Program-made: the position numbers and the translations under genes
Source of the DNA: Ochotona curzoniae
Lineage: Eukaryota; Chordata; Mammalia; Lagomorpha; Ochotonidae
Direction of reading: 5' to 3'
DNA: 64,000 nt
Assembly: GCF_017591425.1 (NCBI RefSeq)
Contig: NW_024466512.1
Span: 23,613,501-23,677,500, forward strand
Shown here: in pieces, positions 1 through 64,000 of the stretch
Layout of the letters: every line of letters starts with the position of its first letter
How positions within the stretch are numbered: the first letter of the stretch is position 1
Notes under the pieces: generated by a model
What the model was told of the DNA's origin: nothing
What the model saw: the letters and a program-made list of their open reading frames with translations, nothing else
The model's database searches: none

Positions 1-91
1 CTCATTTTTCGAATAAATTAAACAGAGTAATAACAATGCTATTTATAATTTACTTTTAAAATCAGGTAAGTGGCTACTAAAGGCATGTAGC
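1..91. other. AT-rich unique flank
   Basis: No gene or recognisable repeat is visible in these first bases. Confidence 0.5.
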
Positions 92-172
92 AAGGGTCTT
101 CAAAATGTTTATGGAAAATGTGTGATGTGAAAAGACTGTTTATGAATTAAAAATTTGTCTTGCACCAAAAGC
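92..172. mobile_element. Possible mariner-like DNA transposon end
   Basis: The stretch beginning GGGTCTTCAAAATGTTTATGG resembles a terminal-repeat-like sequence common in mammalian genomes. A related terminus, with the shared core CTCCAAAAAGTTTGTGG, occurs at 13322. The family name is from memory and uncertain. It ends where the antisense L1 3' UTR begins. Confidence 0.35.
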
Positions 173-174
173 TT

Positions 175-1010
175 TCTTTTTTTTAAAAAAAAATTAATTA
201 CATTGCATTATGTGACACAGTTTCATAGGCTCTGGGATTCCCCCATTCCCTCCCTGTACCCTCCCCCCATAGTGGATTTCTCCACCTTTTTGCAATATTG
301 TAGTTCAGATTCAGTCAAGATTCTTTCAATGCAAGCATATACCAAGCGTAGAGTCCAGCATCTCATTGTTCAGATAAATTCAATGGTTTCTTGGGGAGAC
401 CATCTCTGATCTGAAGGTAGAGCTGTCAGAATATCTTCTTGATCAATTAAAAAACCCGACATAACATCAACAACAATTTACAACATTATGGAAATAATTG
501 ACATGGTATTGAGTAACCAATATGTTAAAAAATGCAAGTTCTTGGGCCCGGTGTCGTGGCCTAGTGGCTAAAGTCCTCACCTTGAACACGCTGGGATCCT
601 ATATGGGCGCCGGTTCTAATCCCGGCAGCTCCACTTCTCATCCAGCTCCCTGCTTGTGGCCTGGGAAGGCAGTTGAGGACGGCCCAAAGCTTTGGGACCC
701 TGTACCCGTGTGGGAGACCCGGAAGAGGTTCCTGGATCCTGGCTTCGGACTGGCATAGCATCGGCCGTTGCGCTCACTTGGGGAGTGAATCATCAGACGG
801 AAGATCTTCCTCTCTGTCTCTCCTCTTCTCTGTGTGTCTGACTTTGTGATAAAAAATAAATAAATCTTTAAAAAAAACCCAAAAATGCAAGTTCTTAACC
901 ACATCCTGTGACTACTTCATTGACATTTCAATTTTAGTTTATATGCAACCGGCTTCTATATACCTTTAAATGGCAATAGGGTACTATTCAGCTGTCTTGT
1001 GTCTATTTCA
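175..1010 (-). mobile_element. L1 3' UTR, antisense, split by a SINE
   Basis: This is the 3' end of a LINE-1 reading leftward. It is colinear over about 450 bases with 48991-49510, and its terminal part (TTAATTACATTGCATTATGTG, then a phrase complementary to AATCCCAGAGC-CTATG-AACTGT) matches the sense-strand L1 3' ends at 15.6 and 17.9 kb. No ORF2 sequence is retained, so the copy is heavily 5'-truncated. The SINE at 544-880 interrupts it. Confidence 0.75.
544..880 (+). mobile_element. CSINE, full length, inside L1 3' UTR
   Basis: A complete tRNA-derived SINE starting GGGCCCGGTG, with B-box-like GGTTCTAATCC and an A-rich tail containing AATAAATCTT. It is flanked by a perfect 16-bp target-site duplication, AAAAATGCAAGTTCTT, at 528-543 and 881-896. 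It belongs to the lineage with the head CGTGGCCTAGTGGCTAAAG and the tail TGACTTTGTGATAAAAAA. The intact TSD and retained CpGs point to a fairly young insertion. Open frames across it are not genes. Confidence 0.92.
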
Positions 1011-1578
1011 AAAGCTTTCTTTTACTTGCATGTTTCCATGAACCTTTAAAAGTTTGTTCATATATGCATATATGCATAGTACATTGGTCTCACATAAAAT
1101 ATCAAGAATAGTCAGCGTAGTACAATTATGCTCTGCCAATAAAGATGTTAGAGACAAAGATACTTTTAAATTTAATGTCCTTAATGAGTAAACTTTTCCT
1201 TCTTACTTTTTCACTTATGACCACTTACTGGTTATTGTTACTCTGGACCTTATGTCAATGCTTCAGGCATAAAGAATAGGAAGGACTGCCAGGGAAAAAC
1301 TGATTTTTTCCTTGTGAGGCTCTGTCTTTTAATATGACTAGGGAAATTCTTTTTTGGATTATCTGCCTGCAGTTCATTGGTTAGAGCCATGTTTCATGAC
1401 CATTCTTTTCTTTAATGAAAGTTTGGAATTTATGTAGTGTACATTTTTACTCTCTGTTATAGGAGAAGGCAAGAGAGAATAGATTATGTTTAGGATTTGG
1501 GTCAACCAGCCTGCAATGTTTGCTACATACTTTCTGTAAGGATTGTTGGGAAGATTCAGAGACAATGTAGTTAAACAG
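1011..1578. other. Unique AT-rich DNA, no gene seen
   Basis: There is no coding signal, RNA gene or clear repeat. The only open frames are short and lack splice or homology support. Confidence 0.5.
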
Positions 1579-1925
1579 TTTTTTTTTTTTTTTTAAGATT
1601 TACTTATTTTTTATTTGAAAGGCAGAGTTACACAGACAGAGAAGTAGAGGCAGAGAGAAGAATCTTTGGTCCACTGATTCACTCACTCCCCAGATGGGTG
1701 CAGTAGCTGGAGCTGGGTAGGTCTGAAGCCTGGAACTTGGAGGTTCTCCTGGGTCTCCCGCGTGGGTCCTAGGAGCCAAGAATTTGTGCTCTTCTCTGCT
1801 GCTTTCACAGGCCATTAGTAGGGAGCTGGTTTGGAAGTGGAGCCACTGGGACCTGAACAACTCCCATTATGGGATGCTGGAGCTGCAGACAGAGGCTTAG
1901 CCTGATATGCAACAGCATTGGCCCC
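1579..1925 (-). mobile_element. Old CSINE, antisense
   Basis: An antisense SINE beginning with a long T-run and AAGATTTACTTATTTTTTATTTG and ending at GGCCCC. The head and body resemble the rabbit-type C repeat more than the young pika-type copies. TTAAACAGTTTT on the left and TTTAAACATTTT on the right form a decayed TSD. Divergence shows it is older than the copies at 544 or 2681. Confidence 0.82.
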
Positions 1926-2667
1926 AACATTTAAACATTTTGTGGATTATAATTTAAATTAAAAACCTGTTTATTTTTCTTCTTGCTTTCTATTGGATGT
2001 TTTAAAAATTAGACTGTATTCTTGAATTAACTTATTCTAATTTTGTATATAAAGTATAGATAATCTAGTCAAGAAGCTACTTATGTTAGGTGAGTTCATT
2101 TTGTTTATAATATTCTAGAAATTATTATTATTAGCATGTTAGGCATCAATACTGCAGTATTCCCAACCAGCTCTCCAGTTTTCTTCTAAGAATTAGAACT
2201 ATTTCTACATCTTGCTGATCTTTGTACATCATCTATCCTAATCATCATTGCTAGGAGTATTCATATTTAGGCTTTCTTTTTTAGAGATCTAAAAGAAAAG
2301 AATAGCTTTCCAGAACAATATTCACCACACATGTCATATTCTCCATTTTCTCATAGGTATTGTTAAATATTTTTTAGAAAAGCCTATTTTTTCTTATAGG
2401 CACCATTAACATGGGCATAATTTTTTCCCTTTTAAGAAAAAAAATGAGAGAGGAGTTATTTTTTAGCTCTTTTTACTAAAATTATTCCTATGAGGATCTG
2501 TTAAATTGTAAGTCAGTTTATAAAAGTGAGCAAATAACCTCCAGGCCTGATGGTTTGTGGAGTGATCTCTTACATTTGGGAAGTGTTCTGTAGAATGTTT
2601 CTTTTTTAAGGAGCACTGTTTTCTGGAGAGTACATCTGCTTTGAGTGACAGCCATACTGAAATATAA
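1926..2667. other. Unique AT-rich DNA
   Basis: Nothing recognisable is visible. The sequence is AT-rich with short homopolymer runs. Confidence 0.5.
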
Positions 2668-2680
2668 AAAGCAATCTATC

Positions 2681-3007
2681 GGGCCCGGCACGATGGCGCA
2701 GTGGTTAAGGTCCTCGCCTTGCACGCCCAGAATCCCATATGGGTGCCGGTTCTAATCCTGGCAGCCCTGCTTCCCATCCAGCTCCCTGCCTGTGGCCTGG
2801 GAAAGCAGTCGAGGACGGCCCAAAGTTTTGGGACCCTGCACCCGTGTGGGAGACCCGGAAGAGGCTCCTGGTTCTCGGATTGGCTCAGCTGCAGCCATTG
2901 TGGCCGCCTGGGGAGTGAATCATTGGACGGAAGATTTTCCTCTTGGTCTCCGCCTCTCTGTATATCCGCCTTTCCAATAAAAATGAAAAAATAAATCCTA
3001 AAAAAAG
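2681..3007 (+). mobile_element. CSINE, full length
   Basis: A full-length SINE with head GGGCCCGGCACGATGGCGCA, B box GGTTCTAATCC and tail CCAATAAAAATGAAAAAATAAATCCT. It has an exact 13-bp TSD, AAAGCAATCTATC, at 2668-2680 and 3008-3020. It belongs to the lineage with the GCGCA-GTGGTTAAGGTCCTCGCCTTGCACGCC head, distinct from the copy at 544. It lies 665 bases upstream of the coding exon. Confidence 0.92.
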
Positions 3008-3020
3008 AAAGCAATCTATC

Positions 3021-3672
3021 AATAGTGGGGAAAATGTTAGCAGAGGAGGCAGAGCTGCAAAGTGACTCTAGACCTCCTGTTGCTCTCTCTCATCAATGTC
3101 CTGTAAAATATTTTTGATTTGAAAAGAGTGTACCCTGACTCATCTTTAAGCCAACAGGAAGACCCTGAGCAGCTAATGTACTGAATGACAGCCCTAACTT
3201 GAACTGAGTAACTTGGCTGGGTGTTGAATTTGAAAATAGGCTCACTGTTCAAGAATATGTGTGCTGGAACAATCACATGAAGTAGGAGAAATGACCTTCA
3301 AATCACTAGTATTCAAAATTGTATGTATTTTTTTCCTTGTGGGTAATAATAAAGATGGAAAAGTTAAAGCAATTTTTCAGGAGGTAAATAATTCCTGGAA
3401 GCTCCCTGAAAAGGGGAAGAGAGGAATGAGAATGAAGTAAGAGAGCTAAGAAATAAAGGCATCTCTGAAGAATTTGGGGATTTGCAGAGGAACTTGTGGG
3501 ATGTTATGGAGTTCTGAGACCATCAGGTTTCTTCTGCATTTTTTTTCAGTCTGATGAAAATGATGGTAGTTTGTAAATGTTGTCATTTGTGAGGGAATTA
3601 GACTTTGATGTGTGTGTGCTTTTTGTTTAAGCTTTAGCTTTTGCTACCTGTCTTCTTTCTTTCTTTTTGCAG
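3021..3672 (+). other. Intron upstream of the exon, ending in a 3' splice site
   Basis: Unique sequence ending in a pyrimidine-rich tract (CTGTCTTCTTTCTTTCTTTT) followed by TGCAG. This is a good mammalian acceptor at 3671-3672. No other exon is visible within it. Confidence 0.6.
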
Positions 3673-3834
3673 ACATTGTTCGAAGTGATGTTGCCTTGGA
3701 TAAACAAAAAGGTTGCAAGATTGCACAACATCCTGATGTTATGCTGGAACTCCAAAGAGAGAAGGCAGCTCAGATGCATTTGATTCTTTTAAAGGAGCAA
3801 TTCTCCAATACTTACAGTAATCTTGTATTAACAG
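3673..3834 (+). CDS. Internal coding exon of an unidentified gene (partial)
   Basis: This is the only convincing coding segment in the window. It is 162 nt long with a strong acceptor (pyrimidine tract then TGCAG) and a near-perfect donor (ACAG|GTAAGA). It opens with the last two bases of a codon and closes with the first base of one, so both introns are phase 1 and skipping it would keep the frame. The 53 complete codons have no stop and encode a charged, helix-prone peptide running from IVRSDVALDKQK through HPDVMLELQREKAAQ to SNLVLT. The middle part (LELQREKAAQMHLILLKEQF) looks like a short coiled-coil or helical hairpin. There is no signal peptide or membrane segment. I do not recognise the protein. 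The upstream in-frame ATG at 3612 lies in the intron and should not be taken as the start. No neighbouring exon was found, so this exon is isolated by more than 3 kb on the left and probably much more on the right. Confidence 0.75.
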
Positions 3835-6800
3835 GTAAGACTGCTGGAGTCAGCTGAAATCTTACAGCATCTGTTAATCTCCATAAGTTAGCTACTTGAT
3901 GCTTGGGGAGCACTAAAGTGGAATCCAGATGGCCCCGTATCTGCCTATGTCCACCTACTGTGTCATTTTTCAAATTGTGACAATTCTTGTCTTTCCATAA
4001 CAAGTATTTCTTTTAGTTAAAAAATTTTGTCTTGACCTTGTGGACAGTTGAGTATGGGTTTTCTCAAAAGACAGAACCAATGAAATTTAATGAAGTTTTA
4101 TAAAAATATGGCTTTCTAGTTGTGTGCCAGTAGATTTAAGAGAATTACTAAATTTGGTGTTTTTTAAAATGCAGCAATTTTTCTCTTTCTGTGCATGTCC
4201 TTTCTGTGAACCCAATGAATATAAAGATGAAATGTAAAAGATAATGATTCTTAGAGCTGCTGAGAATGTCCTATTCCTGATGGAATTTGAAAATATCTGG
4301 TAAATTTGGTTTTCTTTGTAATTACATCTTTGGTTCTAGGAGGAGAAAAGTATGTTAGAGCTGCAAGGAGAAACAACTTTTTGCAGGGCTCCCTGCAAAC
4401 GTGGCTGGTAAAGAGCATGCGAGTTGCCTATCTTTGAACAAAAATGTAGTAGCATACTCTAATGTGAGAATCATAAGAATTTTAGATGAATTAAGAATAG
4501 CCTCAATTACTTACATTTTCTTGAGAGTCTGTCATACCTGCTGTGTTATGTTGTTTCATATGATCTTTAACAAGTCAAAAGTTTGCTTTCCCCTTTTTAT
4601 AAATATTAAAAAATAATAGAACATCTTACAAGCTGTGAATATCTCACACTTATTTTTCTAATTCAAAGTAAAGAAAAATTAATCTTTTTGTAGGATTCCT
4701 GGCATTTTACCAGGAATCAGAGAGTGGCAACCAAATTGTTTTGCTTTTAAAAAAGTGTAAGACTCTGAAATTTTCATCTTGTACCAGGTAGAAAATCCAA
4801 CATCGTGAGATGAAAGCCAGATTTAAATATGGCTTTGGAGAGCAGGGACGAGGATTATGGATTTCTTAAGTATAGACTCGGTGATTTGCTCTTTGATAGC
4901 TCATTAAATGAAGGAAGTCTTCAAAGTGATTTGCAGTCAGTGCATGTGTATTCCCCTAAATTGGTTAACTGAATTAAATTTAGATGTTTGGAAAGACTGT
5001 AAGGCTTGCTTCAACTTTCTCCAGCCTACCTGATATTTGAAATGTATGTATATTTAGTATTTTCTAAAGCAATGATCAGACATGAAATATTTTAATGTAA
5101 TCCTGTTCTAATATTTTTAGGCCATATTGGAGAGGTCACACCCTATGTTCTTTGATGTGCTATAGAAAAGACTTAGAGTAATTCTAACCCTAAACTGTGG
5201 ATCCAGAATATGGCTTGAAGGCATATTATCCTTGAAAACACAAGTGTTCTATTGAGTTCAATGGAATTTTTCTAATTCTCAGTAACATAATCCCTTTGGA
5301 TGTTTATTCACAGTTCAAACTGTTGGAATCAACATTGTCAACTTTTACCCTGACAACTTGCTTACTTTCCACTAAACAAACGTACCCTACAGAAGAGCCC
5401 TTTTTCCTGCTCTCACTTCTCCCAAGCTTCAAAGGGTCCTCAGGCATTTTCCACATTTTTCACCCAAAGCTTTTGCAGAGGTGGGACCTTGAAGTAGACA
5501 GGGCATTCAGTGCACCCCAGTTTGTTTACATGAAAGTTCAGAAGGTTTTGGTTCCAGGTGTAGGGAAGAGATGGAGTCCTTTTGGTTTAGCACCAATGGT
5601 AAAACTATTTTAATGTCCTTTACTAAGTCTTTGATTTTACCCAGTGTGGTTTTCTAATTGTTATGAAGTTTAATCCTTGATTTCTTATATAAATCCTGAG
5701 AACATGGTCTCCAGACAGCTAAACATAATATTTAAACATAACTAAACTAACTTTTGTAAATATTTCCCTTTTCAGTGATGAATGTATATTGGTAAGGAGA
5801 GCGAGGTTGAAGGGGCAGGGACCTCTCAAATGAAGTGACTTTCTTTACCAACACATGCAAAACACCTCTAGAATTCTTGTTTGGTGATATCCACTTATTT
5901 TGTGTAATCCTGAATAATGTTTGCAATATCTGCAATGAAAATATTTGTGTGAGAATAGAATGAGGAAAGTTGCCTCTAAATTCTCAGAGATCACTGTTTT
6001 CACATCTTGCTCCTATCACTATTCATTGATAGAATTTCATAAGTGTGGTTATCAGAGTGTAGTAATTGTTCCTGATCAGTTAGTGGTATGATATAAAAAT
6101 GGTAAAACTGAGATTCTAGGTGTGGTAAGCATTTCATGAAATATCAAGCAATTAAAAATCATGTTAAAAATAATAGCAACAAATCCTCATTCATAGGTGT
6201 TCTGCTTTTATCTGATGTAATGGTTAACTGTTGAGTTGAGAGACACACCTTTACTTTCTATGTTTCAGCTAATGATCCTTTTTAAGCAGAAACCCCTTAA
6301 ATAGTGGTCATTAATTGTCTACATTTGATCTTAGCAAAAGGACCAAGAAGCAGTTCATTAATAGTCTAATTTCAAAGGTGTAGTATCCATTTTATAAGGA
6401 AACCCCTCTAGTGATAGCCCAGTTAACAGAAACTAATATAAACTAATAAACCTTAATGCATTAATTTTATTGGATTTTTAGACAAGTGGATTTTTTTTCA
6501 TGTTTTTATGCATACTTTTAAACATTGGTTAAAGTTTTCTGGTGAATGACTTATATGGTATTGGAAGTAATATTTTCCTCACTCAGCCTAAAAGATTTAT
6601 GAAGTAAACTATAAAGTTATGGGAATGTGTGTAGTAATTCCGGTAGGACATCAGCGGTGGAAGATAGGTGAACCAAGTAGTGAACGTTTACACCAAGTTT
6701 GTATGTCCTACTCTTGAGTCTGTGAAAGTTGTCACTGTGCATGTCACTCAAAGATTGGTAAGTAAGAGGGAGAATTGAGTGGGAGATTTCAAGGAAAAAA

Positions 6801-7389
6801 ACGGTATCAGTTATTTTTTTGTGCTTCTGTATATTCAGTTTTATAAATTTGTTGAAATGAAAGTCCTTTTTTACAGAATAATATAAATGCTTGCTAAATC
6901 AGTTTTATAGAGTAAGCTTCAATTATTTGTTGCTTGTCACCTGCCCGCTCTCAGTTTTGAGGTGAAAATTGAATTTTTGTTGCGAATCCCTGGGAATCAG
7001 ATGGGAAATGTGAAAGTTACGTCAGTTATTTCCTTAGGAGGAAATAAATATCTTAGGACTTTATTTGGAATCTAAACTCCCAGAGGACAGAGACTATCAT
7101 ATCTGTTTAGCATTATTAGTACTATGAAGTCATCTGGCTAAATGTCCTCTTGACTGTCCTCCTGTTGGCTTAAAACCTACCCGTTATAAATGGGTGGCAG
7201 AATTCAATATGCTCTATTGGGGTTCCCACCGTGGGTATTACATCTTTTCCTTGGTCATTTGTGATTTCTATGCGCAACTCTACTGTGTTACTGCAGCAAG
7301 TGAACTTAGCAGAAACAGCATGTACTTCTCTGTTGTGGCTCATTCTGCTATTTCCAATTGAGAAGAAGTTCTCAACTCTGTGGCACATA
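3835..7389 (+). other. Intron downstream of the exon, mostly unique
   Basis: About 3.5 kb starting with the GTAAGA donor. Apart from the U2 fragment at 6318-6354 I see no repeat, RNA gene or exon. The 105-codon frame at 5296 has no splice sites or recognisable domain and is probably chance. Confidence 0.5.
6318..6354 (-). pseudogene. U2 snRNA 5'-end pseudogene fragment
   Basis: On the minus strand this reads TGCTTCTTGGTCCTTTTGC, then TAAGATCAAATGTAGAC. That matches the first ~38 nt of U2 snRNA (CTTCTCGGCCTTTTGGCTAAG, then ATCAAGTGTAGTAT) with about four substitutions or gaps. The rest of U2, including the Sm site and 3' stem-loops, is absent, so it is a dead, truncated retrocopy. The U2 sequence used is from general knowledge. 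Confidence 0.6.
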
Positions 7390-7402
7390 GACCTGTTCTT
7401 TC
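7390..7402. repeat. Left TSD of the composite element
   Basis: GACCTGTTCTTTC, repeated exactly at 10295-10307. It defines the left edge of a single retrotransposition event. Confidence 0.85.
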
Positions 7403-7420
7403 TTTCTTTCTTTTTTTTTT

Positions 7421-7850
7421 TTTTAAGTTTTATAAAATTTTATTTTGACATTCTTTACATAGTTGATTAGGGTAAGAAGGTTCAAGGGCTACATGAAAGT
7501 GGATAATACTAGTATGTTTTCCATATTGTTACCTTCATGTTTAAAAGGGGTTATTTAAGGGAGAAGGCCCACCCATTTTCCCACCCTCCCCAGGTCCCGG
7601 ATGTAGGGCATGCTCTGAGGTTCTTGCTCAAGTGGTTTTGATATTGCAACAGTTATGAATCGTTGTCAATCTTGCCACTCCAAGCACTATGAGGGCTTTG
7701 AAAAATCCACTGATTGACATAGTCCATCATAGCTGAGATGGTTGGTTGACCCGTTCTGTCTTCTCTCTTTTCTTCGTTAGGGTTTTGAGTCCAGCATTTA
7801 GATTAGGAAGATCTCCAAAGAAACTTCTTGTATGTGCTAACAAGTACAGG
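7421..7850 (-). mobile_element. 3' domain of the composite element with poly(A) signal
   Basis: This AT-richer segment lies between the GC-rich body and the tail. In sense it ends GTCAAAATAAAATTTTATAA and then poly(A). It does not match the pika-type L1 3' UTR seen at 0.2, 15.6, 17.9 and 49 kb, and the second copy at 46.8-48.7 kb lacks it. Confidence 0.55.
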
Positions 7851-9662
7851 GCCCGGCACCATCCATCGCTCCAATCAGCTGGTGGTTGCAGTTGCTGGGT
7901 TGGTTCTGTTTTCACTCCCGACTTCCACTGGAACCAATGGGTGTTGCAGTCCAGCCTAGTTCTGCCCAGCACATACTTGGCCCTCACATAAACCAGCGGG
8001 AGCTGCAGCCTAGGTTGGAGCGACCCACAATAACCCCCACCAGGCCCACCCCCTACCCTGGTTTGCCAGTAAGTGTAGCAGTAATCCAGTCTGTCCCACA
8101 CCCCATTCCACCCCAGCCGCTATCTTAGTTATCTTAGTTTTATGTCCTGTGGAAGTGGTAACCCAAGAGGGATGAGCCCACTATTTCCCTCCCAGGCCTC
8201 TCCCACTCCCAGATTCCAGTTGATGCTGCGTCTAAGCCCAAACAACCCTCGCCCACTTTAATTTTCTTTGCACCAGTAGGAATAATCCACCCAGCCCGGC
8301 TTTTCCCTGATCTGGTCCGCACGAAGCCCACAGGTGTGGTAGCTCTGCCTAGTCTGGTCTGCCCCCATCCCAGCCCATGCTCTCCTGCGGAAGTAGCTGT
8401 CCTGCAAAGGAACCCTCCCTTATTCCCCTGCCGGCTCTGCCCACTTCCTTTCTTGTTCTCAGGCTGGTAGGGCGCTGCGGTCCCTTCCGGTACAGGCAAC
8501 CTCACCTCGGCATTCCATAATGTGCACTAGTCTTTGTTGCGACCAACCCTAGGTCGACCCACACTGGTGCCTGGATTTGCCAGTGGATGACGTGGACAGA
8601 TTCAGCCTGGTCCTGCCCCCACGTCAGCCAATTGTATGCCAGTGGGTAGCTTTCCATGGCCTTTTCTGGGCTGTTTCCTATCATGTTTCTTGCGTTTACC
8701 TGCCGGGTCTGTGTCCTGCCAGAGGAGTTGCCCAGGCTCCTCCATCAGAACCTCTCCCAATGCCAGGTTTCACGCTTACCAGTGGGTCCATGAGCCAACC
8801 TTACTCAGTCCACCTCCTGTAATAACAGGAACTGTGGCTTTTCCTGACTGGCCTTCCACCCAATCTGGTTCTTGCTGTTGGATGTTCCAGCCCAGCCATG
8901 GTTTGTCTATACCCACATATGGCTCACACATGGCTCAGTAGGGGTTTGAGACCCTGCCTAGTCCATCCCACATCTGCCCTGGTCCTCCAGAACACCAGGG
9001 GGAGTCGGGGTCCGGCCCGGTTCGGTGCATCCAATCCCAGTCCACACTTGTGCCAAGGGAGACTACAACTGTTTCCAGATCAGAACGCAGCTCCCCTTCC
9101 AGGCCATGTGCCTCTTGGTGGGAACCTCAGCCCAGCTAGGGTTGTCCCCTTTGCTCCCCAACTGGGTCTGTTCCCAGCCATAGATCACTTGCCTGCCAAT
9201 GGATGCTCTGACTCAGCTTGGCACAGCTCCTCACCTGTCCCGACCTCTGCCTTAGACACTGTGGCTTAGCGTCCCTGGCTCCAACAGACCAGCAGGTACA
9301 AGAACCTAGCTCGGCAAGACCTCTGCTCCCTCCTGGTTTCTAGTTTTACTTGTGGGCTAAGGTTTGTTCAGTCGTGCCTAATCTACTCTGTTCCATTACC
9401 AGTTGACACATTGGCCAACTGTTGGAGCTACTTTTGCAGGACAGGCCCCAAGCCCTAGCTTCTGCATGACTGCTATTTGGTGCTCAGAATTATTAGTGAC
9501 TGAAAGTTTTGCTAAGGAAGAGTTACTGCCTGTTTCAGGTCCAAGAAGCACAATGGGTTCAACCTGGAGCGAATTAAGCAGCAACTCAAAGAACCAAATC
9601 CCCAGAGCTCCCCAGCAGGGCGGCCAGCAGGCAGAGCCTGGCACCAAATGGCGCACTGGCCG
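7850..9662 (-). repeat. GC-rich degenerate minisatellite-like body
   Basis: About 1.8 kb of C-rich (plus strand) sequence in which variants of CCAGTGGGTGCTG, AGCCCAGCCTGGTC and CTGCCCCCATCCCAG recur at irregular spacing. It is much richer in GC than the surrounding DNA. It is colinear in long blocks with 46860-48150, for example the phrases CTCTCCCAATGCCAG and CACATACTTGGCC, which fixes it as a dispersed repeat and not coding DNA. Confidence 0.7.
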
Positions 9663-9919
9663 CCCGGGGACAGCTCAGCACATGGCGGCTGTGCCCATGG
9701 CGGCTGTCCGGGATCCAGGCATGAGACGCCCCGTCCTGAGACCCACCAGCTGCCAGGAGGCTGCTGGAGGTTTAAATAACCCAGGCCCAAGGTCGCGCCC
9801 CTCCCAAATCCCATTCACCGCCCCATGAGGGCGGCGGGTGGGTCCCGGGCCTGCCCAGTCCCAGAGGCCTCCCCCTCGGTCTACTCACCCCGAAGGAAGC
9901 GGCCCCCGGAACCAGCAGG
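9663..9919 (-). repeat. Promoter-like monomer 1 (257 bp)
   Basis: The innermost unit of the array. It contains two GCCGCCAT cores (YY1-like on the minus strand, plus-strand ATGGCGGC near 9682 and 9698), one TATTTAAA TATA-like box (plus-strand TTTAAATA at 9771) and many intact CpGs. It differs from unit 2 by only a few bases, for example ATTCACC versus ACTCACC. Confidence 0.8.
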
Positions 9920-10176
9920 CCCGGGGACAGCTCAGCACATGGCGGCTGTGCCCATGGCGGCTGTCCGGGATCCAGGCATGAGACGCCCCGTCCTGAGACC
10001 CACCAGCTGCCAGGAGGCTGCTGGAGGTTTAAATAACCCAGGCCCAAGGTCGCGCCCCTCCCAAATCCCACTCACCGCCCCATGAGGGCGGCGGGTGGGT
10101 CCCGGGCCTGCCCAGTCCCGGAGGCCTCCCCCTCGGTCTACTCACCCCGAAGGAAGCGGCCCCCGGAACCAGCAGG
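9920..10176 (-). repeat. Promoter-like monomer 2 (257 bp)
   Basis: A full unit beginning CCCGGGGACAG on the plus strand, exactly 257 bases from unit 1. The same YY1-like pair and TATA-like box (plus-strand TTTAAATA at 10028) are present. Near-identity to unit 1 implies recent duplication or homogenisation. Confidence 0.8.
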
Positions 10177-10290
10177 CCCGGGGACAGCTCAGCACATGGC
10201 GGCTGTGCCCATGGCGGCTGTCCGGGATCCAGGCATGAGACGCCCCGTCCTGAGACCCACCAGCTGCCAGGAGGCTGCTGGAGGTTTAAA
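10177..10290 (-). repeat. Promoter-like monomer 3 (partial, 5' terminal)
   Basis: The outermost unit, cut at TTTAAA (10285), about four bases before the TSD. The break lies at the TATA-like box. That is where a transcript started upstream, or a 5'-truncated copy, could end. Confidence 0.75.
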
Positions 10291-10294
10291 AATC

Positions 10295-10307
10295 GACCTG
10301 TTCTTTC
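10295..10307. repeat. Right TSD of the composite element
   Basis: GACCTGTTCTTTC, identical to 7390-7402. Confidence 0.85.
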
Positions 10308-11799
10308 AATCCCCATATATCATAGATCTCCACAAATCTCAGGAGTCTATTTTTGAGTAAGCATAAAGCTATATAGCTGATCAAAAGCTGAATATTACTT
10401 TAGAATTGAATTATTTCTCTGTGCACCTTTCTTGATCACTTCAAAGAATCAGAGAAACATTTTTTTTAATTTTCATTGTTATTTTAATAGTTGTCTGTGC
10501 CATTAATTTGACATTTTGGCGAAAATTTAAAAATGATTACTGTTCTTGTTGATTTTACTTGTCTCACAATTAATTTTATTAGTGATGTGAGTAAATAATT
10601 TCTATTCTCTAAATGGCCCCTGTAGTTAGTCATAGTGAGTCTACTTGCTGTGTGACTTTTGAAGTCCTTCTGTCTCTCCAGTGGACTTATTTGCCACCTT
10701 TACTTCCTGCACTTAATTGGATCTATCATAAACTTATCGGCACTAACTTTATTTATATATATTCCATATTTTCTTCTGCTCTACCCCAGATACCTGGATC
10801 AACTTCATGTCTCTCATTTTCCAGTTCTATATTAACTCATGCAAAAATATCCTTAAATTTCTTTGTGCAGTACCACCATGCATTATATTAGTGTCTGAAT
10901 ACAAGGAAATATCTATTTTGTGACTTTTTGCTTTGTAGGAGAGAAAAGTACAGTTATGATTGTGAAATTCAGGTAATGTGGTTGACTATACAACATAACT
11001 AAACCCCTGGCATTTACTTACAAATTTGCCAGACAAATGTAGTGTGAAAATTGTGTGAAAAGTGATTAGCATACAGCATCTTAGCCTATTTTGTGTTTGT
11101 GAACATCTTATAAAGTAATGTGTTACATCACTCTAGAAGACTCTTCTGGAGGGCTAGGAATAATGTTGTATTCACACACACACACACATATATGATATAT
11201 GTATCATATATATAGATACACTATAAATTGGGATTTCTAGATTTCTAGGGTATCTTCTCAATATGCAAAATCTGTAGTCTAGTACTTCTGTTTTTGTGTC
11301 CTCCATAAAGAAATAAACCATTATATATTATATGTTTATGAAAATATATTTGTAGATAGATATGTTAATACAGGTACTGTATTTAACATATTTTATATGC
11401 AATATTTATTAAGTGTTGCATGTAAACATATAAATAAATAAGGAGAAATTGCCTCGTATGATTAAGGAGTCCAAGAACTTGGTATTTGGATAGTATGGCT
11501 TGGTTCAAGTCTGAAAGCTTCAGAACCAGGACGACTGATAGTGTAATGTCAATTTTGAAGGCATATAAACCCTAGGCTACTGGTTTAATGCTATAGTTGC
11601 ATGGCAGGACAATCTGGAGTTCTGATGACGAAAATCAGGAGAAAAGGAATGTCTTAGTGCCCTAGTTCCAGGAGAACCTGAAATGGGTGGGAAAGTTGGA
11701 GTATATAACATTTCTTTGTTTTTGTTATTTTTTATGTTGGTCTGCTGCAAATTGGATGGTGCCTGACTACTTTGGTGGCAGATCTTCTGCTATGGCTTA
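10308..11799. other. Unique AT-rich DNA with a CA/TA microsatellite
   Basis: No gene is recognised. The open frame at 10613-10891 has no domain or splice context. A (CA)n(TA)n tract lies at 11172-11220. Confidence 0.5.
11172..11220. repeat. (CA)n-(TA)n microsatellite
   Basis: About eight CA units followed by imperfect TATATGATATATG sequence. Confidence 0.85.
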
Positions 11800-12211
11800 T
11801 GTAATAGTTTGGGTGTCTCTCAGAGGTTTGTGTACTATGAACTTGGTCTTCAAAGTTTTACGTTAATGGTTGATAGATTAAGGGTACAAACTTGATCCAG
11901 TTATGGTGCCTGGAGAAGGGACCCTTGGGAAGTGATTGGATTGGAATAGGTTAATAGGGTGAGGCCTTATGAGCCAATGAGAATGGTATTATAAGTAGAG
12001 ATTTAAGGTTATGAAGGTGGAGCGTGTTCCATGTCTCTGTTAGCTTACCATATGGTAAGCTACCATACTCTGACCTTACTAGATGTCTAAACCAATGGGG
12101 GCTGGCTAGTCTTGGGTTGTAAACTTTCAAAATGATAAACCAAGATAAGCCTTCCTCCTAAGAACTCTGCTCAGGTGTTTTAGTTAAAATAATGGAAACA
12201 TGACTAATTCA
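11800..12211 (+). mobile_element. Probable MaLR/ERVL-type LTR
   Basis: It starts TGTAATAGTTTGGGTGTCTC and ends near CATGACTAATTCA. Internal phrases follow the MLT/MST/THE1-like plan: GGGAAGTGATTGGATTGGAAT, CCATGTCTCTGTTAGC, and an AATGATAAACC poly(A)-signal region followed by a short U5-like part. No internal proviral genes adjoin it, so it is a solo LTR. No clear 5-bp TSD remains. The family call is from memory. Confidence 0.55.
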
Positions 12212-13321
12212 GCCCCCATTGAGCTCACTGGCTCACGTGACAATCTTTTATCTGGGAACACCCACAGAGACATACTAAAAAATAATGCTTTCACGATTCT
12301 CTAGATATTTTTTAATCCAGTCAAGCTGACATCTAAAATATACTGTTCAGTTAAATATGTATCTTAGAAGTCACTGACAAATGAAATCTCAGATTTAACC
12401 ATTTTTTATAATTACATGAACTAAATAATCATAACTATGTAGCTCTGAGTGAGCTTTTTCAAGTAATTTATACATATGTTGAGTACTCTGTCATCAGACT
12501 TCCTTAATGCTCTTTTTAGGCCAGGAGTCCCATGGTCTGGGTGGCAATAGGGTGAGGTAACTGTTGATCTTGATTTGTCAATTCCAGGCTAGTCATCATG
12601 ATCTGAATAATTTTGGTACTAGTGTTGTAGAGATACAAACCCAGTCAAGCCTGTCTGTGCATTTCACATCAACTGTGAAGTGAAAATATTTGAGGAAACT
12701 ATGGCATCTGTTTTGAATATGTATGAAATTTTTATTACTTCCTGAGCAATATAGTATAACAACTGTTCACATAGCATTTACATTAATTAACTATTATAAG
12801 CAATATAGAGATTTAAGATATTACTATGGGCTATTTTGTTCATTTTTATAAATAATTCTATTACCTTACATTATTATGATTTAAATTATATGGGAATATA
12901 TGTAAATTATATACAAACAATATGCCATTTTATATGAGACATTTGAGCCTCTCAGATTCTAGTTGGTGAAGGGGCTCCTGGAACCGATCTTCCACAGACT
13001 GTATTCTACGTAGTTTTAAATATATTAAAAATGTAATTGGAATGTTATATTTTAAAAATAGCCCTATGTCTGCTTCTCCAATTAAAATTTTACATTACAT
13101 GCTACTCATTCTGTCAAAATTATTTGAAAATGCTTCTGAAGGCCAAATTATGCTATATATGTATCTAAATATAATACTGATACTTAATGTTTGCTTTGTT
13201 CAATTAAAAGCACATTATATATTGTAAAATGTTGAAAAATATAAATCTTCCATAATCCTATTTCTTAGAGATTATGATGTTCACAATTTTTGTATATTAA
13301 ATATTCATGTATGCAGTTAAT
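12212..13321. other. Unique AT-rich DNA
   Basis: No gene or clear repeat is seen. Confidence 0.5.
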
Positions 13322-13381
13322 ATGAGGGCACTCCAAAAAGTTTGTGGAAACTGGAATTAAAGATAGGAAAATTGGAAGTCA
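13322..13381. mobile_element. Possible mariner-like terminus
   Basis: GAGGGCACTCCAAAAAGTTTG followed by TGGAAACTGGAATTAAAGAT resembles the other end of the element suspected at 92-172. Only one end is present, directly before L1 sequence. Confidence 0.35.
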
Positions 13382-15693
13382 ACACATCTGAGGGAATCGT
13401 GGAAAAACTAATGAAAAGGATTGGGTATATGTGCTGAGCTCAGAGTAAACTCACTTTGAGCTCAGTGCATTGCACTGGTCCCACAGGGAAAATAATAGCG
13501 ACTATGGCATCATGTGGGTCAAAATAGGTCTGGGTGGGCCTCAGATCTAATAGCCATCTGGTTTCAGCAAGTTCAACTTCACCAACAATCTAGTTATTTA
13601 GGATACCTGGTGTTGACCTAATCCTGGGAACTGCTCAAATTGGAAGTGGGAGAAAGGTTGTACAGACAATGGTGCAGCCACAGCATGGGATCACAGGAGG
13701 AGGAGACTGGAGAGCCAGGAGCTGGGGCTATGGAGACCATGGTGGAAGTCTTAACAAGAGACCAGACCTGGAACTTGCTGGAGGGAGTGGCACAATTGTC
13801 TGCAAGCAAAGAGCTGTGTATCAACTGCAATAAGTAAAATTGAACTGTAGACCTGTGGGTGACCCAGCTTAGAAACCAGCCTTAAGAAGAATCTGCTAAC
13901 CAGTACAATAACCAAGAACAAAAGAAGAGACAAAGGCACAATGAATATTACTGAAGACTTCCCTGCAAAAGAGCAAAACCCTATGCCCACTGAATTAACT
14001 GAGGAATACACAGATTAAATGGGGGATACAGAATTCACAAAACTCATCATGAAACAACTGCTTATCAGCTATAAGATACACTTACAAGAGTTCAAGGAAT
14101 TTAAGGAGTATGTTACACAGGAAATAGCAACACTGAAATAAAATCAAGCCAAATTATTGGGAATGAAGGATGCAGTAGAGCAAATTAAAAATGCAATGGA
14201 AAGTCTGCATATTAGAATGAATGAGGCAGAAGAAAGAATCTCAGAATTGGAAGATATTTCTTGTCGCCATGTGGAAACAATCAAAAAGCTGGAAGCAGAG
14301 CTGGGTCAAGCTAAAAAAAAAAAAGCATTCAAGAATTAAGACCCTATTTAAAAGCCAAATATACGAGTGATGGGAGTTCTAGAAGGTGCAGAAAGAGAAG
14401 CTGCATTTTATAATGTATTTAATGAAATAATAAAGGAAATTTTCGCTAATCTGGAGAAAGAATTGAGAAACACAATACAGAACTCCCAACAGAGTTGACC
14501 AAAAGCAATCTTCACCACAATACATGATAATCAAGTTCTCTTCAGTTGAACAAAAGAAAAAGATCTTTAAATGTGCATGTGAAAAAAAAAATCAAATGGC
14601 CTCTAGAGGAATGGCAATCAGACTCACAGCTAACCTCTCACATGAAACACTACAGGCCAGAAGAAAATGGAGTGACATATTTCAGATTCTAAAAGGAAAA
14701 AAATTCTTGGTCCAGAATAACAAACACAGGAAAGCTTTGCTTTGTTTTTAGAAATGATGCAAAATTATTCCACAGCAAAGAAAAACTCAAAGAATACACC
14801 TCTTTTAGACTTGCCCTATAAATGATATTTAAAGATATTCTCTTGACAAAGAAAAGCAATAGCACTCAGCAAAACCAAAGGCAAATGTGAAGAACATCTT
14901 AGTAAAATAATAGGAGACTAAATGAAACAATGAACCACCCATTGCTAAAATGACAGGACCAAATTAACACCTGTTCATATTAACCAAGAATGTAAAAGGC
15001 TTAAATCCATCAATCAAATGTCATTGATTAGTAGATAGGAATAAAAAAGTAAAACCCACCTATCTATTGCTTACAAGAGGCAGATCTCACTGGGAGACAC
15101 CTTTCACCAACAAAAATCAGCGGAAACTATATCTCATGGATTTTGATGTTTTTGTTTTAATTTTCATTTCTTTAAAACAATTTTTTTTCTTAAACTCTTC
15201 ACTGACTTATAGGTCATGCAGTAGCATCATTTTCTTTAAGAAGGTTCTTGATTTTCATTTCTTCAGCAACACATTAGTCATTCAGTAGCATGTTATTTAT
15301 TTTCATGGCATTGTGAATTTCTGTTTTTCTTCCTGTTGTTGATTTTGTTTTGTGGCTTTTCCTTTAAGGGGATGTATAGTAACTGTATGATGGAAACTGT
15401 CATATCCAGATGTGATGATACAATCCAGTATGCGTCTCTACTTCCAGATCAAAGATGGACTCCCAATGAAACTAATATATTTATCAAGACAGTATGATGC
15501 TGGACTCTTTGCCATTGTCCATGCCTGTAGTGATGAACATATGACTGATTGTGAAGAACTGTACCACTGTAATAACACAGGGGAAATCAGTGTGTGAGCA
15601 GAGGAGATTTGGGGAGAGGGTAAAAGGAAATCCCAGAGCATATGGAACTGTATCATGAAATAATAACAACAACAACAATAATAATAATAATAA
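13382..15693 (+). mobile_element. ORF2-less L1 derivative (HAL1-like), copy A
   Basis: A sense-strand L1 in this order: 5' UTR-like region (about 13.4-13.94 kb), decayed ORF1 (13941-14750), inter-ORF and ORF2 start (about 14.94-15.14 kb, AAATGACAGGACCAAATTAAC through GCGGAAACTATATCTCATGG), a segment reading as antisense ORF2 (about 15.15-15.37 kb), then the L1 3' UTR (15.38-15.66 kb) and an A-rich AAC/AAT tail. Reverse transcriptase and the rest of ORF2 are missing. The same junctions recur at 17131-17965. HAL1 (half-L1) elements with ORF1 but no ORF2 are an established mammalian type. Membership here is inferred. Confidence 0.65.
13941..14750 (+). pseudogene. L1 ORF1 remnant (RNA-binding coiled-coil protein)
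   Basis: ORF1 encodes the L1 nucleic-acid chaperone that trimerises through a coiled coil and coats L1 RNA. The ATG at 13941 is followed by in-frame stops at 14016 and 14139. The clearest coiled coil, DAVEQIKNAMESLHIRMNEA then EERISELEDI, occupies 14157-14339 and ends after an A-run frameshift. The RRM/linker part (VMGVLEGAEREAAFYNVFNE) lies near 14369-14430. The C-terminal domain (MAIRLTANLSHETLQARRKW) lies at about 14611-14670 within the frame starting 14524. At least two stops and two frameshifts make it non-functional. Confidence 0.75.
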
Positions 15694-16078
15694 AATGGAA
15701 AAAAAATTATTTAGAGAAAGTATAAAATTAGCTGTGGAATTTTGTATGTGGATAGAAATTATATTTCTAAATTAAATTATTATCGAGGAATACTGTGTTC
15801 TAAAATAAGCTGTTACTTGTTTTCTCTGATGTCTTGTTTTTGTATTAGCTTGTGTTGCAGCAGGTTACTTTTAACTACATTCTCTTTTTAGTTTTTGCCT
15901 GTTACTTCAGTCATAAAATACTTGGTTATTATGTTTATATTGATCTCTCAGAGCGTAACAAATTTTCAATAAGTGATCAAATCCTCCAGCACAAATCAGT
16001 TTTCAAACTTCTTAGTTTTTGTCACGGCATTTTCAGGTTTTTGATAACTGATAATTCAAAATGACAATTATGTTTTTT
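15694..16078. other. Unique AT-rich DNA
   Basis: Nothing recognisable between the L1 tail and the next SINE. The 70-codon frame here is unsupported. Confidence 0.45.
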
Positions 16079-16395
16079 AAAGCTCTATATTATTATTATT
16101 GGAAATCAGATTTACAGAAAGCATGTGATACGAGAGAAAGATTTTCTGTCCACTGGTTCACTCAGTAAGTGGCCACAATGGCCAGGGCTGAGCTGATTTG
16201 AAGCCAGAAGCCAGGAGCTTTCTCCTGGTCTCCCACAAGGGTACAGGGTCCCAAGGCTTTGGGCCATGATCTACTGCTTTCCCAGGCCTCAAACAGGCAG
16301 CTGGAAGGGAATTGAAGTAGCTGGGATATGAACCAGCGCCCATATGGGATCTTGGCGTGTTCAAGGTGAGAACTAAAGGTATCATGCTGCACCCT
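16079..16395 (-). mobile_element. CSINE, antisense, older
   Basis: An antisense SINE ending at CTGCACCC. A decayed TSD is visible: GACAATTATGTTT to the left and GATAATTATCTTT to the right. The reduced A-tail (TATTATTATTATTGG) suggests tail erosion. Confidence 0.82.
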
Positions 16396-17130
16396 GATAA
16401 TTATCTTTGTTTTTTTTTAAACTCCCTCAATGTGGGCATGGACATTGACAATTATCTTTTAATTCTACTGTAGCTCTTAGCTAACTTTGGAGAGAAGGCA
16501 TGTGATGTCACCTGTTTCAGCTGTTTTTATTTCCTTCATTTTGAGAGGAACATAGCCCATTTTATTTTAAAGGAGTTAATTCTGTATTTTATATCCTGTT
16601 TGAAAAAGCAAAAACAGATTTAGGCTGCCAAAAGGTCTCCTTGCAGCTTTTACTATTTTGCTTCTTAGTGGGATATTAATATTTACAGAACCGAATGGGG
16701 TTCCTTCCTAGAATGATGAATCCAAGAACTATTAATACTCGCTTTGTTTCCTTTCCTTGTTCTGAGAAAGCTATACCAAATGAGAGGTGCATGTTGAATG
16801 TTTGTCTGGACGCTCATGAGTTTCTATAAAAATTGCTAGCAAGTGTGTTGCTGGTATTTTGAACACATAATAAACCAATATTAACTGAAAATCAAAAGTA
16901 TAAGTGGTAGTTACTGTAGAGAAAATATATATATATGTTCTGAATATCCAAGGCAGCTTACATAAATACAGTGTTAAATAGTGTTCTAAAAGTATTTGCT
17001 AATATGAAAATGTTATTTAGAATTATAAAATTAATAGGCTGTTGTAAAATTAAGTTGTTTTGGTTAATGGTTATTGTTGATTGAGGTGGAGGATGGCATG
17101 GGTTTTTAAAGACATGGGTCTATATTGCTA
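16396..17130. other. Unique AT-rich DNA
   Basis: No gene or clear repeat. A short TATATATATA run lies near 16926. Confidence 0.45.
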
Positions 17131-17965
17131 AAATGACAGGACCAAATTACCACCTATTTGTATTAACCATGTTTGTAAATGGTTTAAACTCATTGATCAA
17201 ACATCATAGATTAGTAGACTTGATTAAAAAACAAAACCCATCTATTTGTTGCCTACAGGAACCGTATCTCATCAACAAAGATCAGCGGAAACTATATCTC
17301 ATGGAGTTTGATGTTTTTGTTTTGTTAGTTTCATCTCTTCAAAACATTTTCTTCTGATTAAATTATTCAATGGCTCATAGATCATACAGTAGCATCATTT
17401 TCTTCAAGAATGTTCTTGATTTTCTTTTTCATTTCTTCAGTGACACACTGGTCATTCAGTAGCATGTTATTTATTTTCATGGCATTGTGAATTTATGCTT
17501 TTCCTCCTGTTGTTGATTTTGTTTTGTGGCTTTTCATTTAAAGGGATGTATAGTAACTGTGTAATGGAGACTGTCATATCTAGCAGCATGTTATTTAACT
17601 TCATGGCATTGTAAACTTCTAGTTTTCTTCCTGTTGTTGATTTTGTGTTGTGGCTTTTCATTTAAGGGGATATATAGTAACTGTGTAACTCAGACTATCA
17701 AATACAGACTTGAGGATACAATGCAGTATGCATCTCTACTTCCAGACAAAGATGGATCCCAATTAAACTGTTTACTATATCTTGATAATAGGGTGCTGGA
17801 CTCTTTGCCATTGTCCATGCCTGCAATGATGGACATAAGGTGTATAAAGAACTATACTGTAGTAATTATATAGGAGAATTCAGTGATAGGGGAGGGAATT
17901 GGGGATCGCATAAAGAAAATCCCATGATCTATGGAACTGTATCATAAAATGATAATAATAAAAAG
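17131..17965 (+). mobile_element. ORF2-less L1 derivative (HAL1-like), copy B, 5'-truncated
   Basis: It begins at ATTGCTAAAATGACAGGACC, the inter-ORF point also present at 14943 in copy A. It continues through the same ORF2 start, the same antisense-ORF2 segment (17.30-17.58 kb) and the same 3' UTR, ending GAACTGTATCATAAAATG and an AAT tail. It has an extra tandem duplication of the antisense module (about 17.46-17.58 kb and 17.58-17.70 kb). Spacing and divergence fit either an independent insertion of the same family or an old local duplication. Confidence 0.62.
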
Positions 17966-19039
17966 AAGTAAAATTAATAAAAAAAGATGAGTGTCAAAAC
18001 TGCAACATTCATAACATTTGAAATTGGGGGTATAGTAATGACATTCATGCCCCCACAAAGCAGTCAATTAAGGATATCTAGGGCAGAATAATGTGATGGT
18101 AGAGCAATTAGAAGCACCACATGGGGAATGGAGGAATGGAGCACAAGGTGCCACATGGAACATGCTTAGGAAACTCTGTCATTTGTGTTGTGTTTTGCTC
18201 TTATCAGAACAATTTCTTTTTTCCTTTCTTTCTTTCTTTTTTTTTTTTTTAAAGAAAATAGAATTGGGCTAGAAACATAACACATCATGGTTGCGGCTTT
18301 AAGGAATTGTTTTATTTGTAGATCTATGCAGCTCTGAATATTCCAGAAGTAACCATAGAACTCAGAGACCTGGGTTCAGTTTTTGCTCTTCAAGCTTCAA
18401 ATAAGTGGCATCATGTTAATTATTCTTTTGCTTACAAGGTTCAGGTTAAATTAGGAAGTGAATATGTTAACTTTGCTACGTAGGAATAATTTAATAAATT
18501 TAGTTGTAGCTCTGTGCTTTGTTGAGTACTTAAAACAGGACCAGGATATTTTATACCTCGTGTTTCATTTTCTAATTTCATGGGATCCTGTTAAAAGAAA
18601 ATGCTTGGGATTAATATATAGTTCAAAAGGAATATTTTTTTCCCATTGGGTTTTAGGTGAGTGTTATTTAGTCTTTTCCTTTTATTATTTTACTAAGATG
18701 TTCTTCACATTTGCCTTTGTTTTTGTTGAGTGCTATTACTTTTCTTTGTCAAGAGAGAATCTTTAAATATCATTTATAGGGCAAGTCTAGAAGAGGTGTA
18801 CCACTTTACCAGTTTGTCTGCATTTGTAGAAATGTCCTGGAATTACTCTAATTCCAATTAATTAAAAAGAAAAGGGAGAAATACAGAACAAAACAAAAGT
18901 ATTTAGTGGGTAATGATGAAGATGACAATAAAGTTGTGTGGTACTGAGTACAGTTCTTAGTTTAACAATTATAACTTTAAATAATTATGAACAATAATTG
19001 GAATATAAGTTTTATTTTCTCTGTAGGAGATATTAAAAA
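17966..19039. other. Unique DNA with a T-run
   Basis: No gene is recognised. A CTTTCTTTCTTTCTT-type poly-T tract sits at about 18220-18252 with no SINE body attached. The 102-codon frame at 18458 is AT-rich and unsupported. Confidence 0.45.
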
Positions 19040-19189
19040 TGCAAAATATTGCTCTGAGCTAGACAATAGCAGACCACAGAACTTACAAGACTTCAAATTA
19101 TGTTCCTTGCGTAGGTCAAAAGGCCACTGAGGATACCATCAGGCTGCAAAGCTTTTCATTTGATCTCAGCCTTCATGCATCACTTCTGG

Positions 19190-19410
19190 TATTGTGTGCA
19201 CATTTAAGAGGAAAGCAGCCAAAATCAAACCAGTCTTAACAAAGACTATTTCAGTAGTTATCTTAGGAGTATGCAGAGGACCATGGTCTGCCCTCAGATG
19301 CACACCCAGAATTTCCATTGACGTCAATACTTATTGCTTACTCATATCCAACGGCAGAATCTGGCCCTTAGAAATTAAATTAAATAATTCCCTGTGTGGG
19401 ACGCCAGAAA
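19190..19410. promoter_or_regulatory. Candidate ancient conserved element with a perfect CRE
   Basis: The palindrome ATTGACGTCAAT (19317-19328) contains the full CREB/ATF site TGACGTCA. About 40 bases downstream is CAGAATCTGGCCC. As I recall it, this pairing of an ATTGAC-TCAAT phrase with CAGAATCTGGCCC is typical of a very old amniote interspersed repeat, copies of which survive in mammals mainly as conserved non-coding elements. The local base composition is more balanced than the flanks. Conservation could not be tested here. Confidence 0.4.
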
Positions 19411-19449
19411 GTATCACAAATCTGCTGAGAAGGACAAGCTACTAACTGT

Positions 19450-20833
19450 GAAAGAGAAGTTTCCTGAGTTAATGTCAACGCTGGCAAACTGAAATGGCCC
19501 TACCCACTATTATTTTAGTTTACAAACATTATGACTGCAAATATGTTTTCAAGAGCGCGTACATGTTTTCAAACATACAGAAGATGGCTCCAGTGAAGTT
19601 TTGTCTTTGCCTGTTTTATGCATTTACATTTAGAGAAACCTAAACCTCAAAATGCCAAAATCAGCTTTGTTAGTTAATTTTAAAGTAGGAATAGTACAGA
19701 GAAGACCCACATTTTTTCTACTAGTTCTTCTTTTCATTCACTGCTAGCTGCATTTCCCATAACGAGGGTGTCTGTATTTTAAGAAAAGGAGGAAAATAAT
19801 ATTCTGCATTACACTATGAATTTGGAGTTGGATAGAGATCAAGCTCCTGTCAGTCTTCAGAAGGGGAGACATCGTCCGAATTTTTGCTCTACATTAATGT
19901 AAATTGAAAAGAACCTTCATTTTTTGATCATGTCACAAAATGTGGAAAACACATTTGCTCTTTGAATGAAAGATGAGATTAAGATAGTTTGTTTTCTATA
20001 AGAAATTCAACTCACATGTATACATGTCATTTTACTTTTTCAGAGTAGAGTACTTTTCTGTATTACCATATTTACTATGTTTAATGCTAATTAAAAATAG
20101 CCCTCATTCCCCAAGCCTTTAATTCAGTTGCAGAAACATTTATGTAGGGACTCTTTTTAGCTAGTTCTAATTATGGCAAATTTTATTGAAAACTCAGTCC
20201 TAATGGTCTAGATGCTCAACTACTGTTGAGGTTCCAGACCTACAGTGTTATACATAGAAAACACACACTGTGGTATGTGTTGTAATAGACTTTTGCAAAT
20301 GAAATTTTGAGACAGAATGAAGTATGAGATAAAGAGCTTTAATTTGCTGCTTTTGAAATGCTTTAACTATCCCTGATTGTTTGGGAAGCCCTTTGCAGAT
20401 GAGTGTGCGTTTGTTGGGTGACATGAGTGGACAAGATGATGTGAACAGTATTGCAGGTAAATGCCAGCTCCAAACAAAAATCTAAGTGCTCTCTTGAAAT
20501 GAATGTTAGGGAACAGTGAGGCTTCTGGTATGATCAGAGCATAGGATACAATGAATAGTAATAGTATATGTAAAATAGATGACTCCAGTATTTAGATTTT
20601 GTACCAAGTTACCAAGTTGAGGAATTTGAAATTTGATCTGAATGCCCCTTACATTTCTTAGTGTTCTTATTTAACCTCACTCCATATCAAGACAACATTG
20701 TAGTCATTTGTTGAAAACAGTCTCACAGATATTTTTATTATCTTTGAGCCTGTTACAATCATACCTATTTTTTCTATTTTTCTACTTTCTACTGATACCT
20801 TTAATATGTGATTCCCTATCCATTTTGTAAGTT
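19450..20833. other. Unique AT-rich DNA
   Basis: No gene or clear repeat is seen. Confidence 0.45.
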
Positions 20834-21157
20834 TTGTTTTTAAGATTTATTTATTTATTGAAAGGCAGATTTACAGAAGAGAGGGAGAGCAGAGAAAGAT
20901 CTTCCATCTGCTGATTCATTGCCAGATTGCTGCAACAGCCAGAGCTGAGCTGATTTGGAGCCAGGAATCAGTAGTCCCCTTCAGGCATTCCACATGTGTG
21001 CCGAGTCCCAAGATTTTAGGCCATTCTCCAATGCTCTCCCAGGTCACAACCAAGGAGTTTGATGGGAAGTGGAGCAGCCAGGACATGAACCGTTGCCCAC
21101 ATGGAATGCTGATGCTTGCAAGTGGAAGATTAGCCAATTGAGCCATCATGTCAGCCC
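20834..21157 (-). mobile_element. CSINE, antisense, older
   Basis: Tail TTTAAGATTTATTTATTTATTG, head complement ending CATCATGTCAGCCC. Divergence is moderate, and GAACCGTTGCC replaces the B-box complement. No clear TSD. Confidence 0.82.
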
Positions 21158-21951
21158 TTTAAGAAAGTTTAATATTGAATAAGTAGGTTTATGAACTAAT
21201 ATGTTGGAAATCATAAAGGGGATTCAAGGGTAAAAAGACACTAATATTTCTGAAAATATTTGGGTGTGAAAAAGACACAAGAGGGAGAAAGTTCATATTT
21301 TCCTTTGGCAGTTTTCTTTTGCTTGAAGATGCTGTAGGTTTCAAGGATGGTTCTAGTTCCAAATACACAGACTTGGACAAATTTCTCTGGACCTCATTTT
21401 CTTTAAAGCATTCACTTAAATAAGTTCAGGGTTGTTTCTTCTTCCAAGATTGAATACTGAGAAATCATGTCTACACCTAATTGAGAGATCGCTTTCTGAT
21501 TTTTCTTTGCTGCTGATGGACAGTACTAAAACACTCAGCATCTCATTCTTGTATCTGGCTTCCCTTTCTTCCTCTTCTTGTCTCTCATTTGTAGACTCAG
21601 CGAAGGTTGTGGAAGAAAAAACAAATGGAATTAAAGGAAATAAGAGGTACTAGAGGAAGGGTGGATGTTAGTAATCAAAGGTGTTCTTTTGAAATTGAGG
21701 TGTGAAGGATACATGTAAGGAGAGGGATAATTTAAAAATAATCAATATTAATCTTTCACCTTGTTGAGTTACTGCATGTCAGACAATGTTGATTTTGGCA
21801 TATTGGTCCATCGGCTTGTTTTTGTGTGTTCTGCTCTTTAATTTACTTAGATACAATTGCTGACAACCAGAGGCTACAATTATAATTTCTGCTTTTTGAA
21901 TTTTTTCCTTTGGGAGATAAAATTCAAACTGTTGACCTCATGCAAATCAGT
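21158..21951. other. Unique DNA
   Basis: No gene is recognised. The 73-codon frame at 21432 has no supporting features. Confidence 0.45.
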
Positions 21952-22246
21952 TTTTTAAAGATTTGTTTGTGTGTTTGAAAGAAAGAGTTACAGAAGGACA
22001 GAGAAATGGGCCTTCCATCTGGTTTACTCCCCAGATGGATGCAATGATCAAGAGGTTGAAGCTAGGAGCCTGGCACTGGTCTCCCATGTGGATCCAGGAG
22101 TCTAATAACTTAAACCATCTTTAGCTGCTTTCCTAGATACACTGTCAGGGAGCTGATTCAGCAGTGGAGCAGCTGGGTTTAAACTCTCACCCTCCTATAG
22201 GGTGCAGGGATTGCAGGAGACAGCTTAAATCTTTGTTCCACGACAG
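21952..22246 (-). mobile_element. Old CSINE, antisense, degraded
   Basis: TTTTTTAAAGATTTGTTTGTG opens the antisense tail. The body retains CTTCCATCTGG, CTCCCATGTGGATCCAGGAG and CAGGGAGCTGATTCAGCAG. The head is mostly lost. Confidence 0.7.
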
Positions 22247-22343
22247 TAGATTTGCAAACCAATTTTTAACAAGAGAAGGCAACCTTCCCAACAAAAGTGG
22301 CTGACCAAGAAGATGCAGCAGTGGTTTGGCTTGCCTTAAGATA

Positions 22344-22665
22344 AAATAACCTTCTTGTGCAGTGATTAGGATGCTGCTTGGGGTGTCTGCATCTCATGTC
22401 AGTGTCTGTGTTCAAATCCTGATACAGCTCCCAATTCCAGTTTCCTGCTAATATGCGTGCTGGGAAGTAACAGGTAATGACCGAAATGACTGGATTCTTA
22501 TCACCCATGTGGAAGACCTGGATTGAATTTCTCAGTTCCTGGCCTCAGCCTGGCCCAACCTTGCCTATTGTGAGTGTTTTGGGGAGAGAAGAGGCATGAG
22601 GGAGATTGCTGCTGTCTCTGTCTCTAGTTACATGACTTTCAGATAAATAAATAAATATCAAAAGA
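22344..22665 (+). mobile_element. Old CSINE, sense, ancestral-type subfamily
   Basis: The body phrases GTGATTAGGATGCTGCTTGGG, TGCTAATATGCGTGCTGGGA and GTGGAAGACCTGGATTGAAT belong to the older lagomorph C-repeat form, not the young GGGCCCGGC type. The tail is AGATAAATAAATAAATATC. Confidence 0.72.
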
Positions 22666-24118
22666 AAAACCCCAGACTCTACGAATTATGCCATATATTC
22701 AAAATTCAAAATTAAAACAAAAACCTTCTGAGTGAAAGGAAAATTCATACCTTGAGTACATTTGGCTCTTTTCTCCATGAGGAAACTTGATTTATCTGAG
22801 AACTAATGTGTTAAAGTAGGGGGTATACCTGTTTACATGAATAATGAGGTTACTTTTATTCCTCCATTTGTTCCCCAACACTTTCCTTAATGGGAAAAAG
22901 CTTGAAATAATAGTTTAGTCCTTTATTCTCTGGAATTGAAAATACAGACTCCAGTGCCCTTAAATGCACTGGTTACCAAGAAAAGCAAACGCTTCTCTGT
23001 GGCATTCTGTTGACATTCTGAAGCATTACTGTGTCTAGCATCTATTTCAGCGTGGGGGAGGAGTTGAGTTTTATGATCCTTGCTGCAAAGAACACTAGCC
23101 AAACAAATCTTGGACTTGTAATCTGGCTGTGAATGGCAACTGTTTCCCAATAGATTTTGTCTTCTATTTCAAATGGAGTATTAGGTAATTGGGTCTGAAA
23201 TGACTTTTGAGAGAAAAATCTTAAAGTTACTTAAAAGAAAACATGAAAGATTTACCTTCCACTGTAACTTTGTGGGTTTTCAGGCTTTTGCAAAATTCAC
23301 ATTGACTCAACTGTTGTTCTTTCCTTAAGACATTTTCTTTTCTATTGTTGACCCTAAAACTGTATTTATTGTAGGAAAAGAAGCTCAGTTTTTTTCAATA
23401 ACTACCTCTTCCCAAGAAAAGGAAATGAAAAATACTTGAGAAGGGATGGAGAACTTGGTTTACTTAAAACAAAGACTTCTTATCTACAGCCTGTGCTTTT
23501 GTAATTTTGCAGCTTAGGAAGAAAATATGGGATACCACACCATATAAAACTAAATTGAAAAGGCGAAAGACATGAAATACTATCTAAATGTAGTATCTTA
23601 CAAAAAGTGAAATGTCTTAAAAGATCCCTTAAAAACAACAACAAAAAAAGATCTCCTAACCCTATTATGTTTCTTACTTTAGGTACTTAGAAATGTACTA
23701 TTTTTCACAGATGATTTTGCATACAAATTTGAGGTATTTAGTTTACACTTTCCTTTTGATATTCACTTATATTTTAATGATGGCTTATTTCCATAAAGCT
23801 CCATAGGGTAGGAGAATCTGTATTTCTTTTGGTAGTTCTTTTTAGTGTTTTACATTCCTTGAGATCTGAATTTTTATATTTTATCTAAGAACCTGCTGGT
23901 TTCAGTGAAGTGTTCCATTCTCAGTGGAAACATTTACCAATATTTATGAAATATTCCTTTAAATTCTGAAATACACAGCTTCTGTGGGTGGAATATGTCT
24001 GTTTTCATTATGATTTCTATGTAGGGCATATTTCCCAAAACTATTCCTCTCAGCATCTTCTCCATCCACCAACTTGTTTTAGTTGTAGAGATCCCTGAGT
24101 GAAAGTTCTCTTAGTGTT
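22666..24118. other. Unique DNA
   Basis: No gene is recognised over about 1.45 kb. The stretch 22930-23160 is less AT-biased than its surroundings and could be conserved non-coding sequence, but nothing diagnostic is seen. Confidence 0.45.
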
Positions 24119-24424
24119 GGGCCTGACATGGTAGCCTCTAGTGGCTAAAGTCCACACCTTGCACATGCTGGGATCCCATTTGGGTGTTTGGTTGTAATCC
24201 TGGCAGCCCAACTTCCCATCCATGAAAAAGCAGTCAGGGGTGGCCCAAAGCTTTGGGACACTGTAACTGTGTGGGAGACCCGGAAGAGCTCCTGGCTTCT
24301 GGCTTTGAGTGGTTCAGGTCTGCCAGTTGCGGCCACTTGGGGAGTGAATCAGTGGACAGATCTTCCTCTCTGTCTCTCTGTATATCTGACTTTTCAATAA
24401 AAATAAAATAAATCTTTTAAAAAA
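24119..24424 (+). mobile_element. CSINE, sense, with internal loss
   Basis: Head GGGCCTGACATGGTAGCC, tail TTCAATAAAAATAAAATAAATC. AAGTTCTCTTAG on the left and AAGTTTTCTTAG on the right form a 12-bp TSD with one mismatch. About 20 bases are missing between CTTCCCATCCA and AAAAAGCAGTC. Confidence 0.85.
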
Positions 24425-25126
24425 AGTTTTCTTAGGTTCATATTTTCTTGTGTTCTTTTATGAGTTCTGCACATATAAAACGCATGTTGTTTTGCATCAG
24501 GTGATAAGGTGTTATAGATTTTTATATTTAGATATTTGACATTTAAAAATTTTGCATGATGAAGCTCTAGGACTTAACTTAGGAGCTGAGTAACAACTCT
24601 GAGCTTCCATTAAAATAGGTGGAAATAATAGCATAAGTAGTGCTATTTTCTCTTTCTGCGAATTAATTTTTTTAATTCATTTAAAAAATGTGTGGTAATA
24701 ATTAGGCATTGGAAATTTAGTGATTTAGTAATAAAGGTGACAAAATCTCTTCTTGTAGAGCCAGCCATTGAAATCAAGTATTTCTGTTAAAGCTGTCTGG
24801 TGTAAGCATGTAGCTTGGGTTAGATGTGTACAGTACTGTTAAGAAGATCCCTGCTCTATCATAGTATGGAATATATGATCCCTTTAAGCATGAATTTTTG
24901 AGGAAGTAGCAATAACAGACTGATCAACATTCTGGAGCTTGACTCTGCTGCAGCTTTTCTTTCCCACTTATGTCTCACTGTATTATTGTGCTTGTGAATT
25001 GTTTTATCATAATGGTATCCAAAGTCTTTTGGGAAGTTTCTGACTACTATAGCAAGTGTGTGAAATCTCTTTGACTTTATAGTGTGGGAGCATTTCAGAA
25101 TTTTCCTTTTTTTTTTTTCTTGCCAG
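24425..25126. other. Unique DNA
   Basis: Nothing recognisable up to a T-run at 25107-25119. Confidence 0.45.
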
Positions 25127-25153
25127 TTAAGGTTAGGTTTAGGGTTAGGGTTA
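25127..25153 (+). repeat. Short interstitial telomeric sequence
   Basis: TTAAGGTTAGGTTTAGGG then TTAGGGTTAA: about four TTAGGG-like units, two of them perfect, next to a 13-base T-run. Confidence 0.75.
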
Positions 25154-25385
25154 ACATTCTTTCTCACAGATGTGGTTTCTGTGCATAGTCAGTTCTGTCC
25201 TTTTATTATTCCTTTTATTTTAAAAAGTATGTGTAATAGCTTTTATAGAGTACAAATGATAGACTTTGTCATTTCCTGTAGGAGTTTGAACAGCTATGGG
25301 AGATGGATTAACTATAGTATAACTTACTATATGGAAGGGCTTTGTGATAATGCTATTAGGAGTGAATTGGAAATTGTAGCATAGC

Positions 25386-25425
25386 CATCATCATCATCAT
25401 CTTCTTCTTCATCATCATCATCATG
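25386..25425. repeat. (ATC)n/(CTT)n microsatellite
   Basis: Five CAT units, then three CTT units, then five CAT units. The acidic low-complexity open frame on the minus strand is a by-product. Confidence 0.9.
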
Positions 25426-26840
25426 ATTTATACTAGTAGTAAAGTCACAGGCATTTATTTGTTTTATGTGTCTAAGTGCTGCATGAGGTATCTTATATAT
25501 GTTATTTTTAATCCTCAGCAACTTCCTATGAGCATTTTTACTCTACTTTGCAGACGGGGAATCCTAAATTTAAATATTTTGTTAAGGCCCAGATTTACTG
25601 TGTTAAATGCCAAAAATGGCAGTATAGTCAGGAGATTAAACCTTTACATGGAAGAAGATAGACCACCTTTATATTGTGCCAAGTGAGTTTTAAATAAAAC
25701 CTAAGTTGTATTCAAAACTATAGGAATTGCACTATCTGCCAACATCCTCTTGGTTTACTGGTGAATACTTATTGTTGAATAAATGAAGTGTGAAAAGAGA
25801 AGGAACTCTGGGTTGGTTGTTCCATGTTTCCATTTTTTTTCATGTTATCATTTTCATTGTATGTGGTGGACTAATGCAAGAAAGGAACATGAGTAAGAAA
25901 AGATTTTATAGAACTGTTTGTTGTTTTGTGTTTTAAAATAACTGTACCTTCTTTCTGTGTTTGAAGAAAATCCTTATTTGAATGGATAAGGGATGCTAGT
26001 GTCCCTTTTCCTCAGTTGACAGTGAGCGTGTTTGCATTGCACTCACTAGAATTTCTTATATTGTGGTTTCATTGTAAGTCTATGTTTAGTGAACACTATG
26101 AATGAAACCTGTGAAAGGGGAAGCAGGGAATGGCAGAAAATGTGTGTATTGTTCGTATCTGCCTCTACTCATGTTAATTATAACATTGAACCTCACTTAC
26201 TAAGTATAATTTTAAAGATATAATTAGGAATTTGAAGAAAACAACTTTATTTCCTTAAACCGAGAACAGTTTTAAGCATAGGTCCTTGTATATAAGATAA
26301 ACATATTACAGAAACTATGCAGTGGGCACACTGGAAGTGGTATGCTGATGTGACAGCTAGGAACTGTGATGGTCATGAATACCATGTACATTCACCCGCC
26401 ATTCCTCCAGCTCTCATGATCCCTTGTTTCGTTGAACTACACTTATGCAACACAGGTTAAAAAGACAAAAGTATTAAGAATTTTCAAGTAACAACAATCA
26501 GCATGAAGCACAAGACCTTTTTGACTGTGAGACAATGTAGATTGCATACCTATGAAGATTGTCCTGGCTTCCTTACTAACATTTCTAAAATGTGGGATGA
26601 GATGACTCAAGGTTGAAATCAAATGGTCTAGTTTCCTGGAGCACCTACTTGTGGGATCCCTGTGTGATTTGGGCTTCTCTTCATCTAGTGATTAGGTTCC
26701 AAATGGATACGCTCAAACAGAAGTAAAGAATCTCTGGCCTTTGGCCACATAGGGCCGTAAACTCATTTGAAATATGTCTGCCAAAGAAACTGCAGATAGG
26801 ACTTGGATTTCAATACATGCATATTGGGTTGATACTTTAA
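25426..26840. other. Unique DNA
   Basis: No gene or clear repeat. The 87-codon frame at 25423 begins in the microsatellite and is unsupported. Confidence 0.45.
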
Positions 26841-29750
26841 TACTTTAAATTATTTATTTATTTATGTAAAGTGAATGAATTTGATATACTTCACAATACA
26901 GATTTAGCAGCTCAGTAATATTTCCCACCCTGTTCTTCTTTCTGCCAACATTCCACACCCATCCTCTGCCTTACTTATTTCCTTTTAATTTTTATAATAG
27001 TATATTTTAATTTACTTCACAATCACAGACTTAATACTCCATTAGTAAAGGTATCAATAATGAGAAGGTGGAAAAAATACCAACTGTTCTTCAAGAACAT
27101 AGGATCAATATTCAATATCAGTCTTGGAGATTGCATTTTTTTCCTTTGGTGCTTGGTGTAGTGGTTACTACAGACCAGGGAAAACATGATATTTGTCTCT
27201 TTGGGGCTGATTTACTTCATTAAGCATAATGGCTTCTTATTGCCTCTGTTTTGTTGTGACAGACAGGATTTAGTTCTTTTTTTTTTTTTAAAGATTTATT
27301 TTTATTATTTTTTCATTGGAAAGGCGGATATACAGAGAGGAGAGACAGAGAGGAAGATCTTCTGTCTGATGATTCACTCCCCAAGTGAGCGCAACGGCCG
27401 ATGCTATGCCGGTCCGAAGCCAGGAGCCTCTTCCGGGTCTCCCACGCGGGTGCAGGGTCCCAAAGCTTTGGGCCGTCCTCGACTGCTTTCCCGGGCCACA
27501 GGCAGGGAGCTGGAAGGGAAGCAGGGCTGCCGGGATTAGAACCGGCGCCCATATGGGATCCCGGGCGTGCAAGGCGAGGACTTAACCACTTGCGCCACCG
27601 CGCCGGGCCCCAATTTAGTTCTTTTTTTATGAATCAGTAGTATCATATATCATATTTTCTTTATCTAGTCATCTGTTGATGGTTGCCTGGGTTGATTCCA
27701 TATCTCAGCTATTGTGAATTGAGCTGCTACAAAGATGAGTATACAAATAACTCTCCTAATGCTGATTTCATTTCATTTGAATAAATTTTCAGGTGTGGGA
27801 TATTTGGGTCTTATGGTAGACCTGTTTTCATCTCTGGGAATCTCTGAACTGTCCTCCATAATGGTTGTACCAGTTTATATTACAACAGACAGTTGATTAG
27901 TGCCTTTTGCTCTGTGTGCTCACCAGAATTTTTTGCATTTTTAAAATTTTCAGAGGTTATTTATTCAAACTGGAGAGAGGTGAAAGTTAATTGTGGTTTT
28001 ATTTTCATTTCCCTGAAACATAGTGACCAAAGTATTTCTTCTGTCTCTGGCCACTTGAATATCATCCTTTGAAGAGTGCCTGTTCATGTGCTTTACCCAT
28101 TTCTTAACTGGATTGCTTTGTTGTTATTGAGTTTCTTGAGCTGTTTATAGAGCTGGGCTGTTAATCTGGTATGAGTTGCATAATTTGTAAATATTTTCTC
28201 CCTTTCTGTTGCTTGCCTCTTGTTATTGATAGTTTCCTTTGCAAAACAGACATTTTTTTTTCGCTTGATATAATCACATTTGTTTATCTTTGCTTTAATT
28301 GCCTGTACTTCTGGACCCTTTCCCATGGTTGTGTTTTGTAGAATTTCCTCAGGATTTTCCTCTAGTTGTTATTTGATTTAGATCTTTGATCCATTTTGAG
28401 TTGATTTTTGTACAGAGTATAAGCTGGAAGGTCTTGTTTCATATTTCTGCACACATAGATTCCCTTTTTCCAGCACTATTTGTTGAAGAGACTATATTTT
28501 CTTTCTGGATTGATTGTCAAAAATCAGTTGACTGTAAATGTGTGGATTCATTTATGGGATTTCTGTTCTGTTCTGTAGATCCACATGTTTGTTTTTGTGC
28601 ATTTGTCAGGCTGTTTGGGTTATGACTGTATCTGAAAGTTTGGTACTGTGATGCCCCCAGCTCTATTTTTGTTGTTTAAAATGGTTTTAGCTATTTGTGG
28701 TCTCTTATGTTTCCGTAGGAATTTTAGCATCATTTTTTTTCTAGGTCAGAGAAGAATCTCCTGTCATTTGATCAGGGACACATTGATTCTGTAAATTGCT
28801 GTTGGAAATTTGAACATTTTTATATTAATTCTACCAAACCATGAACATGGAAAATTTTTCCATTTTTTGATGTTTTTATTTCTTTAGTGTTTTGTAGTTT
28901 TCCCTTACCTCCTTGTTAAAATTTATCCCAAAGTATTTAATTTTTTTTTGCAGCTATTATCAATGGGCCTTGTCCTACAAGTTCTTTCACAGACATGGAA
29001 TTGTTTGTATATACAAAGGCTTATGATTTTTTTTTGGTGTTGATTATATGTCTTTCAATTTTGCCAACTGCTTTTGTGACTTTCAGTAGTCATATAGTCA
29101 TAGTAGAACTTTTTGGTTCCCCTTTATAGAGAATCATATATAACCTACTAACAGGGATGTCTTAGCTTCCTCCTTTACAATTCATATATATATATATTTT
29201 TCCCTAATGGCTCTGGCTAAAACTTCCAAGACTATATTGAATTTCAGTGGTGAATGTGGAAATTATTGTCTGGTTCTGAATCTTAGTGGAAATGCCTAGA
29301 ACTTCTCCCCATTCAAGGTGATGCTGACAATGGTTTTTCATACATTGCATTGACTGTGTTTGTGGAATGTTTCTTCTGTATGCAGTTTTCTTAAGGTTGT
29401 TATCATGATAGGATATATTTTATCAAATGCATTCTCTATGTCTATTGAGATAATTACATAATTTTTATCCTTCAGATTGTCAGTTTGATATATCGCAAGT
29501 ATCCACTTGGATGTTTGAACCATCCCTGCATACCAGGGATATATCCTACTTTTTCCAGGTGAATGATGTTTCTGATGTGTTGTGGATCAAATAGCTAGTG
29601 TTTTACTGATGATTTTTGTATCTGTGTTTGTCAGGGATATTGCTGTATAGTTTTCTTTCTTTGTTGCATCTGAACAAGGTTTTGGAATTAAGGTGTTGCT
29701 GGTCTCATTGAGGGTTTTTTTTTTCACATTTATAGGTCTGTAATAAATAC
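26841..29750 (-). mobile_element. L1 with 3' UTR and 3' half of ORF2, antisense
   Basis: A LINE-1 reading leftward: 3' UTR (26.84-27.2 kb), ORF2 C-terminal part (27.15-28.4 kb) and reverse-transcriptase region (28.4-29.7 kb). On the minus strand at 29523-29338 the RT block IDIENAFDKI is visible. At 28326-28093 the C-terminal phrase KETINNKRQATEREKIF appears. ORF2 normally supplies endonuclease and reverse transcriptase. Here many stops and frameshifts leave it dead, and it is 5'-truncated within RT. A young SINE interrupts it at 27284-27612. Confidence 0.8.
27284..27612 (-). mobile_element. Young CSINE, antisense, inside L1
   Basis: A near-consensus copy with intact CpGs and tail complement AAAGATTTATTTTTATTATTT. 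The TSD ATTTAGTTCTTTTTTT lies at 27268 onward and 27613-27628. The T-rich target suits the L1 endonuclease preference. Confidence 0.92.
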
Positions 29751-29934
29751 ATATTGGTTCAGTTTATTTGCCTTAAGTTTTTGTCTTACATAATGTTTAA
29801 TATAGAATATTTGAAACCATGTTTCTGAATTCGTGAAGAATGCAATATAGGAGGGATGGTAAAAAATGAAGATTAAAAGACCTGAGATTAAGGCTAGTAG
29901 AAGTGCTTGTATTCAAATGTGAGTGGATGGCAAA

Positions 29935-30230
29935 GGGCCTGGTGCTACAGCCTCGCCTTACATGCCTGGAATCCCATTATGTTTCGGCTACCCCACTTTC
30001 CATCTGAGTCTCTGCTTGTGGCCTCTGGAAGCAATAGAGGATGGATCAAGGTCTTGGGACTCCGTAACTGCTTGGGAGACCCGAAGGGAGCTGCTGGCTC
30101 CTGACTTCAGATCAGCTAAGTCCCGGCCATTACAGCCCCTTGGGGAATGAACAAAGGATGGAATGTCTTTCTGTCTTCTTCTAACTGTAAATCTGCCTTT
30201 CTGATAAAAATAAAAATAAATCTTATAAAA
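29935..30230 (+). mobile_element. CSINE, sense, diverged
   Basis: Head GGGCCTGGTGCTACAGCCTC, body TTGTGGCCTCTGGAAGCAAT, tail TGATAAAAATAAAAATAAATC. Several small deletions are present and there is no clear TSD. Confidence 0.8.
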
Positions 30231-30250
30231 GATTACAACAAAGAAGAAAT

Positions 30251-30283
30251 TTTTATATATATATATATGTCCATTGTGTGTGT

Positions 30284-30316
<33 letters not shown>
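30251..30316. repeat. (TA)n-(TG)n compound microsatellite
   Basis: TATATATATATATATG followed, after TCCAT, by about 20 TG units with one TATG interruption. Confidence 0.9.
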
Positions 30317-30320
<4 letters not shown>

Positions 30321-30884
30321 GTATGGCCCTTACTGTAAAGTAATAAAGCCTATTTACATAAAGGATATTTAACTCATCTGTCATTTGAATCATGGATTCC
30401 AACTCAGTCTTCTTATTTCAAAGGATAGTGCTTGGGGCATTGCCTTAAATCTCAAATACCACTTATAAAACAGCAGTTTGATTTGTTAAGTGGAACTAAA
30501 TCAAAAGTATGTAGATTTGGCATCACTTAGATTTATAGAATGATTGAACAGTGGCAGGATAATGCCAAGCAAAACAATGTGATGAACTCTTAAATATTAT
30601 TTTCTAACATACCTATAACTACAAAATTATAGGCTGTCCAGAGTCAATGCCAATGATGTCCTCACTCTGACAGGAATAGCATTAAAAAGTAAATCATGGT
30701 GTTTGTCCCCGGTGGCATTATCTTCCATATGCCATGAACTTGGTAATACTCTTTGTTAGGTGGTCAAGAAGCAATGAAAGCATTTTTGTTTTGTTTTTGA
30801 CATTTGTAAAGTGATGTTTTATAAGGAATATTAGGCTGACAACATAGAGCCCAGATTAAATCTTTTCAGAATATGAGATTATTG
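30317..30884. other. Unique DNA
   Basis: Nothing recognisable. Confidence 0.45.
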
Positions 30885-31463
30885 TGATGGGTGTTTGACC
30901 TAGTGGTTAAGGTGCTGCTTGGGACACTTTCTTCCTGTGTTGGAGTGCCTGGGTTTGAGTCAGCTCTACTACTGCTTCAGGTTAGTCTTGGCCCAACCCC
31001 AGCTGTTGGAGGCATTTGAGTATTAAACTGTTAGAATCTCTTTTTCTTTTTTCTGTTTCTCTGCCTTTTATTTTATATATATATATATATATTTTTTTTT
31101 TTTTAAGATTTATTATTTTTTATTATTTTTTCATTGGAAAGGTGGATATACAGAGAGGAGAGACAGAGAGGAAGATCTTCCATCCGATGATTCACTCCCT
31201 AAGTGAGCGCAACGGGCCGATACTATGCCGATCCGAAGCCAGGAGCCTCTTCCGGGTCTCCCACGCGGGTGCAGGTTCCCAAAGCTTTGGGCCGTCCTCG
31301 ACTGCCTTCCCAGGCCACAGGCAGGGAGCTGGAAGGGAAGCGGGGCTGCCGGGATTAGAACCGGCGCCCATATGGAATCCCGGGCGTGCAAGGCGAGGAC
31401 CTTTAACCACTTGCGCCACCGCGCCGGGCCCTGTTTCTCTGCCTTTTAAATAAATTAGTAAAA
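30885..31463 (+). mobile_element. Old CSINE, sense, split by a young SINE
   Basis: An ancestral-type copy: GGTGTTTGACCTAGTGGTTA, GGTGCTGCTTGGGACAC, GAGTGCCTGGGTTTGAGTC, CCCAACCCCAGCTGTTGGAG. It resumes after the insertion as CTGCCTTTTAAATAAATTAG. Confidence 0.72.
31071..31430 (-). mobile_element. Young CSINE, antisense, nested in an old CSINE
   Basis: A perfect 18-bp TSD, CTGTTTCTCTGCCTTTTA, at 31053-31070 and 31431-31448. The head is intact. The tail side has grown into a (TA)n run (about 31074-31090) before the T-run. It shares private variants with the copy at 32344. Confidence 0.93.
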
Positions 31464-31687
31464 GCTTCAAGTACATACGATGGATGGTAAGCTCTAGGTT
31501 TTTTTCCCCAACAAGCACATAGATTCAACAACTTAACATGGAAAAATTCCATGTGAATATTCAGGAAGTCATTGAAAGTCTCCTATACCCTGAGTTAGTA
31601 TGACACAAGCCACATAAAAATTGGCAAGGAAATTCAGCATACCTTTTCATCGTTATCTATACTGTGGCACATCACCAGACATTCAAA

Positions 31688-31886
31688 AGGTTAAGCTTCT
31701 CCCTGTGGCACTGGCATCCTTGCCAATTTGAGTTCCATTTGTTCCACTTCTGATCCAGCTCCCTACTAGTTGCCTGGGAAGATAGTGAAAGTTCACCCAA
31801 GTTCGATGGAAAATCTCTCTCTCCCCTTCTCTCTCTGTAATTCTGTCTTTCAAACAAAAATAAATAAACAAGAAAAAAAAAAAGAC
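31688..31886 (+). mobile_element. Old SINE fragment, sense
   Basis: A partial C-repeat: CTTCTGATCCAGCTCCCTAC, CAAACAAAAATAAATAAACA and an A-rich tail. The head and central part are missing. Confidence 0.6.
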
Positions 31887-32343
31887 AGTGGGCAGATCTT
31901 TGCTTCCCTGGGAATGGAGTTAGAACACACACCTCCAATGCCCCAATTTTTAAAAAGAACTGCTCCGAAGACTTTTTTGTCTTGCCCATTCTGGAGGGCT
32001 GGCATACCTAGCATATTTTAGCTGTCTGGGAGAATGAAGATTTTAGTTAGGCTGACAGTCTTAAAGGCCCATCCCCTGATTCAGCCCAGAGTGTGTTTAT
32101 GAAACGCTTCAGCTCCTATTTCCCTTTGGTGGAGATTTTTTCATTAGCAGAAGGCTACACAAATGCACATGGCATAGTCTCCAAAATTGCTCATGTGTTA
32201 AGTTATAAAAGACATTTTATAAGTGTAAGACTATCGAAAGTATGCTGAGTGGAATGACCACAGTGAAATGAAATTAGAAATAAGTAGTAGAAGAAAATTT
32301 GGAAAATTCACAAATTTGTAGGAATTAGACAACATATTTTTTT

Positions 32344-32671
32344 TTTAAAGATTTATTTTTATTATTTTTTCATTGGAAAGGCAGATATACAGAGAGGAGA
32401 GACAGAGAGGAAGATCTTCCATCCGATGATTCACTCCCCAAGTGAGCGCAACGGGCCGATACTATGCCGATCCGAAGCCAGGAGCCTCTTCCGGGTCTCC
32501 CACGCGGGTGCAGGTTCCCAAAGCTTTGGGCCGTCCTTGACTGCTTTCCCAGGCCACAGGCAGGGAGCTGGAAGGGAAGCGGGGCTGCCGGGATTAGAAC
32601 TGGCGCCCATATGGGATCCCGGGCGTGCAAGGCGAGGACCTTTAACCACTTGCGCCACTGCGCCGGGCCCG
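32344..32671 (-). mobile_element. Young CSINE, antisense, inside L1
   Basis: Near identical to the copy at 31071, including GCAACGGGCCGATACTATGC. The TSD ACATATTTTTTT lies at 32332-32343 and 32672-32683. Confidence 0.92.
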
Positions 32672-32713
32672 ACATATTTTTTTAATAGTTAAAAAAGTGA
32701 AGAAGAAAGAAGA

Positions 32714-33070
32714 GGGCCTGGCATGATGGTTCGATTGGAAAATTCTTGCCTTGCAAGTACCAGGATCCCATATGGGTATTGGTTCATGTCCTGGCTGTTC
32801 TGCTTCCCATTGAGCTCCCTGCTTGTGGCCTGGGAAAGCAGTAGATGATGACCCAAAAATCTTGGGACCCTGCACCTGCATGGGAGACCCAGAAGAAGCC
32901 CTAAGCTCCTGGCTTCGGATTGGCTCAGTTCCTGGGTTCAGTTCAGCTCAGATCCAGCTGTTGCAGCCATTTGGGGAGTGAATCAGCAGATGGAAGATCT
33001 TCCTCTCTCTCCTCCTCTCTGTATATCCGTCTTTCTAATAAAAATAATTAAATCTTTTTTAAAAAGAAAA
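32714..33070 (+). mobile_element. CSINE, sense, with internal duplication
   Basis: Head GGGCCTGGCATGATGG, tail CTAATAAAAATAATTAAATC. The TSD AAAGAAGA lies at 32706-32713 and 33071-33078. It carries an extra phrase around TTGGCTCAGTTCCTGGGTTC that partly repeats CAGTTC/CAGCTC. Confidence 0.85.
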
Positions 33071-35400
33071 AAAGAAGACGAATTGGAAAACACGTTGACA
33101 CAAATAAAAAGGAAACACAGCATATCAAAACTCAAAAGGATTTGACCGAAACAATACTAAGGGGAAAGTTTATAGTGACAAATGCCTACATTTGAAGAGA
33201 AGAATCTTCAATAAACAACCCAACTTTATACTTCAAAGAAAAAGAAAAACAAAGCAGCAAATTTAAAGTTATATATGGAGGGACTAATAGAGATTAGAGT
33301 AGAAATAAATGAAACAGATAATAGAAAAACATTTAGAACATCAGTGAAGTTGAGAGTGGGCTTTTTAAAAAGATCAATACAATTGACAAACTTTTGTGTA
33401 AGCTTACAAAGAGAAAGAAGACTCAGATAAACAGAATTATAAATGACAGAAGAAACATTACAACTAATAATCCCTGAAATACAAAAAAAGGTTACCATGG
33501 GAAATTATTAGCCTTATCAAACTTCCAAAAAACTGAAGAGTAGGGAACAGTTCAGTGCTCTTTTTGAGGCTGGCATTATTCTGATACCAAAGCCATATAG
33601 ACCTATACATTTAGATGTAAGAGTCACTGACAGAATAGAAAATAAAAATCACGAAATCATTTCACCATGTGCAAGAATGGCCTTTGACAAAACCTAGCAT
33701 CTTTTATTTTTATGATAAAAATCTCTTAGAAGGTTAAGAAAAACGAAACTATCTCAACATAATCAGCACCATACATGAAAAACCCGTATATAACATACTC
33801 AGTGATGAAGAACTGAAGCTTTACCCCTAAAATTATGAATAATTCCTTATGTCTACTCTAGTCACTTCTGTACAATTGGAAATCTGGGGCAGAAAATTAG
33901 AAAAGGAAAGTAAATAAAGAGTCCAAATTAGAAAAGTATTAAAAATTATCTTTTTAAATGATGTAATCTTACATGCAGAAAATCGTAAAACTCCACAAAA
34001 AATTTTTAGACTAAATGAATGCAGTTTTACTAAAGCATCCAATATCATTACATAAAAGTTGTTTTGTAGAATTATGATTCATCCCAAAAGGAAATTAAGA
34101 AAATCCCTTTAATTGTAGCATTATCAAAAAATAAAAATAATGTGGAATATACTTCACTAAGGAAATGAAAGTCTTATACAATTAAAATAATGTAACATTA
34201 GTGGAACAAGTTTGGTACAAATAAACGAATTTATCTTCTATTCATGCATTGAAAGACTTGATATTATTAAACTGTCCATACTACTCAAAACATTTGATAG
34301 GTTCAGTTCTGTTTCTTTCAAAATTCCCAGTTTTTTAAAAAGTAGAAGGACAATGCAAATATCCATGTGGATCACAAAGGATCCAGAAAACCAGAACTGC
34401 AGATTGGAACATAATTGAAAGGCTAGAAAGTAGCCCAGCATTGAGGGACCAGCATATAGTCAATCAGGAATCATGCCAAGAATACATATTTGGATATATT
34501 TCTGATAAATGGTGCCGGAAAAATAGTATATCTACATGCAAAGTAATGAAATTGGATCTTTTTCTCATGCCATTCACAGGAATCTAGTCAAAATAGATTA
34601 GAAAATTAAAAGCAAGGTCTGAAACTGTCCTAAAGGAACCATGGGAAGAACACTTCAGGACATTGACCCAAGGAAGTGGTTTCTCTGACACGACACAGAA
34701 GTACAGGCAGCAAAAGCCGGAAACAAACACATAAGATAGCATCTAAGTAAAAAGCTCCATGCAGTAAAGGAATTAACAGCATTAAATGCAGCCTATTTGG
34801 AGAAATTATTTACATGCTACACATCTGACACAAGATTGATAAACAAATTATAAAAGGAACTCTAACTCAATAGCGAAAAAGTCAGGTAACAGGATTAAAC
34901 AGTGAGGATAGGACTTGAGTAGACATTTTTTCATTTTGTGCATACTTTTGTATGTACAGCTTTATACAAAGATACTCAACATCACTAATTGTCAGAAAAA
35001 TGAGATAATCAACTTACAACTGTCAGAATAAATGAAAAAAACAAAAGCACAAGCAAAACCATTTTTGCAAGGATCTGTTTAGCTTGGAACATTTATACTC
35101 TGTTAATGAGAATATAAATGTGTTGTATCCACTATCAAAAATTATGTAACATTTCCCCAGAAAATAAAAAACAGAAATACCATATTGTATAGAAATTCTT
35201 TTTCTGTGCATTTCTTCAAAAGAGTAGAGGTCAGGATAGGAAGATACATATTCACTTTTAGTTTTGCTGCAGTGTTATTAACAATAGCAGATATGGAAAC
35301 AGCCTAAAAGTCCATCAGCAATTGACTTGATAAAGAAAGTGTGGTTAATATATACAGTGACATATTCTCAGAAAAGCTGGAAACCCTGATAATATTTTGA

Positions 35401-36504
35401 ATTTCTGTAGGTTAGTTGTAATGTGTTTTATCATTCCTGATTTTAGTCATATTTTATTCTTCCTGGGCCTTGTAGAAGTTTGACATATTTTTAAACCATC
35501 TTAGAGAAATGTGTTTTTGGTTTAATTCATTTTAGTTGATTCCCACTCTGAACTTTTTTTATTGAAAATTTTTTTTTGTTTGGGTTGATTTTGCTCTTTA
35601 TTTTTTTGGATACTAAAGGTGGAAACAAGCCTATGATCCTGTGATTTGAGATCTTTTTTTCTTTAATGTTACAGGCTTTAAAGCTATAAATTCCCAAGTA
35701 TTGCTTAGCTGAAAATGGATAAATTTATTGCTGATTATTTTTACTTCAGAAGATATAGTAGCAGCTTGTAATCTTGGTTTGGCAGAGACTATCCAGATAT
35801 TTGTTCTGTTTGGACATTGGGGTTGAATATTTACTACCCTGCCAAAACTACAATCTTTAGGAGCATATACACTGTTGCTGGGAATCAATTTTGTCCCAAA
35901 CATTTGTCCCCTAGAAAAAAAAATCCTAACAAAACCATTTACCCAGCTGTCTGCCTACACTTATTTACTTTTATTTACATGTATGGTTTTCTGTGACTTC
36001 TCGTTTTACTACATCAGTTGTTTTCCATGATCACTTAAAGCTGAAGAAAGGTAAGGAAGTAAAGGAAATAGTATTCTAAATGATGAGAGGAACTGGGAGT
36101 TGCAAGGCGTGGATTTTGTTCCCATTTTCACTGCTTGTTAGAGCCAGGCATTTGTTTTAGATCAAGACAGTGTTGTGATCTTAGAAGTGCTAAGAAGTTG
36201 TTCTTAGTTCCTTCAACTCATCTTTGGTTAAAGCTCACTAACTTGGTTTTGATAATTCCTTTTCAAAAATTCTGAGTTTATTCATGGAGACTTATTTTCT
36301 CCTAACACTCTGTCTTAACCCTACTAGAGCACTCATCACACTTTCACGTACTGCTTCCTTGCTTATCTGTCCTTCACGTTCTCTTGAGGACAGAACTCAT
36401 CAATTTGGTTCATGCTTTATATAGTATCTGACAGTATAAGTGTTCATGCAAAAAAAAAACCAAACAGACAATTTATAGACAGGGCAGATTTCTTTGCATG
36501 TTTC
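35401..36504. other. Unique AT-rich DNA
   Basis: No gene is recognised. Confidence 0.45.
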
Positions 36505-36856
36505 TTTTTCTTTCTTTTTTTTTTTTTTAAGATTTATTTATTTTTATTGCAAAGTCAGGTATGCAGAGAGGAGGAGAGACAGAGAGGAAGATCTTCTGTC
36601 CGCCAATGGTTCACTTTCCAAGTGACTGCAACAGGCCAGTGCTGCGCCAATCCGAAGCCAGGAGCTAGGGACTTCTTCCAGTCTCCCACGCAGGTGCAGG
36701 GTCCCAAGGCACTGGACTGTCCTCAATTGCTTTCCCAGGCCACAAGCAGGGAGCTGGATGGGAAGCAGAGCTGCCAGGATTAGAACTGGCACCCAAATGA
36801 GATCCTAGCATGTTCAAGGTGAGGACTTTAGCCGTTAGGCTACCGCACTGGGCCCC
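36505..36856 (-). mobile_element. CSINE, antisense
   Basis: The head complement ends CTACCGCACTGGGCCCC. The TSD TGCATGTTTC lies at 36495-36504 and 36857-36866. The head matches the GGCCTAACGGCTAAAGTCC lineage, as at 544, 53608 and 60992. Confidence 0.9.
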
Positions 36857-36866
36857 TGCATGTTTC

Positions 36867-37655
36867 ATTATTCATCAGTGCAAATTAATATTTTGCATTC
36901 CTTTCCTTTGTACTGAGCGCAGTATTGCCAAGGCAGTATGAATGGCAAATTGAGCATAGAAAATGAAAATGGGAACACTGACACAGAATGAAGTGATCAC
37001 ATAGTTTCAGCCAGTGTTGCTCCACTTGGCTGTGAGCTTAATTTGACCTCACATAGACTGTTTTGTGTGTGTGCTAAAGCTGTCACATTTTTGTCTTATG
37101 GTTTGTGCAGAAATGGAAATAGTATATTTTAATTTGTTAATCTTGCAAAATTGAGTCAGTGATGTTGCACCTGAGAGGCGTGTGTTCAAAGTTACATGAT
37201 GCCAGATGGCTTTCTTTATGTTCTAGGAATAACATTAATGGCTGTCATATATTGTAAGCATGAGAATAATAATAGAAAAGGGAAATAGTTATGATAAAGA
37301 AATTATCTTTTTTTCTGAAGAGAGCTACATTTTTATATTTTAAACTTATTATTATATCTTATATTTAACACTTTTTAAAAAAGATTTTTTGACAATTTAA
37401 ATTCTGGTGAGAAAGGATTATACTTCAGGCTTATGCAATCACTTGCAATTCCTTTTGGATATAATTTTTCATTCATAATGTCTTTGCTCATTTATGGTAT
37501 GCAAAACATTTTTCTTTAAAAGTTATGAAAGTTTATGTTGGGTGAAGCAAATTATAGGATATACATGTAATATATATACACATACATGTTATGTAAGATT
37601 TCCTCTACTCATGTCCCCAAATAATCAATAATTCCTTGGAATACATGTCATTAGG
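36867..37655. other. Unique AT-rich DNA
   Basis: No gene or clear repeat. Confidence 0.45.
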
Positions 37656-37669
37656 AGTTGTGGAAACTT

Positions 37670-38014
37670 TTTTCTTTTTCCTTTTTTTTTTTAAGATTTA
37701 TTTATTTTATTGGAAAGGCAGATGTACAGAGAGAAGGAGTGACAGAGAGGAAGATCTTCCATCCGATGATTCACTCCCCAAGTGGCTGCAAAGGCTGGTG
37801 CTGCGCTGATCCGAAGCCAGGAGCCAGGAACTTCTTTCCAGGTCTCCCACATGGGAGTAGGGTCCCAATGCTCTGGGCTGTTCTTGATTACTTTTCCAGG
37901 TCACAAGCAGGGAGCCTGATGGGAAGTGGAGCTGCTGGGATTAGAACTGGTGCCCATATGGGATCCGGTGCATGCAAGGTGAGGACCTTAACCATTATGC
38001 TATCATGCTGGGCC
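37670..38014 (-). mobile_element. CSINE, antisense, left member of a tandem pair
   Basis: Tail complement TTAAGATTTATTTATTTTATTG, head complement ending TATCATGCTGGGCCC. It abuts the next SINE with only a short pyrimidine-rich spacer. The outer flanks of the pair carry the TSD AGTTGTGGAAACTT (37656-37669) and AGTTGTGTAAACTT (38358-38371). Confidence 0.88.
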
Positions 38015-38357
38015 CAGTTTGTTTTTCTTTTTTAAAATATATGTTTATTGGAAAGTCAGATATAAAGAGAGGAGGAGAGACAGAGAGGAAGATCTTCTGT
38101 CCGCTGATTTACTCCTCAAGTGGCCCCAATGTCTGGAGCTAAGTCGATCCAAAGCTGGGAGCCAGGAACGTCTTCTAAGTCTCCCACTTGAGCACAGGTT
38201 CCCAAGGCTCTGGGCTATCCTCGACTGCTTTCCCAGGCCACAAGCAGGGAGTTCGATGGGAAATGGAGCTGCCAGTATATGAACTGGTATCCATATGGGA
38301 TCCTGGCATGTGCAAGGTGAGGGACTTAAACCACTAGGCTTCTGTGCCGGGCCCAGC
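38015..38357 (-). mobile_element. CSINE, antisense, right member of a tandem pair
   Basis: Tail complement TTTTTTAAAATATATGTTTATTG, head complement ending CTGTGCCGGGCCCA. It is more diverged than its left neighbour, which fits the left copy having landed in this copy's A-tail. Confidence 0.85.
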
Positions 38358-38371
38358 AGTTGTGTAAACTT

Positions 38372-38978
38372 CCAAAACTTTCTCTGTTTACATTTAAATA
38401 TATTTATATGTGAATACATAGCATAGCCAATCTATAAGTAAAAAAACTAAATATTACATATATTTGCAAATAATTTACTTATTTAATCTGCATTCTTGAA
38501 TGTGTGTTTTTGTGGATTTTTGATCAGTACTTTTGTTGATAGTTTTCATAGGAGTAGGATTGATAGAGCAGAGTACTCCCTTCCAGTGTAAATTTGACTA
38601 CCCTTTTCTCTCTCACCCTTGCCAACATGAGTATTTATTGATTTCTGCTGAGAGTGATGTGTCCCTGTATTTGACAATGTCCTGAGCTCTTAGAGGCTGA
38701 GTGTCTTATTCTCCCCATTTGTATGAGCTGTGCTCATGTGTATGTTGATTGTATTTTTCTTAGCAATTTGGAATTTGGATTGTATGGATATTAACATTGT
38801 TAAATATCATTATAAATGTTTTATTTTTTTATTTAAGGAATTTATTAATGCATTATATTCTCAGAACTACAGCAGATATTTGATAATTCCTAGAGCAAAA
38901 TTCTCATACTCATGTTAATGTGCTGCTAAAAGAAAGAGAACAGATTCAGGGTAATGAATAGATGCAGTTTTAATGATA
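38372..38978. other. Unique AT-rich DNA
   Basis: No gene is recognised. Confidence 0.45.
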
Positions 38979-39074
38979 CTCTTCTTCAATCCTTCCTTCT
39001 TCTTTTTCCTTTATACTTTCTTTCCTTACCTTTTTCCTTCTTCCTCCCTCCATGTCTCTCATTCTTTCTTTTTA
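38979..39074. repeat. Pyrimidine-rich tract at an L1 3' end
   Basis: About 95 bases that are overwhelmingly C and T, made of CTTCCTTC, CTTTCC and CTCCCTCC phrases. On the minus strand this is a polypurine run following the antisense L1. Confidence 0.7.
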
Positions 39075-40245
39075 CATTTTTGAGACAACATTTTAACTGT
39101 GCATTATAGTCAAAGAGTTAATGCTCCACTGAGTAGAGAGTTCAGCAAGTAAAAAGAAAAACACCCTGGTTCAGAGGGAATGTAGGCAGGGGCTAAATAG
39201 AATAATCAAATGAAAATACAACCATTTCACTAATATGTAATGCATTTTAAGGCATTCATAGGGCACAACAAGTATAGTAAAATTTTTCTGGTTAAACTAT
39301 TTTAAAACATTTTTATGATTCAGTTTTATAGGCTTGAGAATTTTCTCTTCCACCCTCACCATTTCTCCTCCTCACACTGATTTCTCTTATGTAATTACAA
39401 TAGTGTAGTCCTTCAGCAACAATCACATGTCCATCATTCTGCTATTTAAGTGCATCATCACATTGTAGATATAGACAGTGACAGAAAGTCCAGCGTCTAT
39501 TGTCAAGATATATTTAGCAATTTCACTGGAAGTTCAACTTTTATTCAGGATTTGAGATATATGCTGCACTGTATCTTCACTTCTTGGTATGCTAGTCTGC
39601 TTTATATAGTTCCTCTAGATGAATATTAGCATATACATGTCTGTTTATCTATTGACCTTGTAGTTTTCATGAAGATCCGTATATCAGAGTAAACATGATA
39701 TTTGTCCTTTTGGCATTGGCTTATTTCACTGAGCACGATGTTTTGTAGTTGGGACCGTTTTGTAGCAAATGCTAAAATTTCACTCTCTTTAATGGCTGAG
39801 TAGTATTCTGTGGAATGGATATACAGTTTCTTTATCCATTCCTCTTTTGATGGGCCTCTTGGTTGTTTCAGTGTCTTTGCTATTGTGGATTGTGCTGCTT
39901 TAAATATAGGATTACAGATCCCTTTCTTATTTAACTTTCTTTGGGTATATTCCCAGAGGTGGGATAGCTGGATCATATAGTAGATTGGTTTTCGGTTGTC
40001 TGACTACTCTCCATACTGACCACCATAGGTTTTAATTTTCTTGTTGTGTTTGAGTCTTTAAAGGTACTGGCAATCAGTCTAAGTCAGTGACTTGCAAATA
40101 TTTTCTCCAGTTTTGTTGCATGTCTCTTCACTCTGTTGATTACTTTCTTTGTTTTGCAGAAGCTTTTGAGTGTGACATAATCTTATTTGTTTAGTTTGGC
40201 TTTTGTGTTCTGTGCTTCGGACAAAAGAAGCCTTTAGCACTATCC
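39075..40245 (-). mobile_element. L1 3' end with ORF2 C-terminus, antisense
   Basis: 3' UTR (39.08-39.63 kb), then the ORF2 C-terminal region. The minus-strand frame 39976-39626 contains the characteristic L1 phrase PSKEEWIKKLYIHSTEYYSA followed by IKESEI. It ends near 40245 and is therefore strongly 5'-truncated. Non-functional. Confidence 0.8.
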
Positions 40246-43200
40246 CTGTTCCGCTCCAGAATAATGAATGAGCCGTTAGTCAACAGGTATTAAGGAGAGC
40301 ATGCTTAAATGATAGTATGACAATAAGAATAATTATCTTGCAATGGACTGTAGGTGGTTCTGGGGATATGAATTGTCTGTAACTCCTGTGGATTGGTTTT
40401 GACACCCATTTCCCTTTCTTGCCTCTCTTTGCCAACTTTGTTTGATGTCTCAGCTCAGATCTTGGATTTTAAGTTTGCTACTCCATGGCTTCTGGCTCTG
40501 ACCATTGGCTGTGCTGATGGACAATTACTGGCTAAAATTTCAGTGGATCCCTTGGTTCCAGACCTTCATTTTGGTCCCATTAAAGGCCATAATACTTAAA
40601 CTGATCTCTTGTGTCTATCAGTGGGTGACAGAGCTATGGATAGTTGGGTGAAGCAATGGGAAACTATTTTAAATGTTTTCAGAATGGTAAATGAGAATAT
40701 TTAGTTATTGGATACCAGGTATCTGTGAGCAAGCAGGGGAAAGTTAGAGAGTTGTACATTCTTTTTTTTTTTTTTCTGGCTCTAAAGAACTAGTTATGGG
40801 CAGTTTCTCAGCATAGATGAAATCATATAAATTTCCTGTAATCACTCTATCATCTAGTGTTGGAGAGGAACAGGGTAGACATTGGTATGTACTCCCTATC
40901 CAATATAAAATCTAGAAAACCAAGGAAGACATATATGAGGAAGTTATTCAGTTGAAGAAAAGCAAAATACAGAAAAGTGTGCATAGTATACTGTTACTAT
41001 AAAATACTTTCCTAGAATGTTATACTGGCTAGAATTCTAAGTCATAAGCCATAAAAAAACAAGTCTGACTAATTGAAACAAAATCTCTTGATAAGGATTT
41101 TGGAGGTAAGTTGATAGAAATCTCAGAGTAGTTTGTTTGCTTGTCCATTCCTCCCTCTACTGTATACATTGCTTTCGCCTCACATCACCATGAGGTTTTT
41201 AAAGGCATATATAGTCATCATCTCATTTTAAATCTTGCAGAAAAACCAGTATTCTTTACCCCAGTACATTTCAGGAGATGGAAATTCCTATTTTACAAGC
41301 TAGTTCTCAGTAACATTGTATTTTAAGCACTTTGTGTGCGGTATTCCATTTGTAACTCACAATAATCCTATTAGCAGTTACGGGGCTATAAGACACAGAG
41401 TGTAAGTAATCTGCTTAAGTTCATATGGCTAATAAATGGCAAAGCAGAGGACTCCAGAATCTACTCAGTGAGCCATCTTGATTACTATGCTGGTAAAATA
41501 GGATACAGGATGAATGTTTTGTTTAACAATGGCCAATGGTTATCACAGCCCTTGTTTGTTGTTTGGTATGTTCAGGACATGCATTGCTTGCCACACATGT
41601 AAACAGTTTCTAATTGAGGTACTCAGAACTTCATGCCACCAGCATATCACATGACTGTGTAAGTTAGCTCACCTCTCTGAATAAAAGATTTATTTCTAAC
41701 ATTAAAGCATAAGATAAAGTCATCTTAAACCTATTTTCTGGTCTTACGATTTACTAGTTATTGCCTTAGATAGATTATATAAAGTTGATGTCAGACTATC
41801 TTTTAGTGTGGTGTTACCAGGCTGTCCAGACTGACATTGTGTTGAATCAATTTTTTTGGATTCTTTTTCAGTTTAACTGAGTCTCTGCCATGGCAGACAA
41901 ATTTCTTTCCTGCCTACATTTTGCCTCTGTAATGTTGCTCCTTCTTTTCCCAATCTGTATTTCTTTTCTTTAGGCTTCTCGATTGTCATCTTTGTTGTCA
42001 GATATTTAGTCTTTTTGAATTATTTATTGTTTTGTTATTTAGAGATGCTTGCTTATATTATACATTTTATTATTATCTTAAAAATTCGGTAGAATTTTAG
42101 CCACCTCAAATTTTAATACACAGTTAATTTTTAAACATAGAAATATGTCCCCCAATATATGCTTAAGGACATTCATTTGTGCTCATATTATCCTTTTATT
42201 TTATGCTTTTTGCGATATATTTCCCATATTTTGTTATCTTTGAATGACTCTCTTTTTCTCTGCTAGTGACTCTTATTTATCTATAGTTGTTTTGGGTGAT
42301 GTAGGTACAGAGAAGGGCTACACTGTATTAATTTTTCTGTATGTGTGGAATTTTCCTCATTTTTTGGTAAGTTTTTTTTCAGTATATTTTTGAGATCTGA
42401 GATTTTCCTAGTACAATTCTGTGAGTTTTCCTTTATGTTATGTTTATTTGAAATTCCATATTGATTGTCATGAATTTTAAATTTTATATATGTAGAATTA
42501 TGTTGTTATTAGTCTGTATGTGTGTCTAATACCACCACAGCTAGGCTGAGTGTTTTGAGAGCAAGATCATATCTGTGGACAAGCTTCTGGCCTAGTGCTT
42601 TCAGCAACATGTAGTTCCTTAAATAGAACTCTGAGAAGTGTCTGATAATTACACATTTTAAGCCTTTTGTATTTTTTCAACTCTTTTTCCTCTTTCAAAA
42701 TGCTGTATTAATTTGTTTTTCCAAACAAAGGACTTGTTGATGTTTCCATTTAAAATAGAAAAGTTGTGGCACTTGTTAATACCTTATTATCAGCAAAGTA
42801 AAGCACTAATAGATACTTCAAAATGTTTTTGGTCATCAAGAGACTACCCTTTCTTGATACTAATGAGAACATATATAGAAAAAGAATATAGAGGGTTAGA
42901 AATTCTTCAAAGATAAAAATTGGGGTTTCATTGCATGCATGTATTTATTTAGATCTACAGGTTTCTGTTCATCCTGAGAGAGGCTTATCATAATTCCTTA
43001 CAGTAAGATAGAATGCTGCTTTTTTGTTTTTAAAGAACTATGTTGAGTGAGGTGTCATGTGATATTCCTTTGCAACCGTTGTTCGGTTCTGGAAATGCAA
43101 GTTGGATAATTTTTATTGGTATAAAACTTTGACCCACATACTGCCTGTTTCTGTAAAGTCCGTAAGCCACCTTTTGTTGCTTTTTTTTTACTAAGCTCTA

Positions 43201-44700
43201 ACCTTCTTTCTCATATTCTGAATTCACACACACACGCACACACACACACAGTCAATATATACAAGCATATGTAAAAGAAGGAAGCCCAAAGTCTTTCATT
43301 ATTATGAGGCTTTGTGGTTGCTCTTCTGTTTCTAAATGATAAGTTTTTATTTTAAATATGGATTTTGGAGCATTTGGGAAAGTACACAGAAGGTCTCAGT
43401 AAGTAGGTTGTCCATTGGCAAGAGCTGAAAGTTGTCAGTGAATGCTAAGTTTTAGCAAGAGGAGTGAGACTGAAAATGAAGCATTCTTGGCCTGTTCTGG
43501 AGAATTTGTACTTATTCCAACAATTTGAGTGCCATTTTTTCATTGCTAAACTGGGATTTTTAAAAATTCTACTTTTTAGAAAGACTTCAAGGGTTAACAC
43601 ATTCAGTTGTTTGTGAGGAAGTAACGCCAGACTTGAGGCTCCAAGAGAAGGCTAGAAGAGAAGCTGAAACTGATTCAAATAAGATTTCATTAACTAATTT
43701 GGGGAACATTTGAAGTTGTTCTGAGCTATACAATTCTCCCTTTTACTCATCTCCACTGGCACTCTAAAAATCAGATCACCTGGGGGAAGCAGACTTAAAA
43801 AATTCCAGATGGTGTCTGTGATGCTCCAGCTGTGGAGAATCTCTCCCAGTCAGGCAATCTGCCTTTCTGCCGGAACCCTCTAAAACCGTGCTGCCCATTT
43901 GTCATGCTTCTCCAATTGCAGCCTTCTGGATAGCTTCTTTTTGCCTGTCTGACTCTTCCTTTCCAGTTTTTATCATTCCCTGCCATGAGCTAATGTAGTA
44001 ACTTCTCTTCGTTGGCTATAAATCCATAGACGAACCCAATATAAAATATAGTTTTATAAAGGAAAATTAGAAAACATCTGTTTTTTTTACCCATAAGATT
44101 CATTGTTCACTTGTCTTGTATGGGACGTGACTGTTTGTGCATGTGTGAAAAAGAGAAAAGACAGAATGATGGTGGGAAAGGATAGCATGAGGGTGAGCAA
44201 GAAAGAATTCATACTTCTGTTTTTGCAGCCAGCTGGACAAAATAAATTCATCTCCATGTCAACTTCATTAAAATCCTGGGCTAATGTTGGGAAAGGTCAG
44301 TCTTACTGGCTTGAATGACCTTGATGGAGCTACTGAGGAAATATGTACTTACGGATTGGTCCTGGCTGTTGTCTTGATGACGAGTTTTCTCTGGAGTCAT
44401 TCCCAGACTATTGTGGCAGTTCCTGAAAGTTGATTGACACATCTTACTCTGCAGAGAAGTCAGGTGGGTTTTCCTTGGAGATTGAGCAGTGTTGGGGATT
44501 GGGAGGTTGAAGGAAGAAGCAGATGCCAAGCGAAGCTGCATGCTGTTTGCTGCTTTCTGCCCTCATTGAGTCTTTGTCTTGTGTTACTTTTCAATCTTTA
44601 GAATATTAAATGGGTAAATTTGGAAATTTCAGTTTCTTATATTTAAATTCTATATTTTTGACATTATACATACAGCATATTTTACACATTTAAAACATTT
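40246..44700. other. Mostly unique DNA
   Basis: About 4.4 kb without recognisable genes. It contains a T-run at 40762-40776 and the CA microsatellite at 43225. Sequence at 43730-43990 has balanced composition and could be conserved, but no exon with paired splice sites is evident. Confidence 0.45.
43225..43251. repeat. (CA)n microsatellite
   Basis: About 13 CA units with one CG interruption. Confidence 0.9.
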
Positions 44701-44995
44701 GAAAAGCTTATTTTACTTATTTGAAAGTCAAGAGTTGCAGAGAGAGGGAGAGACAGAAATTTTTTAGATGCTGTTTCACTCTCCTAATGGCCACTACTTG
44801 GCTGAATCCAGGAGTTTCTTTAAGGTCTTCTATCTGGATGTAGGGTCCCAGGAACTTGGGCCATCTTTTTTTGCTTTGCCAGGCAGATTGGCTGGATCAG
44901 AAGTGTAGCAACCAGGATTTGAACCACTGCCTTTGTGGGCTGACAGCCTCACAGGTGCCAGCAGCTTTACCCGCTAAGCCATAATGCCAACCTCG
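44701..44995 (-). mobile_element. Old CSINE, antisense
   Basis: TTATTTTACTTATTTGAAAGTC opens the tail side. The end is AAGCCATAATGCCAACC. Strongly diverged and lacking a TSD. Confidence 0.72.
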
Positions 44996-45721
44996 ATTTC
45001 ATGTATTTAAAAGATATAACTATAATAACGTAACAGTACTTCCTTCTCTATCCTTTTTTCCCTGTGTCACAGTGTGTAATTAGGTTCAAGTATAGTAAAT
45101 GCTTAGTATCCTTTCAAATCTGGGTGGAAAATACATAACTTGGCAAGAACTAAAGGGTTTTTTTTTTTCACAATGCCACTTAAAATTACAGTAAAATTTA
45201 TATATTACAAAATGCAAGTATAATACCTAAGTGTAAAATTTGATCAGTTTTAATAAAAGCACATATCTATGTAACCACAACTTCAATTAAGATCATGTTA
45301 CTGTCACCCAAAAGGTCCTCTGTTATCCCTTTCTGCTCAATCCTAGCCTGCCAACAGTAACCCCTATGTTGATCTCTATCACCATAAATTATTTTGCCTC
45401 TTCTTGAACTTCCTATGAACTCTTTTTTGTTATGGGTTTTTTGAACTTAATATTTATCTATTATTTACTGATTATTTATGTGTATCAATAGATCACTCAA
45501 AATTTCTCCTGATTGTTTTAGTATTATGACTATCCTACCATTTGTATATGCCTTCTTATATTAACTTCTGTTTTCAGTTTTGTGGAGTATAAAGTTTTAA
45601 TTATGATAAATCCCACTTTATAAAAAATTTTCTGTGTGCTTAATGCTATCTTCCTGTCACTAAGAAATATCTCTCTACTTCCAAGGCTACCGAAATTTTG
45701 CTTCTCTGTTTCCTTTTTTGC

Positions 45722-46052
45722 TTTTTTTTTTTTAAGGTTTGTTTTTGCTAGGAAGGCAGATTTTATAGAGGGAGAAGGAGAAATAGAGAGAGAAATCTTC
45801 CATATGCTGACTTACACCCCAAAGTGGCCACAGTGGTACAGCTGAGCTGATCCAAAGACAGAAGCCAGGGACCTGGAGTTTTCATTGCAGTGTCCCATGT
45901 GGATGCAGGGGCCCAAGGACTTGAGCCATCTTCCACCACAAAAGCAGAAATCTGGATTGGAAGTGAAGCATCTAGAACATAAACTAGTGCCCATAGGAGG
46001 TGCTTGGTGCCAGAAGGCAAAGGATTACCTTGCTACACCACTGCAGTAGTCC
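45722..46052 (-). mobile_element. CSINE, antisense, inside L1
   Basis: Tail complement TTTTTTAAGGTTTGTTTTTGC, body CATCTTCCACCACAAAAGCA. TCTGTTTCCTTTT on the left and TCTGTTTTCTTCT on the right may be a decayed TSD. Confidence 0.78.
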
Positions 46053-46204
46053 ATGCTTGTCTGTTTTCTTCTAAAAGTTTTATAGCTTTAACTTTTACAG
46101 TCAAGTCAATGATCTGTTTCATAGTATTTACTTTCAGGTGTATTATTTGTTTCAGATGAATTAATTTTGTCAGAAATTTTTTTACCTTTATATTTAAATG
46201 TTCG

Positions 46205-46338
46205 TTCCAGCAACACCTGGCCAAAATCTGGCTGTTGTGGCTATCTGGGGAGTGAACTGCAATATAGAGATTCTCTCTCTCTGTCCCCTCTTTTTCTTTC
46301 TATCACTCTGCCTTTCAATCAATCAATCAATCCATTTT
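46205..46338 (+). mobile_element. SINE 3' fragment, sense
   Basis: Only the 3' third is present: GGCTGTTGTGGCTATCTGGG, GAGTGAACTGC, and a (AATC)n tail. Confidence 0.65.
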
Positions 46339-46440
46339 TAGAAACAGCTCATTTAACTTCTCTTTTTCCTATTTGAATGCCTTCTGTTTCTTTCTTTTGC
46401 CTAATTGCTCTTGCTAGGACTTAAAGAACTTTATTAATCA

Positions 46441-46840
46441 GAATTAGTGGATTGATACTCCTTGTTTTGTTTTCTTCCCCTCACTGCCAATGATTGGCTG
46501 GGGGAGTTGATCAATTTGTTCTGTTCTCCATCCTCTACCATTGTACCAGGTGTCCTCCAAAGGCTCCAATATACTACCATATCCTCCATGTACATTTGGC
46601 TATTCTGTCCTCTACTCCATTTGAGCCACTGAGAAGGCCCAGCTCTGACTCATCTACTCCCACAGTCAGCCCATGGAACTTGCAGTTTTCTCCATGGTCA
46701 GGGTTCTGAATCCAGTGGTTCAGTTGGTAAGGAATCACCCAAGAAATCCCATCTGAAGTCATCCCAGACCTGATTCTTGTGTGTGTTTGTCAATACAGGA
46801 CCTGACATAGTCTGTCACCCTGTACACACATTGGTAGTTG
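46441..46840. other. Unclassified sequence beside the GC-rich body
   Basis: It lies between L1 ORF2 and the body, at the position where copy one has its AATAAA-bearing 3' domain, but it does not match that domain. No coding signal. Confidence 0.4.
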
Positions 46841-48710
46841 CAATTGCTGGGTCAGTTCTGTGTCCAAACCTGTATTTTACGAAACCCGATAGGTGTTAGA
46901 GCCTAGCCCGATCATGCCCACCACATACTTGGCCTTCACATAAACCAGTGGGAGCTGCACTCTAGTCGGAACGACCCACAAAAATCCCCACCAGGCCTAC
47001 CTCCTGCCTGGTTCTTGTGCTTCTCAGTATGTACAGCAGACTGGTCCCATCTGTTCCACATCCCATTCATCTCTTGTACATGTTGATGGGTATTGAAGCC
47101 TAGTTCGTTCCAACCAAGCCCATTATCCAGTCCACACTGGTGCCAGTGGGTGCCACCATCTCTCTAAGCCATGCCTGCACTTGACAGAATTTGGTCCCTA
47201 TGCCAGCATCAGCCAGCTGATGCTGTGGCAAAGCCCAGTCAATCCACACCAACACTGGCTTATGCTTGTACCAAAAGGTACAGTCAGCCCAGCCTGGCTT
47301 TTCCCTGATCCAGCTTACATGTAGGCCATTGGACATGCTCCTGCCCAGCCTGGTCTGCCCCCATCCCAGCTCTCACGCTCACCAGGGAGAGTAGTGGCCC
47401 AGCAGGGAGAGCCTTCGCAGCCCCCTCACTGGGGCCATTTCTACCTCCCCCCAGTGTTTCATATGTGCTGGTTGGGTGCTGTGGCCCAGCCTGGCATAGC
47501 CCCTTCACTTTGGCATTGTAGCCTGGCCTGGCCAGGCCCACTCTCAATTCCAACTCATGCTGGTGGGGGGGGGTTAGAGCTTAGCCCAGCCCTGCCAGGC
47601 CCCAATCCTGGCCCTCATGTGGACTGACTGGTATTGCGCCCTGACCCGACCTGACCCACACTCCATTCAGGCACTTGGATTTGCCAGTTGGTGATATGGA
47701 CTGATGCAGTCTGGCCCGCCTCCAACCTGCACCAAATGTATGCTAGTGGGTGCAATATTTTGGCCTGGTCTGGGTTGCACCCCATCTTGGTTCTTGCACT
47801 CACCTGCAGGGAGAATGTCCGAACAGAGGAGTTCCCCAGTCTCCTTCATCAGGATCTCTCCCAATGCCAGATCTCGTGCATACTGGTGGATCCATAGGCC
47901 AACCCTACTTAGTCCATCTCTTGTCCTGGCAGGAACAGTGGCCTTTCCTCATTGGCCCTCAACCATTCTGATTCTTGTTGTTGGGTGCTGCAGCCCAGCC
48001 AAGCCTGATTCATACCCAGACACAGCTCACACATAGCTCATTTGGGGTAGAGACCTGATCTAGCCTGTCCTATGCCTACCCTGGTTCTCACGAGTACCAG
48101 TGGGTGCTGGATTCTAGTCTAGTCTGGCGCATCCCATACCTACAACCTCTCCACTGGACTTACTCCCTGCCCTGGATCTCGCGTTGTCCTGCTGGTCCTG
48201 TGGTCTGGTTCGACAGGACTTGTCCCAAGTCCCAGCACTTGTCAGGTAATGCTGCAACCAGCTTGCCCTTCTTCTGGCTCATGCCTGTACCTGTGGATAT
48301 AATTGGCTACTCTAGCCTGGCTCTTCCCTTAACCCAGTTCACATGTAGGCCAACGGGTGTTGTAGCCCTGCCCAGCCTTGTCTGCCCCAGTTCTAGCTCT
48401 CATGCTCGCCAGCATGAGTGGTGGCCTAGCAGTGGAGTTCCCGCTATTCCGCTACCAGGCTCACCCTCACCATCCACACTGCCCTAGTTTTGCGTGTGCT
48501 GGTAGGTGCTGCGGCCTAGCCTGGTATGGCATGTCTCGCCTTGGCATTTGCTGGCAGGTGCTATAGCCTGACCTGGCTCAGTCTGCCCCCATTTCATCTT
48601 GTGCTGGTTGGAGCTGCTACCCAATCCAGCACAGACAGCCCCCAGTCCCAGTCCTAACATGAACTGGCTGGTAATGTGGCTATACCCAGCCTATCCTGCA
48701 TCCTATATGA
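46841..48710 (-). mobile_element. Second copy of the GC-rich element body, older
   Basis: Colinear with 7860-9030. Matching landmarks in the same order are AGTTGCAATTGCTGGGTC, CACATACTTGGCC, AAACCAGTGGGAGCTGCA, GGATTTGCCAGTTGGTGAT, CTCTCCCAATGCCAG and TAGCTCATTTGGGG. It lacks the 257-bp monomers on the right and the poly(A) domain on the left, and CpGs have largely decayed. Degenerate CCAGTGGGTGCTG phrases recur. Orientation is taken from the first copy. No protein is encoded. Confidence 0.65.
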
Positions 48711-48990
48711 CAAGCTACTTTGAATGGATCACAGTTTAATAGAACTGATTAAAAAGATAAGGGAAGAGAAAAAAAACAAAGAGATAGAAATCTTATTAAA
48801 GAACTCTGCATTTTTTCCATTGTTCTCCACGTTTTGCATTTTTATGTTAAATTTGACTTCTTTCAATATTGCCTGTATCTTAACTTTTTAGTATAGTGAA
48901 TACAATATTTTGTATTTATTATAATAAGTAACATTTAGTAAAGATATAAATGTTTACAATGTTAGAGAATTCTGAATATGTATAGTTATT
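48711..48990. other. Unique AT-rich DNA
   Basis: Nothing recognisable. Confidence 0.4.
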
Positions 48991-49510
48991 CTTTTTTTAA
49001 AAAAATCATTTATTTATTTATTTTTATTTATTTATTTATTTTATTATTAATTACATTGCATTATGTGACACAGTGTTATGGGCACTGGGATTCCCTCCAC
49101 CGCTCCCCAAACCCTCTCCCCATGGTGGACTTTTCCACCTTGCTGCATTACCACAGTTCAAATTCCGTTGAGGTTCTTTCATTGAAAGTATTTACCAAGC
49201 ATAAAGTCCAGTGTCTTATTATCTTAGTGGGTTCGATGATTTCTTGGTGAGACCATCTCTGGTCTGAAGGTAAAGCCAGCAAAGTATCATCCCAATCAAT
49301 TAAAAGCCCCAACATAACATCAACAACCATTTACAACCTTATGGCGTTAATCAACATGATATTGATTAACAGCATGTTAATAGGAAAATGCGGGTTCTTA
49401 ACTACATTCTGTGACTTCTTCATAGACATTTCAATTTTTGGTTTATATTCAACCGGATTCCATACACCTCAAAATGGCTATAGATTACTATTCAACTGTC
49501 TCATCTATTT
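48991..49510 (-). mobile_element. L1 3' UTR, antisense
   Basis: An antisense TTTATTTATTTATTTAT tail, then the same 3' UTR as at 175-1010 (TGGTGAGACCATCTCTGGTC, CAACATAACATCAACAACCA). Slightly longer than that copy on the right. Confidence 0.75.
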
Positions 49511-49902
49511 TTATTTTTGTATTTATCTGTTTATAGTGTTGAAGCCTGATTTTGCTGAACTTAGTTGTTTTTTAGATGGTCTGAACTGGCTTATAACTCT
49601 AGCAAGACATGTGTTATCAGTTCAGGTACAGAACATTTTTTTTAGGATGGGTGTGCAGAGAAATCCTCAATACCCCATGAAGCGTAACTCTCTGGTCCTT
49701 GCCTGGCTCCGACTCTGGGTCCTCACCTTCCCTCGCGGTGACCATTTGGATCGCTCCAGACACCTCTCAAAACAAACGAACAAATATACAAACAAACAGA
49801 AATCTAGAATGGACAGACAACAACAAGGAAAGCTTAGAATTAGATAGGGAATGGCCAGCGTGGATCCAATCATGCCTCACTAGGTGGAACACAAAGAAAA
49901 AA
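49511..49902. other. Possible further L1 sequence with a CpG-bearing patch
   Basis: Between the L1 3' UTR and the next SINE. The segment 49685-49760 (GGCTCCGACTCTGGGTCC then CTTCCCTCGCGGTGACC) is GC-rich with retained CpGs and is followed by A/C-rich AAACAAACGAACAAATATAC. It may continue the L1. I could not confirm this. Confidence 0.35.
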
Positions 49903-50211
49903 TCATTTTTTTTATTTGAAAAGCAGCATTGCAGAGAGAGAAGGAGAAACAGCGAGAGATCTTCCATCTACTGGTTCACTCCCCAAACAGCAGCAAAGGC
50001 TGAGCTGATCTGAAAGTGAGAAGCCAGGAGCCAGGAGCTTCATCTGGGTCTCCCACACAGGTGTAGGAGCCCAACACTTAGGTCAATTTTTGCTGCCCTT
50101 CTAGGCACATTAGCAGGGAGTTTGGTGAAGCAGAGAGGATCAAACTGGCACCTGTATAGTATGCTGATATTGCAGGCAAAGGCTTAGCTTACTAGTACAG
50201 AGCACTGACCC
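49903..50211 (-). mobile_element. CSINE, antisense, older
   Basis: Tail complement TTTTTTTTATTTGAAAAGCAG, with GATCTTCCATCTACTGGTTC and AGGAGCTTCATCTGGGTCTC. The head is decayed and ends GCACTGACCC. Confidence 0.78.
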
Positions 50212-51290
50212 TATAAATTGTTACTTTTGATAATAAGTTTTATTCCTTCTGGTATTTTCTTCTTATTTGTTAATATCTCTTTAAATAACTTTCTTCAGCA
50301 TTTCTTGTATTGCAGGTCTGGTGGTGGTAAGTTCTCTCTGTTTGTATGGGAATGTTTTCATCTCATATCTAAAAGACAGTTTTTCTGGATGTAGTAACAT
50401 TCTTGGTTGGCAATTTTCCCTTCAGTTCTATGAAAGGTTCATCCCATTCACTCCTGGATTGTAAGATTTCTGCTGGGAAGTCTGAAGCCAGATAATTTGA
50501 ACCCATTTGTGTTACTTGCTTCTTTTATCCTGCAGCTGTGAGATCTTCTCTTTATCTTTAATCTTGGAGAGCCTCACTTAATATGTCTTGGTGTAGACTT
50601 GGTTAGGTTGAGTTTGAGAGGTGACCTTTGGCCTTCTATATGTGGATAGTTGTATCTCTGCTTAGGTTTCAGAAGTTTTCTGTCATTATCTCTTTGAATG
50701 TGCTTTCTGCCCTTTGGATATTCTCAAGGCCGTCTTGAATTACAGTAGTTTGAACAATTGCTCTTATTTTGCTATCCCATATTTTATACAAGTTTTTTCT
50801 TGAATTTTTCTTCTTTCTCCGCCAGGTGGGTATTTTCATAGCTTGGGTTTTATTAACCTGGCACTGAGTCCCAAAATAGCTCTGTAATTCTTTGCTATCT
50901 TCCCAAGTTGTAGGAGAGGTGATACAGACAGCCTCTCAGCTAGTCAGAGAGGTCCAGAGTGGGTCACACCTGGTGTCATAATGGCCAGGCCCTTTGCAGT
51001 CTTGGAAGTACTCCATGGTTGGCCTTAAAGAGGCTAATGGTGATATCTGTCAAAACAAATCTGTCTCACCAGGGTGTAGGTCTCTGTCCAAAACCAGTGC
51101 AAGTCCAAACATTCTGCCCACAGGTACTTACTTTAGGCAGAAACCATTAGGATCTGCCCTGAATTTGGCTTTGTCAACACAGCTCTAAATCTCAAAACAT
51201 AGTCCTGTGGCCTTTTGCTGTCTGCTCAAGATGCAGGAGAGTGATAAAGGCGACTCTGACTATCCAGACTGCTTCTACTTTGTGACTTCA
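50212..51290 (-). mobile_element. Old L1 5' UTR/ORF1-type sequence, antisense
   Basis: Phrases such as TCTTGTATTGCAGGTCTGGTG, TTGTAAGATTTCTGCTGGGA and AATATGTCTTGGTGTAGACT follow the pattern of old mammalian L1 ORF1/5' regions read in reverse. Subfamily not determined. Confidence 0.5.
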
Positions 51291-52599
51291 TCATTTTTTT
51301 TGTTTTATTTTTCAGTGTATTGTTCTTTAGAATATATTTTATTTGGATGCCTAACATTGTACCTTAGTTAGTATCACTCTGATCTTTGCATATCATTATT
51401 TTACTTGCTCAGAAGCTGGATTTTTTTTAAGCAAACATGTGTGGGGACTTCATATTCTCACTCTGATAAGTAATAGGATGAATTACTTTTATACCTGAAA
51501 TACCTAATGTACTGATTCAAATGTGAGATGATTGTTTTAAAGAACAAATACATCAGGTAGTACATTACAATGCTGTCTCAAAGAAAGGAAGCAATATATA
51601 CTCCATTGCCATATTAGCTTAGAAGTCTCCAAACGTCAGTAGGGCCAAGCTTGAAGTCAGGGGTTTCCTTGAAATGAGGTGATAAAACTAGCAGTCCAGG
51701 AGAACCCAAGGTTCCATAGTTTGCTGCACATCAGAGAGAGCTTCAGAGATGTTCAGATTGTCCTTGAATTTTCACCTGACTGTTGATCCTCATGTGTGTT
51801 ATCTGTCTGAGGCCACAAAATGTCCACTCCATAGAAGCAAAAGAAATAATCATCAGGTTTTGTACAGGTATGGAAATGGTTTATATCCTCTTCAGGTAGA
51901 GAAAAAAAATCACAATTAATATAATATTGGATACATTTCCCAGACAAGGTTTCTTTTTAGTGAGACAAAATTGAAATTAAAATAAAGATGGTTATGTTCT
52001 TCTAATAACACATACAAAAAGCCTCATCAGTTTTGAAAGAATCAGGCTGATTCCATGAGGGAAGTACTTCTGAAAATGACTGAGTTATGTGCTTTAGGGA
52101 GCATTCTTGAGTTGGGCATGTATGGCTTTGATCCTAAACACCATATGAAAAACTGATAATCCAACCAAGACAAACTCCAGTTCTACTGGAGTAGGGTGGA
52201 GCCACAGACACAAGATTATACTAAAATAGATTTTATGGTTTTCAAAAACAGTGGTCATTGATACATAGCCCAAGTAAGGCTGATCTGAAGTTTTGGTGCT
52301 TAAAATTTCTTGGTAAATTGCCAACTAAAACAAAATATCAGTATGGTCCATTGGACTAAGTACTGTCAACTATCTTTATGTTATTAAAAATGTGCATTAT
52401 TCCAAATTTTGTGATGTACAGAAAGCTGAAAGTATCTCAACTTGGCATTGGAAAAATGCAATAGATGCTGATGGCAATATGATTTTGGTGTTGGAATTAC
52501 CTGACGGAACTTCTGAGGTAGTTATTAATGCTGTTCTATTAATACAGCACCAAACTGAGGTGATAGTTTTTAAAACAAATGGAAATATAGACTACCTCA
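51291..52599. other. Unclassified AT-rich DNA
   Basis: No confirmed gene. Short open frames on both strands (52392-52619 plus, 52324-52094 minus) look protein-like in places but have no recognised domain, paired splice sites or start context. Confidence 0.4.
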
Positions 52600-54190
52600 G
52601 TGGGGAATTGGAAATATAAAACAGAAGCAAATTCAAATTTAGAACCTTTAGAACTGAAAATATCACTGCAAAAGTTTAGTAGCAGAATGGAGATGACAAA
52701 TGCAAGTGACAGTGAATGTGTAGGTAGCTCAAGAGAAACTGCTCTGAGTAAAAGAAAAAAAAGATTGAAAAATAATATAATAGGCCCTACATAACTGTAC
52801 CATAAAACTCAAAATAAAAACATATGTGTTACATTAAAAAAAGAAAAATAATTTGACAGATCCTTATAGACTTTTTGAGCAATATGAATAGGTGTAATAT
52901 TTCTATTAAATTCTACAGGCAGATGAGAAAAGTTGCAGTTCAGATATATAATGTAAAGAAGCAGTATCTTTGAAAAATACCAAGTTTTCTGGATGTAGAC
53001 TTGCAGATTCAAGAAACTCAGAGAACTTCAAAGAATCTAAATGCAAAAAAAGTCCATTCTAGGTGTGTCATAATAAATTTGCTAAAATGTTGAAGCTATG
53101 AGAAAAAAAAAGCAGTCTTGAAAACTGGCAGAGAAAAAAATATTATTGATGTGAGAACTTACAATTCAAGTAATTGAAGATTTCTCTTCAGAAACCATGA
53201 TAGAAAGAGGGAAATAGAATAAGATCTTTTGTAGTTGTGAATGTAAATTCCAAACTAGGAGACAGCATCCTTTAATGCGCAGGTAAAACAACAATATTCT
53301 CACACTTGACGAAATAATTACCAGGAGTGCTTTTCTCAAGAATCACTCATGGGAATTCTTCACATGGAAAAGTAATGGTACCGAAGAGAAGCTGGAAAAA
53401 TAACAAATGAAAGAAGAACATAAAATGGTAAATTTTATGTCATGTGAGTTTTTAAATTACAATAGAAAACCTCAAAGAATAGAAAATGTTATTCTGTGTA
53501 AATCCTAATCAAAGGTGGAGAGATTACATTAACGTCAAATAAAATTGATTCCTGAGCAAAGAAAATTGTGCTGAGTAAAGAGCTGACTATATAATGATGA
53601 AGGGGTCGGGCCCAGCGGCGTGGCCTAACAACTAAAGTCCTTGCCTTGAATGTGTAAGGATCCCATATGGGCGCCAGTTCTAATCCCAGCAGCTCCAGTT
53701 CCCATCCAGCTCCCTGCTTGTGGCCTGGGAAAGCAGTCGAGGACGGCCCAAAGCCTTGGGACCCTGCATCCATGTGGGAGACCTGGAAGAACTTCCTGGC
53801 TCCTGGCTTCGGATCGGCATAGCACTGGCCGTTGTGCTCACTTGGGGAGTGAATCATCGGACGGAAGATCTTCCTCTCTGTCTCTTCTCTCTGTATATCT
53901 GACTTTGCGATAAATAAATAAATCTTTTTTAAAAATGATGAAGGGGTCAAGTAACGGAGAAAATGTAACAAATCTTATTGTGTTTATGTGAAATTGTACA
54001 AAGTGTTAACTAATATAAGACAGCAAAATTCAGACCACTGATTTTCTGGGAACAAGCAGGCAGGATTACAGAGGGTCAGAAGGAAGGTTTCAGGAGTAAT
54101 GGATATGCTCATTATCTTGATTTTAGTAGTAATTTTTTTCAGGTATATGCATATTTTAAATGGAATGTGTAAACTTACCCTTATGACTCA
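52600..54190 (+). mobile_element. Old L1 ORF1 region, sense, split by a SINE
   Basis: Sense ORF1-like phrases: AGTAGCAGAATGGAGATGAC (coiled-coil end), TTCTCTTCAGAAACCATGAT (C-terminal domain) and CACTTGACGAAATAATTACC near 53.3 kb. Frames are fully broken. The right boundary is uncertain. Confidence 0.55.
53608..53933 (+). mobile_element. Young CSINE, sense
   Basis: Head GGGCCCAGCGGCGTGGCCTA, tail TGACTTTGCGATAAATAAAT. An exact 15-bp TSD, AATGATGAAGGGGTC, lies at 53593-53607 and 53934-53948. Same lineage as 544 and 60992. Confidence 0.93.
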
Positions 54191-55285
54191 GTAAAAGCAA
54201 TTTAATTTAAAGTAAGGGAGTATGTGAAGGACACATATCAGAAAAGTAGTTTCAAGATCTTGAATCTTGAAATAACAGGAGTACAAGTTATTTATCAGGT
54301 TAACCTACTGGAAGAAGGCAAAAGTAGAAAATGGCAAATGTTGGTAAGGATGAGGACAAATTGGATTGCTCATTGAATGTTAATAAGTTGATTGTGATTT
54401 GAATGTATGGTGTACCTCCAGGGTGTTATGTGGGGTTTGAACTGATGTCTTGTGTGCTTGTATTCATTTTCATTAAATGAACATTGAGAAGTTTTGTAAA
54501 CAATTACTGTGCTATGATGATGTGAATTTTAGAGAAAAGCAAAATGACTCAGGCAAGCATTAAGACTGTGGGGTCCTAGAAAGGAAAGAAGATTTCATTT
54601 CAGCAGCAGTTTATTATATGTGGTCTTATTGCTCCTTATAACATCTCAGTAATGTGTAGGTGATTTTATTCTTATTTTATGAACTGGCAAACTACTGACA
54701 TTTCAATGTAATTAGTGCTAATATAGTGAATTTTATGCCATGTTATCAATCACTTAACACTACTAATATCTTCATGAGAGATGACCTTTATTTCTCTGAG
54801 TTCTGCCTTTCTACTTGAAGGACATGATCACTTGCCAAGTTTCCCAAAACTTTTTTAAGTTTAAGGAAAATATTTGTAACTGCCCCCCATTTCCAACATG
54901 CCTTTGGGGTACAGTTGGTTACAATTGTAGCGTTCCAAGTGTAGAATTATAGAAGTATAAATTGGAGTATAATACTGGTTTGATGACCAACAATCTTGTG
55001 TTGTGTAATTATTACTGATTATGACACTTTATGGCTGAAATAATGAACTTTTCAGGATAGTGTCTTAGAGTTCATCAACAAGCTGTCTATGTGTCCATCA
55101 TGAGAAGTACTATATTGGGTTTAGAGATTGAGAGAAAAAAAAAGGTGAAGGTAAAAGTGGAACTTGTCAATGTTAGATTACTATTAATTTTTATGACTTT
55201 GTAAATTTTATACATTATTCCAAGATGATGTTTTCTCATCAATAATATAGAGATAATGATAGTATATTTATTAAAAAATTTTTCT
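54191..55285. other. Unique DNA
   Basis: No gene is recognised. Confidence 0.45.
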
Positions 55286-55608
55286 GGGGCCTGGCGTGGT
55301 AGCCTAGTGGCTAAGGTCTTTGCCTTGCATGCACCGGGATGCCATATGAACACCGGCTCTAATCCTGGCAGGCCCACTTCCCATCCAGGTCCCTCTTGTG
55401 GCCTGGGAAAGCAGTTGAGGATGGTTCAAAGCCTTAGGACCCTGCACCTGTGTGGGAGACCTGGAAGAGGCTTCTGGCTCCTGGCTTCGGACTGACTCAG
55501 TTCCAGCTGTTGTGGCCACTTGGAAGTGAATCAGTAAATGGAAGGTCATCCTCTCTGTGTCTTCTCATCTCTGTAAATCTGAGTTTCTAATAAAAATTTT
55601 TTAAAAAT
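55286..55608 (+). mobile_element. CSINE, sense
   Basis: Head GGGGCCTGGCGTGGTAGCC, tail TTCTAATAAAAATTTTTTAA. AATTTTTCTG on the left and AATTCTTCTG on the right form a probable TSD with one mismatch. Confidence 0.86.
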
Positions 55609-57617
55609 GAGAATTCTTCTGAGGGTGAAAAAAGTTGTGAATATAGAAGGGACATGGATAGTAGTAAGCCTAAGTCAGAGTAGGAAATAAATTAAATATT
55701 AGCTACTATTGCTAGTAAACTCATTAATGAAGACAAGAATTATATATACTGGTAGTAAAAATCTATTAGAGAACACTTGGAAGTTGGAAGAGGGCAGACA
55801 TCTTTAAATAGAAGAGACTCACCCAGAGGAATTTTTCCAGTTGAACGTTAGGACTTTCAGAAGTCAAGTCTAATGTAAAGGATAAGTCTTGGAAGAATGG
55901 ATAGATCCTGGAAGAATGAGAGCTAGAGATCTCTGTTCTTAACCAATCACTAAAATAATGAGGAGAAATATTTCCTGGACTTGGGACCAGAAGTGTAAAA
56001 TGATATTCCTGGGTTACAGTCTCTAGGTCTGAATAGGCAAGAATGGTGCCTTCCTCTGAATGATATGTATGAACTCAAGAATCATCTTGGGCCTTGTTGA
56101 AGCAAGTAGTGTTTTATCTTTATGTCAAAGACAAAGAAATTGGAAGAATGGGTTTTACGTGTTTCCTCCTTTTTCTCTAGGGTTGAAATTTAGGCTCAAC
56201 AGAAACCACTGCAACAGGTGGAAAACATTTTTATTGCTGCTGCCATTTCCTTTATTGGTGAAGCCCGAGTGATTGGAACTTTGCATTTTATTATAACTGT
56301 ATTTGAAAGCATTTGTCAGCTAATATTTAGAAAATGCTTAGAAAATGCTTCAGTTGATCTAGCTTATAGTTTCAGTTATGATTTTGTTTGGGAATGTGGT
56401 AGTTGCTATTTGTTTCCCACTTTGTAGCCATCCCTTCCATTCCTCCTTTCTAAAAAGGGTCTCAGTTTTGTTTGAGACAGTCAATTATGCATTTCAGAGA
56501 AGGCTAATTCCTTCTCAGCCTTCAGTTGTTAGAGCTTGATCACTTTCACTTAATCATAAAAAATTCTAATCTCTTCACTAGTGATTAATTGGCCAAACGA
56601 GAAATGGAAAACTATTGTGGAACTTCTCTGAAAAATGTCCTTATTTTTAAAAGAAATGCGGTGGGAAGTACAGCCGCTTTTCTGCCACAAAGACTAAATA
56701 TGTGAGAAGATGATTTTTGCATCCATTGTAGTCATCTATTACTAATATTACTAATATCCTATTAATATGGCTTGGTAACATGATATTTCTATTGAGATAT
56801 AAGTCTTCAGGAAAAAAATCTAACACTTAGAGTGTGTTTAGAAGACAGCGGAATCTAAGTTGGAAAGAATTTGCATGATTAAAGATACTACTGAACCATT
56901 GGATTTAGTAGAATCTAAAAACGCTTCATTTTGTGTTAAGCTTTTTATGTAAGAGACAATATAGATTTTCATGTTAGAGGTTACATGCGTTTTTGTAGTG
57001 GTACATTACTTTTATTCTGTTATTTTCTGTTGAAATTGCCTTACTGCTTTAAAGTAGGACTGTGTAGTGAGGTACTCCGTGTTTTTCCTGAGGGAGACAA
57101 TAGATAGGGTGATCAGGCTCCTGAGGTTTGAAGTGGATCATATCTATATTTTAATATTGCTCTTGTCTTTTGTTAAATTATAGCCTAGAAAAATTATTTA
57201 ACATTTCCAGGATTCTTTTTCTTCTCATTTACTGGGAATTACAAGATTATAATGTTAGTAGGATCAAATGTGTGGATATGCATTCTCAGGCTTAACACAG
57301 TATGTCTCACATATTAACTGTTTAATATACTCTTTATTAATGCTTACGAAAAGCATATTGATGCCATTGTCATACATTTAATTCATTCAGCAACTATTAA
57401 GTATGTAGTTTGCAGGTTAAGTATTAAGGAAGACTTGCTTCTCTTTTGTGGGTACAGCAATCTAAGCTCTAAGATGAGTTGTATTTATGGGAGAAAGTCT
57501 TATAGTTTACAGGAATTTGTGAAATTTTAAATAGAGGGATCAGATTGCTTGGAGTTCTTTATGCCTGTGTTGTTTAAGATTTGAGAAGGAAACTGACTGC
57601 CCTGTCCTGAAACCCTT
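55609..57617. other. Unique DNA
   Basis: About 2 kb without recognised genes or repeats. The frames at 56060 and 56218 have no supported exon structure. Confidence 0.45.
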
Positions 57618-57896
57618 CCTTTTGGAAAAGAGAGAGAGGAAGAGATCTTTCATCCACTAGTTCAAACACTGACATGGCCAGGGCTGGGCCAGGCTGAGGC
57701 CAGGAGCCTGGAACTCCATCTGCGTCTCCCATGAGAGTGGCAGGGGCCAAAGGGAGCCATTTTCCACTGTTTTCCCAAGAATATTAATAGGGATCTGGAT
57801 TGGAATTGGAACAACTGGGCCTCAAACCAGTGCTGTATGGAATATTGGCACTACAGGCTATAACTTAATTAATTAAACTACAGTGAAGTTAGGTGT
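57618..57896 (-). mobile_element. Old SINE, antisense, tail lost
   Basis: The body is GAGATCTTTCATCCACTAG, CTGCGTCTCCCATGAGAG and GGCCTCAAACCAGTGC. Neither the A-tail nor the head GGGCCC is preserved. Confidence 0.65.
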
Positions 57897-58399
57897 TTGA
57901 TGATTGTGACAGGAGGCTTGTTTTTGTTTTGTTTTGTTTTAAATGGAAATCTCTGCTCTGGAGTATTGTGAGAGTAAATTAGAAATGGAATGTAAGATCA
58001 TCTTTTTTTTTTTTTTTTTTTAGTACTGAAAGCATTGTGAAGTGCAATTGGGTACATTGGGGAAAAAAAAAAACTAGGATAGGATCCAGGAGACAAGTAT
58101 TCTACAAAAAACTTACTGTGAAACCTTAGAAAATCACTTTACCATTTGCTGTGTGTGTATTGATATATCCTTAGTTAATGACTGTGCTTTCAATTGAAAA
58201 TGCCAGAAAATAATTATGAAAATATTTAAAGCTAAAGAAATGAATTTATGATATGAAAGGATCCAGGGAGAAAATCCCTGAAGTCCCTTTGTGTTCTACA
58301 AAAGGAGAGTTATATTTCTTCATATGCTCCTGAGTGTAAAATTGAGTAGTATTTCCTTTAAGAAAGTATATAAGGATCTGTGTTTGTGGAATTAGCAAG
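57897..58399. other. Unique DNA with homopolymer runs
   Basis: A (TTTTG)n stretch at about 57918-57940 and a T-run of about 20 at 58002-58021. No gene. Confidence 0.5.
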
Positions 58400-58660
58400 T
58401 AAACTGCAGCCTGTGATACTGGCATCACATATGGGTGCCAGTTCAAGTTCTGCTCATCTCCACTTTTGATCCCGCTCCCTGTTAATGCTCCTTTTGAAAA
58501 CAGAGAAAGATGCCTTAAGTGCTTGCTCTTGTGCTCACATGGGAGACTTAGAAGAGGCTCCTTGCTCAGAGTGTGAAATAGCAGATGGAAGATTAAGTCT
58601 TTCTCTTTCCTTTGTGTCTAATTTTGACCTTCAAACAAATCAAATCTTTTTTTTTAAGAA
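58400..58660 (+). mobile_element. Old SINE, sense, deleted
   Basis: GGCATCACATATGGGTGCCAG, TTTGATCCCGCTCCCTGTTA and CAAACAAATCAAATC survive. The central part is shortened. Confidence 0.65.
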
Positions 58661-60991
58661 GAAAAGAAAATTTACACAATTGTGAGTGACAGGCAGAAAA
58701 TCACCTCAAGATAAGTGAGACAGTAAAAAAATATTTGAGGAAAATATGGCTAATGTAACTAGGCAAGCATAGTTTTGGCAAAGCTTGAATGTATATGCAC
58801 ATACACACTTATCTTGAAACCCAATGTACGATCATATAAAGGTAAGATCATTACCTTGACTGTTTGGTTTTAATCAAATATAAGAGAAAATCTAATTCCT
58901 TATGTGTTGAAATAAATTTGGGGGCTTCCATAGTGAGTTGTTGGGAAACTGAAAAATTCTGTAGGAAAAATTGACTCCTATATGTGAGCTGCCTCTGATG
59001 TGGAAGACATCTTGAAGTAATATGCAACTCTTGATGACACCTCTTCAACACTTAGTAAATCTGACCTCTCCTTTCATCTGTCATTATGTTGAATCACATG
59101 GCCCAGCAAGCAGCTAACACATTGCAGCAAACTCCACAACTGCGGGTTGGAAACATGTGCTCTCTCAAATTGATTAGTGATATTACCAGTGTTTAAACCC
59201 GTTTCCTGTAACCTTGGAGGATGAAGGTTACTTGACAGGAAGTCATTCTGCTGTCAACCAACAGGGCTGCCAATGCAATTCCTTGCATTTGTCCATGAAT
59301 AGAGAGGCAGCTGATTTTACTCTGGCCTAAAGCTTTTGCACATGTTGAGTAAAGCAGCATTTATTGTTATCATGGCAGTACCTAGTTTTGTGCATGTTGT
59401 TAAGATTTTTGAGTTCCCAAAAGTTTTGGCAAATGCTATCATGAAAACTGTTTTAGTTACAAATGGGCTTATTTTATGTTTAAAAAGTCCTTTTGTATTA
59501 ACCATGTCTTCAAGTCAATTTTGAAAAATCACCTCTTTGGGGGGTGGATAAAAAAGAAATCCCAAGAGACAACACATTTCCTCCAATAAATTGAAGTAAC
59601 TTTTTTCTTTGTATTGAAGATATTATTTGTTATACATTTTCCTTGTCATATTGAGCATTCCCAGATCATCATTTAAAACAGATTGGTAATTTGGCCCTTA
59701 ATTTTGGCACCTGTACATCTTTTAAAACTCTGGGCTGTGTTTGGAGACTTTACTACTCTGTAAGTTAATACCCTTTTAGGGCCTAAACACAACCATTAAC
59801 AGCAAACTGGCCTCTCAGGATGCTGAATAGAACTATTTTTTATATTTATTTGTTTAATCTTTATTAGCCAAAGTTTATCCAACAGCTCTAAAGGAGTGAT
59901 TTGCCCATGAGGCTTGGAGGTATTTTTAAATCTTTCCCTATAACTTCAGGATTAGGACAGAGTTTGATATTATAAGTACTTTAGGCTGCTTAAGACCTCA
60001 AGTCTGTTTCTAGGAATTCTTGAAAACTCGCCATAAGTTGTTCCCATTCCCTGACATATTAGGACTAAACAGTCTTGTGCTTTCATAGCTTTAGAAGACA
60101 GAGAGATCATCTGGTCAAAACCACTTGTTTTACAAGTAGGCAAAGTGAAGTACAAAGAGAGAAAGTGATTCAACTGCAGAAGTTTTAAGTTATTTCCTAT
60201 CAGCAATCGCTACTCTATAGCACAAGTCATCTAACACAAAAATTTCAAGAACCAATAGAAAGAATTCATACTGGTAAGAGTTTTATGAACTGTTATGTGG
60301 TGAGAAGCTGTTTTTAAGGGACTCTCTTATGTAGATGCCTACCCCTTCTATTGTTTTATTGTCCTTCTTCAGTTCTCCATTGTCAGGAGGGTTCCAGTCT
60401 TAAAGTTGAAGGGGTTTCAGTCCACATGCACCAGCATATGTTTCTGCACAACATCTAAGTACAGTGCCTGGCATGAGGTTGGCACTGAAAACTGTATATT
60501 GAAAGCATACACCAAAGTAACTGATCTAATGAACAGTAGCATTGTATTGAAAAAAAGAGCGTTATACTTAGGAGTCCGGATTCCCACCTTCTCATGGTAA
60601 CTCAGTCAAGAATGACAAATTATTTGAGTTATCATTGTTCTGAGATTATGTAACTAGTACTATTTTTAATGGTTTTGTGTCTATCTTAAGGTATTTGACT
60701 AATCTTTTGCTGGTTATTGGCTATCTGGACCTAGACTCAGAAAGGGATTTTAGATTCTTAGTTTTATGCTCTCTTGGAGGTTGTCTAGACTAATGAACTC
60801 CGTGAACCTTGCTTGATTTCTTTCCCTAGTAGGAAAATCACTAACTAGATGGGACTTAAGCATTTACAGAATAGTGCAGTCTCCCATATCATGAAATTGT
60901 CCAGTCATTTTTTAAAACGAGCTTAAAATGTTTTGCATTAAATACAAGTTCTTGTCTTAGCTTAATATTACCTCCTGTAAAAATTTTAACC
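58661..60991. other. Unique DNA
   Basis: No gene is recognised over 2.3 kb. The segment 59090-59300 has balanced composition and may be conserved non-coding sequence, but this is untested. Confidence 0.45.
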
Positions 60992-61317
60992 GGGCCCAAC
61001 GGCGTGGCCTAATGGCTAAAGTCCTTGCCTTGAACACACCAGGATCCCGTATGGGTGCCGGTTCTAATCCTGGCAGCCTCGCTTCCCATCCAGGTCCCTG
61101 CTTGTGGCTTGGGAAAGCAGTTGAGGACGGCCCAAAGCCTTGGGACCCTGCACCCACATGGGAGACCTGGAGGAAGTTCCTGGCTCCTGGCTTTGGATCG
61201 ACACAGCACTGGCCGTTGCGCTCACTTGGGGAGTGAGCCATTGGACAGAAGATCTTCCTCTCTGTCTGTTCTCCTCTCTGTATATCTGACTTTGTAATAA
61301 AAATAAATAAATCTGAA
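60992..61317 (+). mobile_element. Young CSINE, sense
   Basis: Head GGGCCCAACGGCGTGGCCTA, B box GGTTCTAATCC, tail TGTAATAAAAATAAATAAAT. AAAAATTTTAAC on the left and AAAAATTCTTAAC on the right form a slightly imperfect TSD. Confidence 0.9.
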
Positions 61318-62550
61318 AAAAAATTCTTAACTATGCATGGTTGTTCCAATATAGGGAATCATTGGAGTCAAATTGAATGTCTCTTCTGGAAGACTGCAAT
61401 TCATGAGCTTGTTTAATGCCTAAAATTGTGAGAGTTTGTTGGTAACACTATAACTAAATTCTAAGGAAACGTGAAGATTCCCTAACAGGCTGGTTCCATG
61501 ATCATTTCTTCCCACCCCAAAGTGTGTTTTTATCTTTTATAAGGTCCTGTGCTGAAATGTTTTTAAAGAGGAAGCTAATAAAAACATTTAATTTCTTTGT
61601 TGGTCTTTTGCCTTTCCAGAAGATAGTTTAAAATGACTAAATAAATACACAATAGCTTAGTATACTGTTGCTGTGCTCTAAACATTTCAGTGGCCATGAC
61701 CATTTGTTACCTCTCTCTAGATATTACTGAATGTTACAGTGGCACTAGAAAAAGTATGGTCAATGGATAGAAAACATTGAAATTACTACAGGCTTGAATG
61801 AAGTGAGTTCCTAGACCCCACCTTGGAATTATTGGATCAGAATCCCGAGGAATAACCCTCTGAGTCTGCCTTCTGTTAACTTCAAAAATCCTTTGGAATG
61901 ATAATGTTTGTGATGAAATCATATAAACCTTTAAAACTGATGTTAAAGATTTGCTGAAATGCTTGATCAACCGGTTTTTTTGCTCTTTATTTACTTTTGT
62001 TACTCTTAATCTTTTTCCAAGTTAAAATGTTTAATAATATTCTATCAGAGATTCTTAACTTATGTTATAATTAATTTTTGATCATTAGCAGTCAGTCTGT
62101 ATTAATGCCTTTATTGCCTTTTCCCCCTGAAGATCCAGTTAAAACATGGCCATTTTATAAGGACATTAATAAGTCTCCAAGTATAAAGCTTCCTCCTTTT
62201 TTATACACTGGGCTGATAATTTGTATCTCCTTATACATTGTGTTCATCTCGCACGTAAAAATGTAAATTATCTTTTCTTCATACCTGAAACCATTCATTA
62301 GCTCATCATGATCATTTTTAAGGAAAAATCTCTTTTTCTCAACTTTGTAAAAATCATGTAGTCATAGGTTAAGAAATGTTTCTTGAGCAAAAGATCGTCT
62401 CTCAATATAAAAACAACATACTCATCAGAATTTAGAGATCAGCCTTCTGCTGTCAGGTTGATTTCTTTGAGCAAGTCCTTTTATGTCTCAGGAAGTTAAT
62501 ATTTTAGTTAATAAAATAGAAGAGTTGAAACTAGCTCACTGTTCTCAATA
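61318..62550. other. Unique DNA
   Basis: No gene is recognised. Confidence 0.45.
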
Positions 62551-62554
62551 GATT

Positions 62555-62861
62555 TGTGTGGGCAATCACTTCTGAGTTGGTCTGCTACCTGGTGGGCGTG
62601 GCTTAGAACTTGTGCATGGCATGAGGCACAACAGCTTCCAGGCCTGTATGTGGAACATGGCCTCTGATATAATTGGAAGATCAGGGGAACCAGACATGTC
62701 TTATAGCCAATTACAGTGTCTTTGGAGTGCAGGGGTTCTGCCAGAAGATGCCCGCTTGTCCTCTCCTTTCTTGCCCTTTAAAAGCTGCAACCTGTGCATA
62801 ATAAAACCTGGACATTCTTCACCAGTTTGTCTCTGGTAGTTCTTTGGGCAAGTTGCCAGCA
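62555..62861 (+). mobile_element. Probable solo LTR of an endogenous retrovirus
   Basis: It starts TGTGTGGGCAATCAC and ends GTTGCCAGCA. Inside are a TATA-like TTTAAAAGC (62778) and an AATAAA poly(A) signal (62801) with a short GT-rich U5-like part after it. This is the U3-R-U5 order of a gammaretrovirus-like LTR. The 4-bp direct repeat GATT flanks it at 62551-62554 and 62862-62865. No gag, pol or env sequence adjoins it, consistent with recombination between two LTRs. It could still carry promoter activity. Confidence 0.55.
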
Positions 62862-62865
62862 GATT

Positions 62866-64000
62866 TATAGATGAATTCATTATTCATAGGCAAATGCCAG
62901 TTTGTGATGAAGTTTTCAGAAATGAGAGAACAGGAGGCAATTAAAATGAAACTAAATTCAAGTGGTTGTCATTTAAAATTTTTTATTATTATAGTGTCTG
63001 TAACTTTCTAAAATGGTGTTGATAATTGATCATAATTACACAAAAAGGGACTTCAAAAATCCTCTTGTGGCAAATCCAACTATTTCTATTTTTAAAGAAA
63101 TATTACTTGTTCCTAAAATTCATAATTATGTGAAGTAGTAGCTTAAATGTTCTCCAAGTCTCCCAGGGTTCAGATTCTCTATTCTGTGAATTTTGGTCTC
63201 ATCAAACTTTGACATAATCTTCCAGTTGATACCCATGTGCTTCAGCAACTGAACTTTGGCGTTCTAGAGGCTGACTGCCTTGCTCTGCTAGGCCACTGTT
63301 GAATCAGTACTTGCACATAGTGGTCAAGACTATGGCTGCTGGTAACTCTACTCTGGAAGAGAGGGTAGTCAAAGCTGGCCCAGGGACTGAATTTTCTTTT
63401 TGTCAGACATGCTCTGAAAGCTTTAGTCAAAAAATTGTGTAACTGAACCAAAATGAAGTTTTTCACATTTTCCCCAACTTAGCTGAGTTTTTGGTTCACT
63501 TTTAACAAGGCAATATTAAATCCAGACTGATGTTAATTATTGGTAAAGGAAATTTTTTTCTTAAGTGATGCATGTTTTCACATATAGTGTTGATCACTGT
63601 TGCAATCATAAAAGGATCTTTTCAGAAAAGTTTATCGAACATGTCCTCAGAATTGCTTCATTTTGTTTCAATTTCAGTCACCATGTCCCTCCTAATCCAC
63701 TAAGCACTGAGTCTGGCTGCTTTAGTATTCAGACTGAGGCTTTCAAGAGGATTTCTGCAACTAATTTTACAGTAGCATATCTTTCAATTATTAACACATT
63801 AAAGGCAATATACTTCTAGCTTAGAAGTCTGATGTTAATTGGCTTTGGGATATTTTATTTTAAAAACATTTTCCAACCATTTGAATGGTTTGGTTTCTCC
63901 ATTCAGAACTAAAGAAAACATTACTTCTGCCAGGAAAAGATTGTTCAGTGGGGCAGAAATTAGAGCCTTGGAGTTTACCTGTCAATCATGTATTTTCACA
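62866..64000. other. Unique DNA to the window end
   Basis: No gene is recognised. The 84-codon frame at 63565 lacks splice or domain support. Confidence 0.45.

What the first reader, a model, noticed from the sequence alone, without database searches (positions are those of the whole stretch)
7390..10307. SVA-like composite retrotransposon with its own monomer promoter array
A 2.9-kb unit is precisely bounded by the 13-bp repeat GACCTGTTCTTTC, carries AATAAA plus a poly(A) tail at one end and tandem CpG-rich monomers at the other, and has no recognisable ORF1 or ORF2. Its 3' domain differs from the local L1 3' UTR. It was therefore moved as an RNA by someone else's machinery, presumably L1. 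The architecture (5' array, GC-rich VNTR-like middle, A-tailed end) parallels primate SVA without evident sequence relation. I know of no named lagomorph family like this.
Basis: partly seen in the sequence, partly recalled or inferred. Interest (0 to 1): 0.85.

Follow-up and report, generated by a model that had tools for sequence, protein, structure and literature searches.

The report
L1-driven noncoding element with monomer promoters
This 2.9-kb stretch is a young jumping element that codes for no recognised protein and has hundreds of relatives in this mammal's genome; it seems to carry its own row of repeated promoters and to be copied by the machinery of another element (L1), losing promoter units as it jumps.

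Summary
A 2,892-bp minus-strand unit lies between exact 13-bp target-site duplications (TSDs) at an L1-type site, with an A-tail at one end, 2.4 tandem 257-bp CpG-rich monomers at the other, and no Pfam domain. The window's genome (2.08 Gb) settles the family question: the monomer-tether junction occurs at 239 places, the exact 36-nt 3' end at 98. Of 19 fetched loci, 17 carry the whole architecture at 95-99% identity, without ORF2. Of 18 insertions with TSDs, 15 begin within 3 nt of one site, 32 nt after the first T of TTATTTAAA; four carry an extra G. So the monomers look like TATA-driven Pol II promoters and the RNA is probably moved by L1 in trans. Each start lies behind its own TATA box, so each copy should lose a promoter unit: 8 of 40 tether copies have none left, others about 10-30 monomers. 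Two L1s with intact ORF2 share nothing with it, so it is not a deleted L1. It works like SVA/LAVA but is no member. No RNA was examined, and whether the family already has a database name could not be checked.

The parts
7390..7402 (-). 3' target-site duplication (sense GAAAGAACAGGTC)
   Evidence: exact 13-mer, 2 places in the window
7403..7424 (-). A-tail with GAAA units
   Evidence: sequence
7439..7444 (-). AATAAA polyadenylation signal
   Evidence: sequence; present at the same place in the 9 copies whose ends were printed
7425..7814 (-). 3' domain (U2481-2870)
   Evidence: 40 of 40 scored places (2594 first-look candidates) match nearly whole at >=98%; exact 36-mer of its end at 98 places
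7815..9534 (-). GC-rich body (U761-2480), degenerate, period about 60 bp
   Evidence: old relatives in window 46420-48710 and L020, L022, L023, L025
9535..9661 (-). tether between last monomer and body
   Evidence: 40 of 40 scored places (2489 first-look candidates) at 95-100%
9662..10290 (-). array of 257-bp CpG-rich monomers (2.4 copies)
   Evidence: 165 matches in the genome, a lower bound
9771..9779 (-). TATA-like TTATTTAAA of the last promoter unit
   Evidence: sequence; -32 to -24 from the clustered 5' end
10028..10036 (-). TATA-like TTATTTAAA of the upstream promoter unit
   Evidence: sequence
9747..9747 (-). inferred transcription start in last monomer (U548)
   Evidence: 5' ends of 0-TATA copies L051-L053, L055, L056, L059, L060 within about 3 nt
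10004..10004 (-). inferred transcription start in next monomer (U291)
   Evidence: 5' ends of copies with one TATA unit
10295..10307 (-). 5' target-site duplication
46420..48710 (-). old diverged relative of the body, incomplete
   Evidence: 63-74% identity; no TSD found

Best explanation
The unit is one copy of a young, apparently non-coding, L1-mobilised retrotransposon family of this genome. Pol II starts a capped RNA inside a 257-bp monomer, 32 nt downstream of the first T of TTATTTAAA. The RNA runs through tether, body and 3' domain, is polyadenylated after AATAAA, and is inserted by the L1 endonuclease and reverse transcriptase acting in trans on the A-tail. Because the start lies downstream of the TATA box of its own promoter unit, each copy loses at least one promoter unit. 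Long arrays must be rebuilt in DNA, presumably by unequal exchange, or else the line dies out in promoterless copies. Shown from sequence: the family, TSDs, nick sites, clustered 5' ends, copies with 0 to about 30 monomers, no recognised protein domain, no sequence shared with the L1 UTRs tested. Inferred: transcription, L1 as the actual mover, loss per jump as a process, array regrowth.
For: Copies: 239 places with the monomer-tether 34-mer at <=2 mismatches, reversed control 0; 98 exact 3' ends, control 0. Architecture: 17 of 19 fetched loci run from monomers to the 3' end at 95-99% identity to the unit; copies differ pairwise by 0.3-4.7%. TSDs: 13 insertions of 10-19 bp (A-runs add to some lengths) and 5 more of 12-17 bp; random genomic pairs of stretches share >=10 nt in 0.65%; the printed nick sites are mostly T-rich and L1-like. 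5' ends: 15 of these 18 within 3 nt of the start, 4 with an extra G; 20 of 24 partial monomers printed end within 7 nt. Eight of the 40 tether copies have no TATA unit. About two GCCGCCATG motifs per monomer; in mouse Tf monomers YY1 acts through a GCCAT core (PMC11602158, passages). Many uninterrupted L1 ORF2 frames of 1279 or 1294 aa among the 150 scored in the same genome, so a possible mover exists.
Against: No RNA or activity data. Three of the 18 TSD insertions start elsewhere: this window's copy and L021 at or upstream of the TATA box, L054 12 nt upstream of the start. Four of the 24 partial monomers also end elsewhere, and the first monomer of the C906:55305780 array ends almost whole (query 254) with no partial piece listed. 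L015 gave no TSD and L011 an ambiguous one; L051's TSD is mostly an A-run. One 60-aa ORF in the body is shared by 18 of 19 rows; descent explains it, but coding was tested only by Pfam. Array regrowth is inferred from long arrays only. GCCGCCATG could simply be a CpG-island motif.
Confidence: 0.87

Rival explanations
1. Internally deleted L1: an L1 5' UTR fused to an L1 3' UTR, moved by its parent.
For: A 5' monomer array plus tether is the layout of mouse L1 (PMC11602158, passages). One old relative (in L025) has about 50 nt at its extreme 3' end resembling the start of an old L1 3' UTR (score 55, best of 200 shuffles 39).
Against: The 5' UTR of an L1 with an intact 1279-aa ORF2 frame, and the first ~570 nt of the 5' UTR of one with 1294 aa, are not monomeric and match nothing in the unit; the 3' UTR fetched for the first matches only in poly(A) and one chance 12-mer. 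In 20 ORF1-bearing loci only two short chance-level matches (24 and 37 nt) were found. No L1 domain in six frames.
Confidence: 0.05
2. Processed copies of one host long noncoding RNA whose gene has a duplicated CpG-island promoter; the copies are dead pseudogenes, not a self-renewing line.
For: No recognised protein domain; A-tails; splice-donor-like sites in most monomers.
Against: Copies themselves carry up to about 30 promoter units and fall into groups 0.3-4.7% apart; an older copy with the same layout and nearly the same start is 80-89% identical in tether and body, so many masters over a long time are needed. No parent gene was searched for.
Confidence: 0.06
3. A known but differently named repeat of lagomorph libraries (for instance an unclassified or LTR-labelled entry). 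This concerns the name, not the mechanism.
For: Not testable here: Repbase and Dfam are not held. The lineage looks old and common enough to have been noticed.
Against: The 10 pika families under 1% divergence listed by Jurka et al. 2011 are by name one C-SINE and nine LTRs (PMC3183009, passages); the listings of eight paper searches show no such element.
Confidence: 0.35

Closest known systems
SVA / LAVA / PVA / FVA (VNTR composite retrotransposons of hominoids)
   Same: Non-coding, 5' repeat array, GC-rich repeat-like middle, distinct 3' domain, A-tail, insertions of L1 type; for the known families L1 mobilises them in trans (PMC4432496, passages).
   Different: No CT-hexamer array, no Rfam match and so no SRP/Alu-like part found, 257-bp TATA-bearing monomers instead, very degenerate ~60-bp middle instead of 30-50-bp VNTR, and another mammal (lagomorph by recall).
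Mouse L1 (A, Tf, Gf) 5' UTR monomers
   Same: Tandem promoter monomers separated by a tether from the rest; GCCAT core as in Tf monomers (PMC11602158, passages).
   Different: No ORF1/ORF2; TATA-like box at -32. No sequence comparison with mouse monomers was made.
HAL1 (half-L1; name recalled and seen in PMC3183009)
   Same: Non-autonomous L1-related element; HAL1-like elements are in the same genome.
   Different: HAL1 codes for ORF1; this unit has no recognised domain and shares no sequence with the 20 ORF1 loci beyond chance-level matches.

Membership tests
L1-mobilised (TPRT) non-autonomous retrotransposons | variable-length TSDs, L1-type nick, 3' A-tail | tested here: met
   18 insertions; L011 ambiguous, L015 none found
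L1-mobilised (TPRT) non-autonomous retrotransposons | dispersed copies with common ends and no reverse transcriptase | tested here: met
L1-mobilised (TPRT) non-autonomous retrotransposons | mobilisation by L1 proteins shown in cells | not testable with these tools
   needs a retrotransposition assay
VNTR composite (SVA/LAVA) | 5' CT-hexamer repeat | tested here: not met
   only the 257-bp array is found at the 5' end
VNTR composite (SVA/LAVA) | Alu-like (SRP-RNA-derived) domain | tested here: not met
   no Rfam family at gathering score anywhere in the window; no direct comparison with an Alu sequence
VNTR composite (SVA/LAVA) | central GC-rich tandem repeat | tested here: inconclusive
   weak ~60-bp periodicity: 8 of 300 shuffles reach it in the unit, 1 of 300 in an old relative
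L1 | ORF1 and ORF2 | tested here: not met
   0 Pfam families in 6 frames; in 19 rows from tether to 3' end the ORFs are 60-165 aa, one of 60 aa shared by 18 rows
L1 | UTR sequence shared with the genome's L1 | tested here: not met
   whole 5' UTR and 3' UTR of one L1, first ~570 nt of the 5' UTR of a second
HAL1 | ORF1 without full ORF2 | tested here: not met
LTR retrotransposon / ERV | terminal LTRs, fixed short TSD, no A-tail | tested here: not met
   no terminal repeat beyond the TSD, TSDs of 10-19 bp and A-tails
Processed pseudogene | derived from one spliced host gene, without promoter | tested here: inconclusive
   most copies seen carry promoter monomers, which speaks against it; a parent gene was not searched for

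The most novel reading that the evidence does not exclude
An undescribed, recently active mammalian SVA-equivalent that arose independently of primates and lives by a promoter count-down: TATA-bearing monomers whose start sites lie behind their own TATA box, so that each jump costs a promoter unit and only copies whose arrays re-expand in DNA can found the next generation.
Probability: 0.45. Interest if true: 0.72.

Novelty: new variant of a known kind. Interest (0 to 1): 0.62.

Why it matters
If right, L1 parasites of the SVA type are not a peculiarity of apes, and the loss of a promoter unit per jump can be read directly in the genome: the number of TATA monomers left in a copy bounds how many more generations it can found unless the array regrows. 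That makes promoter renewal in monomer-bearing retrotransposons testable by counting. The genome also holds many L1s with an uninterrupted ORF2 frame, so the likely mover can be studied beside its parasite.

Tried and rejected
External collections gave nothing: phage records, viral contigs by a protein that turned out to lie in a C-SINE-like repeat and by two DNA patterns, bacterial and archaeal genome contigs, the protein database with one monomer frame (2 candidates, none scored). No Rfam family in the window. No Pfam family in the unit or in the old window relative. I first took the 3' end of the old window relative for a different 3' domain; a copy in L022 contains that stretch and then a diverged form of the unit's 3' domain, so I do not claim variant 3' ends. 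I looked for splice-like deletions: the gaps at the start of L011, L012 and L025 lie at the edge of the extracted segment and are not evidence. L019 (monomers only, beside an exon matching Pfam tRNA_int_endo) was considered as the origin of the monomer; it lies inside a C-SINE-like repeat without an A-tail and is more likely a secondary insertion. Genome-wide counts of TATA units and of 3' ends with mismatches could not be obtained.

Rows dropped before counts: from the 13 TSD insertions, L018 (same insertion as L016), L010, L013, L025 (5' end outside the stretch), L011 (ambiguous TSD), L015 (no TSD), L019 (no tail). From the 24 partial monomers I left out three pieces that do not reach query 1 (C388, C1030, C457) and two nearly whole ones (query 1-254 at C906, 1-252 at C587); the listing was itself cut. 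Of the six 5'/3' pairs, L057 has an upstream monomer, so its 5' end was not in the stretch and no TSD was found; the TSDs of L056 and L058-L060 were not tested.

The species is inferred: the C-SINE-like repeats look lagomorph, probably pika, from recall only; no call identified the organism.

Full report
What is there. The sense strand is the minus strand. Between two exact copies of GACCTGTTCTTTC (7390-7402, 10295-10307) lies a 2,892-bp unit: 2.4 tandem monomers of 257 bp, a tether, a GC-rich body, a 3' domain with AATAAA, and an A-tail. U coordinates count from window 10294 downwards. CpG observed/expected is 0.525 in the monomers, 0.265 in the body, 0.205 in the window. No Pfam family appears in six frames and no Rfam family in the window.

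The family. The window's genome, G000 (2.08 Gb, 1389 contigs, unnamed), was searched. The monomer has 165 matches, a lower bound because only 39 of 1049 candidates were scored. The stretch from the start site through the tether matches nearly whole at 95-100% in 40 of 40 scored candidates of 2489; the other matches among the 162 are single monomer pieces. The 3' domain matches at 98% or more in 40 of 40 scored of 2594. Whole counts: monomer-tether 34-mer with at most 2 mismatches, 239 places, reversed control 0; exact 36-mer of the 3' end, 98 places, control 0. Seventeen of 19 carry monomers, tether, body and 3' domain at 95-99% identity to the unit; L023 carries them up to U2789 with an insertion in the tether and another 3' end; L019 has monomers only. 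From tether to 3' end 19 rows (18 loci, L018 being a duplicate of L016, and the window) differ by 0.3-4.7%, median 2.2%; their ORFs are 60-165 aa long, and one of 60 aa is shared by 18 of 19 rows, as descent alone would give at this divergence.

Mode of movement. Thirteen insertions (12 loci and the window) have exact TSDs of 10-19 bp, some lengthened by A-runs, with nicks such as CCTTTT/AATTTT, TATTCT/AAATCA, TGTTTT/ATATCA, TCTTTC/AATCCC. Random genomic stretches of the same sizes share 10 nt or more in 0.65% of cases. Five further insertions have TSDs of 12-17 bp; that of L051 is mostly an A-run. These are the marks of target-primed insertion by L1 (established knowledge). Among 150 scored reverse-transcriptase places many have an uninterrupted frame of 1279 or 1294 aa.

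It is not L1 as far as tested. An L1 with a 1279-aa frame at C11 has a 5' UTR beginning GGAAGGGAAGATGGCCG, an exact TSD, no monomers, and no similarity to the unit in the 5' UTR; its 3' UTR matches only in poly(A) and one chance 12-mer. The first ~570 nt of a second L1's 5' UTR (1294-aa class) are 84% like the first, and again unlike the unit. The best ORF1 hits are HAL1-like: 19 of 20 loci also hold the start of the endonuclease, L048 has an ORF1 frame of 343 aa and no long frame after it, and the 20 loci match the unit only at chance level; they were not scanned for reverse transcriptase with Pfam.

The promoter. Of 24 partial monomers that I read off the printed part, 20 end within 7 nt (19 of 23 without the duplicate; chance under uniform ends about 1e-26). 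Against this, four end elsewhere, and the C906:55305780 array ends at query 254 with no partial piece listed. Of 18 TSD insertions, 15 begin within 3 nt of the first G of GGTGGGTCTC; four (L009, L012, L016, L026) carry one G more than the template, as expected from reverse transcription up to a cap. The first T of TTATTTAAA is 32 nt upstream, a normal place for a TATA box (established knowledge). Monomers hold about two GCCGCCATG motifs each; GGGGTGAGTA, a splice-donor-like site, is found in all 19 loci, and GGCGGTGA[A/G]T in 14 of 19. In mouse Tf monomers YY1 acts through GCCAT (PMC11602158, passages).

The count-down. Because the start lies behind the TATA box of its own unit, a daughter lacks that box. 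Copies fall into classes: none, one, two, three, and long arrays of 10 full monomers at C232, C881 and C658, 14 at C1385, about 30 at C780. Of the 40 tether copies, 10 had no upstream monomer listed; fetched, 8 of them indeed have none (7 begin at the start site, L054 12 nt upstream) and L057 and L058 have one. The long arrays at C232, C881 and C780 also begin at the start site, as listed. Regrowth by unequal exchange is my inference. An older copy (L025:6680-9614; 80% in the tether, 84-89% in the body) begins about 4 nt inside the start, has a 13-bp TSD with one mismatch, and no TATA unit, so layout and start site are old.

Age and depth. In 273 kb of other sequence held (flanks of the loci, ORF1 loci, the window) six clear and one weak old relatives occur: L020, L022, L023, L025, L029, window 46420-48710, and L017. 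That is about 22 per Mb; it is not a random sample, but if it were representative the genome would hold tens of thousands of old copies. The window's old relative shows the same period of about 60 bp as the unit's body.

Against this reading. There is no RNA evidence. The window's own copy begins GATTTTTAAACC, at the TATA box, L021 before it, and L054 12 nt before the start. L011 and L015 gave no clear TSD. The sources of the parts are unknown, so 'composite' is unproven.

Known or new. Papers were searched eight times with answers; the listings (titles and starts of abstracts) name no such element. Jurka et al. 2011 list ten pika families under 1% divergence, by name one C-SINE and nine LTRs (PMC3183009, passages). 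A 2026 study of L1 chimeras has no occurrence of pika, Ochotona or lagomorph in its main text and one of rabbit (PMC13174262, term search and outline). Repbase and Dfam are not held here, so a prior name is quite possible. The mending of facts in this version did not change my odds.

Noticed in passing
window 46420-48710 (-): Old diverged relative of the unit's body, with an AATAAA near its 3' end and no TSD found.
   Followed up: partly
L028-L048: HAL1-like elements: open ORF1 frames (up to 343 aa in these loci), with the start of the endonuclease in 19 of the 20 loci L028-L047 and no long frame after ORF1 in L048. Window 14.4-18.9 kb holds degraded pieces of the same kind, with the 124-bp duplication at 17461-17688.
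   Followed up: partly
G000: Many L1 ORF2 frames of 1279 or 1294 aa without a stop; one L1 of each class was looked at, and both have AGATGGCCG (YY1-like) near the start of the 5' UTR.
   Followed up: partly
L019:149-595: About 1.7 monomers alone, starting at the family's start site, inside a C-SINE-like repeat next to an exon matching Pfam tRNA_int_endo; no A-tail, some repeat bases missing. Looks like a patch not inserted by normal target priming.
   Followed up: partly
L025:9614-9670: An old copy has after the 3' domain about 50 nt like the start of an old L1 3' UTR (score 55, best of 200 shuffles 39).
   Followed up: partly
G000:C780:1704484-1712210 and C292:10802553-10807883: Arrays of at least 20-30 monomers, partly of a variant with a period near 253 bp in which about 28 bp do not match.
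   Followed up: no
monomers of L009-L027: 5' splice-donor-like sites on the sense strand: GGGGTGAGTA in all 19 loci, GGCGGTGA[A/G]T in 14 of 19.
   Followed up: no
L016 and L018: Same insertion, same TSD, on contigs C1030 and C457: allelic contigs or a segmental duplication.
   Followed up: no
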